NCBI GenBank assembly: GCA_028753945.1
Contig: JAPNXP010000008.1
Coordinates: forward strand, 1,178,001-1,242,000
Direction of reading: 5' to 3'
Length of the DNA: 64,000 nucleotides
Origin: Hexactinellida sp. DTS-2022
Taxonomy: Eukaryota; Porifera; Hexactinellida
The notes beneath the pieces are model-generated. The model had not been told where the DNA came from. It ran no database searches and saw only the letters and a list, made by a program, of their open reading frames with translations. A program made the position numbers and the translations under genes. This document shows, in pieces, positions 1 to 64,000 of this stretch; the first letter of the stretch is position 1, and each line of letters opens with the position of its first letter.

Positions 1-1785
1 GGAAGCTTGGGCGTTACTGGCTGCTTCCAGAAAGTGGGACTTATATCTGAAATCTGCGCCACGCGTCAACCTGATCACGGATCATTGTCCGCTCCAATGG
101 TTGAGGAGGCAGAAAGATCCCCGGCATCACTTCTCACGGTGGCTAATGGAACTAGAGACGATACCCTATACCATAGCATTCCGGCCGGGATCCTCTAATC
201 AAGTCCCTGACTATCTCAGTCGGGCACCGGACCTAACAGTGGATGAGGAAGTGAACGAGGAGAGTTTCTTTGAAGACAGAATCTATCCGGTAGAAGATGA
301 GTCAATTTGGATCGAACGAATCGCAGAAGAGCAGCGCAAAGATTTCATCGTTAACGACGCAAAAGAACAATTGAACAAATCGGGGAAAGTCCGGAGGGGA
401 CAGCTAAAAAACGCTTCAGGTCATCTAAACCTGAGGGAAGGAATGCTTAATTTTGATAATCGGCTTGTAATACCGACAACCCTCAGAAAAGAAGCTATAG
501 GAAGGATCCACCGATCATCACATTTTGGTCAAACTCGAACCATAGAGTTAATGAAAAGGAATTATTTCTGGGCAAGGATGGCACGAGACGTCTAACAATC
601 TGTAGAAATTGTCTAATCTGTCAAAAAGTGAAAGCGAAATCCCTTCCTGCCCAGCCCATGGAGCAGTTTAAGGATGAAGGCTGGTTACCAGGCGATGCAG
701 TAGCGATGGACGTCGCCACTCTTCCATGGGGGGATGGAGTATTTCGTTATTTCATAATAATGGTAGATCTCTTCTCCCATTATGTCGAACTTGCCCCTCT
801 CGAGGATCAAACTGCAGAGTCAGTCGTGCGCGAATTTAAAAGATCCTGGATCTATAGAGGCCACGGTGTTCCAAAGGTTTTGCTAACGGACCAAGGACCG
901 AATGTAGATGGTCAAAAAGTACGCGAGATGTGTGGGCAACTGGGAATCGAGAAACGCCACATCACAGCCTACCACCCACAGGCAGATGGGATGGCTGAGC
1001 GGGGTATCGGTACTGTTAAGCAAACTATCCGTTGTTTACTGTTGGATAGGGAAATGGAACAAGCATCATGGCCAGTGTTGCTTCCCGAAGTTAGTTTCTT
1101 ACTAAATAACGTTCACAATGCTTCAACGAAATTATCCCCTCACATGCTCACCTTCGGAAGAGAACCGAAAGCCCCAAACGATGTCAGACCTTTCGCGGAA
1201 TCGGAGGGAATTCAAGGACCAGAAGCCTACCTAGAAGAACTCAACCGAACAAAAGAAATTCTCTCTGAGCTCGCTAGGAGCAACAGAGGACGGAGTTCAA
1301 TTGCGTCGAAGACCCACTATGACTTGGGGAAGAGGGATGCAGGTTCCAAGGCGGGGGACACCGTACTACTCAGAAAGGAAGTGAGGGAACCCCTGGATTG
1401 CAGGTACGAAGGTCCATACACCATATTATGCAGGATTGGCGAAAACGTTAAGATCAGCCTTCCTAATAAGGACAAATGGGTCCACCTCAACCGATGCAAG
1501 CCGTACGGGAAAAGTAAGCTAACCATGCCCGTTTTAACCCAAGCAGAGGAAGACATTGAGAGTAGAGCAGGAGGTACATTCACGAATGAGGATAGTGGGC
1601 TAGCGCCAGAAGGGGAATCTGACTTAACTCCAAATCAGCCACCTGAGCACTCCGCTGACTTCCAACCTGAAATAGCAAGGGATGAGGGCATAGAGCCGGA
1701 AAGACGGTACCCTAGAAGGAACCGCAAGCCCCCCAAACTGTATGGAGATTTCGTTTCTGGGTATAATATACCCACAACACATTAG
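1..1785 (+). mobile_element. Ty3/gypsy-type LTR retroelement, end of pol (RNase H, integrase)
   Basis: Fossil LTR element cut by the window start. The first ~240 bases read as the end of an RNase H domain (TDHCPLQW and DYLSR motifs). About 400-595 holds the histidine half of the integrase zinc-binding region. 628-1785 holds the integrase core (VAMDV; LLTDQGPN; YHPQADGMAERG) and a C-terminal chromatin or GPY-like region with YEGPYTILCRI, ending at the stop at 1785. Codon use is less AT-rich than the surroundings, which suggests a fairly recent arrival. It is largely open, with about one break visible. The 5' part (gag, protease, reverse transcriptase) lies outside the window. Confidence 0.9.
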
Positions 1786-1828
1786 CGGCAAAACGGGAAA
1801 GAGGGCTAGTTAAGAAGGGGGAGGTGAT

Positions 1829-2030
1829 ATTAGGATTATGTAATGTTATTAGCAACCCATAAGGATTGCTCTAGTCACAATCTCCTAGTCGTCTAGTAAT
1901 ACTTACTTAGTTCTACTCGTTAGTTATTGTTACTCAAATACTAGTTCTCTTATTACGTCTACTTGTGATTACTGTGTCCCCCTCATTAAACACTATATTC
2001 TACGATCACTTTGCGTGCACCTAACACAAC
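1829..2030 (+). repeat. Probable 3' LTR of the gypsy-type element
   Basis: Directly after pol a purine-rich tract (around 1815-1830, AAGAAGGGGGAGG) is followed by TGATATTAGG. About 200 bases later the inverse motif CCTAACACAA occurs. A purine tract followed by TG...CA with short inverted ends is the expected layout of a gypsy 3' LTR. Both boundaries are approximate, because the partner LTR is outside the window. Confidence 0.5.
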
Positions 2031-2040
2031 TATAAAGCTT

Positions 2041-2405
2041 AGGCCAGGGCACCGTCTACGGAGAAAAAAATAAAAAAAATAAAAAAAATAAAGGCAGTGA
2101 TTCTAATACTGGGCCACTATACTATAGTATAGTCGGCACAGTAATAATAAAGGCAGTAAGATTAGAACTGGGCCACTATACTATAGTATAGTCGGCACAG
2201 TAATAATAATAATAAAGGCAGTGATTCCAATACTGGGCCACTATACTATAGTATAGTCGGCACAGTATTATATAATAAAAATAAAGGCAGTGATTCCAAT
2301 ACTGGGTTACTATACTATAGTATAGTCGGCACAGTAATAATATTAAAGGCAGTGCAGTAAGATTAGAACTGGGCCACTATACTATAGTATAGTCGGCACA
2401 GTAAT
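2041..2405 (+). repeat. Palindrome-core minisatellite, about five ~58-bp units
   Basis: After the motif GGCACCGTCTACGGAG and an A-rich stretch come about five tandem units of roughly 58 bp. Each contains CTATACTATAGTATAG, a perfect 16-bp palindrome, and ends GTCGGCACAGTAATA. The same unit recurs inside the intron array and alone at 42057. The leading motif also ends units of the array at 6784-27726, so this is a dispersed part of the same repeat family. Confidence 0.85.
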
Positions 2406-2654
2406 AACACTCTAGGGTTTCCCGGACATATTTTTACAGCCGGGCATATTTTACAAGTATCCATGGTTTTGTAAATATGTGTCCATATAAATAGCTGGAC
2501 ATTTTTTTACAGCCGGACATATTTTTACGAAACAGGCCTATTAGAGTAAGTAGAATAACATTGTGTATGAATGCTTTTGGATAACCGTGTCAATTATTGC
2601 AATAGAAACCATGAAAATGGTTCTCGTTAATCTGTATATTAAAAGAGGAATTGT

Positions 2655-2698
2655 TGTGTGTTTGTTTGTGTGTGTGTTTGTTTGTGTGTGTGTTTGTC
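2655..2698 (+). repeat. (TGTTTGTG)n microsatellite
   Basis: An imperfect run of TGTTTGTG and TGTG units. Reading frames through it on both strands are artefacts of the repeat. Confidence 0.9.
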
Positions 2699-3435
2699 CA
2701 GAATTAATAGGAAAGACTACAAGTCCTAGAAAGCTGAAAATTGGCATGCAGGGGTAACTTTGTACTGCGACAACGATCTATTGGTTTTCTAAACAAAATA
2801 ACGGGATTATGACGTCATAAACGCACATATTTGGGAATAACTCTTTCAGTTCTTATCCGATTCGGCCACAATTTTAGATGATGACACAACATACAATGAG
2901 ACACACGTATACCGGTTTATGGGATTGTGACGTCACGTACGAACTAATTTGGATTTAGCTCTTACATTTTTGATTCAATCGTCAAACAATTTTGTCACGT
3001 TATAAAACAGAATGTGTTGCATGTCTCTAGAAATTTTTATAATTTTCGCATTTAATCTGAGCCACGCAATAACAAAAATGTAACCTACAATTGATGCGTC
3101 ATTGCACATATTGAGGTTTGATGATTTAATCTCGCCTACATTATTTCCGAAATTGCATGCTTGATTAATCCAGTTTGGCTTCCATCAGTTTATTTCTATT
3201 CGTGATGTATTTAGCTTACGTCAATCACATAAGCATAAATTACATATCAAAAGTAATTCAATTTACACACAATTTACTATGCAGAAATCATGGTTAGTAA
3301 ATAACATGAATGAATTAATTAATTAATATATTTGACATACTGGGGTCCCAAATAGCAGCATACTGAATTGAGTACGTGTAATTTACAAGTCACAGGTTTA
3401 ACTTATTTAATATGAGTGATATTTGAGGAGAGTAA

Positions 3436-3556
3436 GGCTGCGAAGCGGCCGTTAATTAATTGTGTTGCGTAGTGTCTAACACGAACAAACAAAAGTCGCG
3501 GAGCGACTTTTGTAAGAGAGTGATCCGTCGCGAAGCGACCGAGACCGAAGGGCTCG
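3436..3556. repeat. GC-rich short hairpins with GCGAAGCG / GCGGAGCG cores
   Basis: Three compact hairpins in AT-rich DNA: GGCTGCGAAGCGGCC, AAAGTCGCGGAGCGACTTTT (20 bp with perfect arms) and GTCGCGAAGCGAC. Similar hairpins recur at 41983-42040. Base composition is very unlike the surroundings. Function and origin are unknown. Confidence 0.8.
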
Positions 3557-3606
3557 TATTTTTAATAAAAATATATTTATTGACTTTTATTTAGTGATAA
3601 TTTTAC

Positions 3607-4981
3607 CAGGGACTTCTTTAATATAGGGACTGTAAACTTCGTTTTACGGTAAAATTAGCGTAGGCCTAAAACTGTATTGTTACTTATTGATATCCCGTAA
3701 TCCGCTAATGCTAGACACAGGAAATGTATTATTGTCGTACAGGAAATCATATTTTGGGAGTCCAACGGTCATATTGGTTTATCGAAACTATTTGTGGAAT
3801 GTAAGTTATACGATTCTCACACCTTTCCATATATGGTAATATTGTTAAAATCTCGAGATTAGTTAGTTTTATACATATGAAATATATTATTGGCGAATGG
3901 AAAATGGGAATTCATATTTAGGGACTCAGTAGATCACATTGATTAACCTAAAGCGTTCCCATTAGCCTATATTATTATTTTGGCACTCTCCACAGGAGGA
4001 TTGCCCGACCCTGTTTTGTAGTTTAGCTAATTTTTAACAATATTACCATATATGGAAGGGTGTGAAAATCGCATAACTTACATTCCACAAATATTTTCGA
4101 TAAACCAATATGACCGTTGGACTCCCAAAATATGACTTCCTATACGACAATAATACATTTCCTGTGTCTAGCATTAGCGGATTACGGGATAAGGTTAAGT
4201 ATCCCCTGGAAATCTAAATTGCACTTGGGCACGTTAGTCTGTCTCATAATATCCCTTCCAATTATCTATTGTTTAAGACAAAGTTTGACTCTCTAGCTTA
4301 TATACTTCCCGAGATACAGCAAGGTATGTGGATATGGAACTAAAGGACAAATAATTGACCATAACATTAATTGAAATTTTTCTATAAACAGAGTCAGATC
4401 TGAAATTTTGGTAGTTATCAATGCGATGTTAATGCCTATATAGTTAGTACTAACTACTAGCACGGGGGCGACAGAGAGCTTTAAGCAATTACGTGATTGA
4501 TTAAAAATATTTCTCGAGTGACTAATCATAATTTTCAGAATGATGAAACATTCCAGAAAATTATGATTAGTCACTCGAGAAATATTTTTAATCAATCACG
4601 TAATTGCTTAAAGCTCTCTGTCGCCCCCGTGCTAGTAGTTAGTACTAACTATATAGGCATTAACATCGCATTGATAACTACCCAAATTTCAGATCTGACT
4701 CTGTTTATAGAAAAATTTCAATTAATGTTATTGTCAATTATTTGTCCTTTAGTTCCATATCCACATACCTTGCTGTATCTCGGGAAGTATATAAGCTAGA
4801 GAGTCAAACTTTGCCTTAAACAATAGATAATTGGAAGGGGTATTATGAGACAGACTAACGTGCCCAAGTATACTTTAGATTTCCAGGGGATACTTAGCCG
4901 TAATTACGGGATATCAATAAGTAACAATACTGTTTTAGGCCTACGCTAATTTTTACAGTCCCTATATTAAAGAAGTCCCTG
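3607..4981. mobile_element. Multi-hairpin foldback DNA element with CAGGGACTTC ends
   Basis: The ends are inverted copies (CAGGGACTTCTTTAATATAG in front, its complement at 4962-4981). The left arm 3607-3703 pairs with about 4885-4981. Inside, a second pair (about 3700-3862 with 4016-4190) and a third long pair (about 4192-4530 with 4560-4888, loop near 4545) each form their own hairpin, so a single strand could fold like a three-way junction. The flanks ATTTTAC (3600-3606) and ATTCTAC (4982-4988) match at 6 of 7 positions, a probable 7-bp target duplication. No transposase is encoded, so it is non-autonomous. The CAGGG end is hAT-like but 7 bp is not the usual hAT duplication, so the superfamily is left open. 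Confidence 0.85.
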
Positions 4982-5020
4982 ATTCTACTTACTTAATATA
5001 AAATTGAACTAGGTTATCTT

Positions 5021-5725
5021 ATGACGAATTCATTATTTTCAATAATTCTTTTTTTCTCTTTACTTGCAACTCTTGTTTGCATATTGGAAGGTCAGGAACT
5101 ATGCTCTCTTCAGGAAAACTGTGACAATTGTCTATCGGCTGGTATTAATTGTTTTTGGTGCGCTGATGTTATTTTAAATAACAACACAAGTAATCGTTGT
5201 TTCCAGAGGAATGTACAAAATAGTTGCATTAATATCCAGGACATACAGGGAAACTTAACTGTTTTACAGGATAATGCATTTTCTGAACAGGTTCAGGTAC
5301 GTCCCCAAAAGGTTCGTGTACGACTTAGGCCTGGAGAAATTATACATTTCAATGCAACTGTTAAGCCAGCACCTAATTTCCCTCTCGATTTATATTATTT
5401 GATGGATCTCTCATACAGTATGAGGGATGATTTAGTTAATCTCAGGCGTTTGAGTACGGAAATTGCTAGCCGTATCAACAACATATCTAGCGATTCACAG
5501 CTGGGATTTGGGAGCTTTGTGGACAAGCCTGTATCACCATTTATTCGAACAGATTCGTATTATTTGATATATCCATGTGGGAGTCCTCAATGTGTAGCTG
5601 CCTATTCTTTTCAGCATGTACTCAATCTCACAAAGGATGCTGACACATTTAGAACATTAATCGATGCTGCTCAAATTTCAGGAAATCTAGATATACCTGA
5701 GGGTGGTATGGATGCACTATTACAA
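5021..5725 (+). CDS. Integrin beta subunit, first coding exon
   Basis: Integrin beta pairs with an alpha subunit at the plasma membrane to bind matrix ligands. This exon encodes 235 residues: a hydrophobic signal peptide (1 to ~24), a cysteine-rich PSI domain (Cys 28, 34, 37, 44, 47, 60, 69), the hybrid segment with VRPQKVRVRLRPGE (93-106), then the beta-I domain. The MIDAS is DLSYS (Asp129, Ser131, Ser133), followed by Asp136 and Asp137 of the adjacent site. GFGSFVDKPVSP (162-173), the short Cys186-Cys191 loop and NLDIPEGG (222-229) are all family landmarks. An in-frame TAA at 4994 supports the ATG at 5021. The exon ends ...DALLQ before the donor GTAAGG at 5726, a position where integrin beta genes commonly carry an intron, and continues in phase at 60852. 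The frame is intact. Confidence 0.95.
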
Positions 5726-6103
5726 GTAAGGATTTTCGATTATTAATTGTTTGCACCAGTCATCATCGTATTGTGTACATAATCGCTATAGTTTATAATA
5801 AAGTATAGCTAAAGATAAATATTAACACTTTATTTGCGTCCGTTGGTGTTCTTATAACACACTCCACGGAAACAAGCAGATACACAATCTTTTTAATTTT
5901 CAATTTTTTGAAAATTAAAATAAACAGTTATAATCACACGAATTCACCACAGTGGGAAATTCTCTGGTTATTTTTTTATTGCTTAATATATGAGGTCTAA
6001 AAGTTTTGACATAATTTTTTAAATGCCCCTGTATTGGACAAGTCAATATAATAAGATTTTGGATAATGCTGTTTAAATCACTAGTATATTATATGATTCT
6101 TCA

Positions 6104-6690
6104 GGGCCCGTATTCACTAAGAAGTTAAGTACGTACTTAAGTACGTACTTATTACTTAAGTACTAAGTATGTACGTGTACTTAAGTCGTATTCACTAAGA
6201 TTGGTATTCACTAAGAGTGTACTTAAGTACATACTTATTCTTATAAGAAAAGTAAATTCTTATAAGAATTTACTTTTATTGACTCTTTAGACGTTGGTGT
6301 TTAATTAAAACATTGTAATAGATTTCTAGTTGTACTTGCTTTATGGTTCTGTTTTCAACATTTATTACTATTGGTTGTTGTTTTCTAAAAGTTCTGTTTT
6401 TCTCAAGCACACAAATCACAGGAACTTCATTGAGAATATTCTTTCTAAAGTTAAAAGAATACAGCAAGCTATTACAATAGCATTCCATACACTAATATGC
6501 TATTTTATTAAATATAATTAATAAATATAATTCAATTTCGTACTTAAGTTACATACTTAAGTACAACAATATTTCTTAGTGAATACGACTTAAGTATGTA
6601 CTTAACTAAGCACGTACTTAGTACTTAAGTCTATCATAAGTACTTAAGTATATACTTAGTACTTAAGTATACTATGCCTTATATAACATA
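6104..6690. mobile_element. Harbinger-like MITE, GGGCCCGTATTCACTAAG family (copy 1)
   Basis: It begins GGGCCCGTATTCACTAAG, followed by dense TACTTAAGTACGTACTTA palindromes. The interior (about 6340-6500) is the reverse complement of the interior of the copy at 55179-55780. The right terminus appears lost near 6665, replaced by a short unrelated stretch before the next MITE. The terminal sequence resembles the GGGCC ends of PIF/Harbinger and ISL2EU elements. Only non-coding DNA is present. Confidence 0.8.
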
Positions 6691-6786
6691 CCTGGGGCCT
6701 TATTCACTAAACTACTTAAACTTAAACTTATCTTAAACTAAGTAAAACTAAGTAATTGCCAGAAAACTAAGTAAAAACTAAGTATT

Positions 6787-6962
6787 TTTACTGTGCCGAC
6801 TATACTATAGTATAGTGGCCCAGTATTGGAATCACTGCCTTTATAATTTTTACTGTGCCGACTATACTATAGTATAGTGGCCCAGTATTGGAATCACTGC
6901 CTTTATTATTACTGTGCCGACTATACTATAGTATAGTGGGCCAGTATTGGAATCACTGCCTT
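6787..6962 (-). repeat. Palindrome-core minisatellite, three units, reverse orientation
   Basis: Three units with CTATACTATAGTATAG, here beginning TACTGTGCCGAC, lie exactly at the left junction of the array with the interrupted MITE. Confidence 0.85.
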
Positions 6963-7283
6963 TATTTTTATTATTTTCCGTAGCAGGTGCCCTGGCCACA
7001 CCTGTATACATTGAGGGCTGAAACTTGGCATGTAGTTGCGGAGTGAATTTGCACCTGGGGTTACGATTTTTTATCAAATGATTTCAACACCTATTTAAAC
7101 TAATTATAGCTCATAACATGAAATAATTAATATTGAGCTTGATCTAATTCCTTTGTTTCAACTTGTAATAATTATATTGATTTGACTTGTTAAATCTTAT
7201 TCTATTGTTTCAACTTGCGATAAATATATTGATTTAACTTAGAAATTCCAGCTGGCTTCTATTTAATTGTAGTATTACTATAC

Positions 7284-8546
7284 GAATTATTCCCATTTTG
7301 CCTACTCCTGTTTCGCCTACTCCCATTTTGCCTACTAATTTGAAAATAGTGCCATTTCGCCTACTCATTCTTCAAATGAGATTTGTTATATCCTATATGT
7401 ACGTGTAATTAACCAGGTTTCATTAATTAATACTGAATATAATCTGCTTGTTTAATTAGAATTCAACTATTACGTATATTGTATATTATAAGAATAATTA
7501 TATGTAGTATTATAAATGTAATTAAAGTAAATGTAAATATTTGAGAAAAATCGGAGTTTAAAATATAGTTAGTAATGAAAGTCCCTGTAGATATTCACCC
7601 ATAGTGATCAGGTTTGCCACGAAATATTCTTTAAGTTTTTGAATTCTATTATCTTTTGAACACTCTTGTTTGCTCTCTTGTCAGTGTAGCACCTGATGCC
7701 AATTGTGCAATACTGACTTCCGTAAACGCTTGCTCTTGTTGAAAATCGTTACGATTTCGTAAATATTTGGGTGAGCCTTTCGAGCTATTCTTTTAAGTTT
7801 ATTATGCCATCCGTCTACATGATTATTTGTCCTTGGGTTGTGTGCGTCTTGGTTGAATACATTCCACAAAACGGGTGGAAACTGGCCTACCAACCAAGTA
7901 TCTTCAAAATAATTCATGAATTCATGTATCTCTGGACGAATAGGTGCCATGGTTTTAACCATATTCCAGCCAAAGAAGACTAGATCTGGAAGACTAGATC
8001 TGGATCACGATTATAACGAGCTGATATTTCAATCATACTCCTTTGATAGATACTTGGTACAGGGTCAATACTTTCCCTAACAGTAGTTTTTTATCGTCTC
8101 GAGTGTTTTACAGGCGGATATTTCTGAATCATCAGCTGGGTGGCTGTGTTCATTTGCTCTGTTAGAAATGATTTCCCCATTGAGCGTTGTAAGTGTTCCG
8201 CTACAATTTCGGGATTTGGAGCATCTCCAGAAAATCCGACCATCTAGCCCTCGTCTATTAATTTGGTATTTGTAGCCTTCATAAACAAGAGCACGAGCTC
8301 CTCGATTGGTAGAAATAAACTCCATAAATAGATAATTATCACTCTCAATTACTGTTTATATATTTGGGCAGTATGTTATTTGTTGTTGTACTACCTATCA
8401 ATAACAAAATTGAGATACCTTAAAATACTTGCTAAAAAAAACAACAAATCTCATTTGAAGAATGAGTAGGCGAAATGACACTGATTTCCGATTAGTAGGC
8501 AAAATGGGAGTAGGCGAAATGGGGGTAGGCGAAATGGGAATATTCG
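7284..8546. mobile_element. MULE-type DNA transposon with FLYWCH domain, internally deleted
   Basis: It is bounded by ~105-bp inverted repeats built from TTTCGCCTACTCCCATTTTG-like units. The perfect 8-bp target duplication TACTATAC lies at 7276-7283 and 8547-8554. Other array units carry the uninterrupted target (for example near 27340, ATTACTATACAATGGATTA), which gives an empty site. So this MULE landed in an array unit. It encodes pieces of a transposase on - but lacks the catalytic middle. Confidence 0.9.
7681..8325 (-). pseudogene. MULE transposase remnant: FLYWCH zinc finger and C-terminal part
   Basis: 8325-8077 encodes a FLYWCH finger: RGARALVYEGYKYQ, FWRCSKSRNCSGTL and EHSHP supply the C2H2 ligands. 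7962-7681 encodes the region past the catalytic domain (FMNYFEDTWL; LWNVFNQD; PRTNNHVDGWHNKL), typical of FLYWCH-associated MULE transposases. Only about 115 bp separate the two, so the DDE core is deleted. It cannot mobilise itself. Confidence 0.85.
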
Positions 8547-11294
8547 TACTATACAATGGATTAAATAAATAAAATAAAATATGGAATTTGTTGACTCTAA
8601 TCAACTCACCGTGGATAACATTGCTAAAATAAATAACTAATAATATAATTTATTATCAATACATAATGGATGAATGGCATTAAACTCAAGATGGTTTATG
8701 ATAGAAACAAACTGTAAATTTATCTACCGTTCCTTGTGACTCGGACCAATTAACAAATGTTTCATGACACCTTGAGGCGTTGATGACATGGCGAAAAAAA
8801 ATCCAAAATTGCAGATGTGCTGACAGCATGTTCTTTTGGAGGCACTATCAAAAACCCACCAACAAAATACAGTGCCACCAAAGGAACATGCGTCGGCACA
8901 GCTGCAATTTTGGATTTTATTATCATTATTATTTCTCCGTAGACGGTATCCTGCCCTCACCTTTATACATTAAGGGCTAAAACTTGGCATGTATGTGCGG
9001 AGTGACCGTCTAATTTGCACCTGGGGTTACAATTTCCGTTCAAATTTCTTAACACCTATTTAATCTAATTATACTTCATAACATTAAATAATAAATAGTG
9101 AGCTTCATAAAATTTACCTATTTGGATAGAGAATTAAATTCTACACCTTTTCACAGTACACGAATTTTCAAATTGGGCTTAGATTGTGCCACAATTGAGT
9201 TGCAAATTTCCTTTGTTTACTTACACTTCAATTTCAGTAAACTGTTAAATCTAATTCCTTTGTTTCAACTTGTAATAATTATATTGATTTAACTTGTTAA
9301 ATCCTACTCTATTGATTCAACTTGCGATAATTATATTGATTTAACTTATAAATTCCAGCTGGCTTCTATTTAATTGAGTATTACTATACAATGAATTAAA
9401 ACAAATTAAATAAAATATGGAATTTGTTGACTTAATTCAACTCAACCGTGGATAACATTGCTAAAATAAATAACTAATAATATAATTTATTATCAATACA
9501 TAATGAATGAATGGCATTAAACTCTTGATGGTTTATAATAGAAACTAAGTTCAAATTTATCTACCTTTCCTTGTGACTACGACCAATTAACAAATGGTTC
9601 TTCACACCTTGGGCGTTGATGACTTGGCTAAAAAAAATCCAAAATTGCAGCCTGCGCCGACAGCATGTTCCTTTGGAGGCACTATCAATAATCCACCAAC
9701 AAAATATAGTGCCACCAAAGGAACATGCGTCGGCACAGGCTGCAATTTTTTCTCCGTAGACGGTGCCCTGGCCAGACCTTTATTATTGATGGGCTGAAAC
9801 TTGGCATGTAGGTGCGTTGGACCGTCTAATTTGCACCTGGGGTACGATTTTTTATAAAATGATTTCAACACCTATTTAAACTAATTATGGCTCATAACAT
9901 GAAATAATTAAAATTGAGCTTGATAAAATTTACATGTACGGAGAGAGTTAAATTCTACACCTTTTCACAGTGCACGAATTTTCCAATTGGGCTTAGATTG
10001 TGCCACAATTGAGTTGCAAATTTCCTTTGTTTACTCACACTTCAATTTCAATAAAACTGTTAAATCTAATTCTATTGTTTCTACTTGTAAAATCCAAAAT
10101 TGCAGCCTGTGCAGACGCATGTTCATTTGGTGACACTTTATTTTGGTGGTGGCTTATTGATAGTGCCTCCAACGAAACATGCTGTCGGCACAGCTGCAAT
10201 TTTGGTGTTTTTTTTTCGCCATGTCATCATCACTATGATGGTGTTAAATTATTTCAAAAAGTTGTTACAGAAGGCATCGACCCTTAGAGTGGTGGAAGTT
10301 TCCATTTAGATCACTTAATTTTAGAGATATTCAAGTTTGAGTAGATTATAATGGCTGATGACTCAGCATTTTTTTGTGAGTGCTGGGTCATCCCATTTTA
10401 AATATAAAATTAACAAATTGTAAAAACACATTTTTTTAACGATGTCATCATCACCTCAAGGTGTCAAAACCCACTTGTATAGGTGGCACGTGCCATAAGG
10501 ACCAATTGATAAATTGAAAGTTTGTTTCTATCTCATATCATTTCTGAGCATAATGAAATTTAATTAATTAGTATAAATAATTATTAATATTATTTATAAT
10601 TTAACACCAATTTCAATTTCAACTTATATTTATTAAGTTTAATTATTTTGTCATAGATAATAAATTAATTCATTTGGCTATCAAATTTAAATTCCGCACA
10701 CTCGATAACCCCTAATAAACAAATTGGGAGCATCTATATCAGTCATATACTGACTTAATTTTAATTATAATTAATTACGTCAGTATATTAACAGTGCAAG
10801 AGTCTTCTTGCAGAAGGAAATATAATCACATAATCTGTCGATGTTATGGAATGTAAAATCTTATTTTTCAATTAGAAAATAGAAGCCTACTCGATCTCAC
10901 AAGTTGAATCAATATAATTATTACAAGTTGAAACAACAGAATTAGATTTAACACTTTCAATTGAACTGAAGTGTTAGTAAACAAAGGAAATTTGCAACTC
11001 AATTGTGGCACAAACGAAACCCAATTTAAAAATTCGTGCACTGTGAAAAAGTGTAGAATTTAATTCTCTATCGAATGCATATAAATTGAATATTCTGGTA
11101 CTATTTATTGTTCCTATTTTAATATTAAACAGGTGCTAAAATGTGTCCAAAGAAATGTAATCAAAAATCGTGACCCCAGGTGCACATCTGTAACCCATGA
11201 GACACCTGTCCTGAAATTTTATGTTCTTAGTTAATGAAACTCTGTTCTGTGGAGGTCACTGGAGGATCTACGGACCAAAAATATTAACTAACCA

Positions 11295-11404
11295 AGGCAG
11301 TAAGATTATAACTGGGCCACTATACTATAGTATGGTCGGCACAGTAATAACCAAGGCAGTAGATTAGAACTGGGCCACTATACTATAGTATCGTCGGCAC
11401 AGTA
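11295..11404 (+). repeat. Palindrome-core minisatellite, two units
   Basis: Two units with the ACTATACTATAGTAT core (one base changed in each) lie between the ATCTACGGACC motif and a hairpin copy. Confidence 0.85.
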
Positions 11405-12769
11405 ATAAAAAAATCCAAAATTGCAGCCTGTGCCGACGCATGATCCTTTGGTGGCACTATATTTTGGATGTGGTTCATTGATAGTGCCTCCAAAGGAACA
11501 TGCTGTCGGCACAGGCTGCAATTTTGGATTTTTTTTCGCCAAGTCATCATCACTGTAAAGGTGTGAATTATTTCAGAAAGGTGTTTCAGAAGGCTACGAC
11601 CCTTAGAGTGTTGGAAGTTTCCATTTAGCTCACTTCATTTGAGAGATATTCAAGTTTCAGTAGAATATAATAGCTGATGACTCAGCATTTTTTATGTGAG
11701 TGTTGGGTCATCACCCAACATCAACTAACCCATTTCAAATATCGAATTAACAAAATTGTAAAAACACATTTTTTTGACGATGTCATCATTACTTCAAGGT
11801 GTCAAGACCCATTTGTGGAGGTGTTACGTGGCATAAGGATCAATTGATAAATTGGAAGTTTGTTTCTATCTGGTATAATCTCTGAGATTTATGATATTTA
11901 ATTAATTAGTATAAATAATTATTAATTTATTAATAATTTAACACCATTATTATGTACTGCAAAAAAAAGTCAATTATTTGCAATTACATATCATTAATTT
12001 TAATTTACTTTCACTATCATATTTGAATTCAGCGCACTCGATAACCCCAATAATCTAATTGGAACCGTCTCTTTAAGTTAAACACAGAGCGAATTAATTA
12101 GAATTAAATATGTCATGTATCCATTGTGCAAGAATATTCTAAGCAGAAATAAATATAATCACATAATCTGTCGTTATGGAATTTATAATCTTAGTTTTCA
12201 ATTAGAAAATAGAAGCCTACTCGATCTCACAAGTGGAATTAATATAATTATCACAAGTTGAAACAATTGAATTAGATTTGACACTTTCAACTGAACTGAA
12301 GTGTTAGTAAACAAAGGGAATTTGCAACTCAATTGTTGCACAAATGAAGCGCAATTTGAAAATTCGTGCACTGTAACAAGGTGTAGAATTTAATTCTCTA
12401 TCGAATGCATATAAATTTAATTTTCGGGTACTATTTATTGTTCCTGTTTCAATATTAAACAGGTGCAAAAATGTGTTCAAAAAAATGTGATAAAAAATCG
12501 TGACCCCAGGTGCACATCTGTAACCCACATGAGACACATATCCTGAAAATTTAGCCTCTTAGTTAATAATACTCTGTTCTGTGGAGAGGATACGGAAGGA
12601 TAATAATAATAAAATCCAAAATTGCATCTGTGCCGACGCATGTTCCTTTGGTGGCACTATATTTTGTTGGTAGTTTATTGATAGTGCCTCCAATGGAACA
12701 TGCTGTCGACACAGGCTGCAATTTTGGATTTTTTTAGCCATGTCATGAACGTCACATGGTGTTTACACC

Positions 12770-13560
12770 CATTTATCAATTTGTTACGGGACAAAGTAAC
12801 GCTTGATAAATTTCATGCTTCTTTCTATCTTAAACCATCTTGAGTTTAGTTTATATTTCCAGTATAAATGCGTTTTAGACCCCCCCTATCACTCTAATAC
12901 ATTTGGGCACCAAACAAGCACACAAATGAATAGTCATAAACTAGAAATTCCATCTCAATAATCCATTGTTTATATATCAGTTATCGTTTTGAAATTGAAA
13001 TCAGTATACTTGTTACTTAGAGTGACATATGGGATTAAGTTTATATTTCCATTATAAATGCGTTATAAACCCTCCTTACACTCTAATACATTTCGGGCAC
13101 CAAGCACACACAAGACAAATATTTATGCAAATAGATATTCCATCTCTGTAATCCATAGTTTGAATATCAGAAATCGTTCTGAAATTGAATAACTGTTGAG
13201 TGAAATTGAATTTTCATATAGGAGAAAACTTTAATACAATTATTGTATTAGAAATCGATTTATATAGTAGCAGCTATTGAATCAAATTGAATTATTCATA
13301 TAAATAGAATACTTTATTGTAACTATAATATCAGCAATTGATTTGTATAGTAATAGCTTTTGATTGTAAATAATTATTCATATATACTAGAATTCTTTAT
13401 TCTAACTATGATATCAACAATAACTTGAATAGAAATAACACTGAATCTAATTGAATTATTCATAAATAGTAGATCTTCATCGAAACCACGAAATAATTGC
13501 ATAATTGAATATTAATGAATTTACGATTTTAGAAAGTTAAGGGTCAATTGTGGCAACTTT
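12770..13560. other. Non-array spacer with a ~180-bp direct duplication
   Basis: It lies between two array units and lacks the array blocks. Two similar stretches (about 12840-12990 and 13030-13190) share GTTTATATTTCC, ATAAATGCGTT and ACTCTAATACATTT. No coding potential was seen. Confidence 0.6.
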
Positions 13561-13848
13561 GAGCCTAATTATCAGGAAAATGAGGACGAATTTAAAAAAT
13601 CGTGAAGAGCTATTAGCTCCAAAATACTTTTCTGAAGCTAATGATTCAAAAATTTTGTTTATTATTGCTTTTATTTTCCTATGGGACCTAAAAAGCTAAA
13701 AGTCCCGTTAACAAATTTTCCAAATCGAAATTAATAAATCGTAACCCCAGGTGCACATCTGTAACCCATGAGACACCTGTCCTGAAAATTTCAGTTCTTA
13801 GTTAATTAAACTCTGTTCTGTGTACGATCTACGGACTAATAATAATAA

Positions 13849-14022
13849 TATACCAAAGCACTAAGACCAATACTGGGCAACTATACTATAGTATAGTCGG
13901 CACAGTAATAAAGGCAGTGATTCCAATACTGGGCCACTATACTATAGTATAGTCGGCACAGTAATAAAGGCAATGAGATTAGAACTGGGCCACTATACTA
14001 TAGTATAGTCGGCACAGTAAAA
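13849..14022 (+). repeat. Palindrome-core minisatellite, three units
   Basis: Three ~58-bp units with CTATACTATAGTATAG lie within the array, followed directly by a truncated array block starting AAATTCGTGCACTGTG. Confidence 0.85.
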
Positions 14023-14275
14023 ATTCGTGCACTGTGAAAAGGTGTAGAATTTAATTCTCTCTCGAATGCAAATAAATTTAATTTTCGGGTACTATTTATT
14101 GTTCCTGTTTCAATATTAAACAGGTGCAAAAATGTGTCCAAAGGAATGTAATAAAAAATTGTGACCCCAGGTGCACATCTGTAACCCATAAGACACCTGT
14201 CCTGAAAATTTCAGTTCTTAGTTAATAAAACTCTGTTCTGTGGACGATTTACGGACCAAAAATAATATTTAACCA

Positions 14276-14330
14276 AGGCAGTAAGATTAGAACTGGGCCA
14301 CTATACTATAGTATAGTCGGCACAGTAATA
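14276..14330 (+). repeat. Palindrome-core minisatellite, single unit
   Basis: One unit lies between the TTTACGGACC motif and a hairpin copy, the same position as the multi-unit runs. Confidence 0.85.
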
Positions 14331-15965
14331 ATAATAATAAATTGCAGCCTGTGCCGACGAATGTTCCTTTGGTGGCACTATATTTTGGTGGTGGTTTATT
14401 GATAGTGCCTCCAAAGGAACATGCTGTCGGCACAGGCTGCAATTTTGGATTTTTTTATCGCCATGTCATCATTACTATGAGGGTGTTAAATTATTTCAAA
14501 AAGGTGTTACAGAAGGCATCGACCCTTAGAGTGGTGGAAGTTTCCATTTAGTTCGCTTCATTTTAGAGATATTCTAGTTTGAGTAGAATATAATAGCTGA
14601 TGACTCAGCATTTTTATGTGAGTGTTGGGTCATCACCCAACATCAACTCACCCATTTTAAATAACGAATTAACAAAATTGTAAAAACACATTTTTTTAAC
14701 GATGTCATCATCACCTCAAGTTGTCAAGATCCACTTGTATAGGTGGCACGTACCATAAGGACCAATTGATAAATTGAAAGTTTGTTTCTATCTTCTATGA
14801 TCTCTGAGATTTATGATATTTAATTAATTAGTATAAATAATTATTAATAATTTAACACCAATTTCAATGTCAACTTATATTTATTAAGTTTAATTATCTT
14901 GTCATAAATAATATTAATTAATTTCGCTATCAAATTTCAATTCCGCACACTCGATAACCCCTGAATAAACAAATTGGGAGCATCTCTATAAGTCATATAC
15001 TGACTTAATTAATTATAATTAATTACGTCAGTATATTAACAGTGCAAGAGTATTCTTGCAGAAGGAAATATAATCACATAATCTGTCGTTGTTATGGAAT
15101 GTAGAATCTTAGTTTTCAATTGGAAAATGGAAGCCTACTCGATCTCACAAGTTGAATCAATATAATAGTAACGAGTTGAAACAATAGAATTAGATTTAAC
15201 ACTTTCAATAGAACTAAAGTGTTAATAAACAAAGGAAATTTGCAACTCAATTGTGGCACAAACGAAGCGCAATTTGAAAATTCGTGCACTGTGAAAAGGT
15301 GTAGAATTTAATTCTCGATCGAATGCAAATAAATTAAATATTCGGGCACCATTTATTGTTCCTTTTCTAACATTGAACAGGTTTAAAAATGTGTCAAATA
15401 AAATGTAATAAAAAATCGTGTCCCCAGGTGCACATCTGTAACCCATGAGACACCTGTCATGAAAATTCCAGTTCTTAGTAAATATAACTCTGTTCTGTGG
15501 AGAGGATACGGAAGGATAATAATAAAATCCAAAATTGCAGCCTGTGCCGACGCATGTTCCTTTGGTGGCACTATATTTAGGTGGTGGTTTATTGATAGTG
15601 CCTCCAAAGGAACATGCTGTCAGCACAGGCTACAATTTTGCATTTTTTTTTTCGCCTTGTCATCATCACTATGAAGGTGTTAAATTATTTCAAAAAGGTG
15701 TTACAGAAGGCATCGACCCTTAGAGTGGTGGAAGTTTCCATTTAGCTCACTTCATTTGAGAGTTATTCAAGTTTCAGTAGAATTTAATATGTTGCTGAGT
15801 CAGCATTTTTTAGGTGCGTGTTGGGTATACACCCAACTCCAACCAACCCATGCGGATTATTTAATTCACAAAATTGTAAAAATACATTTTTTTGACGATG
15901 TCATCATCACCTCAAGGTGTCAAGATCCACTTGTATAGGTGGTACGTGCCATAAGGACCAATTGG

Positions 15966-16639
15966 CAGGGCCGTGCGAGCCTATTTTTACCTGACCAGGT
16001 CAAACCTAATTAGAGTTAACATATAAACATCTGTGTTAATGAGTTTCTCATTAACATATTTTTAGTAACTTTAGTAAAAATTTTGTATTATTAGTGAACA
16101 GTAATTTGGATTAATTATCTGAAATATAAGTATTTGAATGGAATTTCTTAATTCCATAAGTGTACAGGACTAGCGAGCGCAAATAAAGTTTGGGTCGTTC
16201 ATGTATTTAGTCCAATGTACACGTTTCCCATTTCCCCAACCTTTTTCAGCCGTGGACCCCTATATAAATTCCCTAAGTTTTTGTGGACCCCCTCCCATAG
16301 ACCGTGATACATTCTGTGGACCCCTACTATAGCTCGTGGATCCGCAAGTGGTCCATTGACCCCAGGTTGGTAACCACTGTTCTAGATGAAGTCCCCTTTT
16401 CAATGCTTTATAAGTATATTATATATTTAATTAATATTCAATAGTCATAACAATAATAATTGTTTTGAAACTCATCAGCTAGTGAGAACCTGGTTAAAAG
16501 ACTAGGTTGACCTGGTTACATGACCAGGTTGACCTGGTTTTATGACCAGGTTGACCTGGTTATATGACCAGGTCAACCTGGTCTGGAAAAAATCTGCCCA
16601 GGTTTGACCTGGTCAGTTTGCATTAGTGGCACGGCCCTG
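15966..16639. mobile_element. Non-autonomous DNA element with CAGGGCCGTGC ends
   Basis: Terminal repeats CAGGGCCGTGC, then a subterminal ACCAGGTCAAAC, occur at both ends in inverse orientation. The 7-bp target duplication CAATTGG lies at 15959-15965 and 16640-16646, inside an array unit. A minisatellite of GACCAGGTTGACCTGGTT units occupies 16487-16585. The interior 16230-16385 (CAACCTTTTTCAGCCGTGGA to AGGTTGGTAACCACTG) looks like an older nested hAT-like remnant. No coding region. Confidence 0.85.
16487..16585. repeat. GACCAGGTTGACCTGGTT minisatellite
   Basis: About four ~22-bp units inside the MITE. Each unit is itself nearly palindromic (ACCAGGT with ACCTGGT). Confidence 0.85.
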
Positions 16640-19600
16640 CAATTGGTAAATTTCAAGTTTGTTTATATCTTGTATCATTTCTGAGATTAATGAAATTTAG
16701 ATAATTAGTATAAATATTTAATTAATCTAAGATAATTTAACACCAATATTATTTACTTCAAAATAAATTAAGTTCAATTATTTGCTATAATAATTAATTT
16801 TAATTTAATTTCATTATCATATTTGAATTCAGCGCACTCGATACCCTATTAATCTAATTGGAACCGTTTCTCTAAGTTAAACACAGAGCGAATTAATTAG
16901 AATTAAATATCTCATGTATCCATTGTTCAAGAATATTCTGAGCAGAAATAAATATAATCACATAATCTGTTGTTGTTATGGAATGTAAAATCTTAGTTTT
17001 CAATTAGAAAATAGAAGCCTACTCGATCTCACAAGTTGAATCAATATAATTATCACAAGTTAAAACAATAGAATTAGATTTGACACTTTCAACTGAACTG
17101 AAGTGTTAGTAAACAAAGGAAACTTGCAACTCAATTGTGACACAAACGAAGCCCAATTTGAAAATTCGTGCACTGTGAAAAGGTGTCGAATTTAATTCTC
17201 TATCGAATGCATATAAATTAGTTATTCGCGGACTATTTATTGTTCTTTTTCTAGCATTAAACAGGTACAAAAATGTGGCCAAAAAGATGTGACAAAAAAA
17301 CGTGACCCCAGGTGCACATCTGTAACCCATGAGACACATATCCTGAAAATTTGGGCTCTTAGTTATTAAAACTCTGTTCTGTGGAGAGGATACGGAAGGA
17401 AAATAAAAATCCAAAATTGCAGCTGTGCCGACGCATGGTCCTTTGGTGGCACTATATTTTGGTGGTGGTTTATTGATAGTGCCTCCAATGGGACATGCTG
17501 TCAGCACAGCTGCAATTTTGGATTTTTTTTCCGCCATGTCATCATCACTATGAAGGTGTTAAAATATTTCAAAAGGTGTTACAGAAGACATCGACCCTTA
17601 GAGTGGCGGAAGTTTCCATTTAGTTCACTTCATTTTAGAGATATTCAAGTTTGAGTAGAATATAATGGCTGATGACTCAGCATTTTTTATGTGAGTGTTG
17701 GGTCATCACCCAACTTCAACTAACCCATTTTAAATATCGAATTAACAAAATTGTAAAAACACATTTTTTTACGATGTCATCATCACCTCAAGGTGTCAAT
17801 ACCCATTTGTAGAGTTGTTACGTGGCATAAGGATCAATTGATAAATTGTAAGTTTGTTTCTATCTTATTTGAATTCTGAGATTTATGATATTTAATTAAT
17901 TAGTATAAATAATTATTAATATTATTTATAATATAACACCAATTTCAATGTCAACTTACAATTATTTAGTTAAATTATTTTGTCATAAATAATTAATTAA
18001 TTAATTTGGTAATCAAATTTCAATTCCGCACACTCGATAACCCCTAATACACAAATTGGAAGCATCTATATAAGTCATATACTGACTGAATTAATTATAA
18101 TTAATTACGTCAGTCTATTAACAGTGCAATAATATTCTCGCAGAAATAAATATAATCACTTAATCTGTCGTTGTTGTGGAATGTAAAATCTTAGGTTTCA
18201 ATTAGAAAATAGAAGCCTACTCGATCTCACAAGTTGAATCAATATAATTATTACAAGTTGAAACAATAGAATTCGATTTAACACTTCAATTGAACTGAAG
18301 TGTTAGTAAACAAAGGAAACTTGCAACTCAATTGTGGCACAAACGAAACTCAATTTAAAAATTCGTGCACTGTGAAAAGGTGTAGAATTTAATTCTCTAT
18401 CGAATGCATATAAATTAAATATTTGTGCACTATTTATTGTTCTTTTTCTAATATTAAACAGGTGCAAAAATGTGTCCAAAAAAATGTAGTAAAAAATCGT
18501 GACCCCAGGTGCACATCTGTAACCCATGAGACACCTGTCCTTAAAATTTTAGTTCTTGGTAAATATAACTCTGTTCTGTAGAGAGGATACGGAAGGATAA
18601 TAATAATAATAAAAAATCCAAAATTGCAGCCTGTGCCGACGCATGTTCCTTTGGTGGCACTATATTTTGTTGGTTGTTTATTGATACTGCCTCCAAAGGA
18701 ACATGCTGTCGCCACAGGCTGCAATTTTGGATTTTTTTCGCCATGTCATCATCACTATGAAGGTGTTAAATTATTTCAGAAAGGTGTTTCAGAAGGCAAC
18801 GACCCTTAGAGTGGTCGAAGTTCCCATTTTGCTCACTTCGTTTCAAAGATATTCAAGTTTCAGTACAAAATAATAAGTGATGAGTCAGAATTTTTTATGT
18901 GCCTGTTGGGTGATCACCCAAAACCAACCGACCCATTTGAATTTTATAATTCACAAAATTGTGAAAACACATTTATTTTACAATGTCATAAACACCTCAA
19001 GGTGTCAAGACCCATTTGTAGAGGTGGTACGTGGCATAAGGATCAACTGATAAATTGGAAGTTTGTCTCCATCTTGTATAATCTCTGAGATTTATCAAAT
19101 TTGGCTAATTTGTCTAAATATTTAATTTATTTATTAATAATTTGACACCATTATTATGTACAGCAAAATAAATTAGGTTCAAGTATTTGCAATTATTATT
19201 AATTTAAATTTAATTTCACTATCATATTTGAATTCTGCACACTCGATAACCCCAATAATCTAATTGGAACCGTCTCTATAAGTTAAACACAGAGCGAATT
19301 AAATAGAATTAAATATGTCATGTATCCATTGTGCAAGAATATTCTAAGCAGAAATACATATAATCACATAATTTGTCGTTGTTATGGAATGTAAAATCTA
19401 AGTTTTCAATTGGAAAATAGAAGCCTACTCGATTTCACAAGTTTAATCAATATAATAATAACGAGTTGAAACAATAGAATTAGATTCAACACTTTCAATT
19501 GAACTGAAGTGTTAGTGAACAAAGGGAATTATCAAGTCAATTGTGGCACAAACGAAGCCCAATTTGAAAATTCGTGTACTGTGAAAAGGTGTAGAATTAA

Positions 19601-22600
19601 ATTCTCCATCGAATGCATATAAATTGAATATTCGGGTACTATTTTTGTTCCTGTTTAAATATCTAACAGGTGCAAAAATGTGTCCAAATAAATGTAATCA
19701 AAAATTGTGACCCCAGGTGCACATTTGTAACCCATGAGACACATATCCTGAAAATTTGGGCTCTTAGTTAATTAAACTCTGTTCTGTGGACGATCTACGG
19801 ACTAATAATAATAATAATAATAATAATCAAAATCAAAAATTGCAGACTGTGCCGACGCATGTTCCTTTGGTGGCACTATATTTTGTTGTTTGTTTATTGA
19901 TAGTGCCTCCAAAGGAACATGCTGTCTGCACAGTCTGCAATTTTTGATTTTTTTTCGCCCAGTCATCAACGCCTCAAGGTGTCAAAAACCATTTGTTAAT
20001 TGGTCCCAGTCACAAGGAATGGTAGATAAATTTGAAGTTTGTTTCTACCGTAGACCATCTTTAGTTTACTGCCATTCATTCATTACTTATTGATAATAAA
20101 TTAAATTATTAGTTATTTATTTTAGCAATGTTATCCACGGTGATTTGAGTTTAGTCAACAAATTCCTTATATCATTATATTTTATTTAATCCATTGTATA
20201 GTAATACTACAATTAAATAGAAGCCAGCTGGAATTTATAAGTTGAATCAATTTATTTATCTCAAGTTGAAACAATAGAGTAAGATTTAACAAGTTAAATC
20301 AATATAATTATTACAAGTTGAAACAATAGAATTAGATTTAACACTTTTACTGAAATTGAAGTATGAGTAAACAAAGAAATTTCAAACCCCATTTATGGCA
20401 GAAATTAAACATATTTTTGAAAATATTCTTCTCCCATCAGACGCAGAATTTTATGGTGAATCCAAATGTGAAATAAAATTTGGGGGTTTAGTAAAACATA
20501 TTTTGAGTTATGGACCAGACAAATTTTAAAAGGTGTTAAAGATGTGTCAAAAATTCGTTAATCAAAAATCGTAACCCCAGGTGCAAATTAGACCGTCCAT
20601 ACGCACCTACATGCCAAGTTTCAGCCCTACATGTATTTAGGTGTGGCCAGGGCACCTGCTACGGAGAAAAAATAAAAATAAAAATAAAAAATCCAAAATT
20701 GCAGCCTGTGCCGACGCATGTTCCTTGGGGGGCACTATATTTTGGTTGTGGTTTATTGATAGTGCCTCCAAAGGAACATGCTGTCGGCACAAGCTGCAAT
20801 TTTGGATTTTTTTTCGCTATGTCATCGTCACTATGAAGGTGCTAAATTATTTCAAAAAGGTGTTACAGAAGGCAACGACCCTTATTGAGATGTAAGTTCC
20901 GTTTTTGATCACTTCATTTCAAAGATATTCAAGTTTCAGTAGAATATAATAGCTGATGACTCAGCATTTTTTATGTGAGTGTTGGGTCATCATCCAACTT
21001 CAACTAACCCATTTTAAATATCGAATTAACAAAATTGTAAAAACACACTTTTTTGACGATGTCATAATCACCTCAAGGTGTCAGGACCCTCTTGTATAGG
21101 TGGCACGTGCCATAAGGACCAATTGATCAATTGAAAGTTTGTTTCTATCTTGAATCATCTCTGAAATTAATGAAATTTAGGTAATTAGTATAAATATTTA
21201 ATTAATTTATAATTATTTAACACCATTATTATATACAGCAAAATAATTAAGTTCAATTATTTGCAATTATTATTAATTTAAATTGAATTTCACTATAAAA
21301 TTTGAATTCTACGTACTCGATAACCCCAATAATCCAATTGGAACCGTCTATAAGTTAAATACAAAACGAATTAATTATAATTAATTACGTCAGTACATTA
21401 ATTGTGCAAGAATATTCTCGCCGAAATAAATATAATCACTTAATCTGTCGTAGTTGTGGAATGTAAAATCTTAACAGTTCTATCATAAACCATCTAGAAT
21501 TTAATGCCATTCATTCATTATGTATTGATAATAAGTTATATTATTTGTTATTTATTTTAGCAATGTTATCCATGGTTGGTTGAGTTGAGTCAACTAATTC
21601 CTTATATTATATTATTTTATTTAATCCATTGTATAGTAGTACTACAATTAAATAGAAGCCAGCTGGAATTTATAAGTTAAATCAATATAATTATCGCAAG
21701 TTGAATCACTAGAGTAGGATTTAACAAGTTAAATCAATATAATTATTACAAGTTGAAACAATAGAATTAGATTTAACACTTTACTGAAATTGAAGTGTGA
21801 GTATACAAAGAAATTTTAACCCCCATTTATGGCAGAAATTGACCCCTTTATTGAAAAATTTCTTCTCCCAACAGACGCAGAATTTTAAGATGAATCCAAA
21901 TATGAAATAAAATTTGGGGGTTTAGTAAAACATATTTTGAGTTATAGATTAGACAAATTTTGAAAGGTGTTAAAGATGTGTGCAAAATTTCGTAATCAAA
22001 AATCGTAACCCCAGGTGCAAATTAGAAGGGCACTTCGCATCTACATGGCAAGTTTCAGCCCTCAATGTATAAAGGTGTAGCCAGGGTACCGTCTACGGAG
22101 AAAAAATAAAAATAAAAATAATATAAAAATCCAAAATTGCAGCCTGTGCCGACGCATGTTCCTTTGGTGGCACTATATTTTGGTGTGGTTTATTGATAGT
22201 GCCTCCTATGGAACATGCTGTCGGCACAGGCTGCAATTTTGGATTTTTTTTCCGCCATGTCATCATCACTACGAAGGTGTTAAATTATTTCAGAAAGGTG
22301 TTTCAAAAGGCAACGACCCTTAGTGAGTTGTAAATTTCTTTTATGCTCACTTCATTTCAAAGATATTCAAGTTTCAGTAGAATATAATAGCTGATGACTC
22401 AGCATTTTTTATGTGAGTCATCACCCAAAACGAACCGACCCATTTGAATTATATAATTCACAAAATTGTGAAAACACATTTTTTTTACGATGTCATCATC
22501 ACCTCAAGGTGTCAAGACCCACTTGTAGAGGTGTTACGTGGCATAAGGATCAATTGATAAATTGGAAGTTTGTTTCTATCTTATTTGATTTCTGAGATTT

Positions 22601-25600
22601 ATGATATTTAATTAATTAGTATAAATATTAATTAATATTATTTATAATTTAACACCAATTTCAATGTCAACTTACAATTATTAAATTGAATTATTTTGTC
22701 ATGAATAATAAATTAATTATTTTGTTATCAAATTTCAATTAAGCACTCTCGATAACCCCTAATAAACAAATTATAAGCATCTATATAAGTAATATACTGA
22801 CTGAATTAATTATAATTAATTACGTCAGTATATTAACAGTCCAATAATATATAATCTTTTTTTTCAATTGGAAAATAGAAGCCTACTCGATCTCACAAGT
22901 TGAATCAATATAATAATAACGAGTTGAAACAATAGAATTAGATTTAACACTTTCAATTGAACTGAAGTGTTAGTAAACAAAGAAATTTCAACCCCAATTT
23001 ATGGCATGAATCAAACCTATTAGTAAAAACATTCATCTCCCATCAGATGGAGAATTTTATAGTGAATCCAATGGTGAAAAGAAAATTGGGGGTTTAGTAT
23101 AACATTCTTTGAGTTATGGACCAGACAAAATTTGAAAGGTGTCAAAAAAAGTCCAAAATTTGTTAATAAAATATCGTGACCCCAGGTGCACATCTGTAAC
23201 CCATGAGACACCTGTCCTGCAAATTTGGGTTGTTAGTTAATTAAACTCTGTTCTGTGGATGAGCTACGGAAGAATAAAATCCAAAATTGCAGCCTGTGCC
23301 GACGCATGTTCCTTTGGTGGCACTATATTTTGATTGTGGTTTTTTGATAGTGCCTCCAAAGGAACATGCTATCGGCACTGGCTGCAATTTTGGATTTTTT
23401 TTCGCATTGTCATCATCACTATGAAGGTGTTAAATTATTTCAAAAAGGTGTTACAGAAGGCATCGACCCTTAGAGTGGTGGAAGTTTCCATTTAGTTCAC
23501 TTCATTTTAGATATATTCAAGTATGAGTAGAATATAACAACTGATGACTCAGCATTTTTTGTGTGAGTGTTGGGTCACCACCCAACATCAACTAACCCAT
23601 TTTAAATATCGAATTAACAAAATTGTAAAAACACATTTTTTTAGCGATGTCATCATCACCTCAAGGTGTCAAGACCCACTTGTATAGGTGGCACGTGCCA
23701 TAAGGACCAATTGATAAATTGGAAGTTTGTCTCTATCTTGTATCATCTCTGAGATTTATGATATTTAATTAATTAGTATAAATAATTATTAATAATTTAA
23801 CACCAATTTCAATGTCAACTTATATTTATTAAGTTTAATTATTTTGTCATAAATAATTAATTAATTAATTTGGCTATCAAATTTCAATTCCGCACACTCG
23901 ATAACCCCTAATAAACAAATTGGAAGCATCGATATAAGTCATATACTGACTTAATTAATTATTATTAATTACGTCAGTATATTAACAGTGCAAGAGTATT
24001 CTTGCAGAAGGAAATATAATCACATAATCTGTCGTTGTTATGGAATGTAGAATCTTAGTTTTCAATTGGAAAATAGAAGCCTACTCGATCTCACAAGTTG
24101 AATCAATATAATAATATCGAGTTGAAACAATAGAATTAGATTTAACACTTTCAATTGAACTGAAGTGTTAGTAAACAAAGGAAACTTGCAACTCAATTGT
24201 GGCACAAACTAAGTACAATTTGAAAATTCGTGCACTGTGAAAAGGTGTAGAATTTAATTCTCTATCGAATGCATATAGATTTAATTTTCGGGTACTATTT
24301 ATTGTTCCTGTTTCAATATTCAACAGGTGCAAAAATGTGTCCAAAAAAATGTAATAAAATATCGTGACCCCAGGTGCACATCTGTAACCCATGAGACACA
24401 TATCCTGAAAATTTGGGCTCTTAGTTAATAAAACACTGTTCTGTGGAGAATCCACGGACCCATAATAATAATAATAAAATCCAAAATTGCAGCCTGTGCC
24501 GACGCATGTTCCTTTGGTGGCACTATATTTTGTTGGTGGTTTATTGATAGTGCCTCCAATGGAACATGCTGTCGGCACAGACTGCAATTTTGGATTTTTT
24601 TTCGCAAAGTCATCATCACTATAAAGGTGTTAAATTATTTTGAAAGGTGTTTCAGAAGGCCACGACCCTTCGAGTGGTGGAAGTTTCCATTTTGCTCACT
24701 TCGTTCCAAATATATTCAAGTTTCAGTAGAATATAATAAGTGATGAGTCAACATTTTTTATGTGCATGTTGGGTGATCACCCAACTCCAACCAACCCATG
24801 CGAATTATTTAATTCACAAAATTGTAAAAATACATTTTTTTGACGATGTCATCATCAACTCAAGGTGTCAAGATTTACTTGTATAGGTGGTACGTGCCAT
24901 AAGGACCAATTGATATATTTAAAGTTTGTTTCTATCTTATATCATTTCTGAGATTAATGAAATTTAGATAATTAGTATAAATATTTAATTAATCTATTTA
25001 TAATTTAACACCAATATTATGTACATCAAAATAAATTAAGTTCAATTATTTGCAATAATTATTAATCTAAATTGAATTTCACTATCATATTTGAATTCAG
25101 CGCACTCGATAACCCCATATTTGGAACCATCTCTATACGTTAAACACAGAGCGAATTAATTAGAATTAAATATGTCATGTATCCATTGTTCAAGAATATT
25201 CTAAGCAGAAATAAATATAATCACATAATCTGTCGTTGATATGGAATGTAGAATCTTAGTTTTCAATTGGAAAATAGAAGCCAACTCGATCTCACAAGTT
25301 GAATCAATATAATAATAACGATTGAAACAATAGAATTAGATTTAACACTTTCAATTGAACTGAAGTGTTAGTAAACAAAGGAAACTTGCAACTCAATTGT
25401 GGCACAAACTAAGTACAATTTGAAAATTCGTGCACTGTGAAAAGGTGTAGAATTTAATTCTCTATCGAATGCATATAAATTTAATTTTCGGGTACTATTT
25501 ATTGTTCCTGTTTCAATATTAAACAGGTGCAAAAATGTGTCCAAAAAATGTAATAAAAAATCGTGACCCCAGGTGCACATTTGTTAATATTAAACAGGTG

Positions 25601-25669
25601 CAAAAATGTGTCCAAAAAAATGTATAAAAAATCGTGACCCCAGGTGCACATTTGGTTAGTTATTACTGT

Positions 25670-26002
25670 GTCGGCACAGTAATAACTAACCAAAGCACTA
25701 AGATTAGAACTGGGCCACTATACTATAGTATAGTCGGCACAGTAATAACTAACCAAAGCACTAAGATTAGAACTGGGCCACTATACTATAGTATAGTCGG
25801 CACAGTAATAATAACTAACCAAGGCAGTAAGATTAGAACTTGGCCACTATACTGTAGTATAGTCGGCACAGTAATAACTAACCAAGGCAGTAAGATTAGA
25901 ACTGGGCCACTATACTGTAGTATAGTCGGCACAGTAATAACTAACCAAGGCAGTAAGATTAGAACTGGGCCACTATACTGTAGTATAGTCGGCACAGTAA
26001 TT
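25670..26002 (+). repeat. Palindrome-core minisatellite, about six units at an orientation switch
   Basis: Five full units and a partial one with ACTATACT(A/G)TAGTATAG cores. The last three share the same A-to-G change, so they are local tandem duplicates. The run ends at 26002, where the array flips to reverse orientation. A ~70-bp duplication of the GTGACCCCAGGTGCACAT block lies just before it (25535-25655). Confidence 0.85.
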
Positions 26003-28160
26003 ATATTGATTCAACTTGTGCGATCGAGTGGGCTTCTATTTTCTGATTGAAATCTAGGATTTTACATTCCACAACAACGACAGATTAAGTGATTATAAAT
26101 ATTTCTGCGAGAATATTCTTGCACAATTATTGTACTGACGTAATTAATTATAATTCATTCATTCTGTATTTAATTTATAGAGACGGTTTCAATTAGATTA
26201 TTGGGGTTATCGAGTGCGTGGAATTCAAATATTATAGTGAAATTCAATTTAAATTATTATTAATTGCAAATAATTGAACTTAATTTATCTTGCTGTATAT
26301 AATAATGGTGTTAAATAATTAATACATTAATTAAATTTTTATACTAATTACTAGTAATTAGCTAAATTTCATTAATCTCAGAGATGATACAAGATAGAAG
26401 CAAACTTTCTATTTATCAATTGGTCCTTATGCCAGGTACCACCTATACAAGTGGGTCTTGACACCTTGAGGTGTTCATGACATCGTCAAAAAAATTTATT
26501 TTTCAATTTTGTGAATTGAATAATTCGCATGGGTTGGTTGGAGTTGGGTGAATACCCAACACGCACCTAAAAAATGCTGACTCAGCACATATTATATTCT
26601 ACTGAAACTTAAATATCTCTCAAATAAAGTGAGCTAAATGGAAACTTCCACCACTCTAAGGGTCGTAGCCTTCTGAAACACCTTTCTGAAATAAATTAAC
26701 ACCTTTATAGTGATGATGACTTTTGCAAAAAAATCCAGAATTGCAGCATGCGCCAACAGCATGTTCCTTTGGAGGCACTATCTATAAACCACCAACAAAA
26801 TATAGTGCCACCAAAGGAACATGCTTCGGCACAGGCTGCAATTTTGGATTTTTATTTCTCCGTAGCAGGTGCCCTGGCCACACTTGTATACATTAAGGGC
26901 TTAAACTTGGCATGTAGTTGCGGAGTGATCCTCTAATTTGCACCTGGGACACGATTTTTTATCAAATGATTTCAACACCTATTTAAACTAATTATGTCTC
27001 ATAACATGAAATAATTAATATTGAGCTTTATAAAATTTACATGTACGGTAGAGAAATAAATTCAACACCTTTTGGAAAATCACAAATATTCAATTTAGCC
27101 TAGGTTTGTGCCATTATTGGGTTGCCAATCCCCTGTGTTTCCTCACACTTCAGATTCAGTAAAACTGTTAAGTCAATTTTCATTGTTTCAACTTGCAATA
27201 CTTATATTGAATCTAATTCTATTGTTTCAACTATAATAATTATATTGATTTACTTGTTAAATCCTACTCTATTGTTTCAACTTGCGATAATTAAATTGAT
27301 CAAAAAAACTTATAAATTCCTGCTGGCTTCTATTTAATTGTAGTATTACTATACAATGGATTAAATAAAATATAATAATATAAGGAATTTGTTGACTAAA
27401 CTCAAATCACCGTGGATAACATTGCTAAAATAAATAACTAATAATATAATTTATTATCAATACATAATGAATGAATGGCATTAAACTCAAGATGGTTTAT
27501 GATAGAAACAAACTTCAAATTTATCAACCGTTCCTTGTGACTCGGACCAATTAACAAATGGTTCTTGACACCTTGAGGCGTTGTTAACTTGACGAAAAAA
27601 AATCCAAAATTGCAGCCTGTGCCGACAGCATGTTCCTTTGGAGGCACTATCAATAAACCACCATCAAAATATAGTGCCACCAAAGGAACATGCGTCGGCA
27701 CAGGCTGCAATTTTGGATTTTTCTTACTACTTAGCAAAAACTAAGTAGGTAATCACAAAGCAAAATACGGAAATACTTAGTTTAAACTTAGTTTTGAGCA
27801 TATTACTTAGTCTTTACTTAGTTTACTGGCAATTACTTAGTTTTACTTAGTTTTCATACAATTTTCTAAGTATAGTTAAGAGGTACCTTAAGTTGATAAA
27901 TCAATAGAATTATAGTTCTAATTCTAAAATAATTCCTAAATACTGATACTGATTGATGGGTTAGACTCTGAGTTGTTTCAGCTTCAATTAATAAAAGAAA
28001 TAGTGCCACTCAAAAATAATGCTTAAGTTGTAATTGATCGAAATGAAAGTTTTTATAAATATATATTGTATCAACACTATTAAAATCTTAAATACTGTCG
28101 ATGTTGATTCTACATAATGAATTTTAAATAAATGATAATTTAGTATAAACTAAGTAAATA

Positions 28161-28420
28161 CCGTATTTACTCGAATAGTAGCCTAGGCGATTATTGTTTT
28201 TTACTCCATTTTTCGACCAATAATTTTGAGCAATTTTCTAGAATATCACATTTTATTACAATTTAATTATGATAATCGGTTGATAATCGTATTGTGAGTT
28301 ATATTTGATGTAAATGTTTACTCCGGGTAGCAGTAATAAATTTTTATTTGCTACTTTAGGGGGGCGATTATTGGAGGTAGGCGATTCTTCGAATAGAGGC
28401 TACTATTCGAATAAATACGG
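28161..28420. mobile_element. TA-flanked MITE, CCGTATTTACTCGAATA ends
   Basis: Terminal inverted repeats CCGTATTTACTCGAATAGTA and its near complement are flanked by TA on both sides (28159-28160, 28421-28422). It is 260 bp and non-coding. It resembles the element at 43467-43723. A TA target suggests the Tc1/mariner type. Confidence 0.8.
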
Positions 28421-28583
28421 TACTTAGTTTGGGATAGAAACTAGGTAAATACTAAGTATACTTAGTTTTTTTAAGAAGAATAACCTTGAGAATACTTAAT
28501 GAAAACTAAGTATACACTGAGTAAATACTTAGTTTATACTTAGTTTAAGTTTAAGTTTAAGTAGTTTAGTGAATAAGGCCCCA

Positions 28584-29520
28584 GGGGCCTCATTCACTTT
28601 TCTACTTAAATCTTATACTTATACTTATACTTAAATTTTAACTAAGTAAATACTAAGTTTTGTTAAGTATTTGTCAATGTTTAATTCTTGACTTTATACT
28701 TAGTTATTATTTGTACTTAAGCAAAACTAAGTAATTATACTTAGTTTTATTTAAGTTTTCATAATATTTCAATACTTAAATAATACTTTAGACAATGCTT
28801 AGTTTCAGCCGAAACTAAGTATAATAATTACAGACTTTAAGTAAAAAACTTTTGTAAACTATTTGATAGGCATAAATCATTGCTGGGAAGGATAAAGGTC
28901 CCAGTTTGTGATATCCTTTAGTATTTATTTAAGAATTTTTTAACGAACTACTTGTAAACAATATTATTATCCCAGCTCATATTGATGGCACTTGCTCTTT
29001 TTCTCCTTGAAGTTGATGCAGCTAACAGCTTAGATAGGCAAAGAGTGTTTCAAGATAGGTTAAATCCACTTGAAGATTACAACAATACGGAATTATCAGT
29101 AGATATAGAATAACTAAAGGTATTTTTATACAATTACATGAAAAAGTTGTCGACTCTCTTCATCGATCGACTATTAGGTCTCACTCTATACCAACATTGA
29201 CTCAATTGGCTGTCTCACTTCACTTTTTTGCGACTGGTTCATTTCAGACAGTGATTGCAACTTCCCATGGCATCTCTCAAACATACGTATCAAGATGCAT
29301 CGCTGCTGTATCGGATGCATTGTGTTCATATGCAAAGGATTTTATTACTTTTCCGAACCAACAAAACCAATTAGTAATTCAGCAGTCGTTTCTAGAGAAG
29401 GATGGATTTCCTTTAGTGCTTGGATGTATCGACGGTACACATGTCCCTATTGTTGCGCCTTCAGAGAACGAACCAATTTAAGTGAATAGGAAGAATGTAC
29501 ATTCGATAAACTTGTAAAGG
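28584..29520 (+). mobile_element. PIF/Harbinger transposon, 5' part
   Basis: It starts GGGGCCTCATTCACTT, similar to but distinct from the neighbouring MITE, and is rich in AACTAAGTA motifs to about 28800. It carries a broken Harbinger transposase gene. The right terminus is not present, since P-type transposase sequence begins by 29537. Confidence 0.75.
28984..29487 (+). pseudogene. Harbinger (DDE_Tnp_4) transposase, broken
   Basis: The N-terminal part (from the ATG at 28984) reads MALALFLLEVDAANS, with DRQRVFQDRLNPLEDYN, a Harbinger landmark, then meets a stop near 29110. 29197-29481 encodes the helix-turn-helix (GISQTYVSRCIAAV) and the first catalytic Asp in LGCIDGTHVPI. VNRKN follows in frame after a stop, and the rest of the nuclease domain is missing. 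The host protein of this type would be a DDE transposase with a Myb-like partner, which was not seen here. Confidence 0.85.
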
Positions 29521-29536
29521 TTTGTAGTGTTAACTT

Positions 29537-30110
29537 TCAATATAAAGATGGCAGATTATTCCAAATATCCAACCAAGAGACGACGTTGTTTAAAAATTGT
29601 AAACGAAAATCTCTTGGGTAAATTGGAGCTGAATATTCATCCTTAAAACGTATATCTTTTCCGACCCAGTTGACATTGAATAGTTTCCACACCTGAATGA
29701 TTAATTCAAGGAATTCTACTGTTTGATTTGTGTGTATGATGTCTTTTTCCATTTTCCACGATAATAAGCCGGCATATGTTGTCTCATGGAAAATTTTCAA
29801 AGCAAAACTAAGATTTTGTCGTTCTAACCTTGAGGGCCAACACGCTTTCGCTGTTAATCTTGGTGCTCGCTTCAAGACATTACATTTATCAGAATTGAAT
29901 AAATTACGGATATCCTGAAAGGGTGCATAACATAGTTCAGGATAAAGAGATTTAGAGGTAAAATGAGTGGTCGAAATGTTGGTTCTTGAAATGGAGACGT
30001 AAAAACTTTTGTTTACGTTACTAATATTTTGTTGTACACATAATTTGCATTCAGCAAATTTCGGATTAATAAATGTATTGTCTAAATTTTTTAGATTTAA
30101 CCAATTATTC
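29537..30110 (-). pseudogene. P-element / THAP9-type transposase fragment
   Basis: Reading on - from 30110, an open stretch includes CKLCVQQNIS and YPELCYAPFQDIRNLF. 29875-29537 then gives RLTAKACWPSRLERQNLSFA, TVEFLELIIQVWKLFNV and RDFRLQFLNNVVSWLDIW. These match the pattern of the GTP-binding insertion region of P/THAP9-type transposases, recognised by eye. The THAP finger and catalytic segments are absent. The 5' end abuts the CACAGTG end of the RAG-like element at 30111. Confidence 0.65.
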
Positions 30111-30146
30111 CACAGTGGCTTAAAATCGCAGTTGGTAGGGAATAGA
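30111..30146 (+). repeat. RAG-like element A, left end (long spacer)
   Basis: Heptamer CACAGTG, then 19 bases, then AGGGAATAGA. The same arrangement closes element B at 36789-36824 on the other strand. Confidence 0.9.
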
Positions 30147-30600
30147 TATCTGTGTACACTTTAGCCTATTATAATGTATTAATTGCATATGGGTTATCGA
30201 TGTTTAAAAAATGTTTGGTCATTTCAAAATTTATTTACACCTCATACTTTGTCTGTTATGACGTCATGATGATGTTACTTATTTTTTTGAAATTCTGAAA
30301 TCCGCTATATCTTTGGAGTTAGCGTTGTACTATGAATTAATTACATATGGGTTATCGGTGCCTATGCATCTTTTGACATATAAAAAAATTATTTATGGCT
30401 CCAGATGTATTAGTTATGACGTCATGCAACCGTGTGTTTTTTTAATAATTTCTGGTAGTAATTAATTTAACCCCTTAAATTAATATTTTGCAATTATATG
30501 TCGACTGTACCTAGGAATTGCTTAGAAAATTAATTAACTTATTGCCTTAATTCATTCAAAATAGGTTTATTAATTATATAATACACTATTTACAATAATT

Positions 30601-32721
30601 TCAATATTTGAATTTTGAATCTTCTTCCTGCAGCACTTTGCTATACTTTTTATGTCCGATAGTATTACATTTTTCACACACTAGCTTTGAACGGAATCTG
30701 ATTAATATAGGGTCGCTGTCAGATAGTAATCTAACAAAAATGTCAGATATATTTGTTTCAAAGCTGATCTTTCTTGACAAATTCTCTCGATACCTACGAA
30801 TTAGTTTATTACACGATTCAGATCCTTCTTCAGAAATATTTTTCAACCCAAAACTTGAATTGGACTCTCTAATGAGTTCTTCAGAATGAGCTAAGACCTT
30901 GTGAAGAGTCGATGTGATACTTGCCCATGGAAAATTGTCCAGAATCATGATATATGTATCTTTACATATATTACCAAGAAGATCCGTTTTTACTTTCTGG
31001 CTGGAATTGATTATTCGTAAGATAGCCGATATATTTGTGTGTATCTGTAAAGTGAATCCCTGTGTTGAACATCAACAAGTGATAAAACGCATTTAATATA
31101 GTTGGATTCTGAGAAAGCTTGTCGAGCAACGTTTCTTGTAGAACTTGTTCCCCCCCTGGAATCCGGCCGATCAATTCTAAGCCCAGTTTTCTCTTCGATA
31201 AGATTCCGAACGAATTGCATGGATGTTTTGATTTGTAGACTGGTTGGGCCCCACTTTTTCTTCCCGATATTTAAATGATAGACCAAGAGATTAAACCATC
31301 GAAACAAACAAGTGTAGGAATGAAGGGGCGACGCAGGATTTATATCAATGGTGGAAATCGGTATATGAGTTAGATTATAACGTTGATTAGATGGAAGTGA
31401 TAGAAAATGTTCAATATCTTCGAGCTCTCCAAACAATTCGATCGCATCTGATATGTGCCTGTTTATGGGAAATCCCTCTAATATTAAGTCGCGGTCTGTG
31501 AGATCATTGTGAGTTGCTGTACACATTTGGCAGCTTGCCCCTCCGGCGCCAGAGAGAATCCCTGCCATTTTTCCATCAATCAGAGAACGAACGATATTAA
31601 TATGTACAAGTCCTCCAGGTGATGCAATTCCTTCTTTTTTCATGAGATCTGTATCAGGGTTGATAAGATCACACATTAACTTAAGAATGTTTTGTTCAGA
31701 CTCTTTGGTAGCACAAAGAAACACAGGTCTTTGTGAAAATGGAGAATTTGGAGAAGTTGTTTGCCAAATTACATTGTTCTCAACTTTTGTCACTGATAGT
31801 GGTTTTAAGCAAAAAAGAACATAATTCTTAGTTTCTCTATTTGTCTTGGATTGATTGTAGATAACATGACTGCCAGAACCATCAAGGCCATCTGCAAATC
31901 GAAACGTAAGAGGATATTCTTCAGGAAGTACAGGCTGTACAGTTGAAAGTATTCTTTCTAACGTGTGTCTGACTATATCAATATAAGGGATAAAAATACC
32001 GATTGGTGCCTGTGGATCTGGATAAAGTTGAATAAATGGTCGTAGGACGATAACATTCCTTTCTTCTACTATTCTCTGATAAGCAGGAAATTCAATACCA
32101 CTTGGAATTAAAAGCTGACGTAAGCTCGTATATTTCCTTTTACCAATTTCCAAAAAATCAAGAAGAAACAACGACTTAGCAATCGGAACTTTTTTCGTTA
32201 TCGCATCACTAAATCTCCAGCATAGGCAATCTTTTTGGAAATCTGAGCTAACTGACGGTTATCGTCTTGATTGGATATCAATTGTAAAGCAATAGCTGCG
32301 ATTGAAATTTCTGACATGTCTTCAATGTCTGCAATTTCTTTAATGCACTCCAGTAATTTAGAGAGGCGTGATCTCTGATGTTTCAAAGAAACACAATCGA
32401 GACTCTTTCTATGGATAGGTCTACTTTCATCAGGCACAGAGGACGTAGTACAGTCAACTGGAGTTGATAGACGACTCTTTTTTAAGTCATAATTAAAATC
32501 GATTTGAGAATTCCACCATTCTCCATCCAATTCGTCAACTGACTTCCTTCCTTTCCTCACATTATTACTAACCTCCATAGCAATGATTGCAAGACACTAT
32601 TATTTGTTCCAACAGACTCTTCAATTTCAATCATTGCTGCTTGAATATTGAATTCATGTGACTTCAAAATCTTTGCCAATTCAAGTCTGGTCTTGGGGAT
32701 ATTCCGATCACTAGCTGCCAT
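30601..32721 (-). pseudogene. RAG1/Transib-type DDE transposase, degenerate
   Basis: It starts at the ATG complementary to 32719-32721 (MAASDRNIPKTRLELAKIL). 32171-31011 is a long open stretch. RFADGLDGSGSH fits the first catalytic Asp. SLIDGKMAGILSGAGGASC then CQMCTATH fits the second Asp and the zinc CxxC. TIDINPASPLHS and GLRIDRPDSRGGTSSTRN are further Transib/RAG1 landmarks. 30948-30601 holds HKVLAHSEELI and EEGSESCNKLIRRYRENLSR, closely parallel to the RAG1 region KTLAHVPEII ... SEGNESGNKLFRRFR with the catalytic Glu. A C-terminal CEKCNTIGHKK follows. About four frameshifts are visible (near 32575, near 32215, and two between 31170 and 30950), some by comparison with copy B. Family assignment is by recognition, not a search. 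RAG1L versus Transib is undecided. Confidence 0.85.
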
Positions 32722-32791
32722 TTGAGATAAATACACACAAAAAATGAATGAAAATTGACGCGAATTATGGTCACTACTATCTTAGACAATA

Positions 32792-33365
32792 CACTGACCG
32801 GCCAAAAGTATTTGAACAACAGGGATTGTATTCCAAACATAATATGCTTTAAATAGTTTGTTGACGGGTGTTTAAACTACTCTAAAGTGACTATAAATAT
32901 ATTGCTATGATTGTAAACTTCATAACATAGTTATCAAAAGTCAATTTTATACAATATCCATGAAGTGGCATAAGTGTCCCTGCTACTTGCCACTTGTGGC
33001 ACAAGTGGCACAAGTGGCACAAATGGGAAAACGGGTGTAACTCAGTGGGAAATTATCGTAATGATTAGAAATTGTGCACCCAGAGTAATTAGACTATGTA
33101 GTATTCAAATCTGAATACAGAATTTGAATATTCTAATTGCCTCATAATGATCAGAAATTATTTATTTAATTAGCAAATTAAATAGTTAATGAGTTTAACA
33201 CCTCCATAAAAATTTAAATAAAAATACTTTACCATTTTATTTTACTTAAGATATCATTTTATGTCAACATCCATTTTGAAGCATCTACTAATGTTATTAT
33301 ACTGCTAGAAGCTTGAATATATGAATTCCTAATATTGGTGTTGAATTACTTTTGGCCGGTCAGTG
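32792..33365. mobile_element. TA-flanked MITE inserted in RAG-like element A
   Basis: Inverted ends CACTGACCGGCCAAAAGTA lie between TA dinucleotides at 32790-32791 and 33366-33367. Element B lacks it at the corresponding place (around 35665), which gives an empty site. Ends of the CACTGACCGGCCAAAAGT type with a TA target suggest Tc1/mariner. Confidence 0.9.
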
Positions 33366-33995
33366 TATATAGTATATCACATATGAAACAGAAGTATCAA
33401 ATAACTTGGTGGTTACAGTGAATATTGAATTGCACAGTTACCAAAACGAGACTTGGAATCTTGCATAGTAACCGATTGATCACATTGGAATGTAGTATAC
33501 CTATATTTTTATTTCCGGAGCGAACCGGAGGTTGTGACTTTGTATACTAACTCTACATACATTAAATGATTTTCTAAAAGTTATTCAATTTGCATTTCTT
33601 TGCATAATGGTGTTTCCGCACACTTCAAATATCTAGATTTGTTACAATTTGTTTAATTTTACAGGTGATATTAAAAAGAATATTTTCTTGGAAAAATATT
33701 TAAGCTACACTACTATGATTAAAAAATACAATTTCAGAATACTTAAATTACTAATCTAAATGTAGTACACACAATAAATTGCCATAGTAAAATACTTATA
33801 TTTACTCTAAGTAGAATACCTTATTTCAAATTCCAACAAAACCGCAAATGGAACTAATTTACTGCAACGTTTGAAGGCAATTTTTATATACTTGTAGGCT
33901 TTAGATAAGCTGGAAATTTGAAATTTAGAACACTATGGCAATCAAATAACATTAAGCAAGCTGGAAAACACAATAATACAGACCTCAATAATTGG

Positions 33996-34021
33996 TCTAT
34001 TCCCTGCCATAAGCCACTGTG
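33996..34021 (-). repeat. RAG-like element A, right end (short spacer)
   Basis: Read on -, heptamer CACAGTG, then 9 bases, then AGGGAATAGA. The same arrangement opens element B at 35018-35043. Confidence 0.9.
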
Positions 34022-35017
34022 GAGTGCGCGAATTATGTGCGATTAAGTGACTTTTCAGGGTTCTCGAAATGTGACAATGACGTCATAACTTGTCGAGGTG
34101 TGAGAAATTTTGAGTGGAAACCTCAACTTGTTGGCGGGTGCCAAAAGTTAACCCTATATGCCAAAAATCACATTTGGAAACCGGAAATCTAATGCTTTTT
34201 GAATTTTAAAATTGGAGCCTCTCAGACTCAAGTTAAAAACCCCGAGATCGCGACGTTCCAGTCCTTATCTAAAGGAGTCTATGACTCTAACACAAAAATC
34301 AATACATTACTTTCTAAGCACTTAACACCATCAGCATTGTACTCATCTCTTAACACCTTTACCCAAGTAATAAAAAGACTCATATCATCTCCACTTAAAA
34401 ACACATATTTCTTACCAAACATTTGATACAAGAAACTACATTCAAGCTGTACTTTAGACAACTACAAACCCACTAAAGGAGTACATTCCACAAAACTTTT
34501 ACAATAAGTACTTACTATCGTGGGAATAAAATCAAAACATTCATCAAAATAGCAAGTTTCCTCGAATTGCAAAAAAACAGAAATATTTTGTGGACAAGTT
34601 AATCCATAAAACATAGCACCGTCTACCCATAGCTGACATTCAGTTGTATTGAACATGTGATATACATCGTGACCATCACTATTTAGTGAACTAATATTTG
34701 CAGTCTGAGAATCTCTCTTCAACCGGTCATACATAGCTTGGTCGGACGCAGAAGATGCCCACACAATAAGAAGTTTATCGTCAACTCAATCAAATTCAAG
34801 TTTTCTTAAATCTAAGTTATCGAGTGCCGAAAATTAATCAGAACACGCAGCTACACTTAAACTTACTTCCTTAAGAATAATGGAAGTTACCAATGATGCT
34901 CTCCTCTGAATTGTTAAGTTTGTAAGGCTACAACTCACGTGAAATTGTTCCTCCGAACTAGGGGGACTTACTAATGGTTTAATTTCGCTCAAAGCATCCC
35001 TCACCAGGGTTCTTTTG

Positions 35018-36824
35018 CACAGTGGCTTATGGCAGGGAATAGACCAATTATTGAGGTCTGTATTATTGTGTTTTCCAGCTTGTTTATTGTTATTTGATTG
35101 CCATAGTGTTCTAAATTTCAAATTTCCAGCTTATCTAAAGCCTACAAGTATATAAAAATTGCCTTCGAACGTTGGAGTAATTTAGTTCCATTTGCGGTTT
35201 TGTTGGAATTTGAAATAAGGTATTCTACTTAGAGTCAATATAATTATGTTAATATGGCAATTTTTTGTGTGTACTAAATTTAGATTAGTAATATAAGTAT
35301 TCTGAAACTGTATTTTTTAATCATAGTAGTGTAGCTTAAATATTTTTCCAAGAAATATTATTTTTAATATCACCTGTAAAATTAAACAAATTGTAACAAA
35401 TCTAGATATTTGAAGTGTGCGGAAACACCATTATGCAAAGAAATGCAAATTGAATAACTTTCAGAAAATCAATTAATGTATGTAGAGTTAGTATACAAAG
35501 TCACAACCTCCGGTTCGCTCCGGAAATAAAAATATATACTACATTCCAATGTGAGCATTCGGTTACTATGCAAGATTCCAAGTCTCAATTTGGTAACTGC
35601 AATTCAATATCCATTGTAACCACCAAGTTATTTGATTCTGCTGTTTCATATGTGATATATATTTTGTTTAAGATAGTAGTGACCATAATTCGCGTCAATT
35701 TTCATTCATTTTTTTGTGTATTTATCTCAAATGGCAGCTAGTGATCAGAATATCCCCAAGACCAGACTTGATTTGGCAAAGATTTTGAAGTCGCATGAAT
35801 TCAATATTCAAGCAGCATTGACTGAAATTGAAGAGTCTGTTGGAATAAATAATAGTGCCTTGCAATCATTGCTATGGAGGGTTCGTAATAATGTGAGGAA
35901 AGGAAGGAAGTCAGTTGACGAATTGGATGGAGAATGGTGGAATTCTCAAATCGATTTTAATTATGGACTTTAAAAAGAGTCGTCTATCAACTCCAGCTGA
36001 CTTTACTACGTCCTCTGTGCCTGATGAAAGTAGACCTATCCATAGAAAGAGTCTCGATAGTGTTTATTTGAAACATCAGAGATCACGCCTCTCTAAATTA
36101 CTGGAGTGCATTAAAGAAATTTCAGAAATTGAAGACATGTCAGAAATTTCAATTGCAGCTATTTCTTTACAATTGGTATCCAATCAAGACGATAACCGTC
36201 AGTTAGCTCAGATTTCCAAAAAGATTGCCTATGCTGGAGATTTTAGTGATGCGATAACACGAAAAAAGTTCCGATTGATAAGTAGTTGTTTCTTCTTGAT
36301 TATTTGGAAATTGGTAAAAGAAAATATACGAGCTTACGTCAGCTGTAAATAGTGTATTATATAATTAATAAACCTATTTTGAATGAATTAAGGCAATAAG
36401 TAAATTAATTTTCTAAGCAATTCCTAGGTACAGTCGACACATAATTGCAAAATATTAATTTAAGGGGTTAAATTAATTAATACCAGAAATTAAAAAAAAA
36501 CACGGTTGTATGACGTCATAACTAATACATCTGGAGCCATAAATAATTTTTTTATATGTCAAAAGATGCATAGGCATCGATAACCCATATGTAATTAATT
36601 CATAGTACAACGCAAACTCGAAAGATATAGCGGATTTCAGAATTTCAAAAAAATAAGTAACATCATCATGACGTCATAACAGACAAAGTATGAGGTGTAA
36701 ATAAATTTTGATATGACCAAACATTTTCTAAACATCGATAACCCATATGTAATTAATACATTATAATAGGCTAAAGTGCACACAGATATCTATTCCCTAC
36801 CAACTGCGATTTTAAGCCACTGTG
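35018..36824. mobile_element. RAG1/Transib-superfamily element, short deleted copy (B)
   Basis: 1807 bp, bounded by CACAGTG on both sides, with a perfect 5-bp target duplication TTTTG at 35013-35017 and 36825-36829. Five base pairs is the duplication size of Transib and RAG-type transposition. The sequence matches both outer parts of element A but lacks the transposase core. It sits inside the older MULE/OTU gene copy; taking out the element and one TTTTG gives an uninterrupted frame there (LRKNSHNK followed by RTLVRDALSEIK). Confidence 0.95.
35731..36350 (+). pseudogene. N-terminal remnant of the RAG1/Transib-type transposase (copy B)
   Basis: It starts MAASDQNIPKTRLDLAKILK and includes SLLWRVRNNVRKGRKSVDEL, EWWNSQIDFNY, SRPIHRKSLDS and QRSRLSKLLECIKEI. 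About 85% or more identical by eye to the N-terminus in copy A. The N-terminal region is lysine/arginine-rich and has no RING-like cysteines, unlike the RAG1 non-core region. A frame change lies near 35970, and the core domain is deleted beyond 36350. Confidence 0.85.
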
Positions 36825-37300
36825 TTTTGTTATGAGAGTTCTTTCTCAATTTCAAATACAAGCTGTGTCTCTTGACAGGCTTGTTACACGGGTAAACCTT
36901 CTTACAGATCGAACCCCAAATAGAACTAGGCGAACTGTAGCTGACAGACAGGGACTGTGTCAATTGTTCAAATGTTAGTGTTGTGGAGAGGAGTGCGTCG
37001 ATAATAGAGTTTATCTCTGCTGGTAGTAGTTCTAAAAAATAACAATAAAGGCTATCCTTATTCAAAACGTATATCAATCAAATTACCTTGTTTGTGACGA
37101 GTATCTTGAGTTGGGGTGATAGGCCCCGAATTGATCTCGATGCCGCCAATGACGAGTAGAATAGCTATTATACAAGCAATAAGAGCCGAGATCTGTGAAA
37201 CAGATGAATCAATTTGGTCTGTTGTTGATATATTATGGTTATTGCATTTGCGGCTACAATGTAAACCAATGAGAGCACGCCACAATTCAATAGAAATCAT

Positions 37301-37879
37301 TGACGCAGAACAATGAAGAAATTAATCAAGAAAGAATTGTAGAAGAGAACTAAAATTCAAGAAATAGGGGAAGAAGAAATAGAAGTAGAAGAAGAAAAGT
37401 GAAAAGATTGATAAAGATAAAAAAATTATGAAAACAAATAGTGTAAGTTGGAAATCTATTTCTATTCTTAGGAAAAACTTATATATTCTAAGAATAGCCT
37501 ATAGGCGCACAGCTAAATTCCTTTTAAAATGTGTAAGTGGAATTAACGTTGTGCGACGCAAATTCGACTTGTGAGAAATTACTGTTTAGGTATAGGTGTA
37601 TAGTTATTATGAGCTTGCCGCTTACAACTTGTAGCATGAAAATTTAGTTAATTAATGTTTTCCACGAAAAAAAGATTCTGAAAGAAATGACTAGCGACCC
37701 CTGTTTTTTTCCGGGGGATTGAATAATATTATATCAGATAAAGTACTTGTAAAGTTTGAATCGATTCTGATTGTATTTTCTCTCGGAAAATTGAGCTCAA
37801 AGTTTGAAAAGAGAAAACGATAAAAACAGAGATTTATACCATTAAAAAAATACTTATTTGTCTGTTATATAGGGAATAT
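37301..37879. other. Unassigned stretch with a purine-rich tract
   Basis: 37313-37420 is a GAAGAA/AGAAAT-rich purine tract. The remainder is AT-rich with no coding signal. Confidence 0.4.
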
Positions 37880-38363
37880 TCGAGAATCTAATGGCATTGA
37901 GGTAAACCTCCGTGTCTCCTCTAACGAATGATACCAAAATAAATTAGATTCAGTTTGATATTGGATAGGAATTGACACTTTGAACTAACCCTACTCAATT
38001 TACTTTCCAAAATTATACTTCCACTCATTTTCTAATATTCAAGTTTGAATGTTTATAACTCAAATTTTTTGGGAAATTTTAAATAAAATTTAAATCACAT
38101 AAACCTCCATTTCTCCAAAGTATGATTACAAATTTTCAGAATTGTAAACAAATTTTGAGATAGTGATGTTTTATGAAATACCAACCCTGAATTGTATGAT
38201 AAAAATAACTAACTGAAAACTCTTTTTTAAAAAAATACATCATATTTCAGTAAACCTCCGTATCTCCTCTCTCCAATGATAGTAAATTTATTCAAATCTG
38301 ATAACTAAAAGTGAGTCAAATATGTGACTGAAGTGTCGAATACTAAGCCAACTTCACACTCGT
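37880..38363. mobile_element. Isolated right terminus of a MULE/OTU-family element
   Basis: It ends GAATACTAAGCCAACTTCAC then ACTCGT at 38363, identical to the right terminus of the 48157-53736 element. Subterminal repeats with CTCC...CTCCTCT and AATGATACCAAA-like motifs recur about every 150 bp (37905, 38105, 38253), as in that element. The matching left end was not found in the window. Confidence 0.65.
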
Positions 38364-38955
38364 AATTTCTTCGAAGTTTCGATTGCCTTTCGATAGTGTA
38401 TGTCCATGCTCCACGAGTTCGCGTTTCACTCCCTGGATCAAATCTCTCCCTTGTTCGCCGTCGAGATTGTCGTCGATTTCTCTGAGTTTGTTTTTGACTT
38501 TAGACTGGACATCTCTTGGCAGTTGAGATGCCAAAATAGAAGCTAAGAATTTCATTCCCGTCACAGCTTGGGCAGCTTTTCTTTTTGCGACGTAGAAGAA
38601 ATCGTCTATCTCTTGCCCCGGCTCCCCCTGCAACTTCCCGAGTTGTTGCATAGTTATGAATGCATCGACAGGTGAGTCGAGTGTCTTCTCTAGACATTCT
38701 AGTGCATTATCCAGGTTATCAGCATTCTTAACTAGATCTTTCATTAACTCCCTTTCAGCTGGTCTCCTATTGATATACTCAGGGAGTAGTTGGATTGATC
38801 GTATCTGTCCATTTTCTTCTGCTAATATGTTTGTGACAGCTGCTTTAAAAAGGTGTCTCCAGTCAGCGTTCACCTTCGTGGAGGAGGGGATTAGACAATT
38901 GTCCAGCCATTCAGCAATCGGTAGTATTGTGGATTATCGAGTTAATTAGTATTTA
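38364..38955 (-). mobile_element. LTR-retroelement gag-like fossil
   Basis: The minus strand encodes an alpha-helical Gag-like segment, including IAEWLDNCLI, LPEYINRRPAERELM, LQGEPGQEIDDFF and FLASILASQLPRDVQ, which fits the capsid region of Ty3-type Gag proteins. The frame runs into the MULE/OTU terminus at 38363, so the MULE end landed in gag. No LTR was recognised beside it. It is a fragment. Confidence 0.6.
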
Positions 38956-39042
38956 ATGTTACGAACTAAGTGAAGTGTAATAAAGTAAGTTGTAATGAAA
39001 TACTAATTAACTTCGATGACTATACTTAATGAGTACCCTAAC

Positions 39043-39954
39043 CAGTGATGTGCTCCGTTACTAAATCTTCCGTTACTCCGTTACCGTTACTTTATTTCTC
39101 CCTTACCGTTACTTTATTTCTTCCGTTACCGTTACTTTAACTCTTCCGTTACCGTTACTTCCCCCCCCCCCCTTACGATTACTTTATTTCTTCCGTTACC
39201 GTTAAGCCGTTACATTTAATCAGTTAAGGTTAGCTTAATGTAACGGGCGGTAACTGATTAAAAGTAACGAAGTAACGGACTAAAGATAACGATGTATCAG
39301 TGCGTTAATGTAATTAAAGATAACAGTAATTAATTAAAAGTAACGGAATAACGGAATAACGGAGTAACGAAATAACGGACTAACGGAGTAACGGAGTAAC
39401 GGAATAACGGAATAACGGAATAACGGAGTAACGGAATAACGGAATAACGGAGAAACGGAGTAACGCAGTAACGGAGTAACGTAATAATGGAGTAACGGTA
39501 ATGGAAAAGTTTAACATTGGAACGGTAAGAGAGCAACGGTAATGGAATGGTAAGAGTGACTGAGTAAAGATAAATGTAAATGATTTTCCTTACCCTTTTT
39601 TCTCCCGTTACCGTTACTTCTTTTCTTCCTTTACCGTTACTTTTTTCCTTTACCGTTACTTTACTTCCGTTACCGTTACTTTTTTCCGTTACCGTTACTT
39701 TTTTTCCGTTACCGTACTTTTTTTCTTCCGTTACCGTTACTTTTTTTCTCCCGTTACCGTTACTTTTTCCGTTACCGTTACCGTTACCGTTACCGTTACC
39801 GTTACCGTTACCGTTACCGTTACCGTTACCGTTACCGTTACCGTTACCGTTACCGTTACCGTTACCGTTACCGTTACCGTTACCGTTACCGTTACCGTTA
39901 CCGTTACCGTTACCGTTACCGTTACTCCGTTACTAGTAACGGAGCACATCACTG
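39043..39954. mobile_element. hAT-type MITE made largely of ACCGTT-like repeats
   Basis: Ends CAGTGATGTGCTCCGTTACT and the exact complement (39935-39954), with a perfect 8-bp target duplication ACCCTAAC at 39035-39042 and 39955-39962, diagnostic of hAT. The interior consists of degenerate TTACCG/CGGTAA units in both orientations and one pure hexamer run. Non-coding. Confidence 0.95.
39769..39926 (+). repeat. (CCGTTA)n hexamer microsatellite, ~26 units
   Basis: A pure CCGTTA run of about 158 bp, grown from the terminal CCGTTAC motif of the hAT MITE. Long Leu-Pro and Thr-Val reading frames here are artefacts. Confidence 0.95.
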
Positions 39955-39989
39955 ACCCTAACCAGTAGCGACTAAGTATTAATTAATAA

Positions 39990-40540
39990 GTATGTTCGCT
40001 AAGGTTGGCTAATAATAAGCTGCTACTTATCATAACATTATCCACGGTGAGTTGTGTTGAGTCAACAAATTCCTTATATTATTTAATTTAATTTAATCCA
40101 ATGTATAGTAATACTGCATCCAATAGAAACCACCTGTAATTTATAAGTTAAATCAATATATTTATCGCATGTTGAATCAATAGAGTAAGATTTAGCAAGT
40201 TAAATCAATATAGTTATTACAGGTTCAAACAATAGAATTAGATTCAATCCAATTATTACAAGTTGAAACATTGGTAATTGATTTAACAGTTTTAGTGAAT
40301 CTGAAGTGTGAGGAAACACAGGAGACCCTCTAGCCCAATTATGACACAAACAAAGCTCAATATTTATTATTTCATGTTATGACGCATAATTAGATTAAAT
40401 AGGTGCTAAAATTATATGATCAAAATTCGTAACCCCAGGTGCAAATTAGACTGTGACTCCGCACCTGCATGCCAGCCAAGTTTCAGCCCTCAATGCCAAA
40501 AGTTACCCCTATATGCCAAAAATCATATTTGGAAACCGTC
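39990..40540 (+). repeat. Solo fragment of the array repeat family
   Basis: It contains TTATCCACGGTGAGTTG, GTAACCCCAGGTGCAAATTA and CATGCCAGCCAAGTTTCAGC in the same order as array units. It ends with a GCCAAAAGTTA / TATATGCCAAAAATCA segment also present at 34139-34184. So the family occurs outside the array too. Confidence 0.75.
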
Positions 40541-40594
40541 CAGTTTCTTCAATCAACTCGGAACATACAAACAAATATATATACATATATATAT

Positions 40595-41023
40595 AGGGCT
40601 GAAACGAATATACCGAATATTCGAATATTCGTTCGAAATGATTGAACGAATATTCGTTCGTTTGCAAACGAATATTCGTTACGAAACGAATATTCGTTTG
40701 GACGAATATTAGATTGAAACGGATATTCGTTAACTAATTTTGGACAACAACAAGACTTTTGTATAGCTTAGAGATATCGTACTATAAATTCCCACTTAAA
40801 CTAGCTGATTATTAGTTAACTTGTCCGCCCACCGTTACTTGTGTATAATACACTTTGTAACTATTATTATACCATTCTAACATTATTTAAAACCTATTTT
40901 CCAATGTATTTTGTCTCTAGAAATTGTTTTAATGCTTAGTCATCCAAACGAACGAATATTCGAATTTTCGTTCGTTTAGAAAAAGGTTCGTTCGTTACAT
41001 TTCGAATATTCGTTTCAGCCCTA
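40595..41023. mobile_element. MITE, AGGGCTGAAACGAATA ends
   Basis: The inverted ends AGGGCTGAAACGAATAT / ATATTCGTTTCAGCCCT enclose many CGAATATTCG palindromes. About 429 bp, non-coding. The target duplication is unclear because the left flank is an (AT)n run. Confidence 0.75.
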
Positions 41024-42056
41024 TTATACCCACCCAGGCTTGTGATTTAATAGTATAGATTGATAGCTGGGAATTCATCAATTCGTATCATTGAAAATGA
41101 AATTGAAAACTCCTAGTAAAGTTATGAATGCTTTAATGTGATTTGATTAACAATTATATTTTTGGTTGGTTAAAATTCCTTTATTATTCACCCATGATTA
41201 TTGATAAAGTATTATAACGTGGGAAAAATAACTAAATCTAGTTTTACCCCAAGAAATTTATTAATGCAACAAATGTAAGCAGGTTAGATGTATACTGGGT
41301 GAGATTCTCGCAAGTGTAAGTACTCCTAGCATTCTTAGATATTTTTATAACGTAGTTCTATGTTTTTGAATATAGCTAGCTCACTAAATATCCTCCCAAC
41401 TATATACAACCCACTTATTGGAATTTTGAGAGCCTGGTTGAGTTCATAGGCTGTTGCCTGGTTGCTGGTTTTGCACTTAATATATGCTATACTATTTTTG
41501 AAATATTTTAGATTCTAGAAGGTAAGTAGGGTAAACATGCATGCATTACTATATGCATTACTATATGCCCATGCAATGTGCAAATTTTTACCTATCCAGC
41601 TTTTAAGTCATTAGAAATTTTTGCGGAAGGTTGCGGAACCCTACAGTTGATTTTATATAAATGCTAATAGACCCATGTATCTATTGGAACTTGAAAACGA
41701 TCTGGCCACGACTGGCCACTTTGAGTTCCGACACATTATAATGGGTTACTAGGTTGTCCGAATAGTTGAATTTAACCACTAATAATTCAAAGTTTAATAA
41801 TATTACGTCAAACTATAAGAATTCAGAAAAGTGTCTAATAATTCAATATTAGCATCAATCGCTCAGTTTTATAAGTTCTAGAATATGTTTGTTACGATTA
41901 TCCTATTTTTAATTGGATTCAAGCTACTTAAAAATTGACTCTAATTCCGGTGACTTCCCACTGTGTATAAATCACACTCCAACCGCGAAGCGGTTTATGT
42001 GTGGTTGTGTTCTGCCGCGAAGCGTCCTAGCAAGCTAAGCGCGCTAGTAATAATAA
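41024..42056. other. No gene recognised
   Basis: AT-rich sequence without coding signals, apart from GC-rich hairpins at 41983-42040 (ACCGCGAAGCGGTTT, GCCGCGAAGCG, CTAAGCGCGCTAG) of the type seen at 3436-3556. Confidence 0.5.
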
Positions 42057-42113
42057 TAAAGGCAGTAAGATTAGAACTGGCCCACTATGCTATAGTATAT
42101 TCGGCACAGTAAA
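42057..42113 (+). repeat. Palindrome-core minisatellite, solitary unit
   Basis: One unit (AAAGGCAGTAAGATTAGAAC to TTCGGCACAGTA) with two changes in the core, directly after the GC-rich hairpins. Confidence 0.85.
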
Positions 42114-42515
42114 AACTATTTCACTGTACCTCGGTTATTAAAATAACAGCATTTGTCAATGAATGAATAACAAATGAGGAATTCCATGTCAAATCAACCA
42201 GTCATTTCAATATGAAATATTTATCAATAAGATAGAAATAGAGTATGCTTCTAGCCAGTATTTTATTTTATAAAAAATATTAATAAGTTTTATCACATCA
42301 AAAGCGTTTAGAGGAACAAAAATGTGAATTACTCATTGGGAAGATATGGAAACCATAGTGAAATTTTCTACACAATGACTTAAGACTACATACAATAAAT
42401 TACCAAAAATAATATAGATCTGAAATATAAATTTATGTTCCACAATTGACAACTATGCTACCAAGAACGAGCTAGGATTCCTAAGAGTATTTACTGCAAT
42501 AGTTTCACTCTGCAT

Positions 42516-42642
42516 CAGGCTTTCATCCTGGAAAATTTTCCCCCACGCCTAGATTAAGTTTGAGCTCGCTCACACGCGCCTAAAATGCTCAATTTGTATT
42601 ACGTCTAATTTTGTATTACGTCTACGCCTAGATGAAACCCTG
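42516..42642. mobile_element. Small hAT MITE, CAGGCTTTCATCC family, copy 1
   Basis: 127 bp with a perfect 8-bp target duplication CTCTGCAT at 42508-42515 and 42643-42650. Ends CAGGCTTTCATCC / ATGAAACCCTG. Contains GAGCTCGCTCACACGCGCC. Confidence 0.95.
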
Positions 42643-42752
42643 CTCTGCATTCATCTGCCCTCTTTAAATTCAATGCAATATCATATTATCCTGGAATAGA
42701 CTAGGCTTTTAATTATTTCCCCAAGTTTAAGATTTAATTCAATAACCATGGG

Positions 42753-42937
42753 CAAGTTTTCATCCAGGCGTATGCAGCACGCCTGGAGGCGCGTGAATTT
42801 GGAAGGAAACAGTTCTAGGCGCGCGAAAATCGATAGATGCTTCCATAGACGTAATACAAAATGAGTAATTTAGGCGCGTGTGAGCGAGCTCAAACTAAAT
42901 CTAGGCGCGCGGGAAATTATGTCTGGATGAAAGCCTG
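42753..42937. mobile_element. Small hAT MITE, same family, copy 2 (inverted)
   Basis: 185 bp with a perfect 8-bp target duplication ACCATGGG at 42745-42752 and 42938-42945. Shares CGCGTGTGAGCGAGCTCAAA in inverse orientation with copy 1, so the pair could form a hairpin. Confidence 0.95.
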
Positions 42938-43466
42938 ACCATGGGTGAATACTAAACGATTGTTACCAACCAAAAATATATTTTATCATCACGAAACTAC
43001 TGTTTTGAGATTACATACATCATTTTTGTTGATGCAATTCGGTTTGTTGCTCTCATTAACCTATACGTCAATAATACTTCATTTGTGGCGACATGTGCCA
43101 AAATATTTATTTCTCCTAATCTGCCCTTTTTGCCCACTGTGCTAAAGTACCAAATGTTTCTGTTCATGCACTTTGGGGGGTAATACTTTATGATGCGAGT
43201 CTTATAGTGTTGTATTATCAAAATATTAGGGATTATGTAGTTAATGAGTAGGATGGGCGATTAGCCGGTTAACCGCGATTCCATTACGCTGAAATGGAAT
43301 CGTAACCGTATTATCAGAACGGTTAACCAACCCACCCTTTTTAGTAAATACCACGTTAACCTCTTCTGAGTGAATGGACACTTTAATATTATCCAATATT
43401 TAATATATAAAGATATAATTTTTCCTCCGTCCCAATCTTTTCGAAAAAATGGATGATAAACAAGTA

Positions 43467-43723
43467 CCATATTTCCCCGAATAAGCGCCCCGGCGCTTAT
43501 TGTTTTCGTGGGCCAAAATTATCGTGAAATTTGTGAAAAATCGAGAATATAATATTTAGGTCGGTTCTAATGGTTTCCACCAACAGTATACATACCGAAG
43601 TTGTCAAAATCAATGGAATTATATTACAGTGATCAATTAATGTGTATAAATTTTATCATACCAATGTCATTTTTATTGACCCTGCGCTTATTCAAGCCCC
43701 CGGCGCTTATTCGGGGAATACGG
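43467..43723. mobile_element. TA-flanked MITE, CC(A/G)TATTTCCCCGAATAA ends
   Basis: Inverted ends CCATATTTCCCCGAATAAGC / GCTTATTCGGGGAATACGG are flanked by TA (43465-43466, 43724-43725). 257 bp, non-coding, related in its ends to the element at 28161. A separate short palindrome with GGTTAACCGCGATTCCATT lies just upstream at 43268-43330. Confidence 0.85.
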
Positions 43724-43725
43724 TA

Positions 43726-45188
43726 ATTTATTTTGTGGCCTAATACTTCTGACTTGTACCTAAATACATTTTGCCGCTGATGTACCTTTATTTCCCACTG
43801 TGTTCACCATTCCTGTATGTATTATCTGCATACAATATTCCAGCTCGCATATATTATGTTATTATTAATCTCTCGCTTTTACATGACCGATCAATCGGTC
43901 ATGTAAAATTATGAAAATGTGACTTTATAATGGAGACACTGATAAATCCCGAAACCAAACAACTATTAGATAAAGGAATTGTTGTTGCATGACCATTTTC
44001 AACAGCAATTCCTTCAAAGTAGAGATTATACGATCGATTTTTGAAATTAAAATGACAGGCCTACTTGATGGAGCGGGTGTGCATCATACCACCTTTGCAT
44101 TGCACCTGAAAAAGAAATCAACAGTTTCGAGTGGGCGAGATCAGGATAATTATATAATTAATAGATATGTTGCAGTTCAAATGCGTTTGGCGCAATGCAA
44201 TTCCGCCAATTGCGTTCTTAATCACTCACTGTTAACAACGAGGCAATTATTCCTAAAATTCCAAGATATTACGTATACGTATGAATTCATTTTTCTTAAC
44301 TCAATATTCGTACCTAAATACATTCCCGTTGCACTATTCCCTTGAGTGGCTATTATATACAATTTCCATTCTATTTTGATCAACCAAATAGTGTTATTCG
44401 GTTGCCCGAATACTACGTACTATTTGGTCGACCGAACCTATTCGGTTCCCTACCAAATACTATATAATAATTTGGAAAATACATTTGGTCCAATCGAATA
44501 TTCAACTATTCGGTTGCAACATTTACAAAATAATTGTCTAACCTTAAGTGGTTTATTCTTTAATAAGGCGGGAGACTGAGTGTACCATGGGTTGATGGGT
44601 CAGATGGTCTCATTTCAATCTAACTACTTTTGGACTCTCTAGGATGCATTGAGATAATCTAAAATATATTATCCATAGCTAAGTTGCTACTACTTACTGT
44701 ATTCAAGAATCAAAATACATATTCATAACCTCAAATTTTCCATAATGTATACGTACTATATAATGATGATCAGAATAATGTTTAATAAGCCAAATTGCGA
44801 CTTTTAACTTAATTTTATAAATATACATTTAACATTGTTTTAATCTTAGCCAACCAACTGGTCCGCCCATGACCAGGCCACTTTTAGGTGCTGTAATTAA
44901 ATTACATTGGAGAATCCAGTTTTGGCCTGACTTTTAGATCCGTGTTACGCACCTGAACTATAATATCTGACAGGGCAACTAATTTGACTTAAATTTCTCA
45001 ACTTTTATACATTTTATTTACTTTATAATTGCTAACTATCTATGAATCACTTTAATTCCGCCATAAGAAGTATTTATTGATTGAATAATAATTATATGAT
45101 CCGATATCACGATAAACAATATTAGAAGGAGTTTTAGATTTCTGCTAAAAGGGCTATAGAAAATATTTGGCATTGGTACATACTAGTG

Positions 45189-45220
<32 letters not shown>

Positions 45221-45489
45221 TGACATGGGTGTAGAATTGATCTTAAAATCATAAAAATCTGCGGGGGGCGAGATAAAATATTTCTAATAACGATTTTTTA
45301 ATTGATTTAATATCTAAAAAGCTGAGTTACCTAATGTTTATGCAGTACAGCCTCGATTTCCGAACTCGTTGGAACCGATTAAAATTGTTCGGATAATTTA
45401 CAATTCACAAAGAACCAGTTATGTTTTAGAAAAACACCTTCATTCAAATGGTTTTGTTTTAACAAGAATTGTCCCCCCTGCCAAAGTGG
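43726..45489. other. No gene recognised; EATTCGG-type repeats and (TA)n
   Basis: Frames of about 118 and 77 codons at 43989-44579 show no domain and unlikely composition. 44380-44520 contains ATTCGGTTGCCCGAATA motifs related to the MITE at 45565. A (TA)n run occupies 45189-45210. Confidence 0.5.
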
Positions 45490-46240
45490 TCCCGGGGGAC
45501 CAGTTTTGTAAATATCCATGGTACTGAACAAAACTGGTCCCCCCTACTACTAATTACTTAATAGCAAGGTTGCCACCGAATACTGATTTATTTGGTTGAA
45601 CCGAATATTATTCGCGAATAGTTGATATTCGGTAGCCAACATGATATCATTATTCGGTATTCGGTTGCCCGACCGAATATCATTATTCGGTATTCGGTTG
45701 CCCTAACGAATATCATTATTCGGTATTCGGTCTCCCGAGCGAATATAATCAGTATTCATTTTAGTTTTCCCATCCGAATATTCTAATTACGTGTATTCGT
45801 ATTCGGTTAGGGCAAACAAAGATTATCGGTATTCTTATTCGTTCTACCAAACGATTATCATCAGTATTCGTATTTGGTTGACTTAACCAAATATTATCAT
45901 TATCAGTATTCGGTTGAAGCAACCGAATATCAGTATCAGTATTCGGTAGGGGAACTATTCATGAATACTGAGATTCGGTTCTAGCGGTTTCAACCTTGCT
46001 TAATACTAAGTTAATAGTAATTGTTATGTATTAGTGATTACTTAGTTTTGTCAAATATCCATGGTACTGAACAAAACTGGTCCCCCTTACTACTAATTAC
46101 TTAATAGTAATTGTTATGTATTAGTGATTACTTAAAAGTAAATATTATGGCTGTTTCCTACTTTTATTTGGTATTTTCTACGTATTTGTTCATAATATTG
46201 TAATATTTTGATAAATCTGGTCCCCCACTACTGATTGCTT
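45490..46240. repeat. GGGGGACCAGTTTTG repeat family, copy 1
   Basis: It carries CCCGGGGGACCAGTTTTG, ATCCATGGTACTGAACAAAA and CTGGTCCCCC(C/T)ACTACT repeated, then GTTATGTATTAGTGATTACT. The same sequence occurs inverted at 55140-55990. A hAT MITE (45565-45998) is inserted, and the flanking CTTAATA segment is also duplicated locally (46020-46130). Confidence 0.75.
45565..45998. mobile_element. hAT-like MITE rich in TATTCGGT
   Basis: Ends CAAGGTTGCCACCGAATA / GGTTTCAACCTTG with 8-bp flanks CTTAATAG (45557-45564) and CTTAATAC (45999-46006), 7 of 8 matching. Interior of ATTCGGTTGCCC units. Non-coding. Confidence 0.85.
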
Positions 46241-46674
46241 AATTAATTGCTCTATTCTTCCTAGCTAATTTAGATTTGAGGGTATTTTGGGACAGACTCG
46301 GATAGCTAAAAATTTCGAACAAATTAGCACCTAAACGGGAGTCTGAGGTAATTGTCATCCTATTTCAATTCTCAACAATTCATATAATTTGCCAGTGCTC
46401 AACCAATATGATTCATACCACAGCTCCCCCTCCCTATTATCAAGTTTCATGAAATAGTTAAGTGTTGATTATTAAACAAAACACGTATAATTTACTAAAT
46501 TCAATGTTTTTGAAATTCTAACTACAGTATTGGAGGATTAAACAACACATAATCATAATACTACTCTCTAGGATTAGAGATTGCATGGACGATAGTATTT
46601 ATTCGACCAATAAAATTTACGTCCTTGCCCATTAATCTTGTCAGTTTTGGCCATTCCATACCATCCTAAGCGTA

Positions 46675-48147
46675 CTAAATATTCTCGATTCTGAATCGAT
46701 TGGAAAAATGTATTCCAGAGTGGATAGTGAAACCAAGAAGAGTGTAATCCAACATGCCTTCCTTGTGTGGTATTGATATTTCTTCATTAATTTTGGATAC
46801 CTGAATTGATTCATCAAGATGTCCGACTTCCATAATGAAGAGAGGTGTTAGTTCAGTAAATTCCAGTGATATCCGCTCAATATTTGCAACTGGGTCTCGA
46901 CATTTTAAACAGCTAAACCTGGAATTGATTTGATTATTGATCGAAACTTGACAATTGGAACTGAACTGTGTTAGAATTGTGAGGTTAAGCCTTTTCTCAG
47001 ATTGATAGCAACAAGACCAACATTGAAAAGTTATCTTGTACTTGTCTGAGCATAGGGATAAGTCTTTGCATAATAGCTGAACCATGTGCCTCCATAACCA
47101 AGGAGGTTGTATTGAGAATTCAAGAGGGGATACCTAAAAGTTTAGCAACCCAGACCCTCAGTTGTTCAAATTGGCGATCTTGTATTAAAGAAAGGATAGT
47201 TCGGAGAGAATCATTTGGAGTACAGCTTATGTAATCAAGAGCAGTAATAAGTGCACTTTTATGTATGCTGAGTAACGTGATGAAATTATCGACTGTTCAT
47301 CTACAGTAGAGCCTCTGAACAACGGACACCTTGGGACCGGAACCGTTGTCCGTTATTTAGAGGTTGTCCGCTATTTAGAGGTTGCTTTTCTATTAGACAT
47401 ATGCTAAATAAATAAATGCGTGCCACGAGGGTTGTCCGTTATTTAGAGGTTGTCCGCTATTTGGAGTGTCCGTTATGGGAGGCTCCACTGTATTTACTAA
47501 TTCGATTGCATCACAATGTCCACCCCAAGTAACACAAGCCTCTTTAAGGAAAGTTGAAAACGTATCTGGTGATACGGGTACCATTGAAGTCTTCGTTTCA
47601 GGGTAGTTTATTAACAGTTCATTTAAAACAGGCTGAAGTACTTTTGTTGAATAGTTCATACTCTTTTGTTGCCAGTGTGTTGAGTACTCGAAATCTTCGT
47701 TTGTATACTGGTAAATGGGTATCATGACTCCGAAGCTCTCTAATACCACTGACTTAATACTTCGGACATCTCCTGAGTTGTATCAAAAGCCATCAGTCTG
47801 TTCTCAAGGATGTTTGTTGGAGGGAAGTGATATTGTCTCCGATCGAATAGCTCTTTGAAAGGAAGATCGATTCTTTTGTCAAGTTGTCGATGGAGTTTTG
47901 AGAGTGGAGTATTATTCTTAATAGAATCAATTATTCTAACTTTCATTAGGTTAAGAAATTATAACACCTCTTCTCGGGATTTTCTGATGAGGTTGGTCTC
48001 AAAAATTAATTCTTCAACTCCATGGAAAGGAGATGATGGAATAAGAATATTTTCATCAGATATCGATTGAAAAGAATCGTCATCATTTCGGTTATCCATA
48101 CACTGGTGTTTAGTAGGTGGTAATTCTTCTGTTTTCTCGATAGATGA
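46675..48147 (-). pseudogene. Coding fossil with a possible USP-like (C19) peptidase part
   Basis: Several minus-strand open stretches. 47085-46675 has two cysteine pairs (CWSCC and CLKC) followed by TPLFIMEVGHL and DYTLLGFTIHSGIHFSNRF, which resembles the zinc finger and the H-containing end of ubiquitin-specific peptidases. 47749-47500 has FLKEACVTWGGHCDAIELVN. Upstream pieces are charged and NLS-like. A TA-flanked MITE is inserted. A 9-bp target duplication shows that the MULE element at 48157-53736 separates this region from the integrase fossil at 53737-54830, so both probably belong to one older element. Treated as a fossil with several breaks. The peptidase call is tentative. Confidence 0.45.
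47304..47490. mobile_element. TA-flanked MITE, CAGTAGAGCCTC ends
   Basis: Inverted ends CAGTAGAGCCTCTGAACAAC / GGAGGCTCCACTG are flanked by TA (47302-47303, 47491-47492). The interior repeats GTTGTCCGTTATTTAGAGGT. Tc1/mariner-like, 187 bp. Confidence 0.9.
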
Positions 48148-48780
48148 CCTTTTCAAACGAGTGTGAAGTTGGCTTAGTATTCAACCGAGCACACTTTAAA
48201 TCTCTATTTGATCCGCTTCCTGTCATCCGAATGATTCAAGTTTGGTATCATTAGAAAGACTAGCGAAATAGGTTTCATTAGATATGAAAATTAATTTAAA
48301 AATTTCAAAAATTCCTTTTAAAAAAAATTTTTTACAAATCTTTTTTCGAGCACACTTTAAATCTCTATTTGATCCGCTTCCTGTCATCCGATTGATTCAA
48401 ATTTGGTATCATTAGAAACAGTAGTAACTGGTTACCTTTGTGTACAAATACATTGTAAGTCGTAAGGGCTCTACATAAATGGGACTTGTTATTTTGGAAA
48501 ACATTGCAATGTAATTAACCAATGTAGTGACGAATTGTGAACAAGATCATTTAAAAAAACTATTTATACAAAGAAATAATACTAACTATCATATTTCCGA
48601 AATTTATATTCATTCATACCATATCTATCATCACTCAACAATCACCACTGCTTCAGGCAACTTTTACTTAGTTCTGTATGTAATCGTTCCAAGGTAAGTT
48701 CCATATAAATAAAATTATTGTGTAAATAGAAGCAATAAATCCTATTCTGTATTATTTCTTTTGAATTACCTCATGATCTA

Positions 48781-51700
48781 CACAATTCGTAGACATAATA
48801 ACAAACAGGTCGAAATCATTCCCCTTGTTGAAAAAAGACCTCTCTAATAGTCATTCACTTCCGAATTCTGTTTGGGGCAAGCTTTCAAAAGAATTATACG
48901 GTCGTAACAGACCTTCGTTGAGACTTAAATTGTATCTTAAATGGTTTAAAACTCATACGGCATTCAAACTATTGTGGAGCAAACTTATTCAGTCAATGCA
49001 GAAACAACATTTTGTATAAGTTTGAGTTTGAATTTGAATTTACTATCAAATGAGATCAGAACTTCCCTCGTCACCTCAGTTGTGATCAGATCAATTTGTG
49101 AAAAAATGATAGGGAAGGACATCACTGGTGAACTATCCGCACGTGAGTTAATTTGGGAGTCAATTGAGCTTGATTTAAATGATACTAACTTGCTAATCGT
49201 TTGCTCCTCCGCAGCATCTGAATTCACCATATACAATAATCTAATAGAAGAATTTAAATCCAATGTTCTAGAATCAGAAGATTGTATGGGGAAAAGGTTA
49301 TTTCATACTTTCCTTAATTGGGAATCAAAATTATGGCTCGATGGCTGCAAATATTTTGATTGTAATGCAGCTCGAGTTATTCCTGGTTTTTTACAATTTG
49401 TAGAATTAAGTCACATTGACGAATGTGAGAAATTTGGATCTACATTAATATCAAAGGTCAATGAGAAAATAATTGGGAGTAGTCCATTGCTGATTTTGTG
49501 GATTGTGTCCACATTGCAGGATTCTGATTATCACAGTGTTAGACTAATTTAAAATCTTTTGGATCAAAACTATATTCTTTTGAGTAGTGACATACTCACG
49601 AATTTTGTTAATTGGTTCCATAAATTGAAAAGCGAATCAAATAAAGGACTAAGAGATTTGAGAATACTATATTCAAATTATGTATGTAAATTTCAAAATT
49701 TTACAAGAGATTCATCAGCTGATGCTGTTGATCAATTACTAGCACTATCTAAATACGCAATTGATGATAAATCATATGACAAAGCCATTGATGAATGCTC
49801 CTCTGAAACTGATGTGCTCCCTAATTGTGATCTGGAATATGGTGAGTTTTATCTGGAATTAGATGAATGGCACAATTTGAGTTCTCCAGATTCAGCTGGT
49901 AGTCTAAGGTTAAATAGAAATTGGACCAATTTATTCGCAAAGAAGTTGTCTGAGTTAAATCCGAAATGTGTCCTGAAATTTAAAAATTATTGGATAAAGA
50001 AAGACAATAGCCGAAAATCACATTCCCCATATTTTCAAGGATGGGCAGTTTGCAAATTAACGAACTGTTTATCTTTCATTTTTCCTTTGAGAAAAAGATT
50101 GACCCTAAAGAAATAGACACGGTTGCTGTACAATTTAAGTGCGAAGGAACTTTTTCACTAGAACACTTTGACGGTAGTACTACCCATTCTCGCAATCTAT
50201 CAGGCATTGAAAGGGAAAAAATGGGGAACGTTTTAGTTCAAAGTCCTATTAATAACATATTTTATAAACAGTTCAATAGCACTAACAATAAAGGGTTGCC
50301 TCATGGAAATTTACTAATATACAATCTCAAGCATGTTTACGACGAGTTAAATCAGAGTTTAAATCCAAATGTAGATTTTCTAATGATTATATGGAAGATA
50401 TCTTAGCAACTCAACAATATTTCCGTTCGCTGTTAGCGGAAGGCCCTGTTTTCGGGTATATTCAATATGTAGCCCAGCAGCCATTTATTATACATCTTTA
50501 TTCAAAAAAGCAGATAGAATTATTTAAAATGTTCAAGAAATCTAACATCGTATTGAATTTGGATGCAACCGGTTCGCTCATTAGTAAGCCCTCTACTTGT
50601 ACTAATAAGATTTATTACTATGCACTCACTTTACAGCATCCAGATGTTTTCATTAGTCCAATGCCTGTTGCTGAAATGATAAGCAGTGATCATGGCACTG
50701 CAGAAAATACTCACTTTTTAAACAAATGGGTTTTAACTAGTAAATTAGTTTTAAATAGAGAGTTATATGTTTCCCAAATTGAAATGGATTATAGCTGGGT
50801 GATGATGCATAGTGTCTGCTTAGCATTTAATAGAATTAACATAGTTAGTTATTTGGATCATTGCTGGGAATTCGTTAATCTCAATTCAACAAAACTAAAT
50901 TTTCCAACTGTTCTCCATCTCTGCTCTGCACATATTATGCATGGGTTAAGTTATAAATTGGAGAAAAATTATAAAATACAAAAACACTTGAAACAATTAA
51001 TATTACATGCAATTGGCACAATTTTGAAGAGTAGCAGAATTCTAGAAATAAACCTTATATTCACATCGTTGTGTTATTTATTGAGCAGTTGAATTCATGT
51101 CTTCTACCGTTAATCGTAGTTTGCTAGATTTGGAAGTATTAGTTAAAGGAGAAATGGAGATAAATGATTTTCAGCAAGAACAAATAGATAAAGAATCAAA
51201 ATTTATGGAAAATGGTCTGACTTATCGAAAACAATCTCCATTTGGCAGACATTTTGATACATTATATAACAATTGCTTAGATAAAATTCAATCTAAAGAT
51301 GCATCGCGTTTAAACAAAATAGTTAATTTATCGTATTTTCCATATATTCTTGAATATTTATTGACCTATTATTTTCCGATACTTCCCTTTTGGACTGGAA
51401 TCATACTAAGCACAGTAAGAGTAAGTGAAAAAACGACTGATAGCAACGCAGTAGTAGAAAATTGGTTCAAAATTGTTAAACATTCAATATTTAAATCTGA
51501 AACTAATATAAGACCTGGTGATTTCATTCGTACAATATATTCTCACATAGACGATAGGATGGCAGCCTTTCAATTTGCATTTCAACCTTTGGCTCAGAAA
51601 ATGTTCAAACAAAAAAATTTGAAACGTGAATTAGTTAATGAGGAACATTGTAAAGAGGAATGGGCAAAGAGGAAAAAGGTAAAAACTAGTTACATTAGCC

Positions 51701-52515
51701 CACTTCCTAGTAAGATTGAAAAAGTATTTAGTCAATTTAAAGATTTTGATAGGAATGCCGCTTCCTCAAAAACTAAAAAGATTAAAATTTTAGCTGATAG
51801 CCTTGAAGGTTGTAAAACTTCCCATTTAACAATAACAACACATGCCACCTCAGAACAACAATTAACAATTCCTGCAGAAAATGTTGAAATCATGACCGAT
51901 TTAGATATTTTAGCATTAGGGAGCGTCGAATTTACTGCCTGAATTCAAAAATCTTTGTCTCTTGGGCCAAATACAAATTTTCGATGAATTAGGATTTACT
52001 AAAATCAATCCTGTAATTTGCATAAGCAATAGTAAATATAAGCATAAATTAAATCAATTAAAGCCTTCACGAATGTTTCCCATTCCAAAAGATGGGAATT
52101 GTTTATTTACGACTCTCACTTATTTGATTACAGGTAGTATTGATAATTATCATAAAATGCGATTAACTATAACTGATAATATGATGGGTAGATTTCATGA
52201 CGTATGTCACAAATTTATTAGAAACAAATTTCCGAGGTCGGTTATTAATTATCGTAATACAAAAGATTACCTAATCAAATCAAATATGCGCAATAATAAG
52301 ACTTGGGGTACAGACTTGGAGTTATTCACTGTGGCCATGCTTTTTAAAACTGATATATGGGTGCTACACAAGTGACCTGGGCAATAAATGGATGGTCTTT
52401 TCAGGAAACGGGGCCAGTTTGGATGAAATAACAAAGCCAGCTAATCAGGCTGGATCTTTATACATTAGACATAGTAGCAACCATTACGAACCTATTTTTG
52501 AATTATATCAATGCT
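48781..52515 (+). pseudogene. MULE-like transposase with C-terminal OTU cysteine protease
   Basis: Coding pieces in order: 48825-49552 (SVWGKLSKELYG; LWLDGCKYFD; FLQFVELSHIDECE), 49559-50406, 50391-51092, 51097-51942, 51962-52515. The third carries VLNLDATGSLISKP, PVAEMISSDHGTAENT, QIEMDYSWVMM and CSAHIMHG, a plausible DDE pattern with the C-x2-H seen in MULE and hAT cores. The fourth has SNAVVENWFKIVKHSIF and ends in basic sequence. The last is an OTU domain: PKDGNCLFTTLTYL (catalytic Asp and Cys), TWGTDLELFTVAMLF, then SNHYEPIF with the catalytic His. About five frame changes or stops interrupt it (for example at 49552, 50116, 51092, 51942 and 52375), so it looks inactive but fairly young. 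The OTU call is strong; the transposase superfamily rests mainly on the 9-bp duplication. Confidence 0.8.
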
Positions 52516-52639
52516 AATTTTTTGGTATATTCGTATGTTTAATTAGCTTAATACTATTTTTCATTCATTCATTAAATACTACCAGGTACTCTCTTACTAT
52601 TCATTCGGCGCACAATTCTCTATTGAAATAATAATAATA

Positions 52640-52770
52640 CAGAAAAAAATTAAAAAGATAAAAAACACAAAAAATAAAACAACTACAAAAAAATTAAAAA
52701 CACAAAAAATAAAAAAAGTGCAAAAAAATTAAAAACACAAAAAATAAAACAACTACAAAAAATACAAACA
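52640..52770 (+). repeat. A-rich tandem repeat
   Basis: Roughly 50-60-bp units of AAAAAACACAAAAAATAAAACAACT-like sequence (unit start AAAACACAAAAAATAAAA) after the OTU stop. Confidence 0.8.
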
Positions 52771-52779
52771 AGCTCTATC

Positions 52780-53110
52780 AACATCTACATCAACTCTATC
52801 AACATCTATATCAACATCTCTATCAACATCTCTATCAACATCTCTATCAACATCTACATCAACATCTCTATCAACATCTCTATCAACATCTACATCAACA
52901 TCTACATCAACATCTCTATCAACATCTCTATCAACATCTCTATCAACATCTCTATCAACATCTCTATCAACATCTACATCAACATCTCTATCAACATCTA
53001 CATCAACATCTACATCAACATCTACATCAACATCTCTATCAACATCTACATCAACATCTCTATCAACATCTCTATCAACATCTACATCAACATCTCTATT
53101 AATTGCTACA
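52780..53110 (+). repeat. 12-bp minisatellite ATCAACATCTCT / ATCAACATCTAC
   Basis: About 27 tandem units in which two variants (CTCT and CTAC) alternate irregularly, inside the MULE/OTU element between the protease and the right repeats. Confidence 0.95.
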
Positions 53111-53736
53111 TCAACAAACTATATTGACAACTAATTGTTAACAAAATTAAGTTTCAATTTAGCATAATTAAAGGAAAAGTGATTATATATGTATAAACTA
53201 TCCCATTTTATCAATTTTTTGTATTAAATGACTATTGAATGAATTACGATTATTAAACAGCCAAACAGAATTTACAATATATTATTCATATTGATATAAC
53301 ATTAGAATAGTCTCTATTCTTCGAATGATACCAAATTTGAATCCTTCGGATGACAGGAAGCAGATCAAATAGAGATTTAAAGTGTGCTCGAAAAGAAATT
53401 TTTAAATTTTTTTTTTAGGGGAATTTTTGAAATTTTTAAATTAATTTTCATATCTAATGAAACCTATTTCGCTAGTCTTTCTAATGATACCAAATTTGAA
53501 TCATTCGGATGACAGGAAGCGGATCAAATAGAGATTTAAAGTGTGCTCGAAAAGATTTGTAAAAATTTTTTTTTAAGGGAATTTTTGAAATTTTTAAATT
53601 AATTTTCATATCTAATGAAACCTATTTCGCTAGTCTTTCTAATGATACCAAATTTGAATCAATCGGATGACAGGAAGCAGATCAAATAGAGATTTAAAGT
53701 GTGCTCGGTTGAATACTAAGCCAACTTCACACTCGT

Positions 53737-54830
53737 CCTTTTCAACAGCTTTACTTTCGATCGTTTACTCGCTGAATGGAATTGTTTCCAAGTCTGTGAA
53801 CATTTGTAGAATTAACTTTAGTAACTGAATAAAGCCCAAGCCATTTATCCTGTAAATTTCCTTCTTTCGTTTTTCGATTCTCGATTAATACGCTATCCAC
53901 TATCTCAAGTTTCCTAAAACTAGCTCGATTTAATTTCTTATCTACATGAGCGTTTGTGAATGAGAAAGATTCTCTAGGGCAACAGTGTTGTTAGATTATT
54001 ATGCATCTTGCATAAAATTTATCAATTGTTCCATCTGCTCTTCTACTGCACACTCGCCTATTCCTGTGTCTTCTGGGTATTGATAAGTCAGACTCTGTGC
54101 TTGAGTCGGCAGTCTCGGTTTCCGGGATCCGTGCATTAACTCGAAAGCAGAGGATGAAGTGGTTATTCTAGGCCTGATGTTGATGGAAAACGTTATTTCT
54201 TCGAGAAAGAGCGACCAATTATCATTTTTCTCATTCAAAGACTTCATAAGCTTCATGTAAGGACTTTGAGATTTTGTTAGTAAATTCACGTCCGTTGTCA
54301 CTAATGATCTGGACTGGGGCACCCTGTCTACAGTAGATCGAATAAATGCCTCTGGAAACTTCTGTAGCTTCCTTAGAATATAATGCGCGATTTTCTATCC
54401 ACCTAGTGAAATGATCAATCATGGTCAGAATGTATTTATAGCCATTTGATTCAATTAACGGAGCAGTAAGGTCCATGCCAACCGATACCATACCTTTGTG
54501 ATTATAATTAAGCGCTTTAGTGGAGCAATAGGGGCTTTTAAGCTAGGTTGGTTCTTTTTACAACGAACACAGGTGTCTACATATGTTTGGATGTCTTTGA
54601 ACATGCCAGGCCAATAATAGCGGTCTTTTGAAATTTGAAATGAATATCTAGCGCACTGATGTCCCACATTATCGTGGATTTCCTTAAGAATGGCTTCTAA
54701 TTCAAACCCTTGGATAACCAATAATTTATTTGTGTGTGAAGATCTAAATAGCTTGTCTCCTATGATTTCATAGTTGGCAGCTTTCTTACGAATTTTTTCT
54801 GGTCTTTTGTAATCTGTTCACAATAAGATT
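53737..54830 (-). mobile_element. Gypsy/Ginger-type integrase fossil
   Basis: Minus strand. 54721-54455 has the H2C2 zinc-binding region (IHDNVGHQCARYS; YYWPGMFKDIQTYV; CVRCKKNQ). 54491-54231 has the core with GMDLTAPL and IISDNGREF. 54322-53999 has the later core (NEKNDNWSLFLEEITFSINI). About 53960-53745 encodes a C-terminal GPY-like region (LQDKWLGLYSVTKV). It is broken several times. No reverse transcriptase lies upstream in the window, so it may come from a Ginger-type DNA transposon rather than an LTR element. Its downstream continuation is separated by the MULE/OTU insertion. Confidence 0.75.
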
Positions 54831-55139
54831 TGGACACAAGGTATTCGTAAATAGAAGCAAATTCTTTACCATCCATAAAGCTTTGTGAATGAGTATATGT
54901 AGCAATAACAGCAGTAGTATACCAGATAAGAAACAGGGAAATACACTAATAAGATATACTGTAATAGTTCTAAGTCTGGGAGTGACTGTAGTACTTACGT
55001 AACTAGGATGCGAAGATGCCTAATCAAATAAACACTAAGTGGGTGGTCTCAAATTTTAAGTATTTACACGACAAATACGAAATGAGTAGTAGACGCATTA
55101 ACTAGGGACGGCTATAAACTCACAAATATAATTAGTGTT

Positions 55140-55990
55140 ACATAATATATATTATTAAGTAATCAGTAGTAGGGACCAAGGCCCGTATTCACTAAGATTA
55201 CTTAGTACTTAAGTACTAAGTATATACTTAAGTACTAAGTACGTACTTAGTTAAGTACATACTTAAGTCGTATTCACTAAGAAATATTGTTGTACTTAAG
55301 TACATACTTAACTAAGTACGTACTTAATTACGAAATTGAATTATATTTATTGAATTATATTTAATATCATAGCATATTAGTGTATGGAATGCTATTGTAA
55401 TAGCTTGCTGTATTCTTTTAACTTTAAAAAGAATATTCTCAATGAAGTTCCTGTGATTTTTGTGCTTGAGAAAAAACAGACTTTTAGAAAACAACAACCA
55501 ATTGTAATAAATGTTGAAAATGGAATCATAAACTTCCCCTAAAGTAAAGCAAGTACTACTAGAAATCTAATACAATGTTCTAATTAAACACCAACGTCTA
55601 AAGAGTCAATAAAATAAAATTCTTATAAGTTAAGTCAACTTAGTAGGTTACTTAAGTTTTGTTCTTAAGTATGTACTTAAGTGCACACTTATATCTTAGT
55701 GAATACCAATCTTAGTGAATACGACTTAAGTACATACTTAGTACTTAATACGTACTTAACTTCTCAGTGAATACGGGCCCAGTTTTGGCAAAATATTACA
55801 ATATTATGAACAATACGTATAAAATACCAAATATAACTATAAAAGTAGGAAACAGCCATAATATTTGCTATTAAGTAATCACTAATACATATCAATCACT
55901 ATTAGGAGTAGGGGGAACCAGTTTTGTTCAGTACCATGGATATTTGACAAAACTGGTCCCCCCGGACCAGTTTGTAGGGGGAGGACCATT
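55140..55990. repeat. GGGGGACCAGTTTTG repeat family, copy 2 (inverted)
   Basis: AATCAGTAGTAGGGACCA on the left and AGTTTTGGCAAAATATTACA to GGGGGAACCAGTTTTG on the right are the inverse of 45490-46240. The Harbinger-like MITE at 55179-55780 interrupts it exactly within GGACCAGTTTTG. Confidence 0.75.
55179..55780. mobile_element. Harbinger-like MITE, GGCCCGTATTCACTAAG family (copy 2)
   Basis: Both ends are intact: AGGCCCGTATTCACTAAG and CAGTGAATACGGGCCC. The interior 55381-55540 is the reverse complement of copy 1 (about 6340-6500). The flank CCA may be repeated on both sides, giving a possible 3-bp target duplication. Confidence 0.85.
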
Positions 55991-56190
55991 TTTGTCAAAA
56001 CACTTTCAAATTAATTGGCTTATTCTTAATGGGTTGGCCTCAATTTCTTTTTTGAATATTTTAGTTTCCTTCAAATTCTGAGGGTTTGTGTTAATATATA
56101 TTTACTACACATTGGAGAGAAAAAAGAACCAAACAGTGGGGGCATGGACCGCCCCCCAGTTTAAAAATCTAGGGGGCGAGTGCCCCCTCG

Positions 56191-56204
56191 CCCCCCCCCC
56201 CCCC
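56191..56204 (+). repeat. Poly-C tract
   Basis: About 14 consecutive C after GTGCCCCCTCG in otherwise AT-rich DNA. Confidence 0.9.
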
Positions 56205-56864
56205 GAATTCACTCCTATGTATACTGATTGTCAAATAAATACCTACTAATTTTAAATGCTCTAATTCTTATCGTGGCAGGCTAATTTTCTATGACATTTT
56301 GAATTGCACAATTTTCTTGTACGCGTACATTTGTATCTATGCGTGTTACAACCGCCTCTACAGTTTCAAACTTGTCGAGAGATACCAAGAGATGCACGAA
56401 AAACATCTTCGTGAAGAGTTGCATCAATGCTCGGGACAAATTCAGGGGTGAGTATTGAAGTTTGACACATGTCGAATTGTGTTGAAATGTATTCGCTGTC
56501 TAGAATACCATAATTGTTCCCAATTTATAATAACCTTCATTAGGTTTGCTTAAAATGACGCCGAGAAGATTAGGCTGGTCAAATGGATGCCGTTTATCCA
56601 CTTCAGGTATTTTAGAGGAATATTTTCGCCAATCTCATAATTTCGTGCTTTCTTAACAGATTGTGTTTCCATTCTATTAGTTTGCTTGTCTTGTCCACGT
56701 TTAGCCGCACGATGACCGTCGAAAATACGAGAATCTCTCTCATCTAGCCACCAGGTCATACACCAAACTGGACTCATTTAGCCCTCTGAATCTTCAGTCG
56801 AGTGACCACATATATCATGTATAAGGTATAAACATAGAGGGAAGGTGTGGGCACAACTACAAGG

Positions 56865-57113
56865 CCAGGAATGGTAAAATAATGATTTTTTTAAATAAAA
56901 TCAAAATCAAAATCAATTGATTTAAAGTTGATTTTTACTATTTGAAAATGGTGATACCTATTGCAATCAGAGTTATTTCGACGTAATATTACAAAGTATA
57001 CTTACTGCAAAATTCTAAATTGAATACCTATTATATAATTTGAGTTATGTTCATTCAAATCAATGATTTTAATTTCCCAAAAAAATCAAATAAATCATAA
57101 ATTTTCCTAGCCT
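56865..57113. mobile_element. hAT-like MITE
   Basis: 8-bp flanks CTACAAGG (56857-56864) and GTACAAGG (57114-57121), 7 of 8 matching. The inverted ends are rich in AAATCA / TGATTTTTTT, with CCAGGAA on the left and TTTTCCTAG on the right. It lies within the Ginger1 remains. Confidence 0.75.
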
Positions 57114-57654
57114 GTACAAGGCTGCTCACTTCCAACATAATTTAGTGAGCTTAAATCATTCATTTCACACAAGTTGACAGCCGAATATGGCAACTGGATA
57201 TAAATTGAATCAACTGGAGGCATCAACGATATATGATTCGGAGACTGTGAAACCTGAGAACAAGGAAACTTTAATTATATTGGATCGTCAGGAGGTTGCA
57301 TAGCAACAGAGGTAAAGCGTTCCGTATTAATGAGCTGAGCTGACTTCACGAGTCTCAAGCATATTAAAGTTATCAATTGGATTTCCTCTGTTAGAAAAGG
57401 TTTGGTGCTCTAATGTGTCAGGATAACTCGCATGAAGGAACATTTCATGTTCTTGATTTCGGTTGAACTCCTCTTCAATTTCTTTTGTGACATGTACAAT
57501 CCCAATATTGTATATGATTGGATTTAAATATTGTCGATGAGTTTTAAGTAAGTTACTTGGTAGGTAAACTTACGTGTTTAATTCCTCTTCTGTAGTGACA
57601 TATTTTGCGACATTTTCAGAAATTCCAAAATCGTCCAAGCCGTTCACATGCTCT

Positions 57655-58355
57655 CTTCCAAAGATAGTCCAGCGTCATAGCCATAAAATTTCACAAGATT
57701 GTTCATTTTTTTGATAAAAGCACCAAAATTTGTACACATGTACTTTGATGTAGTGCGAACATTTTGGATATTGAGGCAATTGAAAGAGTGTCTATATCGG
57801 CCATGACAGCTCGTCACAGTTGACACGTCCGATAGTGTTCGCCGGACTTGTTTCCCATAAAATTTGTTCAAATTAAGTTATATCGTTTATTTATTGTTGA
57901 ATTCGGTTTCGAAGTAAAATTACCGATAATTTGATATATCACATGACCATATTTGGAAGAATTTTATCCATAGCAACGCTGGAATGTTTCAGGAATGTGT
58001 CAAAAATTCCTTTCTCCAATTGTGTCCTTACCCAATCGAGTGACCCCTCTTTCGACTCCACTCAACTACCTGAGTATACTTATGCACATACCGACCCTGT
58101 AAAACGTGATTTGATAAAATTATTCGATATGTATGGTAAATCACGATGAATATAGAGTAATTTTATCAAATCACGTTTTACATGTTTTTATGGGAAATAA
58201 GTCCGGCGAACACTATCGGACGTGTTAAATGTGACGAGCTGTCATGGCCGATATAGACACTCTTTCAATTGCCTCAATAATAAAAATGTTCGCACTACAA
58301 CAAAGTACATGTGTACAAATTTTGGTGCTTTTATCAAAAAATGAACAATTATATG
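57655..58355. repeat. ~200-bp inverted repeat with 300-bp spacer
   Basis: 57661-57868 (CAGCGTCATAGCCATAAAAT to CGGACTTGTTTCCCATAAAA) is complementary to about 58178-58355. The spacer contains its own hairpin, AAACGTGATTTGATAAAATT against AATTTTATCAAATCACGTTT (58099-58180). Small indels separate the arms. Probably a foldback element inserted in the Ginger1 remains. Ends not defined. Confidence 0.75.
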
Positions 58356-58371
58356 GTTGTGCCGCTGCACT

Positions 58372-58452
58372 AAGAGGGGCTCATATCATCTAAGGCATTT
58401 ATGAGGCTCATATCATCTAAGGCATTTATGAGGCTCATATCATCTAAGGTAG
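58372..58452 (+). repeat. 27-bp tandem repeat, three units
   Basis: GAGGCTCATATCATCTAAGG then CATTTAT, repeated three times, the last unit partial. Confidence 0.9.
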
Positions 58453-59729
58453 AGTGAGGACTTGTGTTATAGAGTGCTGTACAATTGGTAAGTACTTTAC
58501 CCAACATGGATCCCTCTCATTCCTCATCAGAGAACCTAGACCTTTTTAAATTATTTGTTTACTCTTTCTACATAGCCTTGGCATTGAGGGTGTCGGGCTT
58601 TCCCATGTACAATCTTACAGCCTGGCTACAAGACTCGAATATTATTCGCAAGATTTACATTCTTGAATTCTCGACCATTGTCGCTCTGAAGTATATGGGC
58701 GAACCTATTAAGCAAAATAATTCAAACAAGACACGAGAAGCCTCTTCTGCTGTCTTTCTTTCTAGGGGACGAAGTACAACAAATTTAGTCATATGATCTT
58801 GGTAGACTAGGAGATGATTGCATGGTCGATTTATCTCATCTATACTTTGTAAGTCAATTAAATCAACCTATCCTCGAGATGCAAAATCTGAACTTCTTAT
58901 GGGCTTACTAACTGTGCTCTTCAGTTTTTTTTTTTCTGCTGACATTCCACACATGTGTTAACAAAAGCTGCAATGAGTTTTCTAGAAAAGCCACAATAAT
59001 GCTTCTTACCTCAAAATAGAGGCGATCCCTTCCCAGATGTTTGCCTCCTTCTATATGCAAGTTTTCAAATTTATCAAATAATTCTCTTTTGCAAGAACAC
59101 GATTTATTTATTATCCTTCTCAATAGACCTATATAATAAATTTACACGATTGGGTTTGCTTTACTACATAGTTGGATCTAATTCGATAATCTTTTTGTTT
59201 TGTCGATGTGTCGGTTCAGGTTCAGTGTAAATGTTTATGATTTCTGTAATCTGTTCAGAAAACAAAAGTTTTCCATTTAGGGAGGGATTTGTGTCAATTT
59301 TAGCGTAAAATCTTTGTTTCTGTGGATTCATTCGAAACTGATGATATGAGAATTTACTTAGTATGTATGTATAGATTATCTCGTGTATAAGGAGGTCCAA
59401 ATTGTAGGTGAATATTTCCCAATTCAATACTCAACATTTATAGTGTAATTATTGTAGCTATATAAAGATTGTCATTGCGGCAAACGCGTTTGGCGTTCAA
59501 ACGCATTTGGACTGTATCAGATACATAACTGATGCAAACCGACTAGTATTTGAGGAAATTTACGAGAACGAAGTATTTCATCTACCATCTAAAATAACTT
59601 TGAGGCATTACCCATCATCCTGCCTCAGAAATTAATATAGTTGCTTCTTCTTTCTTGCATGCATGTCTTTGTATTTTTAGGTGGTATATGTTAGTTATCT
59701 ATGATTGCACTTAGATGTCGCGTTGTAAG

Positions 59730-60044
59730 TTAGGAATCGTAGAAAAGGCTGACATTAATTTTGGAATCTAAAGCTAAATGTAGTCTAAAAATCGATATCC
59801 CTTCAAGCCAATGGAGAACTTCTACAACTGGTAATGGTGCACGATACTTTTTCTGGATGAATGACATTTTTTCAGATGGGCATTCAACCAAATTGATAAA
59901 CCAACTCTTAGAATTATACATAACAACGTTTCCGTTAACTTGAGGATGGTAGATAACAAAGACTACATCAACTGCGTTGAAAATCTTTGCGAGGAAACAT
60001 TTTGAACTATATTGATACACTTTCCATGGGTAACCACTAAGCAT
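59730..60044 (-). mobile_element. Short gypsy-type pol remnant
   Basis: The minus strand has VIYHPQVNGNV, like the integrase YHPQ.NG motif, and KYRAPLPVVEVLHWLEGISI, like the Ty3 reverse transcriptase PLP..E..L..L.G motif. The co-occurrence in this order suggests a rearranged fossil. No flanking LTR was seen. Weak call. Confidence 0.35.
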
Positions 60045-60851
60045 GTCCCCTTCTCTTCACAAACTGCTCGCTCATTGTTTTCAATTTATTTCCCGTTATA
60101 TTAAAGAATCTTTCTTAGGAATTCTATAGAAGCATGTAATAAATATCTCAGGAGATATAAAGATAATTTATCAAGAAAAACACCCTGTTCCGACAACTTT
60201 CGTGACATTAGTAAGACTTTTGTGTACAATTGACCCACCCATTATTGACTGTCAATAGTTTGAAGACCGTTAGATAGACTAAACTGAACGAAGATATAGT
60301 GTTAGAATTATCTCAACAGGATAACCTTTTCGAGTCCCTTGTAATATAGTAACAATTCTAACTTGAACTTATTTACGTAATATTCGTCTGTGTTTTTGAT
60401 TACGTCATTAGCACATTGTGGGTGAAATTATTCAAAATCTGAGTAGTCCACTGAAAAGTATAGGTTCGATTTCCTATATATGCATAATACAATTCGTATC
60501 GATTTGAAGTTGCCATTTAGCTAATTTAACCCTGCGATTGTTTTTCTCACGAATTGTCTGTATCCTAGTTATACATTTATTCTACATATATTAAATTGAA
60601 TTGTTGTATCATCCTACAAATGTTATTTGTCCCTTGTTTACAGTTAGTTGGTATATTGTCCTTTTATTAAAAAGCTATGATTACCGATATTACGTTATTT
60701 CTTTGAATTCAACTACCGGTACTTTTATAAAACACATTACTTTATCCAAAGCCATAAATAATTTGTGATTTATTCGAAATTTGTTTTATCATATCTGCTA
60801 TAGCAGACTCCCATCCCATTATTGAGGATCTTTTAAAGCTCTATTTATTAG
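60045..60851. other. Intron end without recognised elements
   Basis: AT-rich sequence leading to the polypyrimidine-poor acceptor TCTATTTATTAG at 60840-60851. No repeats or coding regions recognised. Confidence 0.5.
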
Positions 60852-61151
60852 GCGATTGTATGCACTGATATTATTGGATGGCGCGAAAGAGCAAGACATT
60901 TATTGTTAATGGCTACTGATGCTGATTTTCATGTAGCAGGTGATGGCCGCCTTGGGGGAGTTGTTCGCCCTCATGATGGAAAGTGTTATTTGGAAAAAGA
61001 AACAAATCAGCTATTTACATATACAAAATCAAATGAGTTTGACTACCCTAGTGTATTTCAGATCAATGATAATTTAATAAAAAACGATATTGTTCCTTTG
61101 TTTGCTGTTACGGATAGGCAACAGTATGACAGATTAGTTTATAACGACACT
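60852..61151 (+). CDS. Integrin beta subunit, second coding exon in window
   Basis: Encodes 100 residues (236-335 after exon 1) in phase 0: AIVCTDIIGWRERARHLLL, MATDADFHVAGDGRLGGVV, PHDGKCYLEKETNQLFTYTK, FDYPSVFQINDNLIKNDIVP and LFAVTDRQQY. This is the middle of the beta-I domain, including TDADFHVAGDG near the metal sites and the FAVT strand. It starts after TTATTAG and ends ...VYNDT before GTAAGT at 61152. Later exons (rest of beta-I, EGF repeats, transmembrane segment, NPxY tail) are not in the window. The frame is clean and the junction with exon 1 falls at an expected integrin intron position. Confidence 0.95.
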
Positions 61152-61518
61152 GTAAGTATATTTAACTTGGTGTAAGTATATCTTAGTTATTCTATCATTT
61201 GTAATTTATTTGGAAACAATTTATATCTATATCTATACTATTAAAACACAAGCCTGAGTAGGTGTGTTTATATATATATATATATACGTAGAAGAATTCG
61301 AATGTTTATATGAATTGATTTATTAGATGGCATTAACATAACTATCTTTCGATTAGAGCTGTTGCATAGAATTTTCAGACGCATAGAATTTTCAGACATT
61401 GTATTAGTGTACCATGGATGCTGTACTGGCGTAGAATTTTAGGACATTTACTAATGATTATTATGGAAGTAGTATATAAATAATGAAAACTGTGTACCAC
61501 TAATACAGGTATATTTCT

Positions 61519-63952
61519 ATGGATCAAACTGAATACCAACGAATCGTAAATTTCCTAAGGAAGGGCGATTTCCCAGCGGAATTTTCCCGCCAAGCTAAAT
61601 GGAATTTCAAAGAGAAAGTGTCGAAATATTTCATTTCAGAATCTGACAAACTTTACAAGGTGATTAATTATATTACATTTGTATAATTTATTGTATAATT
61701 CTTTATAATTAAATTAACTATTAATTAGAAAATCGTGATGAATTGTGAGGAGAAAGACATCGAAGTTGCATGTCGGGCTGATTTTCAGGATATTATGGAA
61801 AGGTTCCATGATCGTTTGGCCCATCCTGGAATAAATAGCTCTATCCTTTCTATTCGACAGCGATATTACTGGCCAGCGATGTATACGCAGATTACTGATT
61901 ATGTGAGTTCAGCATCTTATATTTCTATAATAAAATTGAATTTTACAATACTATAATTTTATGTATTAGGTAAAAACGTGCGATATATGTCAGCGAACAG
62001 CCGCGTTACCACCTCAACCACAGAAAGCTTTACAACCGATTCCCCCGCCAGACAGACCGTGGAAACATATTGGAATGGATCTAATTTGTGATCTTCCACT
62101 TAGCCCAGAAGGTTATAAACACATATTGGTTACTGTCTGCTATTTGAGCAAATATGTGGTAGTCAGACCTCTAAAGTCCAAAACTTCCTCAGATGTTGTT
62201 GAAAACCTGAAAGACATTTATCTCGATATTGGTCTTCCAGATATCATCCAACATGACCAGGGCAAAGAGTTCACTAGCAATGTAAGATTATGCTTTATTA
62301 ATCAATTAAAATAATTTTAATAAAATAGTCAATACAGTATAGTATGTATCAATGAAAATATTTACTTGCAGTAATTTGCTAAAGGAGAATACTATATTCT
62401 GCGAAATAGAACATGCTTATGATTAATCATTTCTTTGTAGCTATTTCAAGAATGTCATCAAAAATTTGCAATTGACAACCGCAGCACTCGAGCGTATCAC
62501 CCGATGGCCAATGGCTTAGTCGAAGCTCATAACAAAATCCTCAAAACGTAAGTATTTCCTAACGATGTTATATTCTAATTATGAATTGATTTGACTAACA
62601 ATATCTAGTAAGTTGAGCAAGATGGCTACTCAAACTGGAGATCATTGGTCAGTGCTACTCAAGTCTGCAGTCTTGTGTATGAACTCGACAGTAAAGAAGT
62701 CTCACTCTTATACTCCTTTCCAAGTGATGTGGGGTCGCGAATCGAGATACGGAGACCTAGTACCAGCTCTTAACAACATGCAGGTGTCTCATGAAGAAGA
62801 CTTTGAACTTGAACAAGCTATATATTCTGAATTTTTGCTTGCTGAGAAAGATGGCGAAGTGGATGATGTGTTTTGTTCTCTTCCTAGCAACGACATAGAA
62901 TCTATAAAACTCATCGATGAATCGAGAGAATGCACTCGCAGTTTCGCATCTAACTCAATAAGGTCTGAACAACTCAAGCAAAAAAGACAATATGATAAAA
63001 AAGTTACCCAAAAGAAGTTTGTTATTTTAATTAATAAGTATAAAATAAGAGTACAGTATAATTAAATTGAATTTAGACATGAAATCAAGGAAGGTGACAA
63101 AATCATTTTCACCAACATGCCAAAGTTAAAAAAGATGCCGAAAACTCAAGGACAGGACAAATATCTCGGTCCCTTCACAACATCTAGGATTACTGATAGC
63201 CACGCAGTGATTTCTAAAGAGGAGTTAGGATCCAAAAAAGACAAGAAAGTACCTCTTCACATTGCACGCCCTTACCATCAGCGCTGTAGTAAATCCAGCA
63301 AGCCGATATCCAGGAAGAGAAAGGGTGATGATACTTCGGAATGTGAGAGCAAACGAAACAAAGCTTCAATCGTATGTCTTATTTTGATTAGATAATTTAC
63401 TGACTTGCAAGCTTTGAACTTTTATTATCCAATTTAGACTCCCCAAGTAGAGTTTGGATTTTCTAATGAAACTATTCATCGTCACTTATCTCAATTCAAG
63501 GTAAACACGAACTTGTGCCATTTTTCAATTGTTGACATGATTAGAATATCAAAGTTTAATTAACTATCACAATGATGATGAATACTGCACAAATTTAATA
63601 TTTTCTTTCTTGTATGCAATTGTAATAAATATTACTCACTAGATTATCCTTCAAGAAAACGTGAGGAAGGGTACTTTCATTACTCCTTTGCATGAAGATC
63701 TACACTCAAAATTAAATAGATTTCACCTTTTTGTTCCTAATATCTTCATTTTTCAATTTATGAAAGATTCGAACGAAAATCAAATGGTAAATAAGTCGTA
63801 TAACTTACTATATACAAACTTGGACTTTACTTAAGTTTTATTTACAGAAGCAAGAGATTAGGGAGACTGTACTTTCCTGGACTACAGAAATATATCCGAA
63901 TTTTGGGGATACTTTAGCCGCTAAATATGCCGAAAAAGTGTTGTATGGAATT
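61519..63952 (+). CDS. GIN1/Ginger-like integrase gene, nine exons, open to window end
   Basis: Exons: 61519-61659, 61729-61902, 61970-62281, 62441-62547, 62609-63016, 63077-63371, 63438-63500, 63643-63786, 63848-63952. All have GT/AG borders, and the reading frame stays open for 583 codons. Introns are 60-159 bp. Residues: N-terminal helix region as in GIN1 (EYQRIVNFLRKGDFP, 6-20), HHCC zinc site (His74, His79, Cys109, Cys112), integrase core with Asp142 (GMDLIC), Asp201 (QHDQGKEF) and Glu237 (NGLVEAHN), a canonical D,D-35-E spacing, GPY-like LGPF (411-414), and a basic NLS-like stretch near 455-475. The C-terminal extension beyond 480 is unrecognised and continues past the window. There is no reverse transcriptase or LTR. 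It lies in the following integrin intron, same strand. Either a young Ginger-type DNA transposon or a domesticated integrase gene. Confidence 0.88.
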
Positions 63953-64000
63953 GTAAGTTTTTTAAGCATAGTCTTATTATAATACTTTGAATTTTAGTGA

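Follow-up and report, generated by a model that had tools for sequence, protein, structure and literature searches.

Two elements of a glass-sponge contig, A (positions 30111-34021) and B (35018-36824), are very probably members of a large, recently active, RAG2-free family of Subgroup I-type Transib transposons that move as proposed here. Positions are those of the window, the whole 64,000-nucleotide stretch analysed. In the proposed mechanism, a transposase with a RAG1 core would recognise two unlike ends, each made of the heptamer CACAGTG and a second block, the latter lying deeper in the element at the long end than at the short end, by 9-10 bp or roughly one turn of the helix. The transposase would pair a short end with a long end and cleave at the outer edge of CAC, the flanking DNA would be left hairpinned, and the element would be inserted elsewhere with a 5-bp duplication of the target. 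A would be a dead copy and B a passenger moved in trans. The basis is homology, predicted fold, the ends, their pairing in every counted pair, 5-bp duplications and near-identical copies.

An earlier note had read both elements as RAG1/Transib-type transposons, and the reading is supported by protein matches, exact CACAGTG ends and 5-bp duplications in B and most complete copies. The note overlooked that A and B are one inverted family, that B is internally deleted and that a 580-bp element is nested in A. It is refined here by the Transib-side filing, by treating B as a deletion derivative of the same family and by the short/long pairing of the ends.

Two elements of one family

A and B are inverted relative to each other and 95-97% alike; the terminal arms common to both (336 and 338 bp) are 97% and 96% alike. 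The features are as follows.

30111..34021, minus strand: element A, a Transib-type copy of 3911 bp including the nested 580-bp element; exact CACAGTGGCTTA ends, 95-97% identity to the full-length element L033
30111..30145, plus strand: long-spacer end of A, 3' of the gene, with the heptamer CACAGTG and the second block AGGGAATAG at 30137-30145 (read from the sequence)
30573..32721, minus strand: transposase gene of A, broken (tblastn of the natural L033 protein; reading frames; Pfam and PDB matches)
30601..30948, minus strand: open frame of A, RAG1-like C-terminal core with the catalytic-glutamate stretch SEEGSESCNK (PF12940, 2.2e-6; HzTransib, 1.5e-12)
31011..32171, minus strand: open frame of A, RNase H-like catalytic core with DGLDGSG, SLIDGKM and CQMC (HzTransib, 2.5e-8; own-genome search)
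32789..33368, unstranded: 580-bp element, its inverted ends 33 bp long, nested in the 5' leader of A; absent from B
33997..34021, minus strand: short-spacer end of A, on the 5' side of the gene; heptamer, with AGGGAATAG ten bases closer (read from the sequence)
35013..35017, plus strand: left target-site duplication of B, TTTTG (read from the sequence)
35018..36824, plus strand: element B, a non-autonomous internal-deletion derivative of 1807 bp, matching only 1-1326 and 2845-3326 of the L033 element
35018..35042, plus strand: short-spacer end of B, locus L003 (family-end scan)
36790..36824, minus strand: long-spacer end of B, locus L003 (family-end scan)
36825..36829, plus strand: right target-site duplication of B, TTTTG (read from the sequence)

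The exact CACAGTG ends described earlier are present at all four termini, which read CACAGTGGCTTA at 30111-30122 (plus), 34010-34021 (minus), 35018-35029 (plus) and 36813-36824 (minus) and are the only exact matches to it in the window. When two mismatches are allowed, the count in the window rises to 6; shuffled sequences average 3.2, and 6 of 100 shuffles equal the window's count. The perfect 5-bp duplication claimed for the short element is likewise there, as TTTTG on both sides of B. Element A has no target-site duplication, its 5-bp flanks being TATTC (left) and GAGTG (right).

The transposase gene of A aligns with the L033 protein in separate pieces (tblastn; 32721-32569, 32572-32111, 32213-31044, 31050-30637 and 30647-30573) and has at least four frame changes, with each of the three acidic DDE residues still represented by its motif. 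In B the coding sequence survives for roughly the first 203 codons, and the catalytic core is gone; this deleted form occurs in 14 copies with pairwise identities of 99.06-100%. The nested element has 1378 candidate places in the genome, and all of the 40 that were scored matched. Elsewhere in the window, an integrin-beta frame has its best named match in Oopsacas minuta, at 71% identity over 90%, the next named match reaching 37% over 99% and the others at most 49% over about half of the query. An Rfam scan of the whole window matched nothing.

Ends, their pairing and insertion sites

The ends of the family consist of CACAGTG and a second block after either a short or a long spacer. The second block, GGRARTAG-like as read from the ends, lies 8-10 or 18-20 bp past CACAGTGG among 100 matches listed, and spacers falling between the two classes are found in 9 of the 817 end-pattern matches in the genome. 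When three bases of the heptamer were left free, CACAGTG was nevertheless the sequence in 92 of the 100 matches listed, of 332 (counted by reading). All 72 convergent end pairs that were counted join one short end to one long end (28/28 and 44/44), as do all 63 pairs in a scripted count over the full end lists, which recovers the same 44 outside C1-C3. The offset of the second block between short and long ends is 9-10 in seven of ten families and 14 in L052; L037 and L038 gave no value. We infer that the enzyme itself imposes this pairing; strict pairing could also persist through descent alone. It is this pairing, and not just the heptamer, that brings the ends closest to V(D)J signals. The nonamer ACAAAAACC with 12/23 spacers, by which vertebrate-type RSSs are recognised, is not found at the sponge ends.

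A check of termini and duplications in other copies, named with the original claim as a way to refute it, favours it. Among 44 loci scanned with a tolerance of up to 8 mismatches over 40 bases, both family ends are present at 18, and 15 of these 18 have perfect 5-bp duplications. Seventeen match perfectly over 40 bases at both ends, and one carries two mismatches. Over 86 distinct insertion sites, the duplication is exact in 54, retains 4 of 5 bases in 7, is lacking in 10 and is displaced by 1-3 bases at one end in 15.

At 11 of the 15 displaced sites the additional bases are palindromic, like P nucleotides, which suggests that hairpins had been opened and then re-closed; the P-like bases would be traces of hairpins re-joined to the same element. 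The alternative, in which the displaced duplications and palindromic bases have no hairpin origin and result from small indels or chance in the alignment, is rather unlikely. In its favor are the small size of the set (15 events), the repetitive flanks at some displaced sites (CATG runs, AT runs) and the four additions that do not fit a P-like pattern. However, in a control with wrongly paired flanks, displaced matches occur in 72 of 7482 cases (shifts of 1-4), against 15 of 86 at real sites (shifts of 1-3), and P-like additions are in excess both in the first set (7/10, with 1.4 expected) and in a later second set (4/5, with 0.45 expected).

The transposase and its classification

The protein pieces of the long element, in which segments had been likened to RAG1 and Transib, do match HzTransib and RAG1L, both the C-terminal and the middle one. 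The profile check proposed for the 30601-32721 frames succeeded in part: the C-terminal piece matches the Pfam RAG1 model PF12940 (26.5 bits, cut-off 25), while the middle piece has no Pfam match. Besides HzTransib, the C-terminal piece matches amphioxus RAG1L (2.9e-6) and vertebrate RAG1 (2.8e-4 and weaker), and the middle piece RAG1L (0.0023). The family transposase is about 720 residues long, and two of seven intact proteins fall under the Pfam RAG1 cut-off. DGLDGSG, the xDxKM motif and SEExxExxNK are each present in 10/10 intact proteins, as is a stretch of 66-67 residues from CxxC to the SPLH histidine motif; by the same measure this stretch is 61 residues in amphioxus RAG1L and 31 in HzTransib. 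A predicted model places five short helices between CxxC and SPLH, and the predicted structure contains a nonamer-binding fold. A C-terminal zinc knuckle of the CCGHC type (CTT1; C-x2-C-x3-GH-x3..6-C) is found in 8 of the 10 intact proteins and is missing from L050 and L060. The named relatives of the transposase are all from Oopsacas minuta, some of which UniRef labels 'V(D)J recombination-activating protei...'.

The family appears to sit on the Transib side rather than with RAG1L-RAG2L, because HzTransib is the best match in sequence and predicted structure, because a tree tentatively separates the sponge clade and HzTransib from RAG1L and RAG1 (100/100, with very long branches and one reference each for Transib, RAG1L and RAG1), and because seven complete elements (3010-3343 bp, each with a single frame of 2.1-2.2 kb) have no room for RAG2. 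The sponge clade's own support is 81/93. That the elements are instead RAGL transposons that lost RAG2, and so true relatives of the RAG side, is very improbable. Such an origin would agree with the CxxC-SPLH length, the knuckle, the nonamer-binding fold and the unequal ends, all shared with RAG1L. However, Subgroup I Transibs retain the same features (Tao et al., 2022; PMC9435367), the sequence and fold, and tentatively the tree with its few references, point to HzTransib, and no second gene of the RAG2L kind is present in the seven complete elements, where the longest other ATG frame is 97 aa. The Pfam RAG2 model gave zero matches in the sponge genome, as it did in the control genomes.

The copies themselves bear on whether the transposase gene could be a domesticated host gene with incidental ends, which is exceedingly unlikely and, for the A/B family, already contradicted. 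Several long intact open frames would suit a host gene, but they stand alongside many broken copies among the 110 transposase matches found in the genome with the catalytic-core frame of A; moreover, diverged full-length copies are also bounded by ends and 5-bp duplications, and there has been a recent burst of non-autonomous copies. A conserved, single-copy relative without ends could still exist. The A/B family is a large and recently active transposon family, with near-identical copies at different sites.

Known relatives and the logic of V(D)J recombination

The transposon group is already known, and the sponge family is a further member. It shows the features of the Transib superfamily (a RAG1-core-like DDE transposase, 5-bp duplications and heptamer-like ends starting with CAC) and fits Subgroup I of Tao et al. 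(2022) in its asymmetric ends, its CTT1-type tail and its long CxxC-SPLH stretch, a region linked to RAG2 binding. Subgroup I Transibs are described as having asymmetric end pairs, a CTT1-type tail and the alpha11-alpha12 region (Tao et al., 2022; PMC9435367); the sponge family resembles them in these and in its RAG1-core transposase, nonamer-binding-like domain and lack of RAG2. It differs in its probable new host group, in its high copy number, autonomous Transibs typically having one or few copies per animal genome according to Kapitonov and Koonin (2015; PMC4411706), and perhaps in having exact CACAGTG and two spacer classes across many families. HzTransib (PDB 6pqn, 6pqx), which presumably belongs to Subgroup II, differs in its 31-residue CxxC-to-histidine stretch and in its ends, described as symmetric (PMC8289069).

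ProtoRAG and other RAGL transposons, of amphioxus and others, have a homologous RAG1-like protein, 5-bp duplications and unequal two-block ends (Martin et al., 2020; PMC7204232), but carry RAG2L, and the ProtoRAG heptamer is given as CACTATG with spacers of 27/31 (PMC8289069). Vertebrate RAG1-RAG2 with its 12/23 RSS is alike in catalytic core fold, the heptamer CACAGTG, P-like junction bases and the pairing of short and long spacers about one turn apart. Unlike the sponge elements, it is not a transposon and works with RAG2, and its nonamer differs from the sponge second block. Searches of bacterial genomes and IMG/VR viral contigs gave 86 and 179 pattern-matching stretches, respectively, with none confirmed, which says little on distant relatives. 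No earlier paper on these sponge elements was found in a literature search whose coverage was thin for subscription journals, preprints and supplements. The main texts of two glass-sponge genome papers (PMC10280926, PMC10282587) contain 'Transib' and 'RAG' zero times, and the three mentions of Transib in PMC13337447 do not concern sponges.

Most work on the 12/23 rule and on the opening of hairpins to give P nucleotides uses RAG1-RAG2, in which regulation is superimposed. We regard it as an evenly balanced question whether a sponge transposase free of RAG2 already follows V(D)J recombination's logic at the DNA level, with CACAGTG, obligate short/long pairing of signals one helical turn apart, hairpinned flanks giving P nucleotides when opened off-centre, and natural 'open-and-shut' junctions beside resident elements. 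If it does, RAG2 and adaptive immunity would be younger than both the 12/23 rule and the chemistry of P nucleotides. The P-like junctions, if upheld, would preserve in the genome a mark of hairpins formed beside transposons. The sponge ends are a further RAG2-free comparison bearing the exact heptamer, and with hundreds of natural ends, intact frames and recent copies they make it possible to ask whether a RAG1-type enzyme pairs short with long ends by itself, in the absence of RAG2. The family thus offers a natural test case for the origin of the two-length signal layout of antibody genes.

Elements A and B and their relatives

Elements A (30111-34021) and B (35018-36824) were described in the earlier note as RAG1/Transib-type with RSS heptamer ends, and this description is borne out for type and ends alike; the two share the terminus CACAGTGGCTTA. 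They are copies of one element in opposite orientation. L033, a complete relative found at another place in the genome, is 3326 bp long, with an intact 717-aa frame and the duplication CTGTT. A is 95-97% identical to L033 over its whole length, a 580-bp insertion excepted, and the same comparison reveals a minimum of four frame changes in its transposase gene. B aligns to L033 bases 1-1326 and 2845-3326 only, retaining the gene start and having lost the catalytic core. AATTAT is common to both flanks of A (30100-30110 and 34022-34036), 2 bases off the left end and 9 off the right, possibly by chance. The insertion is as follows:

32789-33368, within A: 580-bp nested element with 33-bp inverted ends and ACACTGACCGGCCAAAAGTA close to the tips

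A genome search for it gave 1378 candidate places, of which 40 (among them the copy in A) were scored; every one matched, at 76-100% identity and mostly at full length. The nested element resembles Tc1/mariner-type non-autonomous elements.

The transposase belongs to a larger group. A 386-aa middle piece used as query has at least 110 matching places in its own genome, a lower bound because 107 were scored among 714 candidates, and one in which a few elements count as two places. An open frame of at least 700 aa is present in 13 of the 110, and an ATG frame of 708-743 aa in 10 of 30 loci fetched. The 110 places range in identity to the query from 38% to 100%, which makes the group a radiation of many families. 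A passage in Kapitonov and Koonin (2015, PMC4411706) puts autonomous Transibs at typically a single copy, or a few at most, in any one animal genome.

Heptamer, second block and two spacers

Each end has the heptamer CACAGTG and a second block, separated by a short or a long spacer (length N). In the A/B family the second block, AGGGAATAG, begins at position 17 in one end and 27 in the other. Among ten families, the offset between best-matching second blocks is 9 or 10 in seven and 14 in L052; L037 and L038 gave no clear value. In all 11 loci clear for both end class and gene strand (L033, L035, L036, L039, L045, L048, L050, L052, L055, L057, and L058), the gene has the short end on its 5' side and the long end on its 3' side.

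Genome-wide, CACAGTGG-N3..24-GGRARTAG has 817 matches, against 0 for the reversed pattern: 439 at N 18-20, 9 at N 11-17, and the remaining 369 at N 3-10 or 21-24. In the 100 matches listed, N is 8-10 in 42 and 18-20 in 58, and convergent neighbors up to 5 kb apart are short plus long in 28 of 28 cases, with an offset of 9 or 10. Three family-specific patterns (91, 85, and 161 matches, 100 of the 161 listed) gave 276 listed ends, only four with N 11-17 (two of N 11 classed as short). All 63 convergent pairs among these ends are short plus long, with offsets of 8-10; 44 lie outside C1-C3 and are thus new. When the three middle heptamer bases were freed, CACAGTG was found in 92 of the 100 listed among 332 matches. 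CACAGTG is given as the V(D)J consensus heptamer in a passage of PMC8289069; the second block differs from the RSS nonamer.

Other second blocks, GGTCGATTAG and TTCGAATAGG, occur at the ends of L050 and L060. The C-terminal zinc knuckle is absent from the proteins of these two loci and from the related proteins P0025, P0026, P0028, and P0033. A connection between knuckle and second-block type is a lead only, because L038 keeps the knuckle yet bears still another block.

Insertion and junctions

The A/B family has 18 copies with both ends visible, all short plus long, and 15 have a perfect 5-bp duplication. Among loci picked by CACAGTGG alone, the duplication is perfect in 8 of 10 readable pairs (L045 and L055 are without; L046 is truncated by the locus end, and L039 is counted though of the A/B family). 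The B-type derivative makes up 14 of the 18 copies, whose 91 pairwise identities are 99.06%-100%; one identical pair occupies separate sites, TAACA and AGTAG. The B-type copies are thus a recent burst of a form without its own catalytic core, from which we infer movement by the protein of a partner element.

Junctions were compared over the 12 bases outside each end in 87 pairs, 86 of them distinct (one duplicate): 26 of the 28 convergent pairs from the 817-match listing (two were omitted as A/B-family copies already counted in the 18), 17 assembled from separate short-end and long-end listings (freed-heptamer and N 18-20 patterns), and 44 from the family-specific patterns. An exact 5-bp duplication is present at 54 of the 86 sites; at 15 more the duplication lies displaced at one end by 1-3 bases, at 7 it agrees at 4/5 positions, and at 10 it is absent. 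As control, 7482 wrong pairings included 24 with an exact duplication and 72 with a displaced one, here with shifts of 1-4. The exact duplications favor C-A-N-T-G (C 28, A 25, T 24, and G 20 of 54 at positions 1, 2, 4, and 5). CATG or GCATGC runs lie directly at the junction in several 26-base flanks (L085, L211, L197, L161, and L081), which may reflect a preferred target, repeats or longer additions at the junction.

In 11 of the 15 displaced sites, against 1.8 expected, the extra bases reverse-complement the flank next to them. Extra dinucleotides are palindromic to the flank in 8 of 9, versus 2 of 19 in wrong pairings. The excess is found in both subsets, 7 of 10 in the first 43 pairs and 4 of 5 in the later-fetched 44. 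Among the three imperfect A/B-family copies outside the junction set, L006 (TA after GAATA) is also P-like, and the other two, L002 and L016, match at 4/5. P nucleotides are described in part of PMC3528771 as 1-3 base pairs inversely repeating germline sequence. Since the element has stayed in place and the palindromes mirror its local flank, the P-like bases are most simply explained if one element end was cut, the flank DNA hairpinned and the hairpin opened off center, and the same ends then re-joined, leaving the element where it was. Re-joining of the same ends is termed an open-and-shut joint. In HzTransib, the best-matching reference, a hairpin-forming complex is known from the title of PDB 6pqx.

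Host and significance

The genome comprises 112.4 Mb in 18 contigs, the window being on contig 17. Over 90% of its length, an integrin-beta frame (5021-5743) shows 71% identity to the glass sponge Oopsacas minuta; the next species-labeled row is 37% over 99%, others are at most 49% over about half of the query, and three entries without a species label are closer still (77-87%). Two protein searches with the transposase, which scored the 8000 candidates sharing most words, listed 58 and 80 proteins, most without a species label, and all species-labeled ones are from O. minuta. Given these matches, the source is most likely a hexactinellid, and a different species from O. minuta. The window also carries a retroelement feature:

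628-1782, + strand: integrase core domain (rve) of a retroelement (E 2.1e-13)

A second integrase-like frame was seen by eye at 62613-63065. A Pfam search of frames 48974-51942 (+) and 34465-34764 (-) gave no match. The sequence separating A from B resembles, by eye, frame 48974-49552; perhaps these are fragments of another repeat family.

The elements fit Subgroup I Transib, a group already known (Tao 2022, PMC9435367). What stands out is the probable glass-sponge setting with its copy numbers, the exact RSS heptamer in ends of two spacer classes, and apparent hairpin traces at the junctions of a RAG2-free element.
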